DNA of 64,000 nt, from positions 1 to 64,000 of the forward strand of contig NZ_FNCA01000009.1 of NCBI RefSeq assembly GCF_900100715.1, written 5' to 3'. The translations under genes and the position numbers were made by a program. The notes beneath the pieces are model-generated. The model did no database searches and was not told the DNA's origin. It worked only from the letters and a program-made list of their open reading frames with translations. Position 1 is the stretch's first letter. Each line of letters starts with the position of its first letter. Shown piece after piece: positions 1 through 64,000 of this stretch. The DNA is from Methanolobus vulcani (GTDB taxonomy: Archaea > Halobacteriota > Methanosarcinia > Methanosarcinales > Methanosarcinaceae).

Positions 1-86
1 AGTACGCCATGTTCACGAAGAACATTTGACTCGCATGGCTTAATCGAATACTGATAGCAGTGACCTCTGGCAGGATCAACCAGAAT
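1..86 (-). rRNA. 16S rRNA, 5' end only
   Basis: The reverse complement of this stretch starts ATTCTGGTTGATCCTGCCAG and continues into the universally conserved first 80 or so bases of archaeal small-subunit rRNA (TCACTGCTATC, GATTAAGCCATGCGAGT). The mature 5' end is placed at base 86. The rest of the gene lies outside the window to the left, transcribed leftward. Confidence 0.97.
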
Positions 87-500
87 TGTTGTTGATCACA
101 CACAAAATATTTGGAAGTCATTTAGGAATCAGTCGGAAAGAACTCTCTTTGAGAGAATATTTCCTATTTGCACATAGTTTGGTTAATTCCTTAAATTTAT
201 TTAGTAGTTATACACTACCGGTCAGAATTAACCGAACTGCCAAATCCAACGTCAGACAGAAAAAACTTCTGTCTCCACTTGTAAGGCGGTGATTGTAAGT
301 GTTTTCGCGCGATTTGCGCGGACTCCTTCAAAGGTCACCATCATATATAAGGCTTTCGAACGCTTGGTTCGAAGCCAAAGGAAGGACCTTTGATCACACC
401 TGCCATGATGAAATGAAATTTGATACTTCATCTTCTGCTCTGCGATGAGCTCATTTTCGTGATGCGTTGGCCGCATCACCGGGCTCCTCACGAGCACCCT
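87..500 (-). other. 16S rRNA operon leader
   Basis: No credible gene lies between the 16S 5' end and the divergent gene starting near 644. Reading leftward this is the transcribed leader of the rRNA operon. A small perfect hairpin (CTCTC-TTT-GAGAG, 143-155) lies about 60 bases upstream of the 16S 5' end, where archaeal leaders carry one arm of the processing stem. The partner arm would lie beyond the 16S gene and cannot be seen. A GC-rich block near 305-320 follows the second promoter. Confidence 0.6.
342..352 (-). promoter_or_regulatory. rRNA promoter P2, TATA box
   Basis: On the minus strand the sequence reads CCTTATATATG, preceded by an A-rich/CGAAAG stretch resembling a BRE. Start of transcription expected near 318. 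Tandem promoters are common for stable RNA operons in methanogens. Confidence 0.6.
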
Positions 501-514
501 TACATAACAAGCTT

Positions 515-524
515 ACTATATAAG
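515..524 (-). promoter_or_regulatory. rRNA promoter P1, TATA box
   Basis: On the minus strand the sequence reads CTTATATAGT, a good archaeal TATA box. By the usual 25-base spacing, transcription would start near 490. It is the outer of two similar boxes upstream of 16S. Confidence 0.55.
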
Positions 525-643
525 CGTTGCGGATAAACGGAGAAAAATGGATTATTACCTGATCAATGGAACATATTAATGGAAATATTCATCTCCTTTG
601 CGGAGAATATTTATAACATAAGTTACAAGGCGAAGTGATTACC

Positions 644-2207
644 ATGAATTCAACCGTAGAACTGAGGGATCGCTTTTTACAGCGATAAACCGCTAATAGA
701 TAAACACAAGACTATTTTTGACACGACACTGCGCGACGGTGAACAAACACCTGGCGTATCACTCACCAACGAGCAAAAACTCAAGATTGCCCTTCAACTG
801 GACAAACTTGGTGTTGATGTGCTCGAAGCTGGTTTCCCAGTCTCTTCGGAAGGCGAAAAGCAAAATGTGCGAGCCATAGCCAACGAAGGACTCAGTCTCG
901 ATGTCTGTGGTCTTGCCCGCGTCCTTACCAAAGACCTGGATGCATGTATAGATTGTAACGTTGATATGATACACACCTTTGTATCCACATCTGATATCCA
1001 GAGGATACATACTATAAAGAAAAGCAGGGAAGAAGTTCTTTCCATGGCGGTCAACGCTGTAGACTACATCAAGGACCACGGCGCAAAATGTATGTTCTCA
1101 GCCATGGATGCCACAAGGACTGATCTTGACTATCTTATAGAAGTGTACAAAGCAGTAGAAGGAGCAGGTTGTGACATCATAAATGTACCCGACACGGTCG
1201 GAGTAATGTCACCATCCTCAATGTACGAGCTAATAAAGAACATCAACGGTGAAGTAAACATACCCATTGACGTACATTGCCACAACGATTTCGGAATTGC
1301 AGTTGCAAACAGTCTTATGGCTGCAGAAGCAGGTGCAAGTCAGATACAGGTAACAGTAAACGGAATCGGAGAACGTGCAGGAAATGCAAACCTTGCTGAA
1401 GTAGTAATGTGTCTGCACTCGATATATGGAGCAAATACCAATATCAAGACAGAATATCTACTCGAAACAGCAAAAATGGTAGAATCTTACTCTGGCATAC
1501 ATATGCCAGCAAACACACCAATCGTTGGAGACAACGCATTTGCTCACGAATCCGGCATCCACACCCATGGAGTACTTGAAAAAGCTGACACCTTCGAACC
1601 CGGCATTATGACACCAGAAATGGTAGGTCACAAGCGCCGCATTGTTGTTGGAAAGCATGCTGGAAGGCATGCAGTCAAGAAATCCCTGGAAGAGATGGGA
1701 ATTGAGACCAACGAAGAACAACTGGACGAGATACTTGCAAGGATCAAGGATATTGCAAACAAAGGCAAACGTATCTGTGACGCGGATCTGCGCGCAGTTG
1801 CATCTACAGTCCTTGGAAGAAACCTGGGCAATGAGACCATAGTCCTGAAAGAATTTTCCGTAATGACAGGCAACCTTACAACACCAACGGCAGTTGTAAG
1901 GGCAAGAGTAGGAGACGAGGAAGCAGTCGCATCCAACTACGGTGTCGGACCAATCGATGCTGCGCTTAAGGCAGTAGAACTTATGATAGGCGGATACACC
2001 AAAGTAAAAGTGCGCGACTTCAGTCTTGAAGCCATCACCGGCGGCAGCGACGCACTTGCAGAAGTAACGATCTCTGTCCAGGATGAAGACGGACGTGTTG
2101 CCAGTGCACAATCCGCCAGCACAGACATTGCAACAGCATCGGTTGATGCACTAATAACAGCCATAAACCTGCTTCTTGATAAAAAGAAGCTCTGGAATAT
2201 GGAATAA
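644..2207 (+). CDS. 2-isopropylmalate/citramalate synthase family, apparent frameshift near N-terminus
   Basis: This is a DRE-TIM metallolyase that condenses acetyl-CoA with a 2-oxo acid, of the LeuA or CimA type. The sequence shows the DTTLRDGEQ start of the barrel, the HCHNDFG metal site, the NGIGERAGN loop and a C-terminal regulatory LeuA dimer domain (last ~130 residues). That domain argues against the shorter homocitrate synthase AksA. The frame holding DTTLRDGEQ has no ATG, GTG or TTG between the stop at 663 and the GTG at 819, which would lose the catalytic motif. An ATG at 644 reads MNSTVELRDRF and joins the gene frame if one T is skipped in the T5 run at 674-678, giving about 520 residues, the normal size. 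A TATA-like box lies at 608-617. LeuA versus CimA cannot be settled by eye. The base change may be a true mutation, recoding, or a sequencing error. Confidence 0.85.
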
Positions 2208-2219
2208 CAGTTTTTAGCT

Positions 2220-2252
2220 GAACCGTGAATTCACGGTTCCAGACCTTTTTTT
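2220..2252 (+). terminator. Hairpin terminator after the LeuA-type gene
   Basis: A perfect 20-base palindrome (GAACCGTGAATTCACGGTTC, 2220-2239) begins 13 bases after the stop and is followed by a T run at 2246-2252. Confidence 0.7.
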
Positions 2253-2478
2253 AAGAAAATAATCATCTTTAACACTATTTTGGGATCACTGAGATGAATC
2301 CCCTTATTTTGGACATACCCATGTTTTTCAAATATAACTTGAGAAATATACCAGAAAAGATTAAATTTATATATAAATATATTTGTATATTTTATGTATG
2401 TTCATTTGTTGCACATAATTGTGCCCACATTTAGCTCAGATTAACATTATTTGCAATATAAAAGGGAGAGGATTTTTA

Positions 2479-3945
2479 GTGGATATATTAAAAAACATGA
2501 TGATTGAAAGAAAGTTCATAATTATTATGCTAGTGCTAAGTTTAATTCCTTTATTAATTGTTTCAGCGATCAGTTACACACAGATAAATTACGCAGTTGC
2601 AGAAGGATCATTTGACAAAGTGACTGCCCTTAAAAACATCTATTTGATCAGCCCGATAATATTAGGAGTTTTTGTCGCTTTTTTCGCGCGTAATTTTGCT
2701 CGAAGCATTACAAAGCCCATTGAGGACATAGTTGAAGTCACTGAAAGAATTGCATCCGGTGACCTGACAGCAAACATTGAAAATAGTTCACAGGATGAAG
2801 TAGGAATTCTTGCCGGATCAGTACAGACAATGCGAGATAGCCTGAAAGAGTTGATTGCTGAGATAAATAAAAGTTCTTCACTTCTTGCAAATACAGCTGA
2901 GAAAATATCAGTATCCTCTGAAGAGATATCTACCGCAAGCAACGAAATATCCGATTCCATTGTAGAAATAGCCAAAGGCGCAACAATGCAGTCGACGAAG
3001 ACCGAAGACGTTGCAAAAGCAATGTTCGATATGACAGAAGCTGTCCAGGAAGTAGCCGGTAACTCACAAAAAGCTGCAGACAACGCCAAAGAATCAAATA
3101 ATCTCATCAACAGCCTTGGAATGATAACAGAGGATCTCTTACATAAAATGGACAATATCAAAATGTCATCCTCAGAATCTGCAGAAGCCATCGTAGAACT
3201 CGATAGCAAATCCAAGCAGATAGGTGAGATAGTCAACCTGATCACAAGCATCGCCGACCAGACAAACCTGCTTGCACTGAACGCTGCAATTGAAGCTGCA
3301 CGTGCCGGAGAACACGGAAAAGGTTTTGCAGTCGTAGCTGATGAGGTCAGGAAACTTGCAGAGAATTCAGGAAATGCAGCCAATCAGATAGCAGATCTGA
3401 TCCATGAGATACAGGAAGGCACAAATAATGCAGTAGATTCCATGCAAAGAGGAACTGAAGAAGTATCCCATGGCGCAGAAGCACTGAATGAAGCTGCAAA
3501 CGTTATCAAAAAAGTAGTAGAATCAGGAAGCAGCATTTCAACAATGGTACAGGATATAGCGGCAGCAGCACAGCAACAGTCCGCATCGATTCAGGAAATA
3601 TCATCCTCTATTGATGAAGTGGCATCTATCACACAGGAATCTGCATCCAGTACAGATAACACTACTGCTGCCATAGAGCACCAGAGCACTACAATGGAAG
3701 AGCTTGCGCAATCTGCCCAGGTCCTTTCCGGCATGGCAGATAAACTTATGAATACAATTACAAGATTCAAACTCCAGAATGAGAACGATCAGGACAAAGA
3801 GTTGATCAAACGCTCAGAACCCGGTGTTCCTGAAATAGACAATTCTGTAAAAGAGGTCTTTGAAAAAAAGAACATTGAATTAAGGGAATACTCTGAAGAA
3901 GAATTAGAACTTGAACTTGAAAATGCTGAAAAGATCCATATTTAG
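2479..3945 (+). CDS. Methyl-accepting chemotaxis transducer with minimal external domain
   Basis: Start chosen at GTG 2479 because GGGAGAGG lies 7 bases upstream; the frame is open further upstream without a good start. The 488-residue protein has a membrane helix near residues 10-28, only about 20 outside residues, a second helix near 32-47, a HAMP domain ([20 protein letters not shown]) and a long coiled-coil signalling domain with the hairpin tip around [20 protein letters not shown]. The family relays signals to CheA/CheW, none of which are in the window. Lacking a ligand-binding domain, it may sense through the membrane or HAMP region, or with a partner (inference). The C-terminus is highly acidic (ELELELE). 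Confidence 0.93.
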
Positions 3946-3967
3946 AAATAATACTCTCTTGTCACGG

Positions 3968-3992
3968 GAGGATATTATAATCCTCTTTTTTT
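3968..3992 (+). terminator. Terminator after chemotaxis transducer
   Basis: Inverted repeat GAGGAT/ATCCTC (3968-3973 and 3980-3985) followed directly by a T run. Confidence 0.65.
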
Positions 3993-4077
3993 CTTTTTTA
4001 ATTTCATACATGTGCTATTAAAGCATACCATATCCATAGTATCTATATGATGAACTCATAATTCAGAGCAGATACAC

Positions 4078-4836
4078 ATGAACTATGAAGTTATAGATTC
4101 TCATTGTCACCTTGATTTTCCTAAATTCAACAAGGACAGACATGAGACAATCATGAGGGCAAAAGACAGCGGAGTTGTCTTAATGATAAATTCCGGCATA
4201 GATTACAAAACCAATGCCAATTCCCTTGAACTTGCCAGAAAGTATGATTTTATCCATGCAACACTGGGCCTCAGTCCCCAGATGGTCCCTGAAACCAACA
4301 AAGAAAAAATTAACCAGATACTTGCCCAGATGGAACGCAATGTTGACAAAGCCATTGGAATCGGTGAAGCTGGTCTGGACTTTTACTACTGTACCGATGA
4401 AGCAGGAAAACAGAAGCAAAAAGAGGTTTTTCAAAAAGTCATTGACATTGCGGACCAGTACAACAAAACCCTTGTAATACACGGCAGAGATGGGGAAGAA
4501 CTTGCACTTGAGATGACCAGAGACCTTGACAGGGTAGTCTTCCATTGTTACGGCGGCAGCATCGAAACCATGAAGGACATAGTTGATGCAGGTCACTATG
4601 TTTCAGTGCCTACACTCGTATGTTTCTCAGACCATCACAAGGAAATTGCAAAAGATCTCCCTCTTGAGAACATGCTCATTGAAACTGACAGCCCTTACCT
4701 CTCACCACGTAAAGGCCGCAACGAACCTGTCTTTGTAAGAGACTCGGTCCCTGTAATCGCACATCTTAAAGGAATAGATGAAGGAGAAATCGCCAGGGCG
4801 ACAATGCAAAATACTCTCAGGGCATTTGAGCTCTAA
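4078..4836 (+). CDS. TatD-family metal-dependent hydrolase
   Basis: 252 residues, usual length for TatD. The metal ligands of this amidohydrolase-fold family are visible: HCH at residues 9-11, Glu in GIGEAGLD, His in VIHGRD, His in VFHCYGG and Asp in ETDSP. Family members are Mg-dependent 3'-5' DNases or RNases with roles in repair and turnover; the substrate here is unknown. It is followed after about 30 bases by the MBL hydrolase and YgiQ genes, a likely operon. Confidence 0.92.
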   Translation: MNYEVIDSHCHLDFPKFNKDRHETIMRAKDSGVVLMINSGIDYKTNANSLELARKYDFIHATLGLSPQMVPETNKEKINQILAQMERNVDKAIGIGEAGLDFYYCTDEAGKQKQKEVFQKVIDIADQYNKTLVIHGRDGEELALEMTRDLDRVVFHCYGGSIETMKDIVDAGHYVSVPTLVCFSDHHKEIAKDLPLENMLIETDSPYLSPRKGRNEPVFVRDSVPVIAHLKGIDEGEIARATMQNTLRAFEL

Positions 4837-4868
4837 AATTGACTTTTTTTCTGTACTGGAGAATATAC

Positions 4869-5507
4869 ATGCAGGTAAAACATTTTATTATCGGGCTTTA
4901 TGATGCAAACTCATACCTCATTAACGGAAAAATACTGGTTGATACCGGAATGAGCACAGAAGGACTTATTTCTGCTATCAGGGAGAACATTGACATAGAA
5001 GACCTCGAACTTATAATACTTACTCACTGCCACTACGACCATACTGCATCTGCACAGGCAATAGCAGATATAAGCGGTGCAAAGATAGCAATTCACAAAG
5101 ATGACGAGCTGCTCCTGAGCAATGACACAATAAGTGCTGCAGCAATGTTTGGAAACAAGGCACCTGCAATCAAACCTGATATGCTTCTGGAAGAAGGTGA
5201 CAGGATTCCCATAGGAGATGATGAGGAGCTGGAAGTAATTCACACACCCGGCCATACCCCAGGTGGGATCTGCCTCTATGAAGCAAATTCAAAGAGCCTT
5301 TTTTCAGGCGACACAGTATTTCCCAACGGAAGCATCGGACGTACTGATTTCCAGGGTGGCAACCGTAATCAACTGACCGAATCAATCAACAAACTTGTAC
5401 AGCTTGATGTAAAAACACTTTACCCGGGACACGGTGAAGTTACCTCGAATGATGTTAACACGCAGATTCAATTCTCTCTACGCATGTCCAAAAGCATGTT
5501 ACTCTAA
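4869..5507 (+). CDS. MBL-fold metallohydrolase (glyoxalase II-like)
   Basis: ATG 4869 is preceded by GGAG; an in-frame TTG at 4839 is less likely. The 212-residue protein has the metallo-beta-lactamase signatures THCHYDH, GHTPGG, the bridging Asp in FSGDTVF and a late GHG, which bind two metals. Small glyoxalase II-like MBL proteins hydrolyse thioesters or related substrates; the substrate is not evident. It lies 9 bases upstream of the YgiQ gene. Confidence 0.9.
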   Translation: MQVKHFIIGLYDANSYLINGKILVDTGMSTEGLISAIRENIDIEDLELIILTHCHYDHTASAQAIADISGAKIAIHKDDELLLSNDTISAAAMFGNKAPAIKPDMLLEEGDRIPIGDDEELEVIHTPGHTPGGICLYEANSKSLFSGDTVFPNGSIGRTDFQGGNRNQLTESINKLVQLDVKTLYPGHGEVTSNDVNTQIQFSLRMSKSMLL

Positions 5508-5516
5508 GGACGCAAT

Positions 5517-7385
5517 ATGAAACAAAAAAGAAATAAGAACGGCAAGAATAACAAAAAGGCAGACACGTCAAAGTTCCTGCCCATGAGCATTGAAGAAGCA
5601 AAAAAGAAAGGATGGGATGAACTTGATGTCATAATTGTCACAGGTGACGCCTACGTTGACCATCCAGGGTTTGGAACCAGTATCATTGGCAGGGTTCTTG
5701 AGGATGCAGGTTATAGAGTAGGAGTTATCGCGCAACCAAAATGGGATGATGTTGAAGACTTTAAGAAACTTGGAAAACCACGTCTTTTCTTTGCCATCAG
5801 TGCAGGTAATACTGACTCCATGGTGAGCAACTACACACCATCAAAAAGACTCAGACACGATGACGCATATTCTCCTGGAAACAAAGCAGGGTTACGCCCT
5901 AACCGTGCAACCATTGTTTATTCTAACCGCCTGAAAGAAGCTTACCCCGACACTCCAAGAATTATCGGAGGAATAGAGGCATCCCTTCGCCGTTTTGCAC
6001 AGTACGACTACTGGTCTGATAAAGTACGTCAATCAATACTTGCAGATGCGCCCGCAAATCTCATTGTTTATGGAATGGGTGAGCTCCAGATACTTGAGAT
6101 AGCAGATAGGCTCAACAAAGAAGTTCCGATTTCAGATATTACAGACATTGACGGAACTGTCTGGAAAATGGATATCAAGACCTGGAAAGAGAAAAAAGAT
6201 GAATTGCTTGTGAATAGGATAGAGATCCCACCTTATGTAGAAGTATCAAAGAACAAAGAACTCTATGCAAGCACATTCAAAACAGTTTATCAGGAACAGA
6301 ACCACATTAAAGGACATGACATTATCCAGGTCCATCCAAAGACAGTTATCATACAGAATAAACCCATGCGTCCTCTCACAACAAAAGAACTGGACCACGT
6401 TTATGAACTTCCATTCACCAGAGAGACTCATCCTTCATACGATGAACCAGTCCCTGCTCTAGATATGGTCAGATTCTCCATTAACACCCACAGAGGCTGT
6501 TTCGGTGCATGCTCTTTCTGTGCTATTGCCCTGCATCAGGGAAGAATGATACGCAGCCGCAGCATGGAATCAATTCTCAGGGAAGCAGAAGGTTTCACTG
6601 AAATAAAAGGTTTCAAAGGTACTATCAACGGACTTGGTGGTCCGTCAGCCAATATGTATGGAATGGACTGCAAGAACTGGGAAGACAAAGGAGTATGCAA
6701 GGACAAGATCTGCATCTATCCGAAAGCCTGCCCGTCACTTAACACCAGTCACAAAAAACTCATTGAGCTTATGCGCAGGCTCAGGGAAATTCCTGGAATT
6801 AAGAAGGTCTTTGTTGGATATGGCGTGCGCTATGACCTTGCATTGCTTGATGAAGAATACATGGAAGAGCTATGTGCTCATCACGTAAGTGGGCAACTGA
6901 AGGTCGCGCCTGAACATTATTGTAATAAAGTCACCGATGCCATGAAGAAACCTGACAGGGAAGTATTCGAGAAATTCGAAGAAAAATTCAAGGAAATAAA
7001 TGAGAAACTTGGCAAGGACCAGTATCTTGTTGCTTTCCTTATGTCAAGTCATCCGGGATGTACTCTTAATGACATGATAGAAACTGCTGAATACATCCGG
7101 GATACAGGACGCTATACCAAACAGGTTCAGGATTTCACTCCAACACCCATGACAGCGGCAACATGCATGTTCCACACAGGGATCGATCCTTTCACCGGGA
7201 AGAAGATATATGTGGCAACTTCCCAGAAAGATAAAAGCATACAAAGAGCAATGCTGCATTACCGCGAGCCAGGGAACTATAATCTGGTGTATGAAGGATT
7301 GAAGCGTGCCGATCGACTGGATCTTGTTGGGAATTCCTGGAACTGCCTGATTAGCCGCAAGAAAGGAGGTAAAAGAGGATGGTAG
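5517..7385 (+). CDS. YgiQ-family radical SAM protein
   Basis: 622 residues. The radical SAM cluster motif CFGACSFC sits near residue 330, preceded by the typical YgiQ N-terminal domain (DVIIVTGDAYVDHPGFG). A Cys-rich insertion (CKNWEDKGVCKDKICIYPKAC), also typical of YgiQ proteins, suggests a further metal site. The biochemical role of the family is unknown. AAGGA upstream of ATG 5517 supports the start. Probably co-transcribed with the MBL gene. Confidence 0.93.
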   Translation: MKQKRNKNGKNNKKADTSKFLPMSIEEAKKKGWDELDVIIVTGDAYVDHPGFGTSIIGRVLEDAGYRVGVIAQPKWDDVEDFKKLGKPRLFFAISAGNTDSMVSNYTPSKRLRHDDAYSPGNKAGLRPNRATIVYSNRLKEAYPDTPRIIGGIEASLRRFAQYDYWSDKVRQSILADAPANLIVYGMGELQILEIADRLNKEVPISDITDIDGTVWKMDIKTWKEKKDELLVNRIEIPPYVEVSKNKELYASTFKTVYQEQNHIKGHDIIQVHPKTVIIQNKPMRPLTTKELDHVYELPFTRETHPSYDEPVPALDMVRFSINTHRGCFGACSFCAIALHQGRMIRSRSMESILREAEGFTEIKGFKGTINGLGGPSANMYGMDCKNWEDKGVCKDKICIYPKACPSLNTSHKKLIELMRRLREIPGIKKVFVGYGVRYDLALLDEEYMEELCAHHVSGQLKVAPEHYCNKVTDAMKKPDREVFEKFEEKFKEINEKLGKDQYLVAFLMSSHPGCTLNDMIETAEYIRDTGRYTKQVQDFTPTPMTAATCMFHTGIDPFTGKKIYVATSQKDKSIQRAMLHYREPGNYNLVYEGLKRADRLDLVGNSWNCLISRKKGGKRGW

Positions 7386-7490
7386 TACTAACTACCATCA
7401 CCTTTTAGGAAAAAATCGTTACCTTTTTAACATATATTAGTTTACTGTACTTCAAACGTATATTTTTCAAAGAAAAATGGAAGTTATGCT

Positions 7491-8336
7491 ATGAAGTATA
7501 AGTTGTTGGTACCATTATTATTGGTGATTATTATCCAGACATCTACTGTTCTGGCGAGCCCGGTCATAAGCATAGATGAGACTGTGACTGAGAATATGTT
7601 CTATTCTAAATCATACACGAACCCTGATAGTTTAGAGGCACATCAGATAGTTGTGTACAGTGAGGATGGGGAGCATTCACAGATACACCTAAACTATAGA
7701 CTTACTCCAAGAACAACCGTAAGTCCTGATGGAAATTACAGCGTGTATATGAAGGCACTTGATTCGGAAAATGGAGTAGGTCTTGAAGATTATGTCATTA
7801 ACGATACTGTTGCGGGAACAGAGACCAATATCAAGAACATAATTACAATGAGCTATTATGGAGTTGCTTTTTCTCCTGACAGCAAGATGTACGCAGCACC
7901 AAGAGCAGTTTTCTTCGATGACGGCAGAAATGCCCAATACGCTATAGATATCTGCTCTGTTAACAACAATACCCTGCTGCACAGGGAACTCACACCTTTC
8001 TACATAGAAAATACTAAAGACACACCAATGGAATGGGAAAAATCAGTTATCTATGAAGTATACTGGTCAGATGATGGTTCCTGCATAGTATACGATGTTC
8101 TTGGAGGAAATACCGAGTCAGGACAATATCCTGCATATCTTGTAACTAAAAGACTCAATATTGACTATGCTGAACTTCGAAAAATGAACGGATACGAGGA
8201 TACAGAACTGGAATCCTCACAGGAAAATATTGAACAGGCAAATACTGGTACTGAAAACAGTCTGCCAGTACCAGGATTTGGAGCTTTTGGAGCAATATTT
8301 GCTTTTGTATTAGGAAGGAAAATAAAAAGAGCATAA
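7491..8336 (+). CDS. Secreted PGF-CTERM protein with beta-propeller-like repeats
   Basis: 281 residues with an N-terminal signal peptide (hydrophobic residues 4-20, ending VLASP) and a C-terminal PGFG motif, hydrophobic helix and basic tail (GRKIKRA). That is the layout of archaeosortase-processed PGF-CTERM surface proteins. Repeated SPDG/SPDS/SDDG turns (VSPDGNYSV, FSPDSKMYA, WSDDGSCIV) resemble TolB/WD-type propeller blades. A Glu/Gln/Asn/Thr-rich linker precedes the anchor. Likely displayed on the cell surface; function unknown. Confidence 0.8.
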   Translation: MKYKLLVPLLLVIIIQTSTVLASPVISIDETVTENMFYSKSYTNPDSLEAHQIVVYSEDGEHSQIHLNYRLTPRTTVSPDGNYSVYMKALDSENGVGLEDYVINDTVAGTETNIKNIITMSYYGVAFSPDSKMYAAPRAVFFDDGRNAQYAIDICSVNNNTLLHRELTPFYIENTKDTPMEWEKSVIYEVYWSDDGSCIVYDVLGGNTESGQYPAYLVTKRLNIDYAELRKMNGYEDTELESSQENIEQANTGTENSLPVPGFGAFGAIFAFVLGRKIKRA

Positions 8337-8400
8337 ACTCATGCTCTTTATCTATTTCTAAGATCTGATAAGCAATCGGGAAAAAAGAAAACTAAAATGG

Positions 8401-9462
8401 CTATTCCATAGCCATTTCAACCAGATCGATAATATCAAGAACATCAACCCTTGGGCCGCCACGTTTGAGATTAGTGCGACACAATGGACATGCAGTTACC
8501 AGATAATCGACATCCTTTGGAATCTCTTCAAGCCTGTTCTTTGAGAGTTCAAGTGAGAGTTCAGGATAGCCTTTTAGCACTCCGCCACCTGCTCCGCAAC
8601 ATTTGGATCTCTCCCTGTTGCTCTTCATTTCCTCAAGATAACAAACCGCTTTTATGAGCTGCCTTGGTGCATCGAATACACCATTGCACCTTCCAAGGTG
8701 ACACGGGTCATGATAGGTAACTTTCAGATCAAGTTTTTTCAGGTCCATTTCAGCAAGGCGCTCTGCAAGGAACTCTGTCACATGTAGAACATTCAGTTCT
8801 TCAGGGAAATCATTCTTCAGGGTCGTGTAGCAACCTGCACAACCTGTGATTACTGTATGTGCGCCTGTCTTTTTGATCTGCTCCAGATTCTTTGACATAA
8901 GTTCGGATGGGTCAGAACCGGTTCTCAGAAGTGGGGAACCACAGCATACCTCTTCTTCAAGTACAGTTACTCCGAACTTTCTCAGAATATCAAATGTCTT
9001 TTTTGTGATCTCAGGATAGCGGTAGGAGGCAAGACAACCTGCAAAAAACACATATTTTGACTTTTCTGGAAGGTCGTTTCTGGAGTCTCCAAGCCACGCC
9101 ATTCGATCCTTGGATTCACCAAGCGGGTTTCCTTTTTCAAGAGCGTCTGCACGTATCAGTTTCTGTGCATCGGTCATCTTCCCCTGTAGCACAAGCTGAT
9201 GTCTGACATTCTCTATTACTTTAACAGGAGATGCTCCAGACGGGCATATCTCTTCACAAAGTCCGCATGTGGTACAGGTGTTGATACTGTCGAAAACACC
9301 CTTATCAACTTCAAGTCCCTGGGAAATGCCATGGGCTACAAGCATACGGCCACGAGAACTTGATGATTCCCAGCCATTTACGTCAAAAACAGGACATACT
9401 GAACGACATGTACCGCAACGTACACATTTCAATATTGAACGCATATCTTCATCGTTCATCAT
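8401..9462 (-). CDS. GlcF-type (Fe-S)-binding subunit with two CCG domains
   Basis: 353 residues. Two ferredoxin-type 4Fe-4S motifs at the N-terminus (CVRCGTCRSVCP and CTTCGLCEEICP) are followed by two cysteine-rich CCG domains (CCGSP...GCAGCY and HDPCHLG...CCGAGGG...ACPLC), as in glycolate/lactate oxidase iron-sulfur subunits and HdrB/HdrD. It starts 2 bases after the stop of the flavoprotein gene upstream on the same strand. The pair probably passes electrons from a 2-hydroxyacid to a membrane carrier or Hdr-like acceptor (inference). Confidence 0.93.
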   Translation of the reverse strand: MMNDEDMRSILKCVRCGTCRSVCPVFDVNGWESSSSRGRMLVAHGISQGLEVDKGVFDSINTCTTCGLCEEICPSGASPVKVIENVRHQLVLQGKMTDAQKLIRADALEKGNPLGESKDRMAWLGDSRNDLPEKSKYVFFAGCLASYRYPEITKKTFDILRKFGVTVLEEEVCCGSPLLRTGSDPSELMSKNLEQIKKTGAHTVITGCAGCYTTLKNDFPEELNVLHVTEFLAERLAEMDLKKLDLKVTYHDPCHLGRCNGVFDAPRQLIKAVCYLEEMKSNRERSKCCGAGGGVLKGYPELSLELSKNRLEEIPKDVDYLVTACPLCRTNLKRGGPRVDVLDIIDLVEMAME

Positions 9463-9464
9463 TT

Positions 9465-10847
9465 TCAGACCCCCATTTTACCCGGGTTCATGATACCCTT
9501 CGGGTCCAATGCGTTTTTAATCAATATCATTACATCAAGCGCTTTTCCAAGTTCAAGTTCAAGATAACTTGCCCTGGCACTGCCAACTCCATGCTCTGCA
9601 GTAACCGTTCCACCAATACCTATGGCAGTGCGATGGATCTTATCCGCAGCCTTGTTCAGTTTCTCCCATTCAGCATCGCTTAGCACATCAATGCACATTC
9701 CTGTATGGAGATTTCCATCACCAATGTGACCGTAGGTCATGATCGGAAGCTTGAACTCTTCTGAGATCTCACGTACCTTATGCAGCATTCCAGGAAGCTC
9801 TTTTATCGGGACACCGATATCCTCACCCACATAAACACGAGTGCGGAGTGGATCAAGTCTTGAAACTGCTGCACCTACAAGTCTTCTGGCAGCCCATATC
9901 TCATCTCTTTCCTTCTTATCCGAAGCTGCCCTGATGCTTGTTGCAAGAGTACTGCATGCATCCTTTATCATCTCTATTCCTTCACGAACCGTGTTCTCAG
10001 TTCCATCTACTTCGAACATCAGGATTGCACCTGCCTTTGGCAAGCCGATCTTAGGGTCAAAAGTGTTAATTGCCTCTATGATGTTCCTGTCAAGGATTTC
10101 ACATGCAGAAGGAACAATTCCTGATGAGAGGACTTTTACTACTGCCTGACCTGCGTGTTCGGGATCGTCAAAAGAAGCAAGCAAGACCGAGCGCTCTTTT
10201 GGAAGTGCCCGGAGTCTCAATGTTGCCTTTGTTATAATTCCAAGTGTACCTTCTGAACCTACAAAAAGATCAGTTAATGAATAACCTGCAACTGATTTTG
10301 ATGCTTTGGAACCTGTATTGATCACAGTTCCGTCTGCAAGAACAACTTCAAGTCCCAGCACATAGTTGCGAGTGGTACCGTATTTTACAGAGCGCATTCC
10401 ACTACCGTTGTTTGCAATAAGTCCACCAAGGGTGCACATTGCTGAACTTCCCGGGTCAGGTGGAAAGAAAAGACCATATGGCTCAAGCGCCTGGTTAAGT
10501 TTTTCCTGAACAATACCTGGTTCGATGGTTACCTGAAGGTTGTCAAGGTCTGTTTCAAGTATTCTGTTCATAGCTGACATGTCAAGTACAATGCCGCCTT
10601 CTACCGGAACAGCACCTCCGGCAAGTCCTGTGCCTGCACCTCTTGCGGTCACAGGAATCTCATTCTCGTTTGCAAGACTGACTATCTTTGATATCTGTTC
10701 AGTGCTTACAGGCCTGATAACAAAATCAGGCATGCCTCTTATCTGTGAGGCGTCACATGAATAACAATAAAGCTCTGCAGCAGACACGGAAACGTGCTCA
10801 TTTCCCACTATTTCCTGCAGTTTTATAAGTAAATCGGATTTTTGCAT
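9465..10847 (-). CDS. FAD-linked 2-hydroxyacid (D-lactate/glycolate) dehydrogenase, GlcD-like
   Basis: 460 residues. The N-terminal FAD-binding PCMH fold shows VTARGAGTGLAGGAVP and SNNGSG-type phosphate-binding turns (GGLIANNGSGMRSVKYG), followed by the C-terminal FAD-oxidase domain with GHIGDGNLH and TAEHGVG. Length and motifs match the D-lactate dehydrogenase/GlcD group. First gene of a two-gene operon with the Fe-S subunit. The exact substrate cannot be told from sequence. Confidence 0.93.
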   Translation of the reverse strand: MQKSDLLIKLQEIVGNEHVSVSAAELYCYSCDASQIRGMPDFVIRPVSTEQISKIVSLANENEIPVTARGAGTGLAGGAVPVEGGIVLDMSAMNRILETDLDNLQVTIEPGIVQEKLNQALEPYGLFFPPDPGSSAMCTLGGLIANNGSGMRSVKYGTTRNYVLGLEVVLADGTVINTGSKASKSVAGYSLTDLFVGSEGTLGIITKATLRLRALPKERSVLLASFDDPEHAGQAVVKVLSSGIVPSACEILDRNIIEAINTFDPKIGLPKAGAILMFEVDGTENTVREGIEMIKDACSTLATSIRAASDKKERDEIWAARRLVGAAVSRLDPLRTRVYVGEDIGVPIKELPGMLHKVREISEEFKLPIMTYGHIGDGNLHTGMCIDVLSDAEWEKLNKAADKIHRTAIGIGGTVTAEHGVGSARASYLELELGKALDVMILIKNALDPKGIMNPGKMGV

Positions 10848-10932
10848 GGAATCGTTTTTTAAGTGGAATAGTGAGATTTATAGTTTTTGGTGAAGGCAAA
10901 CATTTACATCTGACTACAACTATTACACAGCA

Positions 10933-12777
10933 ATGACACGATACTTTGAGGTACAGCAGCGGGACGGTGCTGCAAGGATAGGGAAATTCCTATTGAAGGA
11001 AGATATCCGTACACCTTATATATTAGATACAAGAAGCCTGGGCAACCCTGAAAGCCCGATAATAGACGGCGGATCGTTATGGAAATATTCCGGCTTTGAA
11101 GAAGCTCAGGAACATCTCAGGGAAATTAGACAAAAAGCCGGCGAAGATGCGCTTATAATACTTCCACACCAGGACCTTACACCGGAAGCTCCACGGAATG
11201 TGACGATTAAACTGGCTGAGAAAGCCGAGGGAATGGAAGACTCAGGCGCTACCGGAGCTATTTACATAGCCGGACAGCAGGTTAAAGAGCATGACCTGTA
11301 TGTCATGGAAGGAGCCGGATGCTTTGAGAACAATGCAAGAACTTTCCTCAGTGTTCTTTTAGAAATGAAAAAGGATATTGCTCCGGATACTGCAATTTAT
11401 GCACCGAACATAGCAATTCCCGAAAATCTGGCAATGCTGATATACCTCGGAATCGATGTCTTTGACAATACTAAAGCAATAATTGCCGGACACAATGATA
11501 TTTATCTTACAACTGCAGGACAATTCTATCTTGATTCACTTGCCGAATTACCATGCAGATGCAGTGCATGTTCATCCACAGACCTGACAAGCCTCAGGGG
11601 CATGGATAAAAAGAGCCGTGCAGTAATTCTAGAAAAACATAACATCAACGCCATGGAAGCAGAAGCTGCACTTGTAAGGGAAAGAATACGTGCAGGAACT
11701 TTGCGTGAGTATATAGAAGGACAATGCAGAGTGCATACATGGCTTACGGCACTTATGAGACTTACTGATTCCGAATATGATTTCGTGGAAAGCCAGAATG
11801 CTATTGCAAGGAATAACACACTTGTTGCCACCTGTGGAGAATCGCAGAACAGGGCAGAGATTGTGAGATTTGCTAAAAGGATACAGGAAAGATACACACC
11901 ACCTGAATCAGATATACTGCTACTACTACCATGCTCTGCCAGAAAACCATATTCCACATCCAATTCACACTGGAAATTCATCAATGCACTTGGTAAGAGC
12001 AGAAAATTCGTCCATGAGGTAATAATAACATCTCCACTTGGAATCGTCCCAAGGGAACTGGAGCTAACATATCCTGCTGCGCATTATGATACTACAGTCA
12101 CAGGTTACTGGGATGCAGAGGAAAGAGAATGGGTAGCTTCCTGTCTTGAGGATTACCTGACAAAGCACAAATACACAAGTATTGTTGCACATGTTGAGGA
12201 TGCATATCGCGTGATATGTGAGATGGTTGCAGAAAAGCTTGGCATAGATATAATATATACAAGTCTTGGAAATGTTTCCTCACCTGAATCACTGAAGAAT
12301 CTCAGTAAAACTGTGTCAGAACTTTGTACAGGAAGGAAACGCAGCCATGAGCAGACACAGAAAGACCTCATGAAAGCTGTTGCAGACTACCAGTTCGGAA
12401 AAGGTTCAGGAGATATTCTTGTTCCGCAAGGATCAACTGTTAAAGGACCATTCCCCAAACACCAGATATTTGTTGGGAAAAAGCAACTTATAACACTTAT
12501 ACCACAATATGGAACACTGGCCATTACCATAGAAGGTGCAAAAGCCCTTCTTGGAAAAGGCCGATATACCGTAAAGATAGATGATTTTGTTCCACGTGGC
12601 TCTCTTCTGGCACCTGGTGTTGTTGATGCAGATCCATTGATAAGGCCAAATGACGAGGTCATAATCTGTGGAGAAAAAGCAATTGCTGTTGGAAGAGCAA
12701 ATATGAACGGAGATGAGATGAAAAGATCAATTCGTGGAGTTGCAGTTGACCTGCGCCATGTGAAAAAGATCGAATAA
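10933..12777 (+). CDS. arcS: Archaeosine synthase ArcS (TgtA2)
   Basis: 614 residues, the full-length euryarchaeal form. It has a degenerate TGT-like N-terminal part, then the ArcS core with the family motif PC-X3-KPY-X2-S-X2-H seen as PCSARKPYSTSNSH near residue 335, and a C-terminal PUA domain ending with the RSIRGVAVDLRH region. ArcS adds a lysine to preQ0 at tRNA position 15 on the way to archaeosine (G+). The acetyltransferase gene follows after 12 bases. Confidence 0.93.
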   Translation: MTRYFEVQQRDGAARIGKFLLKEDIRTPYILDTRSLGNPESPIIDGGSLWKYSGFEEAQEHLREIRQKAGEDALIILPHQDLTPEAPRNVTIKLAEKAEGMEDSGATGAIYIAGQQVKEHDLYVMEGAGCFENNARTFLSVLLEMKKDIAPDTAIYAPNIAIPENLAMLIYLGIDVFDNTKAIIAGHNDIYLTTAGQFYLDSLAELPCRCSACSSTDLTSLRGMDKKSRAVILEKHNINAMEAEAALVRERIRAGTLREYIEGQCRVHTWLTALMRLTDSEYDFVESQNAIARNNTLVATCGESQNRAEIVRFAKRIQERYTPPESDILLLLPCSARKPYSTSNSHWKFINALGKSRKFVHEVIITSPLGIVPRELELTYPAAHYDTTVTGYWDAEEREWVASCLEDYLTKHKYTSIVAHVEDAYRVICEMVAEKLGIDIIYTSLGNVSSPESLKNLSKTVSELCTGRKRSHEQTQKDLMKAVADYQFGKGSGDILVPQGSTVKGPFPKHQIFVGKKQLITLIPQYGTLAITIEGAKALLGKGRYTVKIDDFVPRGSLLAPGVVDADPLIRPNDEVIICGEKAIAVGRANMNGDEMKRSIRGVAVDLRHVKKIE

Positions 12778-12789
12778 CAGTGATTTCAG

Positions 12790-13248
12790 ATGATAGTAAT
12801 AAGGAACTTTGAACCATCAGATTTCGAAGAGGTTCTGGAGATAGAGTCTCAAGCTTTCTCGGAACACAATCCCTTTCTTTATATGAACTTCTACGAAATG
12901 AACAGTGAAGGGTTCCTTGTTGCAGAATACAACAATTATGTAGTAGGATTTGTTGTAGGGTATGAACTATCTGAAACAGAGGGACGAATATTTTCTCTTG
13001 CCGTAAGAGAAGGATTCAGAAGTATGGGCATTGGTGCCCGACTAATGGATGGCATCCTTTCAGTTTTTATCTGCAAGCTTCTTACATTCGCAAGTCTGGA
13101 AGTAAGAGTAACAAATACAAGAGCCCAGGACTTTTACAAACGTCGGGATTTTATAGCCTGCTGGATTCAACATGGATACTATTCGGATGGCGAAGATGGC
13201 ATCATTATGAAAAAACGACTGACACCATCAATCACATTATCCCTGTAA
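12790..13248 (+). CDS. GNAT-family N-acetyltransferase (RimI-like)
   Basis: 152 residues. The acetyl-CoA-binding motif A is visible as FSLAVREGFRSMGIGARL, and the DFYKRRDF segment is typical of RimI/ArdA-like N-alpha-acetyltransferases. Located 12 bases downstream of arcS, so probably co-transcribed. Substrate unknown. Confidence 0.88.
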   Translation: MIVIRNFEPSDFEEVLEIESQAFSEHNPFLYMNFYEMNSEGFLVAEYNNYVVGFVVGYELSETEGRIFSLAVREGFRSMGIGARLMDGILSVFICKLLTFASLEVRVTNTRAQDFYKRRDFIACWIQHGYYSDGEDGIIMKKRLTPSITLSL

Positions 13249-13316
13249 TTGCAGCTTTGATTCCTGCTTTAATTCCTGATATTACCCTAGAATAGAAATT
13301 AAAGGGAAGATTTGCC

Positions 13317-13601
13317 TTAGTTAGTATTTACTAACTGGCCGCTTGCCTTCATAGCAAGCTCGTGCATCCTTTCAGATGTCCTTCCGATTCCGGAAGTGTC
13401 ATCCTCGGAAAGAGCTGCTGCAATATCATTGCCAAGAACGAATATTGCATGTTTGTGTTCTGCCTTGCTCCTGTGAACATGCAGAGGACTTATGGATAAC
13501 GAGTCATACTCCGTGAATGAAGTATCCATACCCATATGTTCAAAGTGTCTCCTGATCTGTGCCATCAATGTGTGCAACTGTATTAATTCATCTTTATGCA
13601 T
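13317..13601 (-). CDS. UPF0058 family protein
   Basis: 94 residues from ATG 13601; an in-frame TTG lies 9 bases earlier. It starts MHKDELIQLHTLM and has a His-rich middle part (SPLHVHRSKAEHKHAIFVLG), both recognised features of this small euryarchaeal family. Function unknown. It is separated by about 270 AT-rich bases from dnaG upstream on the same strand. Confidence 0.85.
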   Translation of the reverse strand: MHKDELIQLHTLMAQIRRHFEHMGMDTSFTEYDSLSISPLHVHRSKAEHKHAIFVLGNDIAAALSEDDTSGIGRTSERMHELAMKASGQLVNTN

Positions 13602-13872
13602 ACCAACCAACCTGTTTTGAAAATTAATTATTTGCTGTTATTTTGTGCACTCTTTAAAATAATGCACTAAAGCTAGTTGGTAAATTTACTAATAAAGGCA
13701 TTTCCCCCGGAAATAAGTTCCTTATACATACTAGATAAGAGTTTCGTATTAATGTTAATGATTAATTATGAATAACGACGAGAATATATAGGAATAAAAT
13801 AGAAACTTCAAAAAAGAAAATCAATAAAAAATTAGAAATATATATACTGTGCGCAAGCACAGTACATCAAAA

Positions 13873-15243
13873 TTACAATGAAGCTGCAGTAAGGACTTTT
13901 ACAGAAGCCGGTCTTTTGGTCACACTGCCCACTTTTGCACCTATAAGGCGCTCTATGCCTTTGTCTGCGGCAATATCAAGGATCCTTTGAGTAACCACAC
14001 CATCAAACACAACGGTTTTGACTTCAGTTTCATAGTCCTTAAGAGTGCTTACAAGATCTCTGACAGCAGTCTCATTGACAACATTATCTTTTCCATCAAG
14101 GAAACGTGCACTGAAAGTGCCTATCAGGTCATTTGCATGATCTTTAAATCTCTTGTTCTCCGGAGATGCAGGTACCTTTGTCTTAGGAACTTCAACCTGC
14201 TTTTCAACATTGACCTGATCTTCACGCTGCTGATCTCTTGGTCCTTTCTTCCTGTTATCTCTTCCACGGGCATCCCTTGGAGTCCTTTTTACAGAGGAAG
14301 TACCAACACGCTTCACATCAGAAGAAGGTGCAGGGGCTGGAGCAGGTCTTCTTTCCTTGCGTTTAGGTAATCGCTGTACACGACCATTGTCCTCTGATGA
14401 GGCCTGGTCCTTGATAACATACTTGTCAATTACCTGCTCAACAGGAACCTTCTGCCTGAGTGACCTGACAATCTCTTTCTGAACAAGATCCTCAACACTC
14501 TTTCCATCAGGTGCCCTTGCAATGAAATCAATATTTGCAACCTGCACAAGTTCCTTGATGATAAGTTCTCCTCCACGGTCACCGTCAGTGAAGGCAGTAA
14601 CAGTATCTTTCTTCTTGGTCAGTTCTGCTACCTCAGGAGGAACATTTGTACCACCGACACAGATAGTATTCTTGATACCGTATTTCAGGAGGTTAAGAAC
14701 ATCAGCACGTCCTTCTACAACTATGATAGCATCAGAGTCAAAAACAGCAGGTCCACATGGAATCTTGTTCTTGCCAAAATACTGCATTTCCTCGACCCTG
14801 ACAGACTGACGCACTTCATCAGCGATCTCCTGGGACTCTGGAAGGTTCTCATCGAACATTCCCTTGTAAATGAACTTAGCCCTCTCAATGATCTGATGGC
14901 GTTTTGTAGCTCTGACATCTTCTATATGAGTTACCTCTATCTTTGCACTACATGGACCAACTCTATCTATAGTCTCAAGTGAAGCTGCAAGAATTGAAGT
15001 CTCAACCTTGTCAAGACTTGAAGGAATAAGGATAGTACCCTTGGTCTTTCCCCCTTTGGCACTGACAACAACCTCTATCCTGCCAATCCTTCCTGTTTTC
15101 TGAAGGTCGCGAAGGTCAAGATCAGAGCCAAGAAGGCCCTCCGTCTGACCAAAGATGGCACCTACTATATCCGGGCGTTCTATTATTCCATCTGCGTTAA
15201 TTTTTGAATGAATTATATATTTTGTAGTATCTGCATTTTGCAT
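13873..15243 (-). CDS. dnaG: Archaeal DnaG-like primase/exosome subunit
   Basis: 456 residues from ATG 15243, chosen because CGGAGATC lies just upstream and the protein then starts [13 protein letters not shown]. The TOPRIM domain is clear: VEGRAD carries the catalytic Glu and FTDGDRGG the metal-binding Asp residues. After it comes a basic, proline-rich low-complexity linker, then a C-terminal segment ([13 protein letters not shown]). Archaeal DnaG has primase activity and is a stable part of the RNA exosome. Confidence 0.95.
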
Positions 15244-15865
15244 ATGATGATCTCCGAATTTGTGATGACGATACCGGAACAATTCGGAACACAAAAATAG
15301 GAAAGTTGTAATGACTACCAAAAGTCATCTTCTCGAAGGTTCAAAATAGTGTAAACCTGATTAATGGAACTCAAACTTCAACTTCAATGAATAAACGTGA
15401 AGATTTCCACTTAATCCAAACCAACGCCAAGCTAATAACAGCAGTAGCGTAAGTACCATGCAACATATGCATCTGCTACTGGAACTGTTTTGTGGCATGG
15501 CCAATAAGCAGTATTTCCAAATCCCTCATTGAATACCTGCAGCTTTTGACCTGTAAGCACTTTGTGATGTTATGAATACCTTTTCGGTAGATGATTCTTT
15601 TTGAATCGTAGTGATTACGAATGACTAAACTATATTTGTATTATTGAAAGATACCCTTGTTCACAGTATCTATATTATATCGAGCACGTAGACATATAAT
15701 CATGACTACATTAAGTAATAGAATTCAAACTCTTATAAACTTATGGGTCGACATTTTCTAAGGTTTATTGGATATTTTAAACAGAAAACACAAATTATTT
15801 TGACTACCAGATGACGATTTTTCTCAGGGAACATAGTTAATATTCATGCGAGCTTATAAAACAGC
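15244..15865. other. 622-base gene-free region with a nested hairpin
   Basis: I see no convincing coding region here. Bases 15442-15481 form a nested inverted repeat: CAGTAGC (15442-15448) pairs with GCTACTG (15475-15481), and inside it ATGCA (15458-15462) pairs with TGCAT (15468-15472). The region also serves as promoter space for the divergent dnaG (minus) and the disulfide reductase gene (plus). A small RNA is possible but unproven. Confidence 0.35.
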
Positions 15866-17227
15866 ATGTCCGAGAAAAAGAACAATGAAAAAATAATAAT
15901 AATTGGTGGAGGAGCAGTAGGAATGGCTGTTGCCACAAGCCTTACACGCCACAGCGATTACTCAGTAACCGTATTTTCCGCAGATGTACACACTGCTTAT
16001 AGCCAGTGTGGTATGCCTTTTGTTATTGGTGGTGAAATAGAAGATTTTAAGATACTCATCAGAAGGGATGAAAAATTCTTGAAAGACATGGGTATTGATC
16101 TACACCTTGGAACAAGGATCGATTCCATAAATATCAAAGAACGGATCGTAACATCTGGTGAAAAAAAATATCATTATGATAAATTAGTAATTGCAACCGG
16201 AAGTAAACCAATGATCCCTCCCAATATTCCAGGAAGTTCTCTTGGAAATGTGTTCACACTCAGAACGCTCACGGATGCCATGAGAATAGAAGAAGCACTC
16301 AAAAATGCATCCTCGGTTGTTATTGTAGGGGGAGGTTCAATTGGTGCTGAAATGGCAGCTGCTACTGCACGAAGGAACATAAATACTATACTTTTGAACA
16401 GAAGTCCTTCAATACTTTCCCATAATGTTGATCCGGACATGGCTGAAACCATACAGGAACACCTTGAATCCCTGGGAGTCAATGTCATAACAGGATACGT
16501 TCCCTCTTCGCTGAACGGCGAAAGGAAAGTCAACTCTGTAACAGTAGGTTCCACTGATTTTCCGGCAGATCTTGTGATATTCTCCACAGGAGTTACTCCA
16601 GAGAACGAACTTTCAGCAAACGCAGGAATAGATATTGGCTTAACAGGAGGAATAATAGTTGATGACTTTCTCCACCCGTCAGTTTCAGGCACTTTCCACC
16701 CTGACATCTACTGCGGAGGGGAATGCGTTGAAGTCCTTGATCTCATAACTGGAAAGCCAATGTTAAGCCAGGTAGCAAGCACTGCCAGGAGAATGGCCGG
16801 AACAATAACAAAAAACCTCACATCAAAACCTGTAAAATTCGATCCCATACTTAATCCCTGGGTCGCAGTCATAGGAAATATGCAGGTGGGAACAACCGGA
16901 ATCACATCAAAAAAAGCGGATGACAACAACATAAAAATAGTAACAGGACTTGCAACCGGCTCAACCAGAGCTGAATATTATCCAGGGGGAAGCAAACTTT
17001 TTATCAAACTAATATTCAATGATGAATATCTCGTGGGAGCACAGGTGGTAGGCGGAGAAGGAGTAAAAGAACGCATCGATGCCCTCACACTTGCCATCAA
17101 AAAAAGAACAACCGTTCATGAGCTTGCAAACATAGAGACCTGCTATGCTCCACCGGTCTCCACTCTTCAGGACCCTACGGGTTTTGCTGCAAAGGGAGCA
17201 CTTAAAAAGATGAGAAAAAAAGCATGA
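15866..17227 (+). CDS. CoA-disulfide reductase/NADH oxidase-like flavoprotein
   Basis: 453 residues. FAD-binding GGGAVGMA at the N-terminus, the NAD(P)H-binding GGGSIGAEMA near residue 160, and a single redox cysteine in the SQCGMPF motif near residue 50. That motif is characteristic of CoA-disulfide reductases, NADH oxidases and persulfide reductases, which use one Cys and not a CxxxxC pair. The C-terminal dimerisation domain is present. The gene overlaps rtcA by 4 bases (ATGA), so they are translationally coupled. Confidence 0.9.
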   Translation: MSEKKNNEKIIIIGGGAVGMAVATSLTRHSDYSVTVFSADVHTAYSQCGMPFVIGGEIEDFKILIRRDEKFLKDMGIDLHLGTRIDSINIKERIVTSGEKKYHYDKLVIATGSKPMIPPNIPGSSLGNVFTLRTLTDAMRIEEALKNASSVVIVGGGSIGAEMAAATARRNINTILLNRSPSILSHNVDPDMAETIQEHLESLGVNVITGYVPSSLNGERKVNSVTVGSTDFPADLVIFSTGVTPENELSANAGIDIGLTGGIIVDDFLHPSVSGTFHPDIYCGGECVEVLDLITGKPMLSQVASTARRMAGTITKNLTSKPVKFDPILNPWVAVIGNMQVGTTGITSKKADDNNIKIVTGLATGSTRAEYYPGGSKLFIKLIFNDEYLVGAQVVGGEGVKERIDALTLAIKKRTTVHELANIETCYAPPVSTLQDPTGFAAKGALKKMRKKA

Positions 17228-18240
17228 TCGAAATAGACGGTTCCTACGGCGAAGGAGGCGGTCAGATACTCAGGACAGCTGTGGCTCTTTCTGCAATAAT
17301 CGGAGAGGATATCCATGTCACAAATATACGCCGTAACCGTCCAAAGGAAGGACTAAAACCTCAGCACCTCATGTCCATTGAAACTGCCGCAATGCTGTGC
17401 GATGCCGATATCAAGGGAACTTTTCCGGGGTCGACTGATATATACTTTTCTCCATCGGAAATAAAGGGGATAAACGATACAATATCCATAGGAACTGCCG
17501 GGAGTATTCCTCTTCTTATGCAGGCTATCATGCCTATTGCTTCCTTTGCAAAAGAAAAGACAAAACTGCGCATATCCGGTGGAACCGATGTTGCATGGTC
17601 TCCTTCAATAGATTATCTCAAGGAAGTGACATTAAAAGCACTGAAAATGATGGGATACCAGGCAGATATAACTCTAATTGAACGTGGATATTATCCAAAA
17701 GGAGAGGGATTTGCAGAAATTGAAATTGTTCCCTCCAAATTGAGAGGGTTCTATCACATATCTGAAAACCAAAATGATAATAAGATTATTTATGGGATAT
17801 CACACTGTTCAAGATTACCTGAACATGTTGCAAAAAGACAGGCTGAATCTGCAGTGAAAATACTTGGTGAAATAGGTAAAGAAGCTGACATTGACATCAC
17901 TTCAGACAATTTCACATCTACCGGAAGTGGCATCACTTTGTGGTCAGGCCTTTCAGGCTCAGTAAGTATAGGTAAAAAAGGACTGCCTGCTGAAAAAGTA
18001 GGAGAATATGCAGCAAAAGAAATGCTTAATGAACTATTATCCGGGGCAGAAGTAGATGTGCACCTTGCCGACCAGTTGATTCCCTATTTAGGACTTGCCG
18101 GAGATGGCTCATTCACAGTAAGAGAAGTTTCAAAGCATTGCCTGACAAATATGCATATAACTGAGAAAATGCTTGATGTCAGGTTCAGCATCAACCACGA
18201 TAAAAAGAAAAATGGGCCTGTAGAGATTACCGTGGAATGA
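17224..18240 (+). CDS. rtcA: RNA 3'-terminal phosphate cyclase
   Basis: 338 residues, the normal length. The N-terminal IDGSYGEGGGQILRTA signature, GLKPQHL and the catalytic-histidine motif VHLADQLIPYLG (His about 280, matching the adenylated His of E. coli RtcA) are intact. RtcA converts RNA 3'-phosphates to 2',3'-cyclic phosphates using ATP. It is coupled to the upstream flavoprotein gene and ends 2 bases before the convergent kptA stop. Confidence 0.96.
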   Translation: MIEIDGSYGEGGGQILRTAVALSAIIGEDIHVTNIRRNRPKEGLKPQHLMSIETAAMLCDADIKGTFPGSTDIYFSPSEIKGINDTISIGTAGSIPLLMQAIMPIASFAKEKTKLRISGGTDVAWSPSIDYLKEVTLKALKMMGYQADITLIERGYYPKGEGFAEIEIVPSKLRGFYHISENQNDNKIIYGISHCSRLPEHVAKRQAESAVKILGEIGKEADIDITSDNFTSTGSGITLWSGLSGSVSIGKKGLPAEKVGEYAAKEMLNELLSGAEVDVHLADQLIPYLGLAGDGSFTVREVSKHCLTNMHITEKMLDVRFSINHDKKKNGPVEITVE

Positions 18241-18242
18241 GG

Positions 18243-18881
18243 TCATTCCCCGGATTCTTCTACAACACTGATATACTCAGGCGGGATGCCTCTTGCAAGA
18301 ACAATGTCATCATTAACAGTAACGATGTCAACTCCATCCTGTTGTGCTGTTTCCGCATCTACCTCAAGGATTACAGGATTGTCGGTATGGACTGAAGCCG
18401 CTTCCTTTGCCTTTTCAAATGAAGTGCTAAGGTGAACGTAACACTGCCTGATGGGATAGATCCCATTATCAAGGAGCATATCCGCTTCTTCCTGGCTTAC
18501 GCCGTAATACAGATAAGAAAGATCATTTTCGGGGTAATCAGATATCAGGTCAACTTCTACTGAGTGACCATATCTTGCCCTGATAAAGCCATCATCTATT
18601 TCGTAGCGTCCTTTCCTGTCAGACTCAACAAGAGAGATAAGACGCTCCATTGTACCCCACTTATAACGCTTTTTCATAACATCGCAGAGCTGATTAAGTT
18701 CAACCCATCCCTGCGGGTCCATCTCAATACCCACATCTTCAGGGAAGTGTCTAAGCGCACCGGAAATGAATCTCCCAAGCCTCTCTTCCCGATCATCATC
18801 CAGCACATAACGTCCTTCTTCTCCACAGTCAGGGCAACTTTCTCCCCTGAAATAGCCATGCTCTTTACATTTACGGATCAT
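18243..18881 (-). CDS. kptA: RNA 2'-phosphotransferase (Tpt1/KptA)
   Basis: 212 residues from ATG 18881, chosen because a TATA box (CTTATATTAA on the minus strand, near 18912-18921) would start transcription near 18890. A small zinc-binding segment (CKEHGYFRGESCPDCG) precedes the KptA fold, with ARYGHS, HLS and the late ILEVD/VLARGIPPEYI elements. The family transfers the internal 2'-phosphate of spliced RNA to NAD+. It is convergent with rtcA. Confidence 0.93.
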   Translation of the reverse strand: MIRKCKEHGYFRGESCPDCGEEGRYVLDDDREERLGRFISGALRHFPEDVGIEMDPQGWVELNQLCDVMKKRYKWGTMERLISLVESDRKGRYEIDDGFIRARYGHSVEVDLISDYPENDLSYLYYGVSQEEADMLLDNGIYPIRQCYVHLSTSFEKAKEAASVHTDNPVILEVDAETAQQDGVDIVTVNDDIVLARGIPPEYISVVEESGE

Positions 18882-19147
18882 GATATCTTGCAAATACATC
18901 TCATAATTAATATAAGTTATTAAAATAACGCAAGAATCATACAAGTTTCTTAAAAACATGAGAAAGATACCAATTATAAGAACAGTAGGAAAATATAGTC
19001 TATTTTGAAGATTTGCAAACGTTTTCGTTACATTAATTTATCTGGAAGGATACTTAGACTAGTTTAACATAAGAAGAATGAATGTTTAAAAGATAATAGG
19101 CTATTAATTCGATTTCCATATCATCTATTCATTTTCAGGGTATTATC

Positions 19148-20278
19148 ATGGACGAGATTAACGACATATATGAAAAACTCGGTGGCGTCATCAGCAAGGA
19201 TGACTTTACACGCAAGGTGGAAGAAAAAGTAGAGCAGATGAGCGGACTCTGTGATACAAGAACAGCAGCTATGCTTGTTGCACACGATCTGGGTGTCAGC
19301 GACACTGGCGCAGAGCAGCAAATACAGAAGGTCTCAGGCATCACTCCAAACAGTGGAAATGTAAAGCTCATAGCTAAAGTAATGACCGTTTACCCTGCAA
19401 AGGAATTCAACAGGAACGATGGTACGGTTGGCAGGGTTGCAAACCTTATTGTTGCCGATGAGACCGGCTCCATTCGTCTTACATTATGGGATGACAGGGC
19501 AGATCTTGTAAAAAGTGGTGAGATAGAGATCGGACAGACATTCCAGATAGCAGGATATGTAAAAGAAGGATATTCCGGTGTTGAAGTAAATGTCGGTAAC
19601 AACGGAGTGTTCTGTGAAAGCGATGAAAACATCGAAGCTCGTATAGAGTCCAAGCAGATCAAGGACATAACTAACGGCATGGGTGATATCAACATCCGTG
19701 CCAGAGTACTTGACATCTCTGATATCAGGACATTCAACAAGAGAGACGGTGGCACAGGCAAGGTTGCAAACCTACTCATAGGTGATGAGACCGGAAAGAT
19801 AAGGGTTACACTCTGGGATGAACTTACAGATTTCACACAGCAGATCGAAGTTGATGATTCAGTTGAGATAATCAATGCCTATGCAAGAGAGAATAACTTC
19901 AACCAGCAGGTTGAAATGCAGGTTGGAAACCGTGGAACTATCAAAAAGATAGAAGAAGAAGTCGAATTCAAAGAAAGCTTCACTCCAATCTCTGATATCA
20001 TTCCAGGTGAGTCATATTCCATCTCAGGACAGGTTTCCGGACTTGGAGAGATTAGGGAATTTAACCGTGATGATGGTACAGTGAACATGGTATCCAACAT
20101 ATATGTGTCAGACGACACTGGCAGAATAAGGATAGCACTTTGGGGTGACCATGCACTTCTTGTAGACGAGCTTGATATCGATACAAACGTTGAGATCATA
20201 GATGCATACTCAAAGTCAGGTTTCAATGATGAGATCGAACTCAGTGCAGGAAACCGTACAAGAATTAACATTCGCTAA
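19148..20278 (+). CDS. Replication protein A-like ssDNA-binding protein, three OB folds
   Basis: 376 residues. A helical N-terminal region (about 1-65) is followed by three tandem OB-fold repeats beginning near residues 70, 175 and 285. Each has the same pattern: FN+xDG..G.V.NL...DETG.IR.TLWDD. No zinc finger is seen at the C-terminus, unlike the RPA2/RPA3 class of Methanosarcina; it resembles the RPA1 type with one OB fold fewer than the four-fold form. It binds ssDNA in replication, repair and recombination. Confidence 0.9.
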   Translation: MDEINDIYEKLGGVISKDDFTRKVEEKVEQMSGLCDTRTAAMLVAHDLGVSDTGAEQQIQKVSGITPNSGNVKLIAKVMTVYPAKEFNRNDGTVGRVANLIVADETGSIRLTLWDDRADLVKSGEIEIGQTFQIAGYVKEGYSGVEVNVGNNGVFCESDENIEARIESKQIKDITNGMGDINIRARVLDISDIRTFNKRDGGTGKVANLLIGDETGKIRVTLWDELTDFTQQIEVDDSVEIINAYARENNFNQQVEMQVGNRGTIKKIEEEVEFKESFTPISDIIPGESYSISGQVSGLGEIREFNRDDGTVNMVSNIYVSDDTGRIRIALWGDHALLVDELDIDTNVEIIDAYSKSGFNDEIELSAGNRTRINIR

Positions 20279-20498
20279 TAACTTCAATTGAAATACATTC
20301 CGGATGACTTCATATAGTCTATCCGGAACAACTCTATTTTTAAAAACAAAATCAATAGGACTGCTTTTAAGTGCATTTTGCATAGTATATTTTAGACTTC
20401 TTAATCCACGAACATCTATATATACAATAAAAGTCCAATTTTATTTAGTGGACTATAGGTAATCGCTTCCTTTAATCCAGTATTCTGGGGTACGTCTT

Positions 20499-21107
20499 AT
20501 GGTCTTGAATGTTCATGATGACATGGAAACCGATGTCTCCATAATGGAGATAGAAAATGAGATGTCGGTCAGGGAAATAATGTCAAAGGATACTTTTGAC
20601 ATAGATACCACTGCCAGTGTTCTTGATGTTGCGAACAAGATGGCAGAAAGTGGTACTGGCAGCATTATCGTTACAGAGAATGGTGACAGTATCGGTATCA
20701 TTACCGAGCATGACATTATGCTAAAGACCGTAGCCAGAAATGTGCTACCCTCTGAGATGACAGCTGCAGAGATAATGTCATCCCCTATCATAGCAACAAA
20801 GCCTACGACAAACATAATCGAGGCTGCTAAAATGATGGTCAAGTCTGATATCAGAAGGCTTGCTGTGATGGAAGGAGACAAAATAGTGGGAATGATAACG
20901 GACAGGGATATACTAGCCATAGCTCCGGGTCTGAACACTATTCTGGAAGAAATGATCGAACTGCATCATGAGAACAACGTTCATCAGGAACCGGAACTTG
21001 AACGTGGCATTTGCCAGCGTTGCGGGGCTCTGGTAGACAGCCTGACCGATGTTAACGGATTGATGCTGTGTGAAGACTGCAAAGAGGAAGAAGGTTACTA
21101 TGACTAG
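20499..21107 (+). CDS. Tandem CBS-domain protein with C-terminal zinc ribbon
   Basis: 202 residues. Two CBS motifs (MSVREIMSKDTFDIDTT and TAAEIMSSPIIATKPT, each followed by GIITEHD/GMITDRD turns) form one Bateman module, then a Zn ribbon with CQRCG and CEDC. CBS pairs bind adenine nucleotides or SAM; the ribbon suggests contact with nucleic acid or another protein. A TATA-like ATCTATATATA near 20414 gives a promoter. It is the first of three neighbouring CBS genes. Confidence 0.9.
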   Translation: MVLNVHDDMETDVSIMEIENEMSVREIMSKDTFDIDTTASVLDVANKMAESGTGSIIVTENGDSIGIITEHDIMLKTVARNVLPSEMTAAEIMSSPIIATKPTTNIIEAAKMMVKSDIRRLAVMEGDKIVGMITDRDILAIAPGLNTILEEMIELHHENNVHQEPELERGICQRCGALVDSLTDVNGLMLCEDCKEEEGYYD

Positions 21108-21129
21108 TTCAGACTGGTCAACTGATAAA

Positions 21130-21810
21130 GGACACTTCAAGCTGGTGAAACAAATGTCTGTCCCGATATATCTTAAAAAAAGAAATGTATCGATCTTCAA
21201 AGCAACACCTGTATTTCGGCCGGGAAAAATTGTGAGTTCCTTGGTCTTCGTGTTTGCTGGATTTACTGTTACTGCAGACAGGCACAGAATATTACCTGCA
21301 TATTAAGAAGAGATTTACTATAACAGCAGGTAGAATACGTTTTCCAAGAGGTTGGAATGTCTTTCGCAAAACATCTGTATATTATTACCATACATGACCA
21401 GTAATTTTGCGAGGTAGCGGAGCACAGTGATTTAATTGGAAATTAAATATCAGGTCCCAGAACCAGGATGGATATTCATCCCATTCAGGATAAAAGACCA
21501 AAAAACACAATATTCCGGAGCTAACGCTGTGCCTTTGGAAATTATAACAGCCTACATGAAAATGTTGCTGTATCAGTTGACGCTAATTGTTGATAAGGAG
21601 GTGGAGAAAAAAACCCGATACCAGCGGGAATACCACTTAAGGTGGTAATCAAAAACAATGGACCAGTTCCCTTTGGGAGAGTCCGGGTCCGAATCCATAC
21701 TTAGGGCAGAGTTGAGAACAAAGAGCAAACAAAAGCCGCAAAAGGCACCGCTCTTTACAGAATAGACATTAGAAATATCCTGCAGGTCTGAACAAATTGA
21801 AGTTCAGGCT
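21130..21810 (+). ncRNA. Candidate structured RNA or structured 5' leader
   Basis: Between two CBS genes lie about 720 bases without a convincing gene but with a chain of inverted repeats. These are GGACA/TGTCC (21130-21163) with TTCA/TGAA inside; ACCTGC/GCAGGT (21294-21331); CGCAAAA/TTTTGCG (21365-21411) enclosing TGTAT/ATACA; GCACAG/CTGTGC (from 21422 to about 21512) enclosing a perfect 8-bp stem (21430-21448) and GGTC/GACC around GGATG/CATCC. Further on are CCCG/CGGG (21614-21628), TACCAC/GTGGTA (21631-21647), GGAC/GTCC around TCCC/GGGA (21660-21684), AAGAGC/GCTCTT around GCC/GGC (21721-21755), and CTGAAC/GTTCAG (about 21788-21806) just before the AGGAGG of the next gene. It matches no RNA family I recognise. 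It could be a long leader of the CBS-CBS-ligase operon. Confidence 0.4.
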
Positions 21811-21829
21811 TCCAAAAAGGAGGAACAAC

Positions 21830-22675
21830 ATGAATGTGAAAGACATTATGAGTTCACCGGTATACACCATTGCACCGGACGAAACCGTAGCACATGCAAG
21901 AAAGCTTATGCTTAAGCACAAAATCAGCACCCTTGTGGTAGCTGAAAAGGAAGAGATGGTTGGTATTGTCACAAAGACAGACCTCGGAAAGAGGCTTGCA
22001 CAGGCCGAACCAATGTGGAGAAGGAGGCCAATTGACAAAATACCGGTGAGCATGGTAATGCACGAGAACCCTATTACTATCTATCCTGGAGCTACGCCAG
22101 CTCAGGCCAGTGAACTCATGATAGAGAACGGAATTAACTCACTCGCTGTTGTGAACAGAGAAGTGCTTGGAATAGTAACAGGAACGGACATTATGAAGTA
22201 TTACTCCGAGCAGGATATTAAGACAAAGGTTTCAGAAGTAATATCAGATGACATTGTGTTCGTTCACAGGCACCACACAATAAACCATGTGATCCATGAA
22301 ATGGAGGAAAACCAGACCAACTACGTCATTGTAAATGATGATGCTGATGAAGCGGTCGGAATGATCACAACAGCCAGCGTTGCATTCAACCTGATGTCTG
22401 ATAACGAGGGGAAGCTTCCTTCCAAGAACATCAAAATGACAAGGCGCTCAACACCTGCAGGAGTAAAGGAGTATCGCTACGTAAAGGAAGTGCCTCTTGT
22501 TGCAGAAGATATCATGACAGAACTCCCACATGTGATCGACATAAACAACAAGGCAACAAACGCAGCAAGGATAATGCTCTCAGAGCACACAATAGCACTT
22601 CCGGTCTCTAATGGAGGGAACATTGTAGGACTCATTAACAGGCGCGATATAATCAGGGCAGTACAGCAAGCATAA
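21830..22675 (+). CDS. Four-CBS-domain protein
   Basis: 281 residues from ATG 21830, preceded by a near-perfect AGGAGG. Four CBS motifs are seen in order: [47 protein letters not shown] and [15 protein letters not shown], each ending in a GIVT/GMIT/GLIN-type turn. Two Bateman modules make a nucleotide- or SAM-sensing protein with no attached effector. First gene of a probable operon with a second four-CBS protein (37 bases later) and an RNA ligase. Confidence 0.92.
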
Positions 22676-22712
22676 GCAGACCATAGGAACAAAACAAAGA
22701 AGAGGAATTGAT

Positions 22713-23489
22713 ATGGAAGTTAAGGAAATTATGGCAGAACCACTGGCCGTAGATAAGTCAGATACTATTTCCCATGCACTTGACATTATGGACAAGAAGG
22801 GAACAAGACGTCTTCTGGTAAAGCACGATGGAAAGATGCTTGGAATACTCACAATGAGAAACCTTACAAAGGAACTTGGAACACGTAAGAAGGGCAGCAA
22901 GCCCGCTTCTTCTCTGCATGTTGCAACAGCAATATCCGATAATTTCGTAAAGGTACTCCCGGACACAAAGGTCACCGATGTGATAACCCTTCTTGTCAAG
23001 AACGGAGGGGTGGCTGTTGTAGTTGAGAATGACCAGATAGTCGGATGGGTGACACCTAACGAAATACTCAAAAACAACAATTTCACCGGATTTGCCGGGG
23101 AGATTATGCAGAAGAGCCCGATTGTTGCAGGACCTGCTGACCGTGTCAGCCATGTAAGGAGGATAATGCTGGACAACAATATCGGAAGAGTTCCCATTAT
23201 AGAAGGAGACAAACTTGTAGGAATGGTCACTGAGAAGGATATTGCAAAGGCAATGCGTTCTTTCCGTGATCTTGTTGAAGGAAGTAAGCAGGAATCCCGC
23301 ATAAAGAACCTCATTGTTGAGGACATCATGAAGATGGGAGTAAAGACTGTTTACACCAATACGACTACAAGTGATGCAGCCAAGATGATGGTCGAAGAGA
23401 ATCTTGGAGGACTTCCTGTCGTCAATCTGGAAGGACACATGGTGGGACTTATCACCAGGAGAAGTATCATCCGGGGAATGGCTGAATAA
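22713..23489 (+). CDS. Four-CBS-domain protein
   Basis: 258 residues, paralogous to the gene upstream. CBS units start at [52 protein letters not shown] and [15 protein letters not shown]. The start ATG follows AGAGGAATT. It ends 12 bases before the RNA ligase start, which implies co-expression. The ligand is not evident; adenine nucleotides are usual for the family. Confidence 0.92.
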
Positions 23490-23501
23490 AGTCCCGGGTG
23501 A

Positions 23502-24674
23502 ATGGAGATGAAAAACTCCAGTAGTTCAGAACTGAATATTGAAAAGGTGGCAGAGTTCCTTGAACTGCCATCTTCTAAGATTTCAGAACTCATTGAAAAA
23601 GGAAACCTTAAGCGTAACTGGGACGAATATTACGACATTTACAGGTTTCAAGGACATGCGCCTCATATGGAAGATGGGACAGTGCTCATTGACCACCATG
23701 GAGCTTTTGAACTGGTGCGTGGTTTCCCAAAGATAAAAAGAGCAATGCTCCTTGAGCCAGCTCTTCTGAATAATTTTAGTGGAATTCCTTCTGTTGCAGT
23801 TGAAGAGAAAATGAACGGATACAATGTCCGTGTTATAGAATTCAGAGGAAAACTTATTGCTTTTACACGAAGCGGCCATGTGTGTCCGTATTCCACTGAA
23901 CGCGTGCAGAATTTTCTGGAAACCGATCTTTTCAGGGAACATCCGGACCTTGTGGTCTATGGAGAAATGACAGGGCCTGAAAATCCGTATGTTCAGAAAG
24001 AGGCATATGGGATAGAATCTCTGGATTTCTTTGTTTTTGATATACGTTACAAGAATACTGGCGAAGCTCTGCCGGTCCATCATCGAAGAGAACTTGCAGA
24101 CGAATATGGATTCAACCAGGTCAGGTTCTTCGGTGATTTCAGCACCAATAGCGCCTCTGCAAAGATTATGAAGATTATCAGAGAACTTGGGAAAAAAGGA
24201 CGCGAAGGGGTCGTTATCAAAGATCCAAAGATGGTATTGCAACCAGTAAAATACACATGTTCCGAAAGCAATTGTTCTGATCTAAGACAGGCGTTTAAAT
24301 TCTACAATGAAGCCGGAAGAGATTATCTGTACTCAAGGGTCATACGTGAAGGCTTCCAGTCACATGAATGGAATGAAAGTGAAGAAGAATTCAGAGAGAG
24401 ATGCCTGAGACTTGGAGAAAGCATACTCCGCCCCATGAAGAAAACAATTGAACAGGTAGAGAGCGGAGAAAGGATCTCCGATGAATTCCGCATACGTGTG
24501 AAGGACAGGGAAACCATCTTCAAATTCAGAGACTATCTCGATAGGTTCGGACTCTATATTGCAATGGACAAAATAGAGAGAATTGGGAACGAATATGTGG
24601 CTGATATCAGAAAAGTGAATAAAAGCACAAATGATAAGACACTTGCAATGCTAGAAGGTCAATTGTGGTCATGA
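23502..24674 (+). CDS. ATP-dependent RNA ligase, archaeal Rnl3 (Pab1020) family
   Basis: 390 residues, typical of the homodimeric archaeal Rnl3 ligases (Pab1020, MthRnl). Visible nucleotidyltransferase motifs: I, VEEKMNGYNVR with the predicted adenylated Lys103; III/IIIa, VYGEMTGPENPY and FFVFDIRY; IV, EGVVIKDP; V, QPVKYT. A unique N-terminal domain and a C-terminal helical dimerisation domain are present. These enzymes seal 5'-phosphate to 3'-OH RNA ends and circularise RNAs in vitro. It follows two CBS genes and a predicted structured RNA. Confidence 0.93.
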   Translation: MEMKNSSSSELNIEKVAEFLELPSSKISELIEKGNLKRNWDEYYDIYRFQGHAPHMEDGTVLIDHHGAFELVRGFPKIKRAMLLEPALLNNFSGIPSVAVEEKMNGYNVRVIEFRGKLIAFTRSGHVCPYSTERVQNFLETDLFREHPDLVVYGEMTGPENPYVQKEAYGIESLDFFVFDIRYKNTGEALPVHHRRELADEYGFNQVRFFGDFSTNSASAKIMKIIRELGKKGREGVVIKDPKMVLQPVKYTCSESNCSDLRQAFKFYNEAGRDYLYSRVIREGFQSHEWNESEEEFRERCLRLGESILRPMKKTIEQVESGERISDEFRIRVKDRETIFKFRDYLDRFGLYIAMDKIERIGNEYVADIRKVNKSTNDKTLAMLEGQLWS

Positions 24675-24728
24675 AAAAGACATATATCTGAATAGATTAA
24701 TTCGTAATCCACAACAAAGGGTGCCTAT

Positions 24729-25766
24729 ATGACAAAGATTGCTATCATCGGAAGTGAGAAAAGCGGTAAGACCACTCTTGCCGGAAAACTTGGAAAGAAA
24801 GGTAACGTCACTGACGTAACAATGTACGATTATGCCAAGAACGACAGCATACTCACAACCATTGATGCTACAGGCTATCCTGTATCCGTAAAGCCTCTTA
24901 TTACAGCACTAAATCTCTCAGACATTGCACTTTTATGCATCCCGCCATCAGGACTTGACCCACAGGCAGCAGAATGTATCATTGCTCTTGACCTTATGCA
25001 ATACAAGCATGGTATTGTAGTTCTTACAAAGGCGGATTCAACATATCCATTTGCTGTTGATGAACTGAAAGCCAAACTTCAGAATATTACAAAGGGAACA
25101 GCACTTGAGAACTGGGATTACATGTCAATTTCCACAACTTCCTTTGAAGGAATGGAAGAACTCAAAGAACTCATTTTTGAGATGGGCGCTAAAGTTGATA
25201 AGGAACAAAGGGAACTTGACGAACTTAGCCCCAGAATTATGATAGACCAGTCTTTCAATGTGACAGGTATCGGTTGTGTTGTTCTTGGTGTTGTTGAACA
25301 GGGAACTATCAACATGAAAGACAAAATGATCGCATATCCTACAAAGAAGGAACTTGAGATCAGATCAATTCAAATGCACGATGTGGATGTAAAATCTGCT
25401 CCAGCTGGTGCCAGGGTAGGGCTTGCACTAAAAGGTATCCAATCCAAAGACATTGACAGGGGATTTGTAGTCTCAAAGGAAGAGACAGTTGCAACAGACT
25501 TTGTGCTAAGTTGCAGAGTTTCACCCCTTGCAAAGTCATTCAATGTAAATGACATGTTACATCTTTATGTCGGACTCCAGTCCTCACCTGTAAGAGTTGT
25601 GGAGATCACTGAAGCTGGAAACACAGTTGAAGCCGCAAACCCTGGAAAAGAGTATACATTAAAACTTGAAGGAACAAAGGAAATTTCCTACATTAAAACC
25701 GACAGGTTCATTCTCTCTAACCTGGATGAAAAACAAAGGTTCATTGCTTACGGGCATGAACAATAA
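24729..25766 (+). CDS. EF-Tu/SelB-like GTPase with degenerate G motifs
   Basis: 345 residues. The P-loop is intact (GSEKSGKTT, residues 8-16), but the usual DxPGH is DATGY (46-50), NKxD is TKAD (100-103) and no switch I threonine is evident. EF-Tu-type beta-barrel domains 2 and 3 follow (GIGCVVLGVVEQGTI, and the VGLALKGI block). Related proteins occur in methanogens as uncharacterised EF-Tu/IF-2-like factors. Loss of the switch II Pro and His suggests altered or no GTP hydrolysis (inference). Confidence 0.85.
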   Translation: MTKIAIIGSEKSGKTTLAGKLGKKGNVTDVTMYDYAKNDSILTTIDATGYPVSVKPLITALNLSDIALLCIPPSGLDPQAAECIIALDLMQYKHGIVVLTKADSTYPFAVDELKAKLQNITKGTALENWDYMSISTTSFEGMEELKELIFEMGAKVDKEQRELDELSPRIMIDQSFNVTGIGCVVLGVVEQGTINMKDKMIAYPTKKELEIRSIQMHDVDVKSAPAGARVGLALKGIQSKDIDRGFVVSKEETVATDFVLSCRVSPLAKSFNVNDMLHLYVGLQSSPVRVVEITEAGNTVEAANPGKEYTLKLEGTKEISYIKTDRFILSNLDEKQRFIAYGHEQ

Positions 25767-25799
25767 ATATTTTTTTGAATATTATTTTAAACAACTAAT

Positions 25800-26315
25800 T
25801 TATTTTTTCTTAGGTGTCAGATGCTTCGCACCTTCCAGAAATGATGGTCTTTCAACGACTTTAGCTCTTTCGATATTGTCGGGAAGGTCTACAAGTTTGG
25901 GCTGCCGTGTCACGTCTGATGAGCCGGAAAATGAATAATCGGCATCATTATAACCAGACTTTATATTGGAAACAGCAGACTCAGTCTTGCTTCTCTCAAC
26001 AGTGAAATTTGGAGGAACTTCCGGTTCCACTTTACTGTTAACCATTCTGGAAAGTCCGGACTTTGTATCACGATCCTTTGCCTTGGAACCCTCCTCTTTT
26101 CCATTATTGTAATGTTCTTTTACAAAATCATGAAGACCATACTGATCGGCAAAGCTGTATATCTGTATCAGTTTGTCACGTACCCATCCAATTTCTGAGT
26201 GACGATGATAACCTACTTCAAAGCCCAGTCTTCTTGAAGCATCTGCAAGCTGGACTTTTCCGTCATGAGGAAGTTCTTTCTTCTCATCCTCTTGTTTTTT
26301 GAATATCCTTACCAT
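25800..26315 (-). CDS. Unrecognised basic/charged protein
   Basis: 171 residues from ATG 26315; a TTG lies three codons earlier. The N-terminal half looks globular (LADASRRLGFEVGYHRHSEIGWVRDK, helices up to about 75); the rest is polar, low-complexity and probably disordered, ending LTPKKK. It starts 12 bases after the stop of the KaiC-like ATPase gene, so the two are likely co-transcribed and may act together. No family recognised. Confidence 0.7.
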   Translation of the reverse strand: MVRIFKKQEDEKKELPHDGKVQLADASRRLGFEVGYHRHSEIGWVRDKLIQIYSFADQYGLHDFVKEHYNNGKEEGSKAKDRDTKSGLSRMVNSKVEPEVPPNFTVERSKTESAVSNIKSGYNDADYSFSGSSDVTRQPKLVDLPDNIERAKVVERPSFLEGAKHLTPKKK

Positions 26316-26327
26316 AACAGACAACCG

Positions 26328-27071
26328 TTATTCTAGATAGCCTTCTACTTTCAATCCTTTTTCTGAGAAAGAAACGCTTCTCATATTACAATCATGCTTT
26401 GTTCCACGCATTTTGATAACCTGTATAGCACGGGTCATGGTCCTGTCATAAAGGAAATTATGCATGAATATCACACCATGCGCAGCAAACTGTTCAGTAG
26501 AATAAGCAGTCGGATCGGTCATTTCAGATAATATCAATGTAGTGCAACCCAGTTTCTTGAGATTGCGCATGAATCTGCTCATTTCTTTTTCCTGAAGTGA
26601 CAGGTCCCTTGTTGTGAAACGGATAGCTGATACTGAATCAATAACGAGCCTTTTCACATCATATTCAGAGACATATGCAGCTATTTCTTTAAAAACCATT
26701 GAAGGAGAAGGTGCCTCAGTCTCAATTGAAGTTGTTCCTACATCGTAATCCGTTGTTATGAACTCATTAACTTCATCCATGTAACCATATTCCATACGAG
26801 GACCAAGATCAGCAAACAAGAGTTTTTTCATCTTGATAAAACCGGGAACATTCATGTCATAATTTGACATATCGTTGATAATGTTCTGCGGGCATTCCAG
26901 CAGGGTCACATAGAGCCCAACTTCGCCTGCACTTGCACCGCTGGCAAGGAACTGAACTCCAAAAGTTGTTTTTCCACTTCCGGGAGGTCCACTTAGAACA
27001 TAAACCCTCTCTGTGAGCAAACCGCCCTGTACAAGGTCATCAAAACCCTCTATTCCTGTAGGTATTCGCAT
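26328..27071 (-). CDS. KaiC-like RecA-superfamily ATPase
   Basis: 247 residues from ATG 27071, where the protein begins MRIPTGIEGFDDLVQGGL, the classic KaiC/RadA-like start; the frame is open upstream but tyrosine-rich and implausible. Walker A is GPPGSGKTT and Walker B is RLVIDSVSA. A single RecA domain, as in the many archaeal KaiC-like (RAD55/GvpD-like) regulators. Such proteins are often signalling or motility-linked; the role here is unknown. Confidence 0.9.
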   Translation of the reverse strand: MRIPTGIEGFDDLVQGGLLTERVYVLSGPPGSGKTTFGVQFLASGASAGEVGLYVTLLECPQNIINDMSNYDMNVPGFIKMKKLLFADLGPRMEYGYMDEVNEFITTDYDVGTTSIETEAPSPSMVFKEIAAYVSEYDVKRLVIDSVSAIRFTTRDLSLQEKEMSRFMRNLKKLGCTTLILSEMTDPTAYSTEQFAAHGVIFMHNFLYDRTMTRAIQVIKMRGTKHDCNMRSVSFSEKGLKVEGYLE

Positions 27072-27193
27072 TGATATACTTCCCAAACGTAATGAATAAT
27101 AATATACTAGTATAGTAATATAGTAATACAATTATATAATGCATAAGGTATTTCAATGCATCGATAATTTTAAAACTGGTAAAAGTGCTGAAC

Positions 27194-28216
27194 ATGAGAA
27201 ATGGAGAAGGTCAAAATATTAACAGGTTCAATATCGGTACAAAGGATATCGTATGGACATGCAGGGTATTTATCCTATCTGTTTTTTGTGCATTTATTCT
27301 TGCTATGATAGCTTATATCCTGACATTCGTTTTTGCAGAACCGGAACCTGTGAGTGAACTTATAATGAGCACCGCTTCTGCCGCAACCTCAAAAGTTGAG
27401 GTGACCTCGAATTACATTAATCCCATGTGGGCGATATTCTTCTTTAACGGTCTTGCAGCGTGCTGTGCAGTTATAGGTACAGGTCTTTTCATGATAGTGC
27501 ATAAGCTGCTGATTGGTGATATTTCCATGAGACCCAGGAACAGACATTACGCCAGTCTTTCAATTCTTATGGAAAAGACCATGATGCCCGTGTACAGGTT
27601 ACTTATCGGTATCGCATCGGCACTTGATCCGGACATGTCACAAATAAAAAATGAGAACAATGAAAAAGCAGACACTATCTGGCAGTATTGCGGATATGGA
27701 AAATACGAATATCGTATGTTCTCATATATGCTTCCTTATACAGTTCCTCTTATGATACTGATAGTAAATGGAATGCTTATGGGAATCCTGCTTGCATTCT
27801 TTACTTTCAACGGAGCAATAACAGGCTTTGAACTTTTTAGAACTAAAGGGATACTTCTGGGAGTATTCTATAACGTGGTCTATTTCTTTATTTCAATAAT
27901 ACCTCACGGAATCATAGAGATCCCTACTATTCTTGTGGCAGCAGCAATTGGATATCATTTTGCTTATATTCAGGCACATGATGTTATCAAGAACAAGCTT
28001 TTTACCGGGGATGATATTGAAAGTCTTCTGACAGATTCCAGATACATTTTTGAGACCACAAAAGAATACCTTCTTTCAGCATATATGTGGAAAATGGTCG
28101 TATTGATCATTGTAGCACTTCTTATTGCAGCTTATATCGAGACCTATGTCACACTTGGAATTGTGGATAAAGTGATGATGATAATTGATGGAAATATCGA
28201 ACCGTTCTTTGGTTGA
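27194..28216 (+). CDS. Stage II sporulation protein M (SpoIIM/DUF95)-like membrane protein
   Basis: 340 residues (GTG 27185 is an alternative start). About six transmembrane segments: near 25-50, 85-110, 190-225 and 240-275, and a C-terminal helix near 300-325. The conserved signature ISIIPHGIIEIPTILVAAAIGY identifies the SpoIIM family. Archaeal members have unknown roles; bacterial SpoIIM takes part in membrane remodelling and peptidoglycan degradation, which cannot be the role in a cell without peptidoglycan. Confidence 0.88.
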   Translation: MRNGEGQNINRFNIGTKDIVWTCRVFILSVFCAFILAMIAYILTFVFAEPEPVSELIMSTASAATSKVEVTSNYINPMWAIFFFNGLAACCAVIGTGLFMIVHKLLIGDISMRPRNRHYASLSILMEKTMMPVYRLLIGIASALDPDMSQIKNENNEKADTIWQYCGYGKYEYRMFSYMLPYTVPLMILIVNGMLMGILLAFFTFNGAITGFELFRTKGILLGVFYNVVYFFISIIPHGIIEIPTILVAAAIGYHFAYIQAHDVIKNKLFTGDDIESLLTDSRYIFETTKEYLLSAYMWKMVVLIIVALLIAAYIETYVTLGIVDKVMMIIDGNIEPFFG

Positions 28217-28309
28217 TCCGTTCACATATTATATTTCTTGTGCCTAAAATTAGGTATTTATATTGATATAACAAATATCTAGTATATCACATTTAATAAG
28301 GTGGTTAAG

Positions 28310-30247
28310 TTGGATAGGTGCTTAAAAATATTTTTCACAGCTCTAGCTATAACTATGCTAGTAGCAGGAACAATGACATCCGCCATGGCTGTCAGTTCCA
28401 AAGCGTACAGTTTTGAAGATAATCTTGAAGTTGCATTGCCCAATGTTGCGTATGAGGAGCTTTACGTACCAGGAGAAATACTGGTAAAGTTCAGTCCCGG
28501 AGTATCTGAAACTAAGATCAATGCGATGAACTCAAAAAATGAAGCAACTGTAACTTACACAAGCCCACATGCAGGATTTAAGATCCTGAAGATACCAAAG
28601 ACGAAGTCTGTAGAGGAAATGGTTGAAATCTATAGTAAGAATCCTAATGTTGAGTATGCAACTGCGAATTATATTATGCATTCAACAATGATACCTGATG
28701 ATGAATACTATAATGAACAATGGAATTTCAACTCACAATATGGTATCAATGTTGAACAAGCATGGGATACTTCCACAGGAGATGGAGTTATTGTAGCTGT
28801 CATTGATACAGGAATCGCACAAAATGTTCCTGATCTTGAAGGAGCCGATTTTGCATCTGGTTATGATTTTATTAACGATGACACAGATCCTACTGATGAC
28901 AATGGCCATGGCACACATGTTGCTGGTACTATAGCACAATCTACGAATAATGACATAGGGGTAGCGGGAATTGCATACGATTGTACCCTCATGCCTGTAA
29001 AAGTATTGGGTTCAGATGGAAGTGGAAGTCTTAGCGCACTAATAAACGGTATATACTATGCTATTGACCACGATGCACAAATAATAAGCATGAGTCTGGG
29101 ATTCAGCCCAAAATTGAACCCTAAATATTTCACATCTCTGGATATAGCACTTAATGATGCATATAATGCTGGTATAGTCATAGTTGCTGCTGCCGGTAAC
29201 GATGGAATGGCTAAAATAGGATATCCTGCAGTCTACGATAAATGTATAGCTGTCGGAGCTACTAGATATGATGGAACACGTTCATGGTATTCTAATTATG
29301 GAAGTGATCTAGATGTAATGGCTCCCGGTGGGGACACATCAGTAGATCAAAATAATGATGGGCAGCCTGATGGTATCAAGCAGAACACATTAAGTAACCC
29401 TATAACAGGAGAACCTAGGTATCCATTATACCAAGGAACTTCCATGGCAACTCCACATGTGTCAGGTGTTGCAGCCCTTCTTATTGCAAGTGGTGTCAAT
29501 GGTCCTGACAACGTTAGAGCTGCGATTGAAAACTCTGCACAGGATATTTATTCAACAGGATGGGACTTTGATTCAGGATATGGAATTATCGATGCTTATG
29601 CTGCCCTGAACTATTTCAGCACAGAAGACCCGACTCCATCAAACACTCAACCAATTGCAGATGCAGGCGGGCCATATACCGGTACTGAAGACGTTGCAAT
29701 TACATTTGATGGTTCAGCCTCATCCGACTCTGATGGAGATACTCTCACATATACATGGAGCTTTGGTGACGGATCAACTGCATCGGGGGTGAGTCCAAGT
29801 CATATATATACAAATGATGGAACATACTCAATTACATTGATAGTAAATGATGGAATCATGGATTCTCAACCGTCTGGAACCACAGCCACCATTAGTTCAG
29901 CAAATAACCCTTCATCAATTTATGTTAATATTGATGAAATGAAATATACAACCAGAAATGCTGGACCAAATATTTTCGTAACTGCCAATGCAAAAATTCT
30001 AGTTACAGATGGAAATGGTGGTATCCTTGATGGTGCAACTGTCAACGGACATTGGGATGGCGCAACTAGTGATCTGGATATTGGAACCACAACATCGGAT
30101 GGAACTGTAATGCTGTATTCGGACGAGGTAAAATATAAAGGTAAAGCTTTGAGTTTCGACTTTACCGTTGACTCTGTGACTAATGGTGGAATTACATATG
30201 ATAGCACTGACTTTGGTACGGTTACCAGCGAAGTTAGATATCCATGA
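28310..30247 (+). CDS. Secreted subtilisin-like serine protease with PKD domain
   Basis: 645 residues from TTG 28310, chosen because AGGTGG lies 5 bases upstream; an in-frame GTG at 28301 overlaps that site. Order: signal peptide (about 1-28), inhibitor-like propeptide (about 50-125), S8 catalytic domain with Asp in VAVIDTGI, His in NGHGTHVAGT and Ser in GTSMATPHVSG, a PKD domain (from ADAGGPYTGTEDVAITFDGS to about 535) and a C-terminal Ig-like domain. Secreted and self-maturing in the family. Convergent with a second subtilase. Confidence 0.93.
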   Translation: MDRCLKIFFTALAITMLVAGTMTSAMAVSSKAYSFEDNLEVALPNVAYEELYVPGEILVKFSPGVSETKINAMNSKNEATVTYTSPHAGFKILKIPKTKSVEEMVEIYSKNPNVEYATANYIMHSTMIPDDEYYNEQWNFNSQYGINVEQAWDTSTGDGVIVAVIDTGIAQNVPDLEGADFASGYDFINDDTDPTDDNGHGTHVAGTIAQSTNNDIGVAGIAYDCTLMPVKVLGSDGSGSLSALINGIYYAIDHDAQIISMSLGFSPKLNPKYFTSLDIALNDAYNAGIVIVAAAGNDGMAKIGYPAVYDKCIAVGATRYDGTRSWYSNYGSDLDVMAPGGDTSVDQNNDGQPDGIKQNTLSNPITGEPRYPLYQGTSMATPHVSGVAALLIASGVNGPDNVRAAIENSAQDIYSTGWDFDSGYGIIDAYAALNYFSTEDPTPSNTQPIADAGGPYTGTEDVAITFDGSASSDSDGDTLTYTWSFGDGSTASGVSPSHIYTNDGTYSITLIVNDGIMDSQPSGTTATISSANNPSSIYVNIDEMKYTTRNAGPNIFVTANAKILVTDGNGGILDGATVNGHWDGATSDLDIGTTTSDGTVMLYSDEVKYKGKALSFDFTVDSVTNGGITYDSTDFGTVTSEVRYP

Positions 30248-30310
30248 TATTAAAAACAAAAAGCAATGAAAATAGTGTCCCTTTGGACACTAATCCTTCC
30301 TTTTTTACAA

Positions 30311-30530
30311 CCCTTTTCTTAAATCCCTCATAACCTCTGCAACATTGCTCAATAACTGAGCAATAATCTCCTGGAACAAACAGACTCCAAGAACAAAATC
30401 TGACCTTCAGACTTGATAGCTTCTCAGAACATAGAATATACCTTTGAAAGACTTTTTGAGATTATCCCTTGAATTTCCATTTCAGTTATGATATCAAAGA
30501 AATGCTGCGCATCCTTCCAGAAATTGAAAT
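30311..30530 (-). pseudogene. Decayed C-terminal fragment of the MetE-like gene
   Basis: Read on the minus strand this stretch matches the last ~72 codons of the intact gene at 31989-33020. NFWKDAQHFFDIITEMEI lines up with NVWKETQYFPDIINDMET, and IISKSLSKVYSMF with IISKRLSKAYSVF. A 22-base block (AACATTGCTCAATAACTGAGCA) is identical in both. The copy has an in-frame TGA where the parent has Gly, and a one-base deletion after it that shifts the frame. It is a remnant of a duplication, directly downstream of the minus-strand subtilase. Confidence 0.9.
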
Positions 30531-30586
30531 AGAAATCGATCAACTGTAAAATACAAAAGAAGTATTATGAAAACACTGCTCTTATT

Positions 30587-31744
30587 TTACATGTAATTTT
30601 CTAAACACGCACTTGCATTAACAAGACCAAAACCGTAAAGTTCATCACGGCCGGTAGCACCAAAGTCTGTAGCTGTGGAAGCAAGTATTTCACGTACTTC
30701 TTCAGGGCTTAATGTATCGTCAGCACTGAGAAGAAGTGCAACAACACCTGATACGTGAGGTGTGGCCATGCTTGTACCCGCTATACTGGCATAGCCATCT
30801 TCCTTATAAGTTGAAAGGATGTTCACACCAGGTGCAACAAGCTCAACTTCTGGTCCGATGTTCGAGAAATCTGCAACAGAACCATTCTTTTCTATAGCAG
30901 AGACAGCAATCACCGAATCATAGGCAGCGGGGTAGCTGACATTTCCTCCATAATCGTTCCCTGATGCTGAAACAAGCACGATTCCCTCATCATAGGCTTT
31001 CTGACACATCCTGCGCATGGATATGAAGTCGGTACTGCTTCCAAGGCTCATAGAGATGACGTCCATATCATGCATTATAGCCCAATCTATTGCAGCGTTG
31101 ATATCCGAGATCTGTCCGTCACAATCACTATTCAGGACCTTAAGCGCATAGATTTCTGCATCCGGTGCCACACCTACGACTATTATGTCATCATTATCTA
31201 CTGCAGCTATTATACCTGCCACGTGGGTTCCATGACCATTATCATCCATTGGGTCCATGTCCCCATTCACAAAGTCATAGCCTCCATAGTAGTTGGGTGC
31301 AAGGTCAGGATGGGTGTAGTCGATGCCAGTATCTATGACAGCAACCCTGACACCCTCACCTGTGAAATCGGGATGCACTTTTTCAGCATCTACACAGTCC
31401 ACACCCCAGCTTGTCTCAGGGTCATCGTCCTTTTCCCAACAAAACAAGGAATTGGTTTTTAAAATACAAACCTCAGTATCTATTTCTATATATTCCACAT
31501 CAGGCTGATTCTTTAAACCATTAATACTGTATCTGGGAATTTCTGCCGCAATTGCAGGAATGGCATGATATTGATATTTGATCACGCCATCAAGCGATTC
31601 CACAAGTTCAGCATCCGGGCTATCCTTGAATCCAATGATGACCGTTACTTTATCATCCAGCACCTGTACGGCAGCTGCAGATGCAATGATAGCCACAGTT
31701 AGAGAGAGTAAACTAAGCGCTATCAGAGCGTAAGTTTTTTTCAA
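30587..31744 (-). CDS. Secreted subtilisin-like serine protease
   Basis: 385 residues, starting at a TTG with GGTGGT upstream. Signal peptide (residues 1-26, MKKTYALIALSLL then small residues), a short propeptide, and the S8 domain with VAVIDTGIDYTH (Asp), NGHGTHVAGI (His) and GTSMATPHVSG (Ser). It lacks the PKD and C-terminal domains of the subtilase at 28310. It has Cys residues before and within the catalytic domain. Family role: extracellular proteolysis or maturation of surface proteins. Confidence 0.93.
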   Translation of the reverse strand: MKKTYALIALSLLSLTVAIIASAAAVQVLDDKVTVIIGFKDSPDAELVESLDGVIKYQYHAIPAIAAEIPRYSINGLKNQPDVEYIEIDTEVCILKTNSLFCWEKDDDPETSWGVDCVDAEKVHPDFTGEGVRVAVIDTGIDYTHPDLAPNYYGGYDFVNGDMDPMDDNGHGTHVAGIIAAVDNDDIIVVGVAPDAEIYALKVLNSDCDGQISDINAAIDWAIMHDMDVISMSLGSSTDFISMRRMCQKAYDEGIVLVSASGNDYGGNVSYPAAYDSVIAVSAIEKNGSVADFSNIGPEVELVAPGVNILSTYKEDGYASIAGTSMATPHVSGVVALLLSADDTLSPEEVREILASTATDFGATGRDELYGFGLVNASACLENYM

Positions 31745-31761
31745 TTAGTACCACCGATTCA

Positions 31762-31781
31762 AATTGGAAATCATTCCAATT
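31762..31781. promoter_or_regulatory. Perfect 8-bp inverted repeat in subtilase leader
   Basis: AATTGGAA-ATCA-TTCCAATT lies 18-37 bases upstream of the minus-strand subtilase start and downstream of a TATA-like box (minus-strand TTTATATG, near 31813-31820). It may be an operator or an RNA hairpin in the 5' leader. Confidence 0.45.
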
Positions 31782-31988
31782 GACAATAACCAGCTGAAAA
31801 TAGCTATAGTAACATATAAATTTTAGGATGTAATTTTCTTACCAAAAAAATATATCACAAGATAAACAATAGCATGCGCCTTTGGAGGACTTTATTAAAA
31901 ATAAAAAAAGATGAATAATTAAAGGGAAAAATACCTTTTTGTTGTTAAAATAGCACTTTGCAGAATCTCAGAAAATAAAACATTATCA

Positions 31989-33020
31989 CTACAATCCCTT
32001 AAAATCAGCCATACCTTTTGTAACATTGCTCAATAACTGAGCAGCTATTTCCTGAGAAGGCCATGCCCCAAGACCACAATCCGGGCCAGCATACTTGATA
32101 GATTCTCCAAACACGGAATATGCTTTTGAAAGCCTCTTTGAGATAATCTCCGGGGTTTCCATATCATTTATGATATCAGGGAAATACTGGGTTTCTTTCC
32201 AGACATTAGTATTATATGTGTCATTAAGAACCGCAACCAAATTGAATACATCAGTCCTTGCGATTCCGACCCTCATGTAGGAATCACTGTCTTCAAGCTC
32301 TTTTTTATCAATAAGATCAAGATAGGAAGGAGTAGCTGCAGATTCAACACCTATGACGCTGATATTCTCTGTCTGGCAGGCAAGTTTGTAATGCAGTGGA
32401 GAGTGTAGATGAATCTCCACATCACATCCTGCTTTTTTAGCTGAACTGCATGCAATATCCATGGCTTTTATGAGATCATTATCAGAGAACATGACCTGAG
32501 GATTGATGCCTATACTTGGCTCGTCAATTGAAACTGTCTTGATATTGAAATCTTTGGCAACAGAGAGCGAGTTCTTCACAAAGCGGTCAACACTTTCTCC
32601 AAGAAGGTTCAGTATGTCCACATATTCGGTTCCGCCAAACTCCTTAAGATAGAGCTCCAGAGGACCGGTTACACAAACACGGACATTGAGCTTTTCACCG
32701 CTTTCTTCCCTGTAGGCTTTTGCAACTTCGGAGATTGCTTCAAGTTCAATGATACGGGCATCTGAGACTTTGACTTTGAAAGGTTCCTCTGTGCACTCCG
32801 GGTCCCTGATAATAGAAAGGAACTGTTCGTTCATGTCCTGATACTGAGGATATGTTGGAACTTCAACACCAGCTTCCACTTTCATCATAAAAGCATCATT
32901 TATGACCCTGAACAGGTCTGCATCACTTTTCTTCTCAGAAAACCTTCCAGCCATCCACTCTTTTGATGTGCCTGCCGGAAGAGGAAAACTGCCAATGTCA
33001 TCAAAGATAATCTCTGCCAT
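31989..33020 (-). CDS. Core MetE-like (folate-independent) methionine synthase or methylcobamide methyltransferase
   Basis: 343 residues, one TIM barrel, starting with DDIGSFPLP as in the C-terminal half of MetE and archaeal core-MetE proteins. Zn-site candidates: His204 and His206 in EIHLHSP, Glu226 in GVESAAT and Cys315 in GPDCGLG. MetE proteins normally have H-x-C at the first site, so the H-x-H here is unusual. SIDEP (about 165) is typical. Such proteins transfer a methyl group from a corrinoid or pterin donor to homocysteine or a related thiol; which one is unclear. Confidence 0.85.
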   Translation of the reverse strand: MAEIIFDDIGSFPLPAGTSKEWMAGRFSEKKSDADLFRVINDAFMMKVEAGVEVPTYPQYQDMNEQFLSIIRDPECTEEPFKVKVSDARIIELEAISEVAKAYREESGEKLNVRVCVTGPLELYLKEFGGTEYVDILNLLGESVDRFVKNSLSVAKDFNIKTVSIDEPSIGINPQVMFSDNDLIKAMDIACSSAKKAGCDVEIHLHSPLHYKLACQTENISVIGVESAATPSYLDLIDKKELEDSDSYMRVGIARTDVFNLVAVLNDTYNTNVWKETQYFPDIINDMETPEIISKRLSKAYSVFGESIKYAGPDCGLGAWPSQEIAAQLLSNVTKGMADFKGL

Positions 33021-33162
33021 GCCAATATTATTAGCCTGTATTTAACTTATAATTTTTGAGTCATAAAACTGATTCTCAAAAGTGATTTATTGACAGAGGC
33101 TTTGCGCTATTTACGTTAGCTTATACCAAAATTATTTCATTTCCCAGATCATATTGAATTAT

Positions 33163-34449
33163 ATGGGGAAATTGGGATTAAAGGAAGTCATCGCCATGGG
33201 AGTGGGCGGAATGGTTTCCGGTGGAATATTTGCAGTTCTGGGTGTAGCAATGCAAAGAGCAGGTAACGCTGTTGCGTTCTCTTTTTTGATTGCAGGAATA
33301 CTGACATTGCTTACGGCTTATTCTTATGTTAAACTGACACTTCATTTCAAAGAAGAAGGAGGTACCTTTTCATTTATAGCGCATGCTGTAGATAACATGC
33401 ATATTGCAGGAGTTATCGGATGGCTTCTGATAATAGGCTATGTAGGTGTAATGGCGCTTTATGCTTTTGCTTTTGGTTCATATCTTGTCAGTATGCTAGG
33501 ATACCCTGTTAATTCACTGATAAGACAATTGATATCTGCAAGTATAATCTTTATTTTTGTAGGGTTGAATCTGTCTGGAGTGAAAGAAACAGCTATCTAT
33601 CAGGATATTGCCGTATACCTGAAAATAGCACTATTGATCTCCCTTGCATTTCTTGGAATATACTTTTCGGACAATACTACAGAAGTCATAGATGCGTTTT
33701 TCAATGAGGGAATTTTACCTTCAATAACTGCATTCGCAATAATATTCGTTGCTTATGAAGGTTTTCAGTTGCTTACCTATGGTTACAAAGAGATAGAAAA
33801 TGTGGATGAGAATCTTCCCCGTGGTATGTATATAGCTATAATCATAGCCATGTTGATCTATATCTCAGTTTCTTTCATGGCAACACTTCACATTACTCCG
33901 GAAGAAGTAATTACAAATAAGGAATTTGCACTTGGTGCTGCAGTCAGATCATTTCTTGGAACGGCCGGATTCATTATTGTCATAATCTCCGCCCTTCAGA
34001 GCACTTCTTCCGGAATTAATGCAACCTTATTCGGAACAGCTAGACTTACCCGCAAGATTTCAATAGAAAATGAACTCCCAGAAGTATTCTCTTACCAAAA
34101 TCAAAAGAAAATACCTGTTTACTCCCTAATAATAATAGGCATTCTAAGTGCATCATTTGCTTTTATGGGCACACTTGAAGAAATAACCACATTCGGATCA
34201 ATTGTTTTTCTGATTGCAGACGCTGCAGCGAATTATGCAAACCTCAAATTATACAAAAAAACAAACTCAATATTCTGGATTCCACTTGCAGCTTTGACAG
34301 GTTGTATTATTGCAATTCCTATAGTCTTCTATCACTTGTATATGAATCAGTTCCACGTGTTAATATCAATTATCTCCATTTTTGTCATCATGCTTCTTCT
34401 CAATGGTTTTTACATAATGAATAAGAAAAGAACAAAGAATAATGCTTAA
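33163..34449 (+). CDS. APC-superfamily amino acid permease
   Basis: 428 residues from ATG 33163 (TTG 33154 possible). About twelve transmembrane segments. The first helix has the MGVGGMVSGGIFAVLG glycine-rich motif that forms the substrate site in APC transporters, and GYKEIENVDENLPRG matches the conserved loop after helix 6. Likely imports an amino acid by proton or sodium coupling; the substrate is unknown. Confidence 0.92.
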   Translation: MGKLGLKEVIAMGVGGMVSGGIFAVLGVAMQRAGNAVAFSFLIAGILTLLTAYSYVKLTLHFKEEGGTFSFIAHAVDNMHIAGVIGWLLIIGYVGVMALYAFAFGSYLVSMLGYPVNSLIRQLISASIIFIFVGLNLSGVKETAIYQDIAVYLKIALLISLAFLGIYFSDNTTEVIDAFFNEGILPSITAFAIIFVAYEGFQLLTYGYKEIENVDENLPRGMYIAIIIAMLIYISVSFMATLHITPEEVITNKEFALGAAVRSFLGTAGFIIVIISALQSTSSGINATLFGTARLTRKISIENELPEVFSYQNQKKIPVYSLIIIGILSASFAFMGTLEEITTFGSIVFLIADAAANYANLKLYKKTNSIFWIPLAALTGCIIAIPIVFYHLYMNQFHVLISIISIFVIMLLLNGFYIMNKKRTKNNA

Positions 34450-34487
34450 CAAGATGGAGAAAAAAGAAATGAAGAACAAAAATTCAT

Positions 34488-34793
34488 TTATTTTCTAAGA
34501 GTAGCTGAGATCTTTGAAACATAATAATTGATGCACATCTGAGAGTAGTCCAGAGATTTAGGAGACATATGAGAAATAATCTCATCTGCGCATCTTGTTG
34601 AGTTCTGGCTGCACTCAGGCATTCCATACTTTTCACGATGATTGGAAACTTTTTGTAACATCAGGTTCTGAAAATCGATAACATCAATCTTTTCTTCTGA
34701 ACTGAGCTCTTCAAAGCCATTCTTTAAAGAAGCAAGCTGGTCCTTGTTCTCTTCGGTCATTTCAATATCTAATATAGGATTTTTCAATTCCAT
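34488..34793 (-). CDS. Unrecognised small acidic protein
   Basis: 101 residues from ATG 34793. Mostly helical and charged, with two Cys (PECSQNSTRC) and no signal peptide or membrane segment. No family recognised. Stands alone between two transporter genes. Confidence 0.6.
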   Translation of the reverse strand: MELKNPILDIEMTEENKDQLASLKNGFEELSSEEKIDVIDFQNLMLQKVSNHREKYGMPECSQNSTRCADEIISHMSPKSLDYSQMCINYYVSKISATLRK

Positions 34794-35028
34794 TGGTACC
34801 ACAGGAAAATATATTTGACTAACATTAGATATAGTTTTGGTAATTATATTAATTTAATATATACGAAGTGAATATTTACGTAGCATACCGATTTTTGACA
34901 TAAATATTATAATTAGGAGAAAAATAACCACAGAATATACAATAAGAGATGAAATCAATCATACATGAAAAAATAATTGCTTCGGATAAAAATACCGAAG
35001 CTTAATCTTGTTAGAACTATTTGTTCTG

Positions 35029-36960
35029 TTAATTGTCAGAAGGCAATGTCAGCAACAATCCAATGTTTGCAAATGCCTCTGCAACCTGCTTGAAAGCAAT
35101 AAGGAACTCTTTTTCACTCAGGTCAAGATCAGCTGCCATTGGTTCTGCTGCAAACCATATCTCTTTCTCACTGTCTCCACGGGTAAGTGAAACACAGGCA
35201 AGCATGTCAGCCTTGGTGAGCCTGTAAACAGAATCCCTGCCTGTAGGAGTTACCCAGGATGGATGAATGTTTTTGAGTTCATTTACAAACCTGTCCCAGT
35301 TAATTGTTGCAGATGCTTCAAGGTTAAGTTTGACAATTGCACGGTCTCCGGTAACTTCCTTTTCAATGACCTTGACAAGCTTCTTATATTCTGGATCAGA
35401 CTCGTCAACTATCATAGCCTCTTTCTCAAGCTTTTCTGCTTCATCAGCAAAGAACGGAGCAAGGTTCACAGTATCAGATGGTTTTGTAGCCAGTGATACG
35501 CCAAAAAAAGCAACTCCACTGAGCACCATTCCTAAGATAACACCATGGTTTGAAAGTACTGGGTGAATTGTGTCAAGATAAGCTGTTGCAAATGGAGGAG
35601 TATTTGCAAGATCCACGGTTGTCAGTGCTATCTGTACAACTGCACCAACAATAAGTCCTGCAAGAGCACCTTGCTTTGTTGCACGCTTCCAGTACAAACC
35701 TCCCATCAGAGGGAAGAAGTAGGCTGCACTTGCAATGAAGGTTGCAATGTGAATTACATCGATAATACTGTCAATGTAGAATGAAAGAACAGTTGCCAAT
35801 GCTACAATGATAAGTACACTGATCCTGTTTATTGTCATCATCTGTTTCATTGTTGCATCAGGCTTTATGTATCTCTGGTAAATGTCACGTGAAATACATG
35901 AACCACCTGACGTTGCAAATGTATCTGCAGAAGACATTGCTGCTGCTGCTAGACCCACTGCACAAAGACCAATTGCCAATGGTGAAAGTGAACTTACAAT
36001 GTAGACAAGAAGAGCTGGCTCTGCTGCTGCCATTGCACCCATTCCGATCTCAGAGAATGAAGCCGGTATCTCAGGATAAATGTGGTTAAGTCCAATTGCA
36101 ATAGCAGTACATGCCACACCAAAGATAAGAAAGATCAGGAAGGAACCAAGGATCATACCAATTCTTGCTGACTTCTCATCTTTTGCAGCCCATATCCTTT
36201 GCCATGGATCCTGCTCTGTGATCCATCCGGGAATGATGGCAAATATGGCAATAAGAACCGCAGGGATACCTACTGAGAAGGGATTCCACCATCCAGAAGG
36301 CATGTCACCGAAAAGATCAGAAGTTGTCATAGCAGGGGCATCTACAGTGCCGGATGTTGCTGCAGTAACAACCACAAAAGCGATGATTAGTGAAAATGTA
36401 GCAAGCATAACAAACTGCACCACATCGGTCCAGATAACTGCAGAGAAACCTCCAAGTGTTACATATACTGAAATTGCAAGAGCAACAATGGCTGCTGCAT
36501 ATATCGGTTCAAGACCAAAGAAAATGTTCAAAACAAGTGAGAAACCCTTGATATCAGCAACAGCAAAAAGAGCCATTACTATTGCAATAACAATCGCTAC
36601 CGGACCACGAATAGTACTGCTGAACCTCTGTTCCAGAAGTTCTGGCTGTGTGATAGCAGGCAGATGCTTAATCTTACCAACAAGAAGGGCAATAAGCAGC
36701 AATGCAAGGATGTTCGGAGCAACAAAACCCCATATAGAACCCATTCCAAGCAGCATATAAAAACCAATTACAGCTAGTATTCCACCAGCCGTCATCCATG
36801 AAGATGCTGCTGAGAAACCAATACCCAGTGCGCTTATCTTACGGCCCGCAAGCCAGAAATCAGTTACAGACTTCTGCTTTTTTGTGAAATATAATCCTAT
36901 ACCTATCAGTCCAAGCAAGTAGACTGCCATTAATACAAGGAATATCTGATAACTTTCCAT
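35029..36960 (-). CDS. Sodium:solute symporter (SSS family) with long C-terminal tail
   Basis: 643 residues. Start supported by GAGGT 8-12 bases upstream. About 13 transmembrane segments, with SSS hallmarks TDFWLAGR in the first loop, SSWMTAGG, and SSADTFATSGGSCISRDIY with the sodium-binding serines. A cytoplasmic tail of about 140 residues with acidic N-terminal part (EAEKLEKEAMIVDESD) follows the last helix, longer than in typical PutP. The substrate is not evident; proline, glycine betaine or organic acids are options. Confidence 0.92.
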   Translation of the reverse strand: MESYQIFLVLMAVYLLGLIGIGLYFTKKQKSVTDFWLAGRKISALGIGFSAASSWMTAGGILAVIGFYMLLGMGSIWGFVAPNILALLLIALLVGKIKHLPAITQPELLEQRFSSTIRGPVAIVIAIVMALFAVADIKGFSLVLNIFFGLEPIYAAAIVALAISVYVTLGGFSAVIWTDVVQFVMLATFSLIIAFVVVTAATSGTVDAPAMTTSDLFGDMPSGWWNPFSVGIPAVLIAIFAIIPGWITEQDPWQRIWAAKDEKSARIGMILGSFLIFLIFGVACTAIAIGLNHIYPEIPASFSEIGMGAMAAAEPALLVYIVSSLSPLAIGLCAVGLAAAAMSSADTFATSGGSCISRDIYQRYIKPDATMKQMMTINRISVLIIVALATVLSFYIDSIIDVIHIATFIASAAYFFPLMGGLYWKRATKQGALAGLIVGAVVQIALTTVDLANTPPFATAYLDTIHPVLSNHGVILGMVLSGVAFFGVSLATKPSDTVNLAPFFADEAEKLEKEAMIVDESDPEYKKLVKVIEKEVTGDRAIVKLNLEASATINWDRFVNELKNIHPSWVTPTGRDSVYRLTKADMLACVSLTRGDSEKEIWFAAEPMAADLDLSEKEFLIAFKQVAEAFANIGLLLTLPSDN

Positions 36961-37270
36961 AATAACTACCTCATATAATAATTAATATGGCCTCGACAGA
37001 AACTATCAAAGACCTTTATATATGTGGTATAACTCTTATTATGATAAGTATATAAGCGTTTTCAAAAAATACAGTTTATGTTTAATCAATTTTATTTACC
37101 TTTATTAATTTAACTGAATCTATTGATAGCTATTTTAACAGAACAAAACCAAAATACAAAATTAAGTTGAGTTAATAAAAGGAAAGTTTCCCAACTTTAA
37201 CCATTAAATTGAATACTCAATTCTATGCTCAATCCAAAATAATATTATCATTCAGATACTATTTCCTAGC
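36961..37270. promoter_or_regulatory. Divergent promoter region, SSS transporter and nurA
   Basis: 310 AT-rich bases without a gene. A strong TATA box for the transporter lies on the minus strand at 37014-37024 (CATATATAAAG), giving a start near 36990 and a 30-base leader. The plus-strand side is very AT-rich, with no single clear box for nurA. Confidence 0.5.
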
Positions 37271-38554
37271 ATGACCCTTGAGCCGGTTCACATAAAAGAG
37301 ATACATGAAATCGTCGACCGCATCGATAAATGTTTCAAAAAAGATGAAAATGACAACGATGACAATGAAAAAGTGAAGAACATATTTGAAAGGCTCAGAA
37401 AGCTTGAATACAATGATAAGGTAGTTTTAAGATCAATCGGGTCTGTCAGACGTGGAAAAGCAAGTATTGAAAGATTGCTGCATTCTGAAGATCCATATCC
37501 TGTCTCATATTCCTGTGACAGTGGAAGCACCACTGCCAAGACATTTGACAATGGACTATACATCGATTTCTGCCACTGTGCAATAGCCTGTACACCTACT
37601 GACCTTGACGTTCACAGCAAAAGAACAATTGTTGCAGCAGCTTATACTCTGAGTGATAAAGTATATCTTAATACCAGCAACAACTGGGAATCTTTTGACA
37701 ACGGCTGCGGAAGAAAAAAGATAATTCGTGTGCAACCCGGACTGCTCAACAAAAAGGTCACTGACATACTACATGATATTGCTCTCTATCTTTCAGAATC
37801 AGAGCACATACTCTGGATGCTTGACAGCATTGGAAATGATGATTTTTTCATAATGGATGGTCCCATTTATCCTAAAAGGATAATGTACTGGATGGTAGTA
37901 AATTCCGAGGATGTGGACATCAGTATCGACCCAAGCAGCAGGAAGATCATTCAGAACTACATTGACATAATGGACCACCATATTGAGAATATGAAGCCTC
38001 TTGTGGGTTTTGTGAAGAACCCGGAGGACATGCAGATAATGCTTGCACTGAGAAAACAGGAACCTGAACTTGATCTTCCGTGGCTTGTGGATGCACAGTT
38101 CTTCAAAAATGCATTATCACTTGAAAGAACTGGTTTGAAGAAGCGTGAAGCTGACAAATATATTACTTATACAAACTGGTTCGTGCAGCCAAACCAGTTC
38201 TACGAAAAGATGTTGAAATCAACATCACCCCTAGTTGCTGAAATGACCAGCAGCAAATTTGATGCAGAGGATTATGCCCTCAGTTTCTTCATGGCATATG
38301 TGCCGAAGCTAAATACTATTTTCAAGATAGAATCGCCTTATGGGCTTGTGAAAAACGAAGAACTGAGAAACCGGATGACAAGAAAAGTGCTCTATGACCT
38401 GGCACTTAATGGAATACCAAAGACACTTTCAAAAGCTGATTCTATAGCAAAGATACCGGTTCCTGAAAGAAAGAATATCATTGACAGGTTCAGGAATTCA
38501 AAGATTGATACTAATTACAACAGCATAAGATGGGATGAGAAGGATGAGAGATAA
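37271..38554 (+). CDS. nurA: NurA-domain 5'-3' nuclease
   Basis: 427 residues. NurA motifs: the first metal-binding Asp in SYSCDSGSTTAKTF (in place of VDGS), the second in FIMDGPIYPK, and a C-terminal His/Asp-rich region. It overlaps herA by 20 bases. In archaea NurA and HerA form a motor-nuclease complex that resects DNA ends with Mre11-Rad50 before recombination. An acidic DDND insertion lies near residue 30. Confidence 0.9.
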   Translation: MTLEPVHIKEIHEIVDRIDKCFKKDENDNDDNEKVKNIFERLRKLEYNDKVVLRSIGSVRRGKASIERLLHSEDPYPVSYSCDSGSTTAKTFDNGLYIDFCHCAIACTPTDLDVHSKRTIVAAAYTLSDKVYLNTSNNWESFDNGCGRKKIIRVQPGLLNKKVTDILHDIALYLSESEHILWMLDSIGNDDFFIMDGPIYPKRIMYWMVVNSEDVDISIDPSSRKIIQNYIDIMDHHIENMKPLVGFVKNPEDMQIMLALRKQEPELDLPWLVDAQFFKNALSLERTGLKKREADKYITYTNWFVQPNQFYEKMLKSTSPLVAEMTSSKFDAEDYALSFFMAYVPKLNTIFKIESPYGLVKNEELRNRMTRKVLYDLALNGIPKTLSKADSIAKIPVPERKNIIDRFRNSKIDTNYNSIRWDEKDER

Positions 38555-40370
38555 GGACATACTTTCTTTTGCAGGCGACATGGATGATGATCTGGAGATC
38601 GAGATTCCGGCAACTGACAAAAAACTGAGTGTAAAGAGAGAAGACGATTTTGAGGAACTTGTGCCTGAAACTGATAGCAAGGCATATACGCAGAATGGAG
38701 TTTCAGATGAGGCATTCGGTATAATAACCACAGGAATAGACCCGCTGGAGATAACAGAAGCCGGAGCAAGAATTACCGGATATATTACAACATCACACCG
38801 TCAGAAAGTGAGGCTTGGAACCTATGTCATGGTTCCATACGGAGACGAAGATCTGTTCGCAAGGATATGGAAACTCCAGTACCTTCAGGAATATGCTGTT
38901 GATGATGCAACAGAGATACACTCACGCAGGATGCTGCAATCCAATACAACAGATGAGGTTGACTACAAATTCCTAGCTTACCTTGATCCGATTTGCATTC
39001 TTTACGAACCAAGAGGAAGAAAAGGAATCCTTGATAGGAGAATGAGTGACAGGATACCACGCCCAAATACTCCCATTTTTCCTGTAACTGATAAAAAAAA
39101 GATACAGACGGGTCTCAATATTCCTGAGGAAGGAATTTTCATGGGACATTTGAGTGTTGGCGGGGAACTTGTCAAGACACACGCATTCCCATCGACTGTC
39201 CCATATTACCTGAGAAATGATTACTCAATGGGTGACCCTTTAATTTTCAGACACATGCTGGTCTGTGGAAGTACGGGAACTGGAAAAACATTCCTGACAA
39301 AGAACCTGCTGCGTCAGTTCATGAGTGAGAATAACCGTTACAAGCTCCGTGGTTCTGAGGAAAGAAGAAATCCCTGTCTGGTAATAATGGACCCGCAGGA
39401 TGAGTATTCCCAGCTTTTTGAGGACAACCCTGAAATTACAGACGATGACGAATTGACATTTGAAGCTGAAGATGTTAATTTCGGTGCCTGTAAGAACACC
39501 AAGACTTTTGTTGCAAAAATCAATGGTGAAGCCTATACTGGCAGATCAAGAGCAGAACAAATAGAATTCACAATTCCTTTTGAAATGGTGCAGAATAATT
39601 CTTGGCTCATTGCACCAGTAGGAATGACAGAATTGCAATACGTTGGAGTTGACCTGCTGCTTGAGGATTACTTCAAGAAAACCGGACAGCACACTTACAG
39701 CGGTTTCATGGACTTTATTGACAACGATATTACAAGAGACCTGTATGTTGAAAGCGGAAAGATACACGAATCTTCCTATGATGGTATCGTGCGCAGGGTA
39801 AAGAACCGTGCCCTTGCAAGAGTATTTGATCAGCCCGCAAGACCGATTAGTGAACTTCTCGGACAGATTTTCAAACCCGGACAGGTGAGTGTGTTCCCTA
39901 CAGAGTATATCACAAACTCACGCATACGTGACATCATTACTCTTACTTTGATGAGTACAATAGTCGATAACAAACTGAACACTTCTGGAGAGGCTGCCGT
40001 TAAAGAAACCCCTATAATCCTGGGGCTTGATGAAGCTCATCGTTATCTTGCAAAGGCAGGAGGAGAACACTCAAGGAGACTCATCTCTAAGTTTGCCGAT
40101 GCTGCTCGCCAGGGAAGGAAGGAAGGACTTGGACTTTTCCTTATCACTCAGGATCCACAGGACATTGACGATACAATTTTCAAGCAGATCAACACGCGCA
40201 TAATTCTCAATCTCAGTAATGATGCGGCAATCAGTACAATGAAGGTGAAAAAGGAATTTGAGAAGAGAATTCCTTACCTGAAAAAAGGACAGATGATTGT
40301 GCAGAGTCCTGATAACAGTGATATGGTTGAGATTATGGGGCTTTCACGGTGTGTTGTGAAGCATGTATGA
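38535..40370 (+). CDS. herA: HerA-type DNA translocase ATPase
   Basis: 611 residues. Acidic N-terminal extension (about 1-50), a HAS-barrel (about 50-170), then the FtsK/HerA ATPase with Walker A CGSTGTGKTFL, Walker B ILGLDEAH, and the C-terminal arginine-finger/sensor region (RQGRKEGLGLFLITQDP). It forms hexamers in the family and drives NurA. The start may be the ATG at 38535 or at 38544; both overlap the end of nurA. No mre11 or rad50 is nearby. Confidence 0.93.
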   Translation: MRRMRDKDILSFAGDMDDDLEIEIPATDKKLSVKREDDFEELVPETDSKAYTQNGVSDEAFGIITTGIDPLEITEAGARITGYITTSHRQKVRLGTYVMVPYGDEDLFARIWKLQYLQEYAVDDATEIHSRRMLQSNTTDEVDYKFLAYLDPICILYEPRGRKGILDRRMSDRIPRPNTPIFPVTDKKKIQTGLNIPEEGIFMGHLSVGGELVKTHAFPSTVPYYLRNDYSMGDPLIFRHMLVCGSTGTGKTFLTKNLLRQFMSENNRYKLRGSEERRNPCLVIMDPQDEYSQLFEDNPEITDDDELTFEAEDVNFGACKNTKTFVAKINGEAYTGRSRAEQIEFTIPFEMVQNNSWLIAPVGMTELQYVGVDLLLEDYFKKTGQHTYSGFMDFIDNDITRDLYVESGKIHESSYDGIVRRVKNRALARVFDQPARPISELLGQIFKPGQVSVFPTEYITNSRIRDIITLTLMSTIVDNKLNTSGEAAVKETPIILGLDEAHRYLAKAGGEHSRRLISKFADAARQGRKEGLGLFLITQDPQDIDDTIFKQINTRIILNLSNDAAISTMKVKKEFEKRIPYLKKGQMIVQSPDNSDMVEIMGLSRCVVKHV

Positions 40371-40552
40371 CCGGATTTATAAATTAAATTCCATTCCTTA
40401 AGATATATATTTGCTTTTTGAATTTTATTTAGAAAAGCATATATATTGTTTGGTGCCCAATTTAATTTAAGCAGATGCCAATTAGTGTTTACTCAGATTA
40501 ATGTATAAAAAAATTCTCAAATTGCAATTCTGAATTTGGGAAGGGGGAAAAT

Positions 40553-41427
40553 ATGACCAACGTACCAACTGTAGAAGCAATTTTGGCTTTCATAGCCTTG
40601 TTGACCTTCCTTCCTTTTGTGGTGGGGGTTTTTTTTCCTACATCTTTTTTAGAAATACGAAAATATCATTTTTAGGAGGAATTATTTCACTACCCCTATC
40701 CATTTTAATATGGTTCATTATTAATCTACCGATTTTTTTCGATGCACTGTTTGCAGGACTCCTTTCCAGCATATTAATAGGATTTATACTTTACAAATTT
40801 AAAAATTGGGAAATATCCACCATAAAATCGAATGTAAAGGGTACATTAAAAGTTTTTAATCGAAGAAATCTTTCTCTTTTGATCATTGCAATTTTAGTGC
40901 TAATTTCAATAGTTGTGTATGGTTTAAATCAGGAAAAAGAACTTGAATTCAAAGTAAATGACCCGAAAGGTGATATGAGTTACCGCGAGCTGAATGGGTC
41001 AGAATACGAACTTAGAGGATATGACCATATAGATATTACTCGGTTGGAATCAAAAATCGTAGGTGATTCGGTAGTTCTGGAAATGGAGCTTGCCGGAAAC
41101 GTGTCTGAAAAAAAAGCTGCAGAATATGATTTTTTTATCTATACAACGCGTTATAGTTCCCCTGACACATCAATTTCCCGCAGAGAAATGGAAGAAAATA
41201 GCAATATTCTAAGAGGGTATATCCCTTTAAAATCGCTAGAAGGACGAAATATCTTTGTTGTCACAGCAGTTTCTTCAGATTATACCTACAATCCTAATCT
41301 CGGCAGAGAAGGAGTTTCTGACTCATGCTCTAAAAAGAGGGCTTTAGGCGGTTATCTGCAATCAGCAGAATATTTACTAAAAATACTGTTGACACCTTTG
41401 GGTAGTATTTTGTACATGGTTGAGTAG
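40553..41427 (+). CDS. Membrane protein gene interrupted by a one-base frameshift
   Basis: ATG 40553 follows GGGGGAAAA and encodes a hydrophobic segment (residues 9-28), then stops at 40673. The downstream frame runs on without interruption from about 40630 through several more hydrophobic helices (LPLSILIWFIINLPIFFDAL, LLSSILIGFILY, LIIAILVLISIVVYG) into a soluble domain ending at 41427. Adding one base in the G5-T8 run at 40624-40636 joins them into a 291-residue protein with about four membrane helices and a ~160-residue domain. No family recognised. It may be a real pseudogene, phase variation or a sequencing error. Confidence 0.7.
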
Positions 41428-41457
41428 AATCCGGCGAATATTACATACCGGCCCTTC

Positions 41458-41475
41458 TAACCGAAATGTATATAT
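41458..41475 (+). promoter_or_regulatory. tRNA-Lys promoter (BRE/TATA)
   Basis: The CCGAAATGTATATATGAC stretch is a textbook archaeal BRE-TATA sequence, about 50 bases upstream of the mature tRNA 5' end, giving a start near 41490-41495. Confidence 0.65.
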
Positions 41476-41521
41476 GACACAAATACGTATGGATGTCTCG
41501 CTCAACTGAGCATGACAACGC

Positions 41522-41595
41522 GGGCCGGTAGCTTAGCCAGGCAGAGCGACGGACTCTTAATCCGTAGGCCAGGGGTTCAACTCCCTTCCGGCTCG
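41522..41595 (+). tRNA. tRNA-Lys (anticodon CTT)
   Basis: All arms pair: acceptor GGGCCGG/CCGGCTC, D stem GCTT/GAGC, anticodon stem ACGGA/TCCGT with loop CTCTTAA (anticodon CTT), and T stem AGGGG/CCCTT with loop TTCAACT. Discriminator G; CCA is not encoded. No intron. A T7 run at 41609-41615 probably ends transcription. Confidence 0.97.
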
Positions 41596-41828
41596 CATCT
41601 TACTATCTTTTTTTCTGAAGTTCTCGATTTTTGAGAGCAATCACTATATTTCTATTTTAGCCATGGTGTTCTGAACCAGAGATTCGAAACATTGTTTCAT
41701 AACATTATAAGTTGATGCGCACAAATTCTTATATTCGGGTTACAAACTTAATTACATGCGCAGGGTGGAGTATATAAGGATTGCATATTCGAGACCATAC
41801 AGTCCTACAACCCTTTACAGGTGGAAAA

Positions 41829-42428
41829 ATGAAGTATTACAGGGAGATTACAGGTTCAATCATCGTGTCAATTCTGCTTATTGCCACTATATCTACTTTT
41901 ATACTATGCGGTACGGCTGCTGAGAACACATCTGACTCGGAAAAACCTTACTATGCACTGGCGGGTTTCATGCTGAATCCAAGTGACAGTGATAAAGAGC
42001 TTATAATGCAGAGGATAGATGAATCTGATCAATTATCAGAAGATGAAAAGACTGAACTGGAACAGGATCTGATAAATGTCTGGAACAGATACCCTGATAA
42101 TACAGAAGAGGACCTCATTACAGTGAAAAAAGTACTTGATATTACGGTAGCGGTTGCAGAAAAAGAAAAAGCGACAGAGACCACAACAATTGAGACAACG
42201 GAATACAACACAAAAACCGAACTAGAGGAAGAGATTCCGGCAGAAGGAACCATAGAAAACACTACTGAAAACATAGAGACTACTGCTGAAAACGTAGAGA
42301 ATACTCCTGAAAATATGGATACCAGTGATGAAAAGAATGAGACACAATCTGCAACTGCAACCCCCGGATTCTCAGCTTTAAGTCTTGTTTTTGTCATCTC
42401 ACTTATTTTGATCAGAAGGAAACGGTAA
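41829..42428 (+). CDS. Secreted Thr/Glu-rich PGF-CTERM protein
   Basis: 199 residues from ATG 41829, preceded by AGGTGG. A signal peptide (about 9-31, ending CGTAAENT, possibly a lipoprotein-like Cys), a helical acidic middle part, a degenerate repeat region (TTENIE, TAENVE, TPENMD), and a C-terminal TPGF motif with a hydrophobic helix and RRKR tail. This is the archaeosortase-type anchor; the Thr-rich stretch is a likely glycosylated stalk (inference). A TATA box (GTATATAAG) lies near 41769. Confidence 0.78.
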   Translation: MKYYREITGSIIVSILLIATISTFILCGTAAENTSDSEKPYYALAGFMLNPSDSDKELIMQRIDESDQLSEDEKTELEQDLINVWNRYPDNTEEDLITVKKVLDITVAVAEKEKATETTTIETTEYNTKTELEEEIPAEGTIENTTENIETTAENVENTPENMDTSDEKNETQSATATPGFSALSLVFVISLILIRRKR

Positions 42429-42541
42429 ATTTAACCGGTTTCAACCGGCTTCCGTTTTTTTTATTTTTCGATTACTGTTCTGAAAACATTCCATTAGCCT
42501 TATCTATCTTTGAATTTTATTTGATTCAAAAAGGTGAAACA

Positions 42542-42712
42542 ATGCCAAAAGTGAGTCTTGACATTCCCCAGGAGCTTCTTGACGACCTCAACAAACATGT
42601 TGGAGATAACAAGAAGTTCGTCACACAGGCTGATGCTATAAGGACAGCCGTGCGTAAAATGCTTGACCAGCTCGATGATATAGACCGCAGGCACGGCAGG
42701 CTGGACGAGTAA
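42542..42712 (+). CDS. Ribbon-helix-helix DNA-binding protein
   Basis: 56 residues. The N-terminal strand MPKVSLDIPQELLDDLNKHV, then helix-turn-helix with TQADAIRTAVRKML, matches the CopG/Arc fold. AGGTGAAAC upstream supports ATG 42542. No partner toxin is adjacent, so it is more likely a stand-alone regulator than an antitoxin. Confidence 0.82.
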   Translation: MPKVSLDIPQELLDDLNKHVGDNKKFVTQADAIRTAVRKMLDQLDDIDRRHGRLDE

Positions 42713-42776
42713 ATTAAAAAATGAAAACGAAATTAGATCTTATTTTGTGCCTGCAGGCACTTTTCAGATTCAGTGA

Positions 42777-43550
42777 TCAAAGGCTTTTCAAATACTCAAT
42801 ACACTGCCTGCCTTCATCGAGGTTCATCATTTCAGTGACCATCATGCCTTTGTAACCTGAAATGCTTTCCATGAACTTTTTCCAGTCCACGGTTCCCTGT
42901 CCAAGAGGAAGGTGTTCGTCACGTTTTCCATGGTTATCGTGGATATGCATGTGTTTGATCTTTCCAAGGCACTTTTCCACGAACTCATCAACAAATCCAT
43001 TAGTATTAGCATGGCCTACATCAAGAGTAATTCCAACGTTTTCCCTGTTGACATCTTTCAGAATATCCAGCATCTCATCGGGATTCATGCCGTATATCTT
43101 TGGCATTTTGGGCATGTTCTCAACCGCAATTACAATTCCCATGTCTGCTGCATGATCGGAAAGTTGCTGAATTGATTCAACATTCTTCTTCCAGGCCTGG
43201 TCCTGAACCTGGCTTCCGTATGGGGAAAGATAACCCGGGTGAACCACAGCAAGGCTCACAAAATCAGATCCCATGTCCAGACATTTTTTCATCTGGCGCA
43301 TGATCTCGTCATGAATGCCTTTATTGAGGCCTGCAAGGTTCATATCAGAGAATGGCAGGTGCATTGTGAGTGTAAGGTTGGTTGTTTCGGATATGTCACG
43401 TACCAGATGGATATTTTCATCACTGAGGGTCTGTGAGCCTTCCTGGACAATTTCCCAGCCGGCGTATCCCATATCCTCAAGTTCGTAAGCCCAGTTGAAC
43501 TGGTCCCCAACTGCTGCACGTGATGAAAAACTCAGGTTTGTGACATTCAT
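42777..43550 (-). CDS. Sugar phosphate isomerase/epimerase-like TIM barrel
   Basis: 257 residues from ATG 43550, which has GGGATG upstream and lies against the stop of the UPF0201 gene. The xylose isomerase-like/AP-endonuclease 2 fold shows metal ligands in AVVHPG, VENMP, TLDVGHAN, HIHDNHGKRDEHLPLG and the late MVTEMM. The substrate is unknown. Confidence 0.88.
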   Translation of the reverse strand: MNVTNLSFSSRAAVGDQFNWAYELEDMGYAGWEIVQEGSQTLSDENIHLVRDISETTNLTLTMHLPFSDMNLAGLNKGIHDEIMRQMKKCLDMGSDFVSLAVVHPGYLSPYGSQVQDQAWKKNVESIQQLSDHAADMGIVIAVENMPKMPKIYGMNPDEMLDILKDVNRENVGITLDVGHANTNGFVDEFVEKCLGKIKHMHIHDNHGKRDEHLPLGQGTVDWKKFMESISGYKGMMVTEMMNLDEGRQCIEYLKSL

Positions 43551-43551
43551 A

Positions 43552-43995
43552 TTAAACATCCCTAATATCCATTTCAAAATCAGGAACACCATCTTCTGTT
43601 GGTGGTGTTAGCCAGTCAACGAACCTTTGCATCTCCCCTTCATTATCGGCTGTTACGGTGACATTGATAGATCCAAGTGGTTCTTCCTGTGCAGGATAAT
43701 TCAGGCGGCCGACGCTTGCAACCTGCTTGCTGATGATAAAAGAAGTTGACAGGCCATCCTCTGACCTACCGACATTAAGCCTTGTGCGTGAAGTGTCAAT
43801 AGTTTCCTCCTCTCTTATCTGGAAGTGAATATTTTTCAGCGCATAGATGTCACTCTCACCGGTGAACTTCCCGCTGTACTCTGAGCTTTCCTCGTAATCA
43901 AAATCAATCTCAGGGAAGAGTTGGTCAAGAGCTGAGAAAACTTTGTCCTTGCTCTCTGTAGGGTTTACGACTGCTGAAACTGTAACTTTTATCAT
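43552..43995 (-). CDS. UPF0201 family RNA-binding-type protein
   Basis: 147 residues. Recognised from the start IKVTVSAVVNPTESKDKV and the conserved RTRLNVGRS / FIISKQVASVGRLNY segments. The fold resembles ribosomal protein L5/RNA-binding domains; function unknown. It commonly neighbours the UPF0200 kinase gene in archaea, as here (about 100 bases upstream on the same strand). Confidence 0.88.
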   Translation of the reverse strand: MIKVTVSAVVNPTESKDKVFSALDQLFPEIDFDYEESSEYSGKFTGESDIYALKNIHFQIREEETIDTSRTRLNVGRSEDGLSTSFIISKQVASVGRLNYPAQEEPLGSINVTVTADNEGEMQRFVDWLTPPTEDGVPDFEMDIRDV

Positions 43996-44094
43996 GATAA
44001 CTTTCCTGCCGGTTATGACTGTAAGTTTTATGGAATTCTTCTTTGAAATAATTCCTGAAATTTATTTATGAAAACTATTCTTTATGCCTGTTCC

Positions 44095-44631
44095 TTACTC
44101 CACAAGTGCCAGGATACTTTTCCTGAACTCATCAAGAGTGTTATTATTCTCAACAACAACGTCTGCAATTTCCATTGCTTCACCCATTCCCCAGCCAAGC
44201 TCACGTTCATCCCTGACCTTAAGCTCACTAATATCTTTCATATCATCGCTTCTCTTGCGGGCAAGCACGCGATTGAACCTTATCTCAAGAGGAGAATCCA
44301 CGGAAACAAGGGTGAAATCTGATCCAAAAGCCTCTTTGAATCTCTCTACTTCAGGAACGCTGCGAACACCATCAATACCTATGAAATCCTCATTTGCAGC
44401 CTGGATCTTCGGGATACATCTCTTTGCAACAGCGTCTCTGCCTTCCTTTTCACGCAGGTCGGTGCCCACACCGCCTGTATTGGCGTCGGTTGGCTCAAGT
44501 CCTCTGCGTACAACCTCTTCCCTGATGACATCTCCCATATTGATAACAGTGATACCTTTCTGGCGCAGAACAGATGCTGCCTCTGATTTGCCTGAGGCCG
44601 GCATTCCAACAAAAGCTAAAATCTTAGTCAT
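44095..44631 (-). CDS. UPF0200 dephospho-CoA kinase-like P-loop kinase
   Basis: 178 residues. P-loop GMPASGKS near the start, the GDVIREEV LID-like segment and the SVDSPLEIRFNR motif mark the archaeal UPF0200 group, distantly related to CoaE and adenylate kinases. It is often annotated as nucleotide kinase or dephospho-CoA kinase; the true substrate is uncertain because a different archaeal dephospho-CoA kinase is known. Confidence 0.88.
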   Translation of the reverse strand: MTKILAFVGMPASGKSEAASVLRQKGITVINMGDVIREEVVRRGLEPTDANTGGVGTDLREKEGRDAVAKRCIPKIQAANEDFIGIDGVRSVPEVERFKEAFGSDFTLVSVDSPLEIRFNRVLARKRSDDMKDISELKVRDERELGWGMGEAMEIADVVVENNNTLDEFRKSILALVE

Positions 44632-44758
44632 AGATGAACCTGTCTTCTTTTATTAAGTTAGTAAAGGATAAGTCTTAAAACTCAATTTCCAGTGATTTAA
44701 TAGATTTTTCCATACATCCTACTTATATATTAGTATACCCTTCGATAGGACAATTCCA

Positions 44759-45715
44759 ATGAAAATCGCTGACATTAATATTCCTGGAAATATCCTGCTT
44801 GCACCAATGGCCAATGTGACAAACCTTCCTTTCCGTCTCATGTGTAGAAAATACGGGGCATCCATCACTTATTCAGAAATGATAAGCTCGGATGCTGTCA
44901 TATACGAGAATGAGAAAAGCATCAGCCGTGGGATGAGCTGCGAAGAAGAAAGACCGCTTGGAATTCAGATTTTTGGTAATTCTGTTGAAAACATGACTGA
45001 AGCAGCTCTAAAGATAGAAGAGATCTACCAGCCTGAAATTATCGATATCAATTTTGGCTGCCCTGCAAGACTCCTGACAAAAGACGGCTGTGGGTCTGCA
45101 CTTCTAAGGTCACCTGAACTTATTCATGAGATAGTTACAGGGCTTACAGATAATCTGTCCACTCCTGTAACCGCGAAAATACGCATAGTTGAAGATATGG
45201 AAAAGACACTGAAGATCGCACACCTGATCGAAGACGCTGGAGCAGACGCATTAACAGTTCATGGAAGGACAAGGCAGCAACAGTATTCCGGAAAAGCTGA
45301 CCATTCTTACGTGAAAAGGATAAAACAGGAACTCAGCATCCCTGTTATCGCTAACGGTGATATTATTGATGAAACATCAGCATGGCAGGTATTGGATTAT
45401 ACAGAATGTGACGGTATAATGATCGGCAGGGCTGCAATGGGTAATCCTTTCCTTTTCAGGAGAATTTCCCACTACCTTGAGACCGGGGAAATACTGGAAT
45501 ATAAGGAATGCAGCCAGAAAATTGCAGACCTGAGAGAATACTTTGGGCTTTTAGAGGAATATGACCTGATGCATACTGTCAACATAAAGGCGCAAGCACA
45601 GTGGTTCACCCGTGGGATGAGAAATGGCAGACATATAAGGAGAAGTATTGCCAGCTCAAAAAACATTGAAGAGATTTTGCAAAGTCTGGATGAAATGTGC
45701 AAACATGCCGAGTGA
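44759..45715 (+). CDS. tRNA-dihydrouridine synthase
   Basis: 318 residues. FMN-binding TIM barrel with LLAPMANVTNLPFR at the N-terminus, INFGCPARLLTKDGCGSALL holding the catalytic Cys, VHGRTRQQQYSG, and VIANGDI/GIMIGRAAMGNP for phosphate binding. A C-terminal helical tRNA-binding domain follows. It reduces uridines in the tRNA D-loop. A TATA-like sequence (TATATATTAG) lies near 44722. Confidence 0.93.
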   Translation: MKIADINIPGNILLAPMANVTNLPFRLMCRKYGASITYSEMISSDAVIYENEKSISRGMSCEEERPLGIQIFGNSVENMTEAALKIEEIYQPEIIDINFGCPARLLTKDGCGSALLRSPELIHEIVTGLTDNLSTPVTAKIRIVEDMEKTLKIAHLIEDAGADALTVHGRTRQQQYSGKADHSYVKRIKQELSIPVIANGDIIDETSAWQVLDYTECDGIMIGRAAMGNPFLFRRISHYLETGEILEYKECSQKIADLREYFGLLEEYDLMHTVNIKAQAQWFTRGMRNGRHIRRSIASSKNIEEILQSLDEMCKHAE

Positions 45716-45985
45716 TACCATTTATAAATCAATCATTATGTTTTTAATATACTTATTTTTATTAATTGATGGTGTATTAACACCGTAAATTACCGAAAGA
45801 CTAAATAGTAATTAACCGATTCTACACAATTAAACATTGCATATAACGTCAGTTGACGAAAAATATGATACTTTTATGGTATTAATTTTCGACACCTTAC
45901 GTGCGATGTTTACCGATAAAAACGTACAGAAAATCGGAATAATTTGTTATATCTATTATTACACATGGTTTATGGAGAATTCTAG
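45716..45985 (+). promoter_or_regulatory. por operon upstream region
   Basis: 270 bases without a gene. GGTGT-ATTA-ACACC (45771-45784) is a hairpin that may end dus transcripts. GTCAGTTGAC (around 45850) and CCGAT/ATCGG (45913-45917 and 45933-45937) are inverted repeats that could be operator or leader elements of the por genes. TTATAT near 45948 is a candidate TATA box, and GGAG precedes the porG start. Confidence 0.4.
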
Positions 45986-46534
45986 ATGAAAGAAATACGC
46001 ATACACGGTCGTGGTGGTCAGGGCTCTGTCACAGCTGCTGAACTTCTGGCCGTTGCTGCTTTTGCAGACGGTAAATTCAGCCAGGCCTTCCCCGCATTCG
46101 GAGTAGAAAGAAGGGGTGCACCGGTCCAGGCATTCACAAGGATCAACAATGAACCAATCAGGCTCAGAAGCCAGATCTACGAACCTGATTACGTTATTGT
46201 ACAGGACCCTACACTCCTTGAAGTAGTCGACGTTGCAAGCGGTCTCAAGGAAGATGGCATACTTATCATTAACAGTGACTTTGACGCTGACAAGTTTGAC
46301 CTTGATACCAAGGCAAAAATAATGACTGTCAACGCAACAAAGATCGCACTGGATATTATTGGAAGACCTATTGTAAACACAGTTCTTCTGGGTGCTTTTG
46401 CAGGGGCAACAGGCGAAATAGAGCCTGAATCAATCATGGAAGCTGTTAAGGAAAGGTTCCCTGGTAAGGTAGGAGAAAGGAACGCTGAAGCTATCCAGGA
46501 AGCATACAAGATGATGAAGGAGGCTAAGAAATGA
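45986..46534 (+). CDS. porG: Pyruvate:ferredoxin oxidoreductase gamma subunit
   Basis: 182 residues. The gamma-family start [21 protein letters not shown] and [19 protein letters not shown] are diagnostic. Part of the four-subunit enzyme that interconverts pyruvate with acetyl-CoA and CO2 using ferredoxin; in methanogens it mainly makes pyruvate for biosynthesis. First gene of porGDAB; its ATGA end overlaps porD. Confidence 0.95.
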
Positions 46535-46791
46535 AGATTCTTCCAGGTGGAGTCTGTGAGGCAGGCACAACCAGAGTAAACAAGACTGGTGGATGGAGAA
46601 CTTTCAAGCCGGTTTACGATTACGACAAATGCATAAAATGTAAGTTATGCGAACTCCTTTGCCCGGACAGCGCAGTAAACCCAAGAGATGACGGATACTT
46701 TGAGTTTGATTACGAATTCTGCAAAGGATGTGGAATCTGCGCAAACGAATGTCCAAAGAGCGCAATCACAATGGTTCTGGAGGAGAAGTAA
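46531..46791 (+). CDS. porD: Pyruvate:ferredoxin oxidoreductase delta subunit
   Basis: 86 residues. Two 4Fe-4S motifs, [12 protein letters not shown] and [12 protein letters not shown], in the arrangement of the PorD ferredoxin subunit that carries electrons from the TPP site to external ferredoxin. Overlaps porG by 4 bases; porA starts immediately after its stop. Confidence 0.95.
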
Positions 46792-48006
46792 ATGGCACCA
46801 GAAAACAAACTTGACAAAAGCAAGATGGTCGTTGTCGAAGGTTCATACGCTGTTGCACACGCTGTAAAGACCTGCAGACCAAATGTAATTTCAGCATATC
46901 CAATTACACCACAGACCCACATTGTAGAGGATCTCTCACAATTCATGGCAGACGGTGAGATTCCTAACTGTGAGTACATCAATGTAGAATCTGAGTTCTC
47001 AGCACTCTCAGCACTTGTCGGTTCTTCAGCCGCAGGAGCAAGATGTTACTCTGCAACAACCTCACAGGGTCTTGAACTCATGCACGAGGTACTGTTCAAC
47101 ATATCAGGTATGAGACTGCCTGTTGTAATGACAATTGCAAACAGGGCTGTCAGTGCACCTATCAGCATATGGAACGACCATCAGGATGCAATCTCCCAGA
47201 GAGATACCGGATGGATACAGCTCTATGCAGAGAACACACAGGAAATCTCAGATATGACAGCACAGGCATACAAAATATCAGAGGATAAGGACATCCTTAT
47301 GCCTGCAATGACCTGTATGGACGGTTTTATCCTTTCACACGTTTACGAACCTGTTGTACTTCTTGAACAGGACCTTACAGATGAATTCCTGCCTAAATAC
47401 GAACCTGAGAATGTTCTTGATCCAAAGAACCCACTGAGTTTCGGTGCTTTTGCAGACCCTAACTACTATACAGAGTTCAGGTACTTGCAGGAGCAGGCAA
47501 TGCAGAAAGCCCTTAAGAAAATAGAGGATGTAGCAAATGAATTCTACGACGTATACGGAAGATACTACGGAGGACTTATTGACGAGTATCGAACAGACGA
47601 TGCAGATATCATCATCATGGCAATGGGATCCATTGTCGGAACCATTAAGGACGTCATTGATAAACTCAGGAACAGGAATGTGAAGGTTGGTGTTCTAAAG
47701 GTCAGGTCATTCAGACCATTCCCTGTTGAAGCTATTAAGAATGTTGTCAAGGATGCAAAGGTTGTTGTTGTGCTTGACAAGAACATTTCACTCGGACTTA
47801 ACGAAGGTGCACTCTTCACCGAAACAAAGTCCTCACTCTACAACACAGATGTCAGAGTACCTGTTGTAGGTTACATGATCGGTCACGGTGGACGTGACAT
47901 CAAGATAGACACCATCGAGAAGATCATCGATGAGGCTACAGAGGTTATGAAAACAGGTATCAAGATCGAAAGCCAGTTTACCGATGTGAAGGAGGAACTA
48001 ATATGA
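46792..48006 (+). CDS. porA: Pyruvate:ferredoxin oxidoreductase alpha subunit
   Basis: 404 residues. [32 protein letters not shown] and the [18 protein letters not shown] / [13 protein letters not shown] blocks are typical of the PorA pyrimidine-binding TPP domain; the C-terminal domain II begins around [15 protein letters not shown]. It overlaps porB by 4 bases, so the four genes are translationally coupled. Confidence 0.95.
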
Positions 48007-48878
48007 AATCATTGTTAGCCCCAGGACATAGAGGATGTGCAGGTTGCTGTGACGCAATGGCTGCAAAGTTCACACTTATGGGTGCCGGTGAAGACTGTAT
48101 TGTCATCAACCCAACCGGATGCCTTGAAGTTATGACCACCCCGTTCCCTGAAACTGCATGGGATGTACCATGGGTACACTCACTTTTCGAGAATGCAGCT
48201 GCAGTAGGAGCTGGTGTCGAAGCTGCCCTTAAAGCACTTGGTAAGAAAGGAAACACCAAGGTCGTTGTTATGGGTGGAGACGGTGCAACACTGGATATCG
48301 GAATGCGTTCTATTTCCGGTGCATTCGAAAGAGGGCATGACTTCACCTATGTCTGTATTGACAATGAAGCCTACATGAACACCGGTGTTCAGAGAAGTGG
48401 TGCAACACCTTACAATGCTTCAACCACAACAAGTCCTTCAGGAAAGGTTTCATTCGGTAACCCAAGACCAAAGAAGAATATGCCTGCTATCATGGTAGCA
48501 CATGGCTCGCCATACGTTGCCACAACATCACTTGCATATCCAAAGGACATGATCAAGAAGGTGCAGAAGGCCACTGAGATTGAAGGACCTTCATATATAC
48601 ACTGCCATGCGCCATGTACAACTGGCTGGGGATTTGATACTTCAAAGACAGTTGAAGTCGCTAGGATGGCTGTACAAACAGGTCTCTGGCCACTGTATGA
48701 AGTGGAGAACGGAGATATCACCAAGGTCAGAAAACTTGGAAAGAGTATTAAGCCTGTTGAGGATTACCTCAAGATGCAGCGCCGTTTCAGCCACCTCTTT
48801 AAGATGGAAGGCGGTGAAGAAGAGATCGCAAAGATCCAGGCTATCGCTGACAAGAACATTGAAGTTTACGGGCTCTAA
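48003..48878 (+). CDS. porB: Pyruvate:ferredoxin oxidoreductase beta subunit
   Basis: 291 residues. The cluster-binding [10 protein letters not shown] start, the TPP/Mg motif [13 protein letters not shown]...NEAYMNTG and the late Cys (HAPCTTGW) mark PorB. Last gene of the operon; its stop lies within a terminator-like hairpin. Confidence 0.95.
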
Positions 48879-48900
48879 ACCCGTATCTTTTCTTCTTTTA
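48868..48900 (+). terminator. por operon terminator
   Basis: ACGGG (48868-48872) and CCCGT (48880-48884) form a hairpin spanning the porB stop codon, followed by a pyrimidine-rich stretch (ATCTTTTCTTCTTTTA). Confidence 0.5.
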
Positions 48901-49134
48901 TTTTCTCTTTTTCATTCGTAATCCTTATATTCCAATACTCACTTTCTGTGAGTTCCCACCATGCCTGATTCAGATATGTCATGGAGGAGATTTATTTCAT
49001 TGATTTGTATTTATGACAATATATTGAGAGGAATCTATTCTTGATAAAATATTGTTTCCGTTATTATTTTTAGTTCTAGTGGAAACACTGGGGTACTCAA
49101 TAAAGCTAAAAAGTATCAAATTATAATTCATCCC

Positions 49135-49788
49135 ATGACCATCCAATCACCTGTCCCTGACAACAGAGAAAATTTTGACGAAATATTCAGGCTCCTGCAA
49201 ACAGAATATCCCAATGCTGAGCCTATGCTTCATTTCAATAATCCTCTGGAACTGCTGGTTGCAACAATTCTCTCAGCCCAGTGTACTGACAAACAGGTGA
49301 ACAAGGTCACACAGGTTTTATTCAAAAAATACCACAGTGTTGAAGATTTTGCCAACGCTGACCTCACTGAACTTGGAAAAGATATCTACACCACAGGATT
49401 CTACCATCAGAAAGCAAAGCACATAATCGGAAGTGCACAGCTCATCCTTACAGAATTCGGTGGCAAAGTCCCTGATAACATGGAAGACCTTCTGAAACTT
49501 CCGGGTGTTGGCAGGAAAACCGCAAATATTGTCCTTGCAAGAGGATATGACATTATTGTGGGAATTGCAGTGGATACACATGTGACAAGGCTTTCACAGA
49601 AACTCGGGTTTACAAAGAACAGCGACCCAAAAAAGATAGAGATAGATCTCATGGAACTTGCTGAGAAGAAAGACCTTGAGAACCTTTCCATGACACTGAT
49701 ACTTCACGGCAGGAATGTGTGTATCGCAAGAAAGCCAAAGTGCGGGGCTTGTGTTGTGAATGAATTGTGTCCTTCAAGTGAAGTTTGA
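49135..49788 (+). CDS. nth: Endonuclease III (DNA glycosylase/AP lyase)
   Basis: 217 residues. The helix-hairpin-helix LPGVGRKTA holds catalytic Lys128 and VDTHV holds Asp147. A C-X6-C-X2-C-X5-C 4Fe-4S loop lies at the C-terminus. It removes oxidised pyrimidines and cuts the abasic site in base excision repair. Confidence 0.95.
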   Translation: MTIQSPVPDNRENFDEIFRLLQTEYPNAEPMLHFNNPLELLVATILSAQCTDKQVNKVTQVLFKKYHSVEDFANADLTELGKDIYTTGFYHQKAKHIIGSAQLILTEFGGKVPDNMEDLLKLPGVGRKTANIVLARGYDIIVGIAVDTHVTRLSQKLGFTKNSDPKKIEIDLMELAEKKDLENLSMTLILHGRNVCIARKPKCGACVVNELCPSSEV

Positions 49789-49956
49789 AAGGTCAGATTC
49801 AATCTGAATTTTAGCCATAAATATTAATTTCCATTTCAGAATAGATAATATTCACAGTATATATATTAAAATAAATTTGTTTCTTCAGTAAATAAATACC
49901 TGGAACGCATATAATAAATTGCTAAGAAAAAAAGAGATATAACAGGAGGGTGAGAA

Positions 49957-50241
49957 ATGCGATTTATGGATATAATGACGTGGGACCCAAAAGACAACGA
50001 AGAAATGGAAAAGCGATACCTGTCATGGAAATACCCAAACGGCTACAATGTAATATCAGAGTGGTCTGATGTATCCTCATGCAGGGTCTTTATCATTTAC
50101 GACCTCGAAAATGAAGAGGCATATGCAAGAGCTACATTCCCATGGAGAGATATCTCAAAGCTTGAGACCATTCCTATAATGGAAACAAAAAAAGCTATTG
50201 AGCTCGGTGAAAAGATGATGGCGGAAATGGCAAATGTCTGA
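49957..50241 (+). CDS. DUF3303-like small protein
   Basis: 94 residues with a strong ribosome site (GGAGGGTGAG). Small alpha/beta fold (MRFMDIMTWDPKDNEEMEKR...) resembling the DUF3303 proteins frequent in Methanosarcinaceae; function unknown. Ends just before a clear terminator. Confidence 0.75.
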   Translation: MRFMDIMTWDPKDNEEMEKRYLSWKYPNGYNVISEWSDVSSCRVFIIYDLENEEAYARATFPWRDISKLETIPIMETKKAIELGEKMMAEMANV

Positions 50242-50261
50242 TAAGTTAGAGAAAAGAATAA

Positions 50262-50290
50262 CCTGACATTCCTGTCAGGATCCTTTTTTA
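50262..50290 (+). terminator. Strong hairpin terminator
   Basis: Perfect 7-bp stem CCTGACA-TTCC-TGTCAGG (50262-50279), then a T6 run, placed about 20 bases after the DUF3303 gene. Confidence 0.8.
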
Positions 50291-50334
50291 TTATGAGAGA
50301 ACAGAAAAACTGAGAATTGAACTTGTTTTAGTTA

Positions 50335-51042
50335 CTATTTTTCCATCGCCTTAGCTCTCAATTCCTTCGGCATTTTCTCAATAGCATACCTGAGCGCTGT
50401 CCTTGGCATAACTTCCTTGTTCGCCACCACGTAGTCAAATACTTCCTGCTGGTGTTTCTTGCTCGCTTCCTTTAGCATCCACCCGTAGCCTTTCTGAACC
50501 AGATCATCCTCATCAGTCAGCAGCATATCTGCAATCTCAAAAATATCATCGAGGAGCTCTCCCCTGCGAGCCGCTAAAACGAGTGTTACAGCAGCAGCAC
50601 GCCTGTACCAGCGATTATCAGATGCAGTCCACTTTTTGAGCGAATCGATGTACTGAGGATACATATCGATGAACGTACCGATGGTGTGATTGCAGAGAGT
50701 ATCACATTTCGCCCAGTTGTTGACATAATCCCCGACCCATCTCTCAAACACAGCAAAATCCTCAGGTTCATACTGCTTTCTCAGGTTGTACGACCATTCG
50801 AATGCGATAAAGGCTTCCTCCATGTAATCAGAACTCAGGAGCTCTTCACATAGAGCAAATATCTCCTGCTTGTTTTTGCCCGATACTTGCTTGTAATAGT
50901 CTTTTGCTATTTTTCTGGCAACCGGTGTTTTCATGCCATAGCATTTTATTTCTTCTTTGAAGAAGCGGTTCGAGCTTGCTCTGGCTTCTTCGTCAGAGTT
51001 TTGCTTAAGCTCGGCTCGGAGTTGGGAGATTATGGGGTTCAT
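50335..51042 (-). CDS. AlkD-like DNA alkylation repair protein
   Basis: 235 residues of HEAT-like helical repeats. Recognisable blocks: RFFKEEIKCYGMKTP, YMEEAFIAFEW, VNNWAKCDTLCNHTIG and NRWYRRAAAVTLV, which match the AlkD-type glycosylase family; the NNWA(x)CD element holds the catalytic Asp. It removes bulky or cationic alkylated purines in the family. Confidence 0.92.
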   Translation of the reverse strand: MNPIISQLRAELKQNSDEEARASSNRFFKEEIKCYGMKTPVARKIAKDYYKQVSGKNKQEIFALCEELLSSDYMEEAFIAFEWSYNLRKQYEPEDFAVFERWVGDYVNNWAKCDTLCNHTIGTFIDMYPQYIDSLKKWTASDNRWYRRAAAVTLVLAARRGELLDDIFEIADMLLTDEDDLVQKGYGWMLKEASKKHQQEVFDYVVANKEVMPRTALRYAIEKMPKELRAKAMEK

Positions 51043-51302
51043 AGGGTTTTATTGGAGGGATTAGAAGATAATTTTAGTGGGTGAACGATAATTCAAAATA
51101 AGTTTGGTCAAGCATTTGACCACTCATTTATATGCAACAGGAATTAAATTTGGATATATGTTCAATAAATGAGTAAAACACCCTTTATCATAAATTTCAA
51201 TACCATTTGTAACTTATTTTCATTATCAATCGGTTTTATATATTTAATAACGCTTTTAGCCTTCATCAGAACATTTTTTGACGCGAGTCAGCTGGCTTTC
51301 AA

Positions 51303-52970
51303 ATGGATATTCAAAAAAAAGTCTCAAATTATCTTAAAGAATCGTTTACGAGTGATTTAAAGGCCGGATTTATCACGGCCATTGTGGCATTGCCACTTGC
51401 TATTGCTTTTGCTATTGCTTCAGGCGTCGAGCCCCAGATGGGATTATACACGGCTGTCATCGCAGGAATGCTGGTATCGGCAACCGGAGGCTCACGGTAC
51501 TCAATCACCGGACCAACCGGTGCGATGACCGTGATCATACTTTCAACACTGCACAGCTTCGGGCTGGAAGGACTACTCCTTGCAGGTTTCCTCGCCGGTG
51601 CGTTTCAGATACTGTTCGGAATCCTGAAACTTGGTAAAGTCGTCAAGTACATCCCTCTACCCGTCATATCAGGATTCACGAGCGGTATCGGTGCAATCAT
51701 TCTCATAGGCCAGATACCAAATGCCCTTGGACTGGTCATCCCTTCAAAAGAACACGTATGGGAAACACTATACGCCATAATCTCCAGTGCCAATCTCATC
51801 AGCAGCACAGCAGTAATAATATGCTTCGCCACGATTCTGCTTCTCTTATTCCTGCCGGGACTCATGGCCAGAATAAAATACATCAACAGCCTCCCACCTT
51901 CAATAATCGCACTCATTCTCTCAGTTCTCATGGTATATTATTTCGGAATCGAGATACCACTTGTAGGCAGCATCCCCGCTGGACTTCCACAGATCCATAT
52001 GCTCAACTTCAACCTTGAACTACTCATGACTGTTCTGCCGGCAGCTCTCACTATAGCACTCCTCGGTGCCATTGAGGGACTGCTCTGTGCCGTTGTCTGT
52101 GACGGTATGACCAACAGCAGACATGACAGCAACAGAGAACTAGTGGGTCAGGGAATCGCAAACATGGCACTGCCATTCTTCTCAGGAATTCCATGTACTG
52201 CCGCCATTGCAAGAAGTGCTGTCAACATCAGGGAAGGTGCAAAGACCCAGATGTCAGGAATAATCCACGCCCTGATACTGCTTATGATATTACTTTTCCT
52301 TGGTCCTGTCGCTGCTTTCATTCCAAAGGCATACCTTGCCGGAGTGCTCATCCTGGTTTCCCTAAGGATGATCAATGTAACCGAATTCAAGACCACCATG
52401 AACATTAGCAAGATGGACACTGCTGTTCTAATCGTGACTTTCCTTCTCACTGTACTCACTGACCTCGTATTTGCTGTCCAGATGGGTATGTTCCTCTCGA
52501 TCATACTGCTCTTCATAAGACTCACAAACGTCATCGACATTCACACCATGGAGAACTACGACAAGACAAAAGGTATCAACGCCACTATCTTTGCTGACCC
52601 TTACCTTGAGAAGAACGTCTCGGTTTACACCATAAACGGTCCATTTTTCTTCGGAGCCATGAACGTGTTCGAGAGCAAGATCAACGAGCACATGACTATT
52701 AGCAAGCCTCACATAATCCTGCGTATGCGTTACGTCCCCTTTATCGATACAACAGGTATCGAGCGCCTCAAAAGCTTTATCAAGGCAAGCAGGAAACAGC
52801 ACCAGAGGGTATATCTTACTTCAGTACAGCCTGAGGTTATGAAGAGAATGGAAAGCGACCTGGAACTGACAGAACTCATGGAAAAGCAGCACGTGCATAT
52901 TTGTGACAGCACTCAGGATGCTCTGTTCTTTTTAAAGAAAAAATATGGTAACAGCAACATTAAACATTAA
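51303..52970 (+). CDS. SulP-family anion transporter with STAS domain
   Basis: 555 residues. SulP core with KAGFITAIVALPLAIAFAIASG at the first helix, TGPTGAMTVI in helix 3 and about 12-14 membrane segments, then a cytoplasmic STAS domain from about residue 425 with PFIDTTGIERLKSF. Family members carry sulfate, bicarbonate or other anions; the substrate is not clear. No good ribosome site is seen, but a TATA-like GGATATATG lies near 51152 and the 5' leader is long. Confidence 0.92.
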   Translation: MDIQKKVSNYLKESFTSDLKAGFITAIVALPLAIAFAIASGVEPQMGLYTAVIAGMLVSATGGSRYSITGPTGAMTVIILSTLHSFGLEGLLLAGFLAGAFQILFGILKLGKVVKYIPLPVISGFTSGIGAIILIGQIPNALGLVIPSKEHVWETLYAIISSANLISSTAVIICFATILLLLFLPGLMARIKYINSLPPSIIALILSVLMVYYFGIEIPLVGSIPAGLPQIHMLNFNLELLMTVLPAALTIALLGAIEGLLCAVVCDGMTNSRHDSNRELVGQGIANMALPFFSGIPCTAAIARSAVNIREGAKTQMSGIIHALILLMILLFLGPVAAFIPKAYLAGVLILVSLRMINVTEFKTTMNISKMDTAVLIVTFLLTVLTDLVFAVQMGMFLSIILLFIRLTNVIDIHTMENYDKTKGINATIFADPYLEKNVSVYTINGPFFFGAMNVFESKINEHMTISKPHIILRMRYVPFIDTTGIERLKSFIKASRKQHQRVYLTSVQPEVMKRMESDLELTELMEKQHVHICDSTQDALFFLKKKYGNSNIKH

Positions 52971-53045
52971 GTTCTGATTTCATGATCGATCTATCAGGGA
53001 TAAATGATAAATCGATCTACTCTTCATTTATACACGGGGATCAAG

Positions 53046-53531
53046 TTGAAATTTACATGTCCTTTAATTGCAGTCAATGACCTTGAAACGTCAAAAGAAT
53101 TCTACGAAAAAGTGCTGGGCCAGAAGATTGTTCTGGACCTTGGATGGAATGTCACCTTTGACGGCAGCTTTGCAATCCAGCTCAATTTTGCCGACATCGT
53201 ATCAGTTGATAAGAGCTCGGTCATGAAGAGATCACATAATTTTGAGCTCTATTTTGAGGAAGATGACTTTGATTACTTCATCGAACACCTGAGAACATTC
53301 GATGATATCGAGTATGTTCACCCACCTAAGAAACACGACTGGCAGCAACGCGTTGTCAGAATATATGATCCTGACAAACATATCGTAGAGATCGGAGAAT
53401 CAATGGCGGTCATTGCAAGACGATTTTTAGATGAAGGAAAATCCATAGAAGAAACTGCAAAACTCATTCAGCATCCCATAGATTTTATAAAAGCTGTAAG
53501 CTGTGACAGGGAAAGAAAAAAAGCAGATTAA
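53046..53531 (+). CDS. VOC-superfamily (glyoxalase-like) protein
   Basis: 161 residues from TTG 53046, which has GGGGATC 7 bases upstream; the frame continues upstream to 53004 without such a site. A single betaalphabetabetabeta unit with CPLIAVNDLETSKEFYEKVLGQ at the start and IYDPDKHIVEIGE holding a metal-ligand Glu; a helical tail follows. Lyase, dioxygenase or resistance-type activity is possible. Confidence 0.82.
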   Translation: MKFTCPLIAVNDLETSKEFYEKVLGQKIVLDLGWNVTFDGSFAIQLNFADIVSVDKSSVMKRSHNFELYFEEDDFDYFIEHLRTFDDIEYVHPPKKHDWQQRVVRIYDPDKHIVEIGESMAVIARRFLDEGKSIEETAKLIQHPIDFIKAVSCDRERKKAD

Positions 53532-53560
53532 CTAATAGAATCATATTCAGAGGTATCATT

Positions 53561-54271
53561 GTGAGTATTCAGGAAGAATTGAACAGAATTGCACTGGAAA
53601 ACGGAGTCCAGTATTTTGGTGTGGCAGATCTTTCAAATGCTACTGATTTCATTGTTGATCAAGGTGGTAAGAACCTGTCAGAGTATCCGTATGCTATCTC
53701 AGTCGGAATAAGAATGATGGATTCTATTGTTAACAAACTGACACATAGAAATGAGAGAGCAGCATTATTGAATTACAAGCATCATGCGTACGATGTTATC
53801 AACTCAAGACTTGACATGATAACTTCAATCCTGAGCAGCCATATTCAGGATAATGGCTATGCAGCACTTCCTATTCCTTCATCAAAAAGAATAGATGATG
53901 AAAGGATCTGTGCCCAGTTCTCCCACAAACTGGCCGCCCACCTGTCAGGACTTGGCTGGATAGGAAAAAGCTGCCTCCTGATAACCCCGGACAACGGACC
54001 AAGGGTCAGATGGGCTACAATCCTGACAGATGCACCCCTCCAAGCTACGGGAACCAGTATGGAAAGCAGATGTGGAAACTGTAATGAATGTGTGAAGATA
54101 TGTCCGGTCCAGGCTTTTACCGGAAGGAATTTTGTTGAAGGAGAAAACCGGGAAATGAGATATGATGCTAAGAAATGTGATGACCATTTCAAGGAAATGG
54201 AGAACAATGGGCAGCTAGCTGTGTGTGGATTGTGTGTTTATGTGTGTCCTCATGGGAGAAAAAAGAACTAA
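53561..54271 (+). CDS. QueG-like 4Fe-4S protein
   Basis: 236 residues from GTG 53561, with GAGGT upstream. A QueG-type N-terminal corrinoid/substrate domain (GLGWIGKSCLLITP), then a double-cluster region with CGNCNECVKICP and CGLCVYVCP. Related to epoxyqueuosine reductase and to archaeal Fe-S proteins of unknown role. Archaea make archaeosine and not queuosine, so QueG chemistry itself is unlikely (inference). Confidence 0.85.
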   Translation: MSIQEELNRIALENGVQYFGVADLSNATDFIVDQGGKNLSEYPYAISVGIRMMDSIVNKLTHRNERAALLNYKHHAYDVINSRLDMITSILSSHIQDNGYAALPIPSSKRIDDERICAQFSHKLAAHLSGLGWIGKSCLLITPDNGPRVRWATILTDAPLQATGTSMESRCGNCNECVKICPVQAFTGRNFVEGENREMRYDAKKCDDHFKEMENNGQLAVCGLCVYVCPHGRKKN

Positions 54272-54619
54272 GATATTTTCTACAAAAAAGTGTAGTAATA
54301 TGAAATGAATTAATAAAGTAATTTATCTTTGAAGCCACTCTAAATTCAGAATAAATAGATGCGCAAGTAAATTGCTGAGAAAAAAGAGATAAATTAGCTA
54401 AAATAATACTCATCTAAAGTATAAATGCCATATAAACAAACTTAAAATTAAGCAGAAAATAAATTTTAACTAGCGGAGTGAAAGTATTAAAAACGGAGAT
54501 AATAAATACAATTAACTTAAATTGTTACATAGATAGGATTTAAGTATAAAAATATAAACTAATTTATTTATAGTTTTATTATCAAAAATGATGTCCTATT
54601 AAAATAGAGGAGATGAAGA
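54272..54619. other. AT-rich gene-free stretch before the HD cassette
   Basis: 348 bases without a gene and markedly more AT-rich than the coding DNA to the left. CTACA/TGTAG (54280-54295) is a small hairpin just after the preceding stop. The right part (54540-54600) is promoter-like, with TTTATTTATAGTTTT. The base composition change marks the left edge of the cassette. Confidence 0.5.
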
Positions 54620-55102
54620 ATGGCAAATGAAAAAATATTGAGCAAAGTTTTAGACATTATTGGACTGGGGAAACCAGATATGTCGGATTTTGACAATAGG
54701 CTTCAATATCAAAAAGTTATTTATTTGCTTCAAGCTTCTGGCTTATCACTAGGTTATGGATATAATTGGTACCTAAAAGGACCATATTCATCTCCATTAG
54801 CACACACCTTATTTGCAATTGATGACAATACATTTGAAAGTAGCAAAGGCTTGGTATTTAAAAACAACGAAGTTATTGAGGAGAAGCTTGAAGCTTTCAA
54901 AAAGAAGTTGGGTGAAGATATTAAAGACGTCAACTACTTAGAAATATTGGCATCCTTACATTACATTAATAAAGCAAATTTTGCTGGAAATGGAAAAGGA
55001 AAGGAACTTACCGAGAAATTATTTCAAGTTAAGCCTTACTTAAAAGAAGCTGACCCAATTCTTATTGAAAAAGCATTAAATAATTTGAAAGATTACAATT
55101 AG
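54620..55102 (+). CDS. YwgA/Panacea-like protein (possible antitoxin or regulator)
   Basis: 160 residues with a strong GAGGAGATG ribosome site. The LQYQKVIYLLQASG...LGYGYNWYLKGPYSSPLAHTL block resembles the YwgA family and, more loosely, the DUF4065/SocA Panacea antitoxin domain (LQKLLYY...YGPV). Five bases separate it from the HD gene, so they form one unit. YwgA and HD-protein YwfO are also close neighbours in Bacillus as I recall it, which supports a functional pair. TTA/ATA-rich codons differ from nearby genes and suggest transfer. Confidence 0.65.
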   Translation: MANEKILSKVLDIIGLGKPDMSDFDNRLQYQKVIYLLQASGLSLGYGYNWYLKGPYSSPLAHTLFAIDDNTFESSKGLVFKNNEVIEEKLEAFKKKLGEDIKDVNYLEILASLHYINKANFAGNGKGKELTEKLFQVKPYLKEADPILIEKALNNLKDYN

Positions 55103-55107
55103 AATTA

Positions 55108-56616
55108 ATGACGCCTGATGACATTGACTTTAGAAGGGAAATTTATGACAATGTCCATGGGTTTATAAAAATTACAGAATTAGAGAATAAAGTCATTGAT
55201 TCACCTTTTTTTCAACGTTTACGTAACATTAGGCAATTGGGATTATTAGATTATGTTTTCCCTGGTGCTTTACATAATAGATTTAATCATTCAATTGGTG
55301 TCATGCACGTAGCTGACAAAATGATTGTAAGCCTTCAAGAAAAAAATAAAGTATTTTCTGGCCAACGCAAATTGATTAGAATGGCTGCACTCTTGCATGA
55401 TATAGGTCATTATCCATTGTCGCATCTTATAGAAAGTGAAGTCAAAAGTGACACTAAATCAAAATACAAACCACGAGATATTTCAATTGAAATTGACAAC
55501 GGTATTGAAGATAATTCTTTATCGGAACAGAGTTTAGAAAATAAAGTTCATAACTTAAACTATGAACTACATCCCAGTAGAAATGATTCACTTGACTTTG
55601 CTCATCATGAAAGAATTACTGGAATCGTTATTCATTGCACCGAGATATATGATATTCTTAAAGAGGAATTTGATGATAACGAAATACGAGCTATATGTCA
55701 AATTATAGCTGGAACTTATTCCGGTCCAGAATCACTTATAATTCACTCTGAATTAGACGCCGATAGATTTGACTACTTATTGCGTGATTCAAACCATACA
55801 GGCGTTAAATATGGATTATTTGATTCAGAACAAATAATAAGAAACTTAGACTATGATGAAGAAGATAATCTTTTAGTTGTAAACGAAAAAGGACAAAAAG
55901 CCGTTGAGCATTATTTATTATCAAAATACTTTTTTTATAGCACTGTTATTTTTCATAAAGCAACTGTCGGTTTCGAATTAATGGTAAAAAAAGCATACAA
56001 AGGATTACTTGAAAGAGGGCATGCTGTTTCATACCTTGACCTAATTAATATGTTCCAAGATGAAAGTTCTACATCTACTATAAATTATCTTGATTTTACG
56101 GATTCATGGTTTTTCAACACTTTAAAAGATATAGAAAAACAGAAATTGGATTATGATAAAAATAAAGATTACGAAATTCAAGAAGATGTTTTTCTCATAT
56201 TTGTTAGTAATATCTTAAATAGAGTACCGTTAACGTTAGCACATGAAGAACAAAAAATGGTGAGAAAGGGAGAAAATTTTACTCCCCGCTTTGTTGATGA
56301 TATTATCCAAAACCATATAATTGAAAAGACAGGAATTGAAGAGAGATGGTATATTCCTTTTGAGATACCAATTTCAATAACTAATGTTGAACCTTATAAA
56401 AGTTTACGTGATAGTTGGTATTCTTCTGAAGATAAAGAAGAGACAATTAAAATTAAGAAAAAACATGAAAATGGATATAAATATCTGATTGAAGATGAAG
56501 CTTCAATTATTCATGTGTTAAGTGAACAAAAATTAAAGATATGCAGAGTGTATACAAAAAATAAAGAATATGCAGCAAAAATAAGTGAAATTCTCGACAA
56601 AAAACCTTGCAGCTGA
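55108..56616 (+). CDS. SAMHD1/dGTPase-like HD-domain phosphohydrolase
   Basis: 502 residues. Motifs of the family in order: FFQRLRNIRQLG (about 35), FNHSIGVMHVADKM (His61), LLHDIGHYPLSH (His97, Asp98), FAHHERITG (166-172) and ELDADRFDYLLRDSNHTG (215-232). These metal ligands hydrolyse dNTPs to nucleosides and triphosphate in SAMHD1 and dGTPases. A long Lys/Glu-rich C-terminal part is without a recognised domain. It is AT-rich, with TTA-heavy codon use unlike flanking genes. dNTP depletion is a known antiviral strategy of such enzymes, so a defence role is plausible but unproven. Confidence 0.9.
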   Translation: MTPDDIDFRREIYDNVHGFIKITELENKVIDSPFFQRLRNIRQLGLLDYVFPGALHNRFNHSIGVMHVADKMIVSLQEKNKVFSGQRKLIRMAALLHDIGHYPLSHLIESEVKSDTKSKYKPRDISIEIDNGIEDNSLSEQSLENKVHNLNYELHPSRNDSLDFAHHERITGIVIHCTEIYDILKEEFDDNEIRAICQIIAGTYSGPESLIIHSELDADRFDYLLRDSNHTGVKYGLFDSEQIIRNLDYDEEDNLLVVNEKGQKAVEHYLLSKYFFYSTVIFHKATVGFELMVKKAYKGLLERGHAVSYLDLINMFQDESSTSTINYLDFTDSWFFNTLKDIEKQKLDYDKNKDYEIQEDVFLIFVSNILNRVPLTLAHEEQKMVRKGENFTPRFVDDIIQNHIIEKTGIEERWYIPFEIPISITNVEPYKSLRDSWYSSEDKEETIKIKKKHENGYKYLIEDEASIIHVLSEQKLKICRVYTKNKEYAAKISEILDKKPCS

Positions 56617-56988
56617 TATTCTTTTAATTGTAAAATAAATTATTTACAACTTCATCATCATCCCATACCCATAATCTCCAGATGGCTTTATGAAAATATA
56701 CACTCAGCCGTACGCAAAGAGAAATAAAAATTGTCTCTGTAGAAATCTTTGAAATTCATATTCACGGAACTACAATTATCTATATTGGTGTACGAACAGA
56801 TACTTGTTTAACTCGCCAATATTGATCTCATCAGAATTTCTACAGAGGCGAGTAGTTACATGTTAGTTTTTGATTAAAGAGAATAAAGCGCTTTCCCTTG
56901 TTAATTTTTAGTAACCTGCATTTTAATTAGATTCTAAAGGTTAGATGAATATTAAAACCAGATAGATAATAGACACTCAAACTTCCAA
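56617..56988. other. Gene-free AT-rich region downstream of HD cassette
   Basis: 372 bases without a gene, closing the AT-rich cassette on the right. Its main content is the long inverted repeat listed separately (56735-56847). The rest shows nothing I can name. The convergent ABC permease gene ends at 56989. Confidence 0.5.
56735..56847. repeat. Long inverted-repeat element (possible MITE or RNA hairpin)
   Basis: A perfect 12-bp inverted repeat, CTCTGTAGAAAT (56735-56746) and ATTTCTACAGAG (56836-56847), encloses a second one, ATATTGG (56782-56788) and CCAATAT (56816-56822), and a third, AACA/TGTT, at the centre. The layout over 113 bases suits a miniature inverted-repeat element or a structured transcript end. 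No transposase gene and no obvious target-site duplication are seen. Confidence 0.6.
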
Positions 56989-58371
56989 TTAATCCCACTT
57001 AACAAAACTCCTTTTCAACACAAACAAGGACACAGGTATCAGCAACACCGACAAAAGCACCAGATGGAAGTGTAGCTGAGCAAGGAAAATCATTCCCATA
57101 ACCACAGGACCGATAGCCAGCACATAGCTTGCAAATGTACCGGCGTTATATAGTGAAAATGTTGTGTTAAGACCGGTCAGGTAAACAGTCACCGAAACAA
57201 CATACATTGAAACTGCAACGAACAGCAGGATGATGTGAACAATATCGATCAATCTGCCCGCATAGATGGTAGCTGCCACAACCACCAGAAAAGGAAACAC
57301 ATTCAGCAGTGAATAACTGTTGAGCTTGCTTCTAAGAACATCAGCAACCGTTAGAGGAAGGAAAGAGTACGAGCTGAACATGTCAAACTCAACCAGCCAG
57401 TTGTACATGGAAGACGCCATCATGCCTACAACCACTGTAAAAACCACAAGTGTGTCCAGCCCTGGTACAGCTTTAAGCAACTGAGGCAGGAACAGCCATA
57501 CAAGCAAAACAGGCACAAGGAATGAGAATACTATTTTTCCGGCACCTCCTTCACTGCGGCTGAAATCAAGATAATCCTTTGTCATAAAATGAGAGTAACC
57601 ATAGAAATCCAGTTTGTCAGAAATTTCACTGAACCTGTTCCTGTAATGTTTCTGAGATTGCGGATAATCCACTTTCAGGAAAATCAGTGATATTATAGAT
57701 GGTACTAGAACAAGAACAATACAGGTAATCAGAACTTTCAGGGAAGGCTCAGTATATAGAACAAAGGAAGGAAGCCTGTAGAATACATCAAACTCGAGTC
57801 CCTGGAAGAAAATCAGGAACAATACTGGAATCAATAGTAGCAGGAAAAGAGCCTTCTTGCCAAGATTAGCATAGATTGTGGATAGTAAGAATACAAACGA
57901 TAGACCGATGCAGAATGAAAAGAACAGTGTCAACAGCAATAGGAAGAATGAATAATGCATGTCAATTATGATGGCTCCTGCCACAAATCCCACTGTGAAC
58001 GGCAGCACATACAAGAAGAAATAATAGATAACATCCTTGACAATGAAATTAGCAAAAATGGTTCTCTCAGATATCGGAAGTGTCCTTGAAGAATAGGCTA
58101 GCAGACTTGCCTGTCCGAATCTCCTGTTCATAACTTCCCTGCCTAGCAGACCGAAACCTCCAACCATTGAACCCATGAAAAGCAACAGGTAATGTATTCC
58201 CAGCAGCACATCGGTCTGGCTAATTATCCTCCAGAATATTATCATGGAAAGTGAGAGTAACATGGAAGCGGCTGCAATCACAGCCGGAAATAGGGCAAAG
58301 CCTCTATCCCCGAAGAATGCGGAATGCATCCTCCATTCTTCCTTCATCATGCTCCTGAACAGCTCGAACAT
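56989..58371 (-). CDS. ABC transporter permease
   Basis: 460 residues from ATG 58371, with GAGGTG upstream, 10 bases after the ATPase stop. About ten to twelve transmembrane helices in two sets, no large outside domain; ABC-2-like. An amphipathic start (MFELFRSMMKEEWRMHSAFFG) precedes the first helix. Forms an export-type transporter with the ATPase gene; the cargo is unknown. Confidence 0.85.
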   Translation of the reverse strand: MFELFRSMMKEEWRMHSAFFGDRGFALFPAVIAAASMLLSLSMIIFWRIISQTDVLLGIHYLLLFMGSMVGGFGLLGREVMNRRFGQASLLAYSSRTLPISERTIFANFIVKDVIYYFFLYVLPFTVGFVAGAIIIDMHYSFFLLLLTLFFSFCIGLSFVFLLSTIYANLGKKALFLLLLIPVLFLIFFQGLEFDVFYRLPSFVLYTEPSLKVLITCIVLVLVPSIISLIFLKVDYPQSQKHYRNRFSEISDKLDFYGYSHFMTKDYLDFSRSEGGAGKIVFSFLVPVLLVWLFLPQLLKAVPGLDTLVVFTVVVGMMASSMYNWLVEFDMFSSYSFLPLTVADVLRSKLNSYSLLNVFPFLVVVAATIYAGRLIDIVHIILLFVAVSMYVVSVTVYLTGLNTTFSLYNAGTFASYVLAIGPVVMGMIFLAQLHFHLVLLSVLLIPVSLFVLKRSFVKWD

Positions 58372-58381
58372 TACCGGCACC

Positions 58382-59083
58382 TCAGTTCACAAGTTCAAGG
58401 AAGAAATCTTCAAGCGGCCTGTCACCAATCGCAGGGTCGTCCATATTTCCTGAGAAAACCAGCTTTCCCTTGTAGATTATACCCATACTGCTGCATATTT
58501 CCCTGGCAATTTCCAGAATGTGGGTCGATATAAAAACCGTGCCTCCCTTGCTCACATAGTCCCTTAGATAATCCTTGACCTTGCGCTGCATCAACGGATC
58601 GAGATTAATAAGAGGTTCATCGATTATCACAAGTTCAGGCTCGTGCAGAAAAGCCTGTGCAAGCATCAGTTTTTGTCTTGTTCCTCTGGAAAGATCTTTG
58701 CAGAGAATGTCTTTCTGGCCTGCAAAATCAAGATATGTGAACCACCATTCACATTTATCTTCAAAAGCTTCAAGCTTTCTTATTTTTGCAACAAAATGCA
58801 GGTATTCTTCAGCCGTAAGGAAACTTGGTGGTGTTTCCTGCTCAGGAATGATACCAGTAAGCTCTTTTACTCTCAAAGGATTGGCAAGCACATCGACTCC
58901 AAGCACTGAAACCTCACCTTCAGTAGGCTTAATCTGACCGGTGAGCATTTTTATCATTGTTGTTTTGCCTGAACCATTCGGACCCAGAAGGCCAAATAGT
59001 TCACCTTTTTTGACTTCAAGGTCAACGGCATCCACAGCTTTTGTATCACCGAAATTCTTTGAGAGATTCTTTACGGTTATCAA
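58382..59083 (-). CDS. ABC transporter ATP-binding protein
   Basis: 233 residues from TTG 59083, which has AGGTAG 5 bases upstream (another TTG lies five codons earlier). Walker A GPNGSGKTT, a variant signature LSRGTRQKLML in place of LSGGQ, Walker B LVIIDEP and the H-loop STHIL are present. The RGTRQ signature form is typical of ABC-2 exporters. Operon with the permease. Confidence 0.93.
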   Translation of the reverse strand: MITVKNLSKNFGDTKAVDAVDLEVKKGELFGLLGPNGSGKTTMIKMLTGQIKPTEGEVSVLGVDVLANPLRVKELTGIIPEQETPPSFLTAEEYLHFVAKIRKLEAFEDKCEWWFTYLDFAGQKDILCKDLSRGTRQKLMLAQAFLHEPELVIIDEPLINLDPLMQRKVKDYLRDYVSKGGTVFISTHILEIAREICSSMGIIYKGKLVFSGNMDDPAIGDRPLEDFFLELVN

Positions 59084-59186
59084 GGTATCTACCTGCAAGT
59101 ATTGGGTTGGTTTTCTGTTAACCTATAATTATAGTTTTGAAAAGTATAAATAAGTAAAGAAAAGAAAAAGTTCTCAAAAGAGAACT

Positions 59187-60392
59187 TCAGCAACTGTCGT
59201 CAGCAAATAACTGCTTTGCAAAAGCAATTCTTTCTCCAAGACCCGGACCTTCAAACTCCTCTGCAACCTTCTCAAGCGTGTCAGGTATCGGAATATGCTG
59301 AGGACATGCATCCAGGCACTGGCCACATTGCACACACTGTGAAGCAAAGTTTGTCTCGGCACCTCTGAGAATTCCACCCATTTTCGCAGCATACATCATC
59401 TTAAGTCTGTCCTCGCCACCAAACATGTGCAAGTTGTTGTAGACCTCAAAACATGCAGGGATATCGACTTCTTCAGGACATGGCATACAATATCTGCATG
59501 CGGTACAGTTGATCTTCATAAGCTCACCGTACTTCTCTGCGGCCCTTTCCACAAGTTGCAGCTCTTTTTCGGTCAATGAGTTTGGAAGACCATCATCTGC
59601 AACCTTCAGATTCTCTTGAACGTGTTCCGGTGCACTCATACCTGAAAGCACAACTGTAACTTCCGGATGATTCCATACCCACCGCAGAGCCCATTCAACC
59701 GGACTGCGTTTCACATCAGCCTCATTCCATATATCCAGAATCTCCTTTGGAACAGGATCCGCAAGATTTCCACCACGCAAAGGTTCCATTATCACAACAG
59801 CAAGACCTTTGGAAGCGGCATATTCCAGACCTGCTGTTCCTGCCTGGACGTTGGTATCCAGGAAATTGTACTGTATCTGGCAGAAATCCCAGTCGTAGGC
59901 ATCGATTATAGGTGCAAAGTCCTCCGGGTCACCATGATAGGAAAAACCGGCATTGATTATGCGACCATCTGCCTTTGCTTTGTCAAGGAATTCAAGCACA
60001 CCTATTTCCTTAATTGTTTTCCAGCTACTGCCTACAAGACTGTGTACAAGATAGTAATCGATATGATCAGTATTGAGTTTCTCAAGCTGTGCGTTGAGGA
60101 ACTTATCCATATCCTCCAGCCTTTTAACCATCCACTGAGGTAATTTTGTAGCGAGCTTTACCTTTCCCCTGTATCCGTCTGCAAGAGCATCGGCAAGGAA
60201 AGTCTCACTTTCTCCCATGTGATAAGGCCATGCAGTGTCAACATAGTTCACGCCATTGTCTATGCATGTGCGAACCATATCAGTTGCCGTCTTGTCATCT
60301 ATACTTCCATCTTCTTTCACCGGCAGGCGCATGGCGCCAAAACCCAGTATTGAAAGCTCATCACCGTTCTTTGGATTTTTCCTGTATAACAT
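59187..60392 (-). CDS. Aldo/keto reductase with C-terminal 4Fe-4S domain
   Basis: 401 residues. The AKR barrel has the catalytic tetrad: Asp in YVDTAWPY, Tyr in the same element, Lys in LATKLP and His in YYLVHSL. After residue 290 come CTACRYCMPCP and CVQCGQCLDACP, a ferredoxin-like two-cluster domain. This fusion is frequent in anaerobes and methanogens; electrons probably come from or go to ferredoxin. The substrate is not evident. Confidence 0.92.
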   Translation of the reverse strand: MLYRKNPKNGDELSILGFGAMRLPVKEDGSIDDKTATDMVRTCIDNGVNYVDTAWPYHMGESETFLADALADGYRGKVKLATKLPQWMVKRLEDMDKFLNAQLEKLNTDHIDYYLVHSLVGSSWKTIKEIGVLEFLDKAKADGRIINAGFSYHGDPEDFAPIIDAYDWDFCQIQYNFLDTNVQAGTAGLEYAASKGLAVVIMEPLRGGNLADPVPKEILDIWNEADVKRSPVEWALRWVWNHPEVTVVLSGMSAPEHVQENLKVADDGLPNSLTEKELQLVERAAEKYGELMKINCTACRYCMPCPEEVDIPACFEVYNNLHMFGGEDRLKMMYAAKMGGILRGAETNFASQCVQCGQCLDACPQHIPIPDTLEKVAEEFEGPGLGERIAFAKQLFADDSC

Positions 60393-60503
60393 CCTTTTAT
60401 GCTCCGTTTAAGGTATCTAAGTGACTAATCAGTCATTAAACTCTAAGATTACTTAAAGGCTCTGCAAAGGAAATATAAATAATAAAAAAGTCCATTTTCC
60501 TAT

Positions 60504-61205
60504 ATGCCTTCTAACCAAGATCGCGAAAACAAAACTCCTCATCTTCCAGAGGATTATGATGCTAAGATATCTACCGTTCTCCCTTATTACAGATCATTTC
60601 ATGAAGAGACCATAAATCTTGTCAGATCACTCCCGAAACCACCAAAAGTATGGATGGATACAGGATGTGGAACCGGGACATTTATCGCAAAAGCGATTGA
60701 ACATTTCCCTGATACAAAGTTCCTCATGCTCGACCCTTCAGAAGGAATGCTAAAGCAAACAAGGGAAAAACTCTCATCATGTTCCTGTGACAGAGTTAAA
60801 ATTCTCGAAGCTTCCGCAACCCAGGATTTCACTCAGGAACTCAGTGAACAAACAGACGTAATTACGGCAATCCAGTGTCATCACTACCTTGATATGGAAA
60901 ACAGAAAAAAAGCGGTTGCAAAATGCTATGAACTGCTCAAAGATGGCGGATTTTTCATCACATTCGAGAACATCAGCCCACTTACAAAAGAAGGTATCAG
61001 CGTTGGTAAAAGATACTGGGCGGATTTTCAGAGAGTCCACAAAAGAACTGAGGAAGAAATAGAGATTCACCTGGAACGTTTTGGTACTGAATACTTCCCC
61101 ATTACAGTTGAGGAACATCTCAAACTGCTTAGGGAAACAGGATTCAGGACCGTGGAACTTTTCTGGTACTCTTACATGCAGGCTGGTTTTTATTGTATAA
61201 AGTAA
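60504..61205 (+). CDS. Class I SAM-dependent methyltransferase
   Basis: 233 residues. SAM-binding motif I MDTGCGTGTFIAKAIEHFP, motif II LMLDPSEGML and the motif with AIQCHHYLDM are clear. The C-terminal third, with RVHKRTEEEI, is not family-specific. Substrate unknown. Single gene, with a short leader after a TATA-like AAATATAAATAA near 60470. Confidence 0.9.
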   Translation: MPSNQDRENKTPHLPEDYDAKISTVLPYYRSFHEETINLVRSLPKPPKVWMDTGCGTGTFIAKAIEHFPDTKFLMLDPSEGMLKQTREKLSSCSCDRVKILEASATQDFTQELSEQTDVITAIQCHHYLDMENRKKAVAKCYELLKDGGFFITFENISPLTKEGISVGKRYWADFQRVHKRTEEEIEIHLERFGTEYFPITVEEHLKLLRETGFRTVELFWYSYMQAGFYCIK

Positions 61206-61217
61206 AAAAGTAGTATT

Positions 61218-61673
61218 TTACTTTAATTCGCTTTCTGCTTCTGGTACCAATACAGAACTCTTATATTCAACAGGGGTGAACTTTACGGCAATCGCACGAA
61301 CAATACCCAAAACCAGAAGCAATGCTGCAAACGCAAGTAAGGTCTCTGTTTCAAATTCATGGCCGTAGATCAGTACAGTGATTTCACGCATGACTATCAA
61401 TATGGTTGCGTCGGTCACATATGTAAGCCTGATCCTTTCATGTACCTGATAATCTGCAAAAGCCTTGAAAAAATCAATAAGCACAAAGATTGTCAGTACA
61501 CTGTACACTACCTGACTGAAACCTCCTTTTTTCAGCCATACCAGTCCTATATTCTGGAAAACATTGAACATTCCTACAATTATTGCCAGCAGAAGTATGT
61601 AAAGGACAATTACCGTAACCAGATGAATGATCTTCCTGAATATTTTTTCATGCGATAACATATTATAGTTCAT
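61218..61673 (-). CDS. PsiE-like membrane protein
   Basis: 151 residues with four transmembrane segments (about 17-38, 55-72, 88-105 and 113-132). The overall pattern and ADYQVHERIRLTYVTDATILIVMREITVLIYG match the phosphate-starvation-inducible PsiE family. Function unknown; no phosphate regulon gene is adjacent. Confidence 0.85.
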   Translation of the reverse strand: MNYNMLSHEKIFRKIIHLVTVIVLYILLLAIIVGMFNVFQNIGLVWLKKGGFSQVVYSVLTIFVLIDFFKAFADYQVHERIRLTYVTDATILIVMREITVLIYGHEFETETLLAFAALLLVLGIVRAIAVKFTPVEYKSSVLVPEAESELK

Positions 61674-61789
61674 AGCAAGCCTGCTAATCTCTAATGATTC
61701 AAAATATGTTATTTATATGTGCATATCATGTATTTCTTTTCTAGCATTGACGATTATTTGGGACTGTTATATGCAGAAAAATTGACAAT

Positions 61790-62947
61790 TCAGTATCTTA
61801 GAAGCGCACCCACATCATCATCAGATTCAAGGAAGTCCTCTTTTTCTACAAACTCAACCTTTGCACCTGTGCGCTGTGCCATCTCATAGAGTTCTTCTAT
61901 CACATTGACAACCAATGTTGGACCTCCACACCTGTCACATTCTTTTGGAGCATTGGCGTTTGCCTGAAGGTTCTGGCATCTCTCACATATCCAGCCGGGA
62001 ACAGAAGAATCTTTCAGTATGAGCAGGGTGTTAACTCTTGCCTGTTCAAGTGCATTCTTAACATCTTCAAAGCCATGAACAGCGAGCCCGCCTTTGAGAA
62101 TCGCACTTTTCAGTTCTTCACCCACCGTTATGGCCTCGGAATGCTCACTCTTCTGAAGCACGGCATCTCCGGCTTCTACCAGTTCATCCCGTGGAATATC
62201 AATAGGAACATCAATAACACCCAGAACCTTCTGCTGGACTTCATATGGCAGCATTTCCATAAGCTGCTGTTTTGCCTCCCCGGGTCCTGCAAGAACAAAA
62301 CCTCTTGTCTGAAGCTGATCACATGTTCCCTGGACATTTTCAGCAACCTCTGAGAGGAAGGATTTGATAGCGCCTTTTCTCAGATGGTTGAAACGCATCT
62401 GACTCCAGCCACCTTTTTTGTGCTTATTCATAAGGTCTGTTGAGAGGTGTTTTTTCTCCTCTGCAATATCTGAACGTATGCAGGTGAACTTAGCCTCCTG
62501 GGAATCAACCAGAAGCACACCATAGTCCTCATAATCGGCTCTTAATTTCGCCAGTGGAAGCAGATAAGGTGATGTGTCAAGAACAAAAGATTGCTCCGGT
62601 TCCACTGCAAGCCTGTGAACACGTAGGAAAGATTCTTTTGAACTTGCGAAGATAATTCTTCCCTTCTCACCTGAAATTGCTGCATCAAAAACTGCGGGTT
62701 CTGCCATCTCAAATGTCTTTTCGAATTCTGAGCGAAGTTCAGGGTCCAGAGCTTTTTTGATAGCACTCACTCTTGAATCTATAAATATACGGTTCAGGTG
62801 CTCATTTTCCCTTCCGGATACAGGAAGATAAACTGAAAGGTAGACTGGTTTTTCATCATAGATATCTGCCAGTGCCCTGATATCAATATCCGTTACTGGA
62901 AGCAGTTCCTCATTAATTATCTCTTTTTGACCTTTAGATGATTGCAT
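61790..62947 (-). CDS. Vms1/eRF1-like (baeRF-type) protein with zinc ribbon
   Basis: 385 residues. The N-terminal VLRF1/eRF1-like domain holds the loop KKGGWSQMRFNHLRK near residue 180, which corresponds to the catalytic GGQ/GxSQ loop of eRF1 and Vms1. The middle domain resembles eRF1 domain 3, and a C-terminal zinc ribbon (CERCQNL...CDRCGG) lies near 320-345. Vms1-like factors release nascent chains from stalled ribosomes; a role in ribosome rescue is inferred. Divergent from the gene at 63005. Confidence 0.88.
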   Translation of the reverse strand: MQSSKGQKEIINEELLPVTDIDIRALADIYDEKPVYLSVYLPVSGRENEHLNRIFIDSRVSAIKKALDPELRSEFEKTFEMAEPAVFDAAISGEKGRIIFASSKESFLRVHRLAVEPEQSFVLDTSPYLLPLAKLRADYEDYGVLLVDSQEAKFTCIRSDIAEEKKHLSTDLMNKHKKGGWSQMRFNHLRKGAIKSFLSEVAENVQGTCDQLQTRGFVLAGPGEAKQQLMEMLPYEVQQKVLGVIDVPIDIPRDELVEAGDAVLQKSEHSEAITVGEELKSAILKGGLAVHGFEDVKNALEQARVNTLLILKDSSVPGWICERCQNLQANANAPKECDRCGGPTLVVNVIEELYEMAQRTGAKVEFVEKEDFLESDDDVGALLRY

Positions 62948-63004
62948 AAAATATCTAATACAGAGTTCTATATAAATTTATTTAGCATGGTTAAATGTGA
63001 TGGA

Positions 63005-64000
63005 ATGAACCTTAAAAGAATAATTCTGAAAAATGGTTCATCAAAAAGAGTAAATAACCGCTATGACAGATTTTTATATATGACTCCTGTAGCTCCATCA
63101 TCTAATACTGCAGACATCCTTTCAAGCTCACGAAAATATATCATTTCAATTCTTGACAATATTCCACAGTCACTTAAAGACGCAAGCAGTGAAGTTGTGG
63201 TTGAGTTCGTGTGTGATGAACTGAGAAAGATACCCGTACCTCTTCTTGGTTCCATACTTGCAAAGGCTGTTGAGAGTAAGTATGGAGGAAAGAAAGCTAA
63301 CGACGAGTCCCTCTACGAACTCGGAAAAATGCTCCAGAGTATGAAGGATTCTGATGATGATTTCCAGAAAGAGCTTGAGAAGATCAACATCTTCCTGCCC
63401 GAGATCATGCAGGCCATAACTACACAGGAACAGAGAATGATAGACAGGGATGCTCCCGATCTTCAGGTGCTGAATGCAACACTGGACCTGAAATATCCCA
63501 TGAACGATGATGAGCTGAGGATCATTCTTTCAAATACTGGTGGCAGTTCCGTCATGGTGGATGAAATAGTCCTTGAGATAGAGAACTGGGAACCTGAAAT
63601 TAATGTAGACCTCAGCATGCCAGCAGCTCCGATGCAGATGATTTTTCTTAAAACTGAGCTTTCAGTTGAAAGAACCGAGTATCCGCTTTTCAATCTGAAT
63701 TCGATTCAACCACGCATATTTGGAGAAAGAGGAGATGGTGCAGAAATCATTGTAATACAGATTTCTTCACTTAATAACGCAAAATACAGCATTAGACTGA
63801 AAATACCCTGGCAAGATCTCTCTACTGGAAATAAAGGGTTCTTAAACTATCCTGCTTCTGAAGAAAAGCCCCTGGAAATCGCATTTCCTTATTCACCTGG
63901 ATGGAATCAGTATATACAAATAGATTCACTTCTGGAAAGTCAGAAAATATTTGATCAGATGCAACTGAAACTCACAAAAGTCAGATCAATACTGAAAAAT
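63005..64000 (+). CDS. Unrecognised protein, 3' end beyond window
   Basis: The frame is open for 332 codons to the last base of the window, so the gene is partial. The ATG at 63005 is preferred over one at 62987, since a TATA box (TATATAAAT, 62970-62978) would start transcription near 62998. The protein starts with helical segments (SRKYIISILDNIPQSLKDAS), has an Asp/Glu-rich helix near 105-130 (SMKDSDDDFQKELEKI), and then beta-rich domains with Ile/Val/Pro. No signal peptide. Not recognised; possibly a scaffold or adhesion-like cytoplasmic protein. Confidence 0.75.
   Translation, partial: MNLKRIILKNGSSKRVNNRYDRFLYMTPVAPSSNTADILSSSRKYIISILDNIPQSLKDASSEVVVEFVCDELRKIPVPLLGSILAKAVESKYGGKKANDESLYELGKMLQSMKDSDDDFQKELEKINIFLPEIMQAITTQEQRMIDRDAPDLQVLNATLDLKYPMNDDELRIILSNTGGSSVMVDEIVLEIENWEPEINVDLSMPAAPMQMIFLKTELSVERTEYPLFNLNSIQPRIFGERGDGAEIIVIQISSLNNAKYSIRLKIPWQDLSTGNKGFLNYPASEEKPLEIAFPYSPGWNQYIQIDSLLESQKIFDQMQLKLTKVRSILKN

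Follow-up and report, generated by a model that had tools for sequence, protein, structure and literature searches.

A mobile AT-rich gene pair of Methanolobus vulcani couples a DarG-domain-like protein with a SAMHD1-like HD enzyme: a proposed dNTP-depleting toxin-antitoxin module

What could two closely spaced genes, far richer in AT than the chromosome around them, be doing in a methanogenic archaeon? The question arises from a 64,000-nucleotide stretch of Methanolobus vulcani DNA (hereafter the window), in which a first-pass annotation had pointed out a cassette coding for a "YwgA/Panacea-like" protein and a SAMHD1-like HD phosphohydrolase, and had suggested a toxin-antitoxin or abortive-infection module. 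The features of the locus are as follows.

53561..54271, + strand: Fe-S protein gene on the left flank; the AT-rich segment starts directly past its stop
54272..56658, no strand: AT-rich segment of 2,387 bp, missing at the orthologous site of a genus-mate (G005)
54607..54616, + strand: gaggagatga, a Shine-Dalgarno-like stretch ahead of the small gene, read from the sequence
54620..55102, + strand: small gene, 160 aa, predicted stand-alone fold of the DarG C-terminal domain; proposed neutraliser or regulator
55108..56616, + strand: HD gene, 502 aa, predicted EF1143/SAMHD1-like dNTP triphosphohydrolase; proposed effector
56989..58380, - strand: gene for a 463-aa protein without a Pfam match on the right flank, adjoining an ABC ATPase gene

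The open reading frame coordinates place the two genes 5 bases apart on the same strand, as the annotation had described. A strong Shine-Dalgarno-like stretch precedes the small gene, but none can be made out clearly ahead of the HD gene, which suggests that translation of the HD gene is coupled to that of the small gene. The GC content of the segment is 0.289, against a window mean of 0.409 (sd 0.027). The 2,387-bp stretch with the minimum GC in the whole 64 kb begins at 54259, within 13 bases of the segment, and the next minimum among non-overlapping stretches of the same length is 0.357. The flanking non-coding DNA is AT-rich as claimed, with a GC of 0.22 in the left gap and 0.30 in the right gap, and from 56659 onward the right gap is host DNA common to a relative. 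Two inverted-repeat-like stretches, ctctgtagaaat and atttctacagag, were read by eye in the right flank (56733-56850). The pair had also been described as rich in TTA and ATA codons when compared with its neighbours, and here the TTA part stands: TTA accounts for 9/23 leucines in the small gene and 24/45 in the HD gene, and the corresponding values for five of the neighbours are 5/74, 3/13, 1/19, 2/77 and 0/31. The ATA part does not, since the shares of isoleucines (2/11 in the small gene and 18/52 in the HD gene) are similar in the neighbours.

Is the segment an insertion? Orthologues of the flanking genes adjoin each other in 6 of the 27 genus genomes, the window genome included. They lie 348 bp apart in G005, where the alignment spans both flanks and the 2,387 bp of the window correspond to 11 bp; the segment is an insertion in the window genome, or a loss in the others. 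The orthologous site holds an AAA_14/DUF4143 ATPase gene in G007 (L177:1818-3350), two short ORFs in G023 and about 3 kb of other ORFs in G001. Because these three differ, the site accepts varied cargo, and it may be an accessory-gene hot spot. At this site in genus-mates, two short ORFs span L176:2076-2590, and several ORFs, including one for a TPR-like protein, span L178:886-3710. A transposon was considered and dropped, as neither terminal repeats nor a target duplication is obvious at the segment ends. At the BLAST level the small gene occurs in 1 of the 27 genus genomes and in 4 of 60 relatives. HD-superfamily genes occur in 58 of these 60, mostly in other branches than the HD protein of the window. 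Broad vertical inheritance with a housekeeping function, which the annotation had named as the opposite case, is thus not what the window pair displays; as a counterpoint, related HD-then-YwgA pairs lie in ordinary chromosomal-type contexts in Bacillales. The GC of the pair was also below that of its flanks in 8/8 other pair loci measured. The pair is a horizontally mobile two-gene module.

The identification of the second gene product as a SAMHD1-like HD phosphohydrolase was borne out by its sequence relatives and by structure matching. Both HD (PF01966) and HD_assoc_2 (PF19276) score above their Pfam cut-offs, and among solved structures 2hek, 2q14 and EF1143 (2o6i) come closest in sequence, followed by SAMHD1. 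The structure model, with a pLDDT of 75.5 and poor loops and part of the C-terminus, matches EF1143 with dGTP (4lrl) with a Z of 32.6 over 397 residues, at 24-25% sequence identity, and SAMHD1 with a Z of 28.8. The HD motifs had been called complete, and indeed H61, H97-D98, H106, H167-E168, D217 and D219 are found in the window protein and in all 8 other pairs aligned. The main positions in the window are listed below.

55288..55290, + strand: H61, metal ligand (alignment and sequence comparison), which we take to be the equivalent of SAMHD1 H167
55396..55401, + strand: H97-D98, the HD motif (alignment)
55606..55611, + strand: H167-E168, catalytic HE dyad (alignment), presumably the equivalent of SAMHD1 H233-E234
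55756..55764, + strand: D217-A-D219 of the LDADR motif, metal ligand region (alignment)

Three more residues, D31, Q36 and R39, are putative activator-site residues, placed by alignment at the activator site of SAMHD1. All three are in the window protein, and they are kept in 7/9, 9/9 and 8/9 pairs, respectively. Their presence suggests that the HD protein may be activated by nucleotides.

For the small protein, a Pfam scan returned no family, and the closest named relative is one that the annotation did not mention, the C-terminal domain of DarG. The PADLOC DarG model matches it at 7.5e-9 over DarG positions 180-326 of 329, the NCBIfam DarG model at 6.6e-6 in the C-terminal region only and far under that model's whole-protein cut-off, and 13 of the 14 members of the small-protein family match DarG. 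An AlphaFold (AF2) model built from the 14 family members has a pLDDT of 93.1 and a pTM of 0.89. When it was compared with the PDB by Foldseek, chain B/D of 7yk3 (DarTG complex, M. tuberculosis) was returned with a probability of 1.00 and a weak E-value of 0.057; VIA-align gave a Z of 12.3 and an rmsd of 2.9 over 148 residues, against a Z of 4.8 for the runner-up, and 7yk3 is the only good PDB structure match. From its length and the entry title, this chain would be the DarG C-terminal domain. Searched by sequence, the PDB yielded no useful match to the small-protein family (a match at 0.003 is a designed scaffold). A comparison with the viral structure library gave no convincing match.

The "Panacea-like" label, on the other hand, holds at a distance only, through YwgA-type proteins, and not as a direct Pfam match. 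(The name YwgA is applied here to a protein that the Priestia record labels hypothetical.) Pfam Panacea (SocA/DUF4065, PF13274) matches neither the window protein nor any of the 14 family members. In profile comparisons, in which E-values and probabilities refer to single comparisons and not to a library search, the window family matches the YwgA type at 98.5%, or 99.2% once viral members are added, and the YwgA type matches Panacea at 97.0%. The window family against Panacea directly gives 63% over 47 columns, and a control against the HD family profile gives 0.1%. HD-linked YwgA-type proteins (e.g. L155 and L157) exceed the Pfam Panacea cut-off and match the DarG model as well. Because the profile comparisons chain them, the window family, the YwgA type and Panacea are likely to be one superfamily, in which the small protein is closest to the DarG domain. 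We also observed that 600-aa HD proteins of relatives (L186-L188, L003, L004 and L028) have a weak YwgA-type match in their C-terminal ~100 residues (best E 1.8e-6 at a set size of 5000; profile comparison 93.5% over 74 columns). These long proteins are possibly natural fusions of the HD enzyme with the small-protein domain; with so weak a match, the fusion was rejected as a firm reading.

The partners of the small-protein family give a further indication of its role. A genome scan for the family returned 13 loci, and a phylum scan matched 71 of 392 genomes at 81 places, 24 weak ones of which were left out of the locus examination. The 72 loci examined include repeats (L144 = L058, L145 = L059) and near-copies (L121-L123), all counted, and members of this same set supplied the MAZF, PIN and unknown-class models. 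A PIN-domain gene is the neighbour at 22/72 loci (21 convergent, 1 on the same strand), and a MazF/PemK-type gene at 20/72, on the same strand and with a winged-helix gene ahead of the small gene. HD neighbours were found at 12/72 loci, 9 in the order small-then-HD and 3 in the order HD-then-small. Eight of the remaining loci fall into three further partner classes and 10 outside any class, although within these 10 a PemK match occurs in L052 and a weak match to PIN in L056. When samples were scanned with Pfam, PemK was recovered in 4/4 and PIN in 3/4 at E<=0.01, with one of the three PIN matches falling narrowly below the cut-off. One viral locus has the small gene, a HicB-like gene and a HicA gene in a row. 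Since the family adjoins PIN and MazF-type toxin genes, an inhibitor role is expected of it. Within the further classes, a 129-130-aa protein encoded directly after the small gene (L090, L091, L092 and L141; L091 was scanned and has no Pfam family) is a candidate toxin. A 331-342-aa partner overlaps the small gene in L142 and L143 and has a weak restriction-enzyme-like match, while a 426-434-aa partner lies on the opposite strand in L116 and L132.

The two-gene cassette proved to be real, and archaea, bacteria and phage contigs all show the order small-then-HD on one strand, so that the description "archaeal system" was too narrow. Among archaea it is found in the window, two Methanoperedens (L047 and L048), Methanoregula (L049) and Methanomicrobiales (L050), and among bacteria in the alphaproteobacterium Erythrobacter (L053) and a clostridium (L055). 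Further cases are G396 (L089), G245 (L111, with the HD gene broken by a stop), G056 (L146, with the HD gene truncated close to the end of its contig) and two phage contigs that share one identical locus (L172 = L173). The broken HD genes beside an intact small gene (L111 and L146) were discarded as a hint of toxicity, because L146 lies at a contig end and the loci are biased by the search through the small protein. In the phylogenetic tree, the pair HD proteins from ten loci form one clade with support 98/93 (L146 and the duplicate L173 being left out), and the 400-aa HD proteins of the genus itself form a separate clade (100/99). The window HD protein groups with Methanoperedens, away from the housekeeping HD proteins of the genus; the placement of L053 and L172 is unsure because their branches are long. 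Identities of the small and HD proteins covary across nine pairs (r 0.918, equalled by 2 of 10,000 permutations), but shared descent alone can yield such covariation, and joint inheritance rather than contact is shown by it. Starting from the HD side, a type-A HD (over 300 bits) was found in 3 of the 392 phylum genomes, with the small gene adjoining in 3/3; the small protein had served to find most type-A loci, and the pairing at those is therefore partly by selection. From the coordinates, a same-strand HD gene lies within about 1.1 kb at 14 of the 81 phylum places, where less than one is expected by chance (a rough value, for ~3 HD genes per ~2,000 genes). HD and small-superfamily genes adjoin above chance.

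Viral genomes were covered in several ways. Single-sequence scans with the window proteins found nothing, whereas alignment queries did find viral relatives. By tblastn, neither phage nor plasmid records contained a match to the window small protein; plasmid records gave none for the small proteins of Erythrobacter and Clostridia, and phage records none for the one of Clostridia. Among 20 viral loci with HD relatives, 7 have a same-strand small-superfamily neighbour and 13 have none. Two of the seven are small-then-HD (one locus on two contigs), and five are HD-then-small, of which one is beside a terminase gene, one follows an integrase gene and another precedes a gene with a weak tail-protein match. 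As for cellular surroundings, type III methyltransferase genes come next in L048, and a retron/DRT-type reverse transcriptase gene and a SIR2-like gene are near L050; no defence neighbour is evident at L047 and L049 in the stretch examined. A ribonucleotide reductase (RNR) small-subunit gene lies directly upstream in L053 (by Pfam), preceded by a large-subunit gene called by eye, and a thymidylate synthase gene lies upstream in L172. Two other arrangements were observed. An 806-829-aa HD protein follows a 135-141-aa protein in two distant bacteria (L043:1915-4786 and L044:1965-4864), which is a possible further HD-plus-partner pair; the two small proteins share 40.7% identity and, considered as relatives of the window small protein, turned out to be unrelated. 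A cassette recurs on plasmids of Sinorhizobium and Labrenzia (L039 and L042): its genes code for a radical SAM protein, a 3'-5' exonuclease, an AAA ATPase and an HD enzyme, and it has the look of a further mobile system.

What, then, does the pair do? The depletion of dNTPs is an anti-viral weapon common to animals and bacteria. We put it at slightly better than an even chance that the pair is a mobile dNTP-depleting effector which the small protein restrains by binding to it directly, much as in type II toxin-antitoxin or abortive-infection systems. The HD protein, hydrolysing dNTPs like EF1143/SAMHD1, would be the effector, and the small protein, made from the first gene, would bind it, by analogy with DarG on DarT, and hold it inactive in healthy cells. 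Virus infection would break or override this hold; by analogy with Clover, the released enzyme would then drain dNTPs and viral replication would stop. We infer the binding, inhibition rather than activation, toxicity, the anti-viral role, the trigger and the dNTPase activity. The toxin-antitoxin or abortive-infection idea of the annotation, still putative, gained support from the mobility, the toxin partners of the small family and phage carriage.

A wider proposal is held more tentatively, at somewhat under an even chance: the DarG C-terminal domain, YwgA and Panacea would form one neutraliser superfamily, one branch of which restrains SAMHD1-like dNTPases, and the pair would be a new dNTP-depleting toxin-antitoxin or abortive-infection kind in archaea, bacteria and phages, with a protein, not a nucleotide signal (Clover), holding the dNTPase off, possibly by covering its nucleic-acid or activator site. 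If it is true, the widespread and unexplained pairs of HD-YwgA type gain a testable function via the DarG-YwgA-Panacea link. The likely restraint of a putative dNTP-depleting enzyme by a protein is directly testable here, with many natural pairs to choose from.

Several observations weigh against the restrained-effector reading. Nucleotides regulate the EF1143/SAMHD1 enzymes, for which an antitoxin may be superfluous; D31, Q36 and R39 are kept; and 13/20 viral HD loci have no partner. The strongest doubt on defence comes from Priestia, where the same superfamily pairs with an HD gene in reverse order among metabolic genes (L035, the YwfO-YwgA pair of Bacillales). Because this related pair looks housekeeping, the window pair may tune dNTP pools and not defend. 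The main rival is accordingly a transferred housekeeping pair of this kind, its HD enzyme trimming dNTP pools and its small protein tuning the enzyme, which we regard as unlikely, though a serious contender. Besides L035, HD-then-small pairs occur at L138, L147, L155 and L157, and 10 of 16 DarG C-terminal-type matches in the 60 relatives (18 less 2 macrodomain matches) adjoin an HD gene, as read from coordinates. The YwgA-like tail of the 600-aa HD proteins would also fit, but it matches the YwgA profile only and not the window family. A housekeeping role also sits poorly with a small gene confined to a single genus genome, a segment foreign in composition and missing at a relative's site, and relatives whose neighbours on phage contigs are terminase and integrase genes.

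The same gene and mobility evidence would also suit a module for defence whose small protein activates the HD enzyme or senses infection for it, and according to PMC10440598 more study is needed of what a Panacea domain does in its own antitoxins. We consider this improbable, as the small protein is structurally closest to a domain with an inhibitory action on its partner (PMC11481870 and PMC12170906) and the family adjoins toxin genes, where an inhibitor is expected. Cleavage of another nucleotide or signal is very improbable: HD enzymes are chemically diverse (PMC8177086) and identity to EF1143 is low, but the fold and all catalytic positions fit the dNTP triphosphohydrolase branch over 397 residues, and genes of deoxynucleotide synthesis lie next to the pairs of L053 and L172.

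In comparison with known systems, the restrained-effector module is of a known kind, that is, toxin-antitoxin or defence with a dNTPase, and the combination was not found in the open-licence literature, where our searches returned no paper on the small and HD pair. DarG binds DarT directly and antagonises it (PMC11481870, PMC12170906), and according to one of these its C-terminal domain does so via ssDNA mimicry; mimicry judged by overall charge is unsupported for the small protein, whose net charge is -1. The small protein shares the fold, as predicted, and the profile match of the DarT-binding domain. It is ruled out as a DarG itself, for its 160 aa lack the N-terminal macrodomain and its gene adjoins no DarT, the neighbours being the HD, Fe-S protein and 463-aa protein genes. 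The Panacea antitoxins are distant kin that likewise have many toxin partners and an antitoxin-like position, but the window family, unlike them, has no Pfam match. The YwfO-YwgA pair of Bacillales also sets a SAMHD1-like HD enzyme beside a protein of the same superfamily; its HD gene comes first, belongs to another HD clade and has metabolic surroundings, the reverse of the window order. With the dNTP triphosphohydrolases EF1143 and SAMHD1, the HD protein shares the fold over ~400 residues and the catalytic residues; it differs in its partner gene and in its low identity to EF1143, and its activity is predicted. In Clover, according to PMC12265719, the dNTPase CloA is toxic without its partner CloB, which holds it back. 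The likeness is one of layout: each module sets an HD enzyme, known or predicted to be a dNTPase, beside a gene whose product is proposed to restrain it. PDB entry 9mr6, taken up as CloA, was rejected, as structure comparison shows a fungal SAMHD1. CloB is a polymerase-beta-type nucleotidyltransferase, whereas the window partner has the DarG-domain fold and matches the DarG C-terminal region only; with no nucleotidyltransferase partner, the pair is not Clover. As a putative anti-phage defence system, the pair is patchy and mobile in its distribution, with defence genes near L048 and L050 and none evident at L047 and L049. The layout is that of type II toxin-antitoxin systems, a tight two-gene operon with the antitoxin-like gene first.
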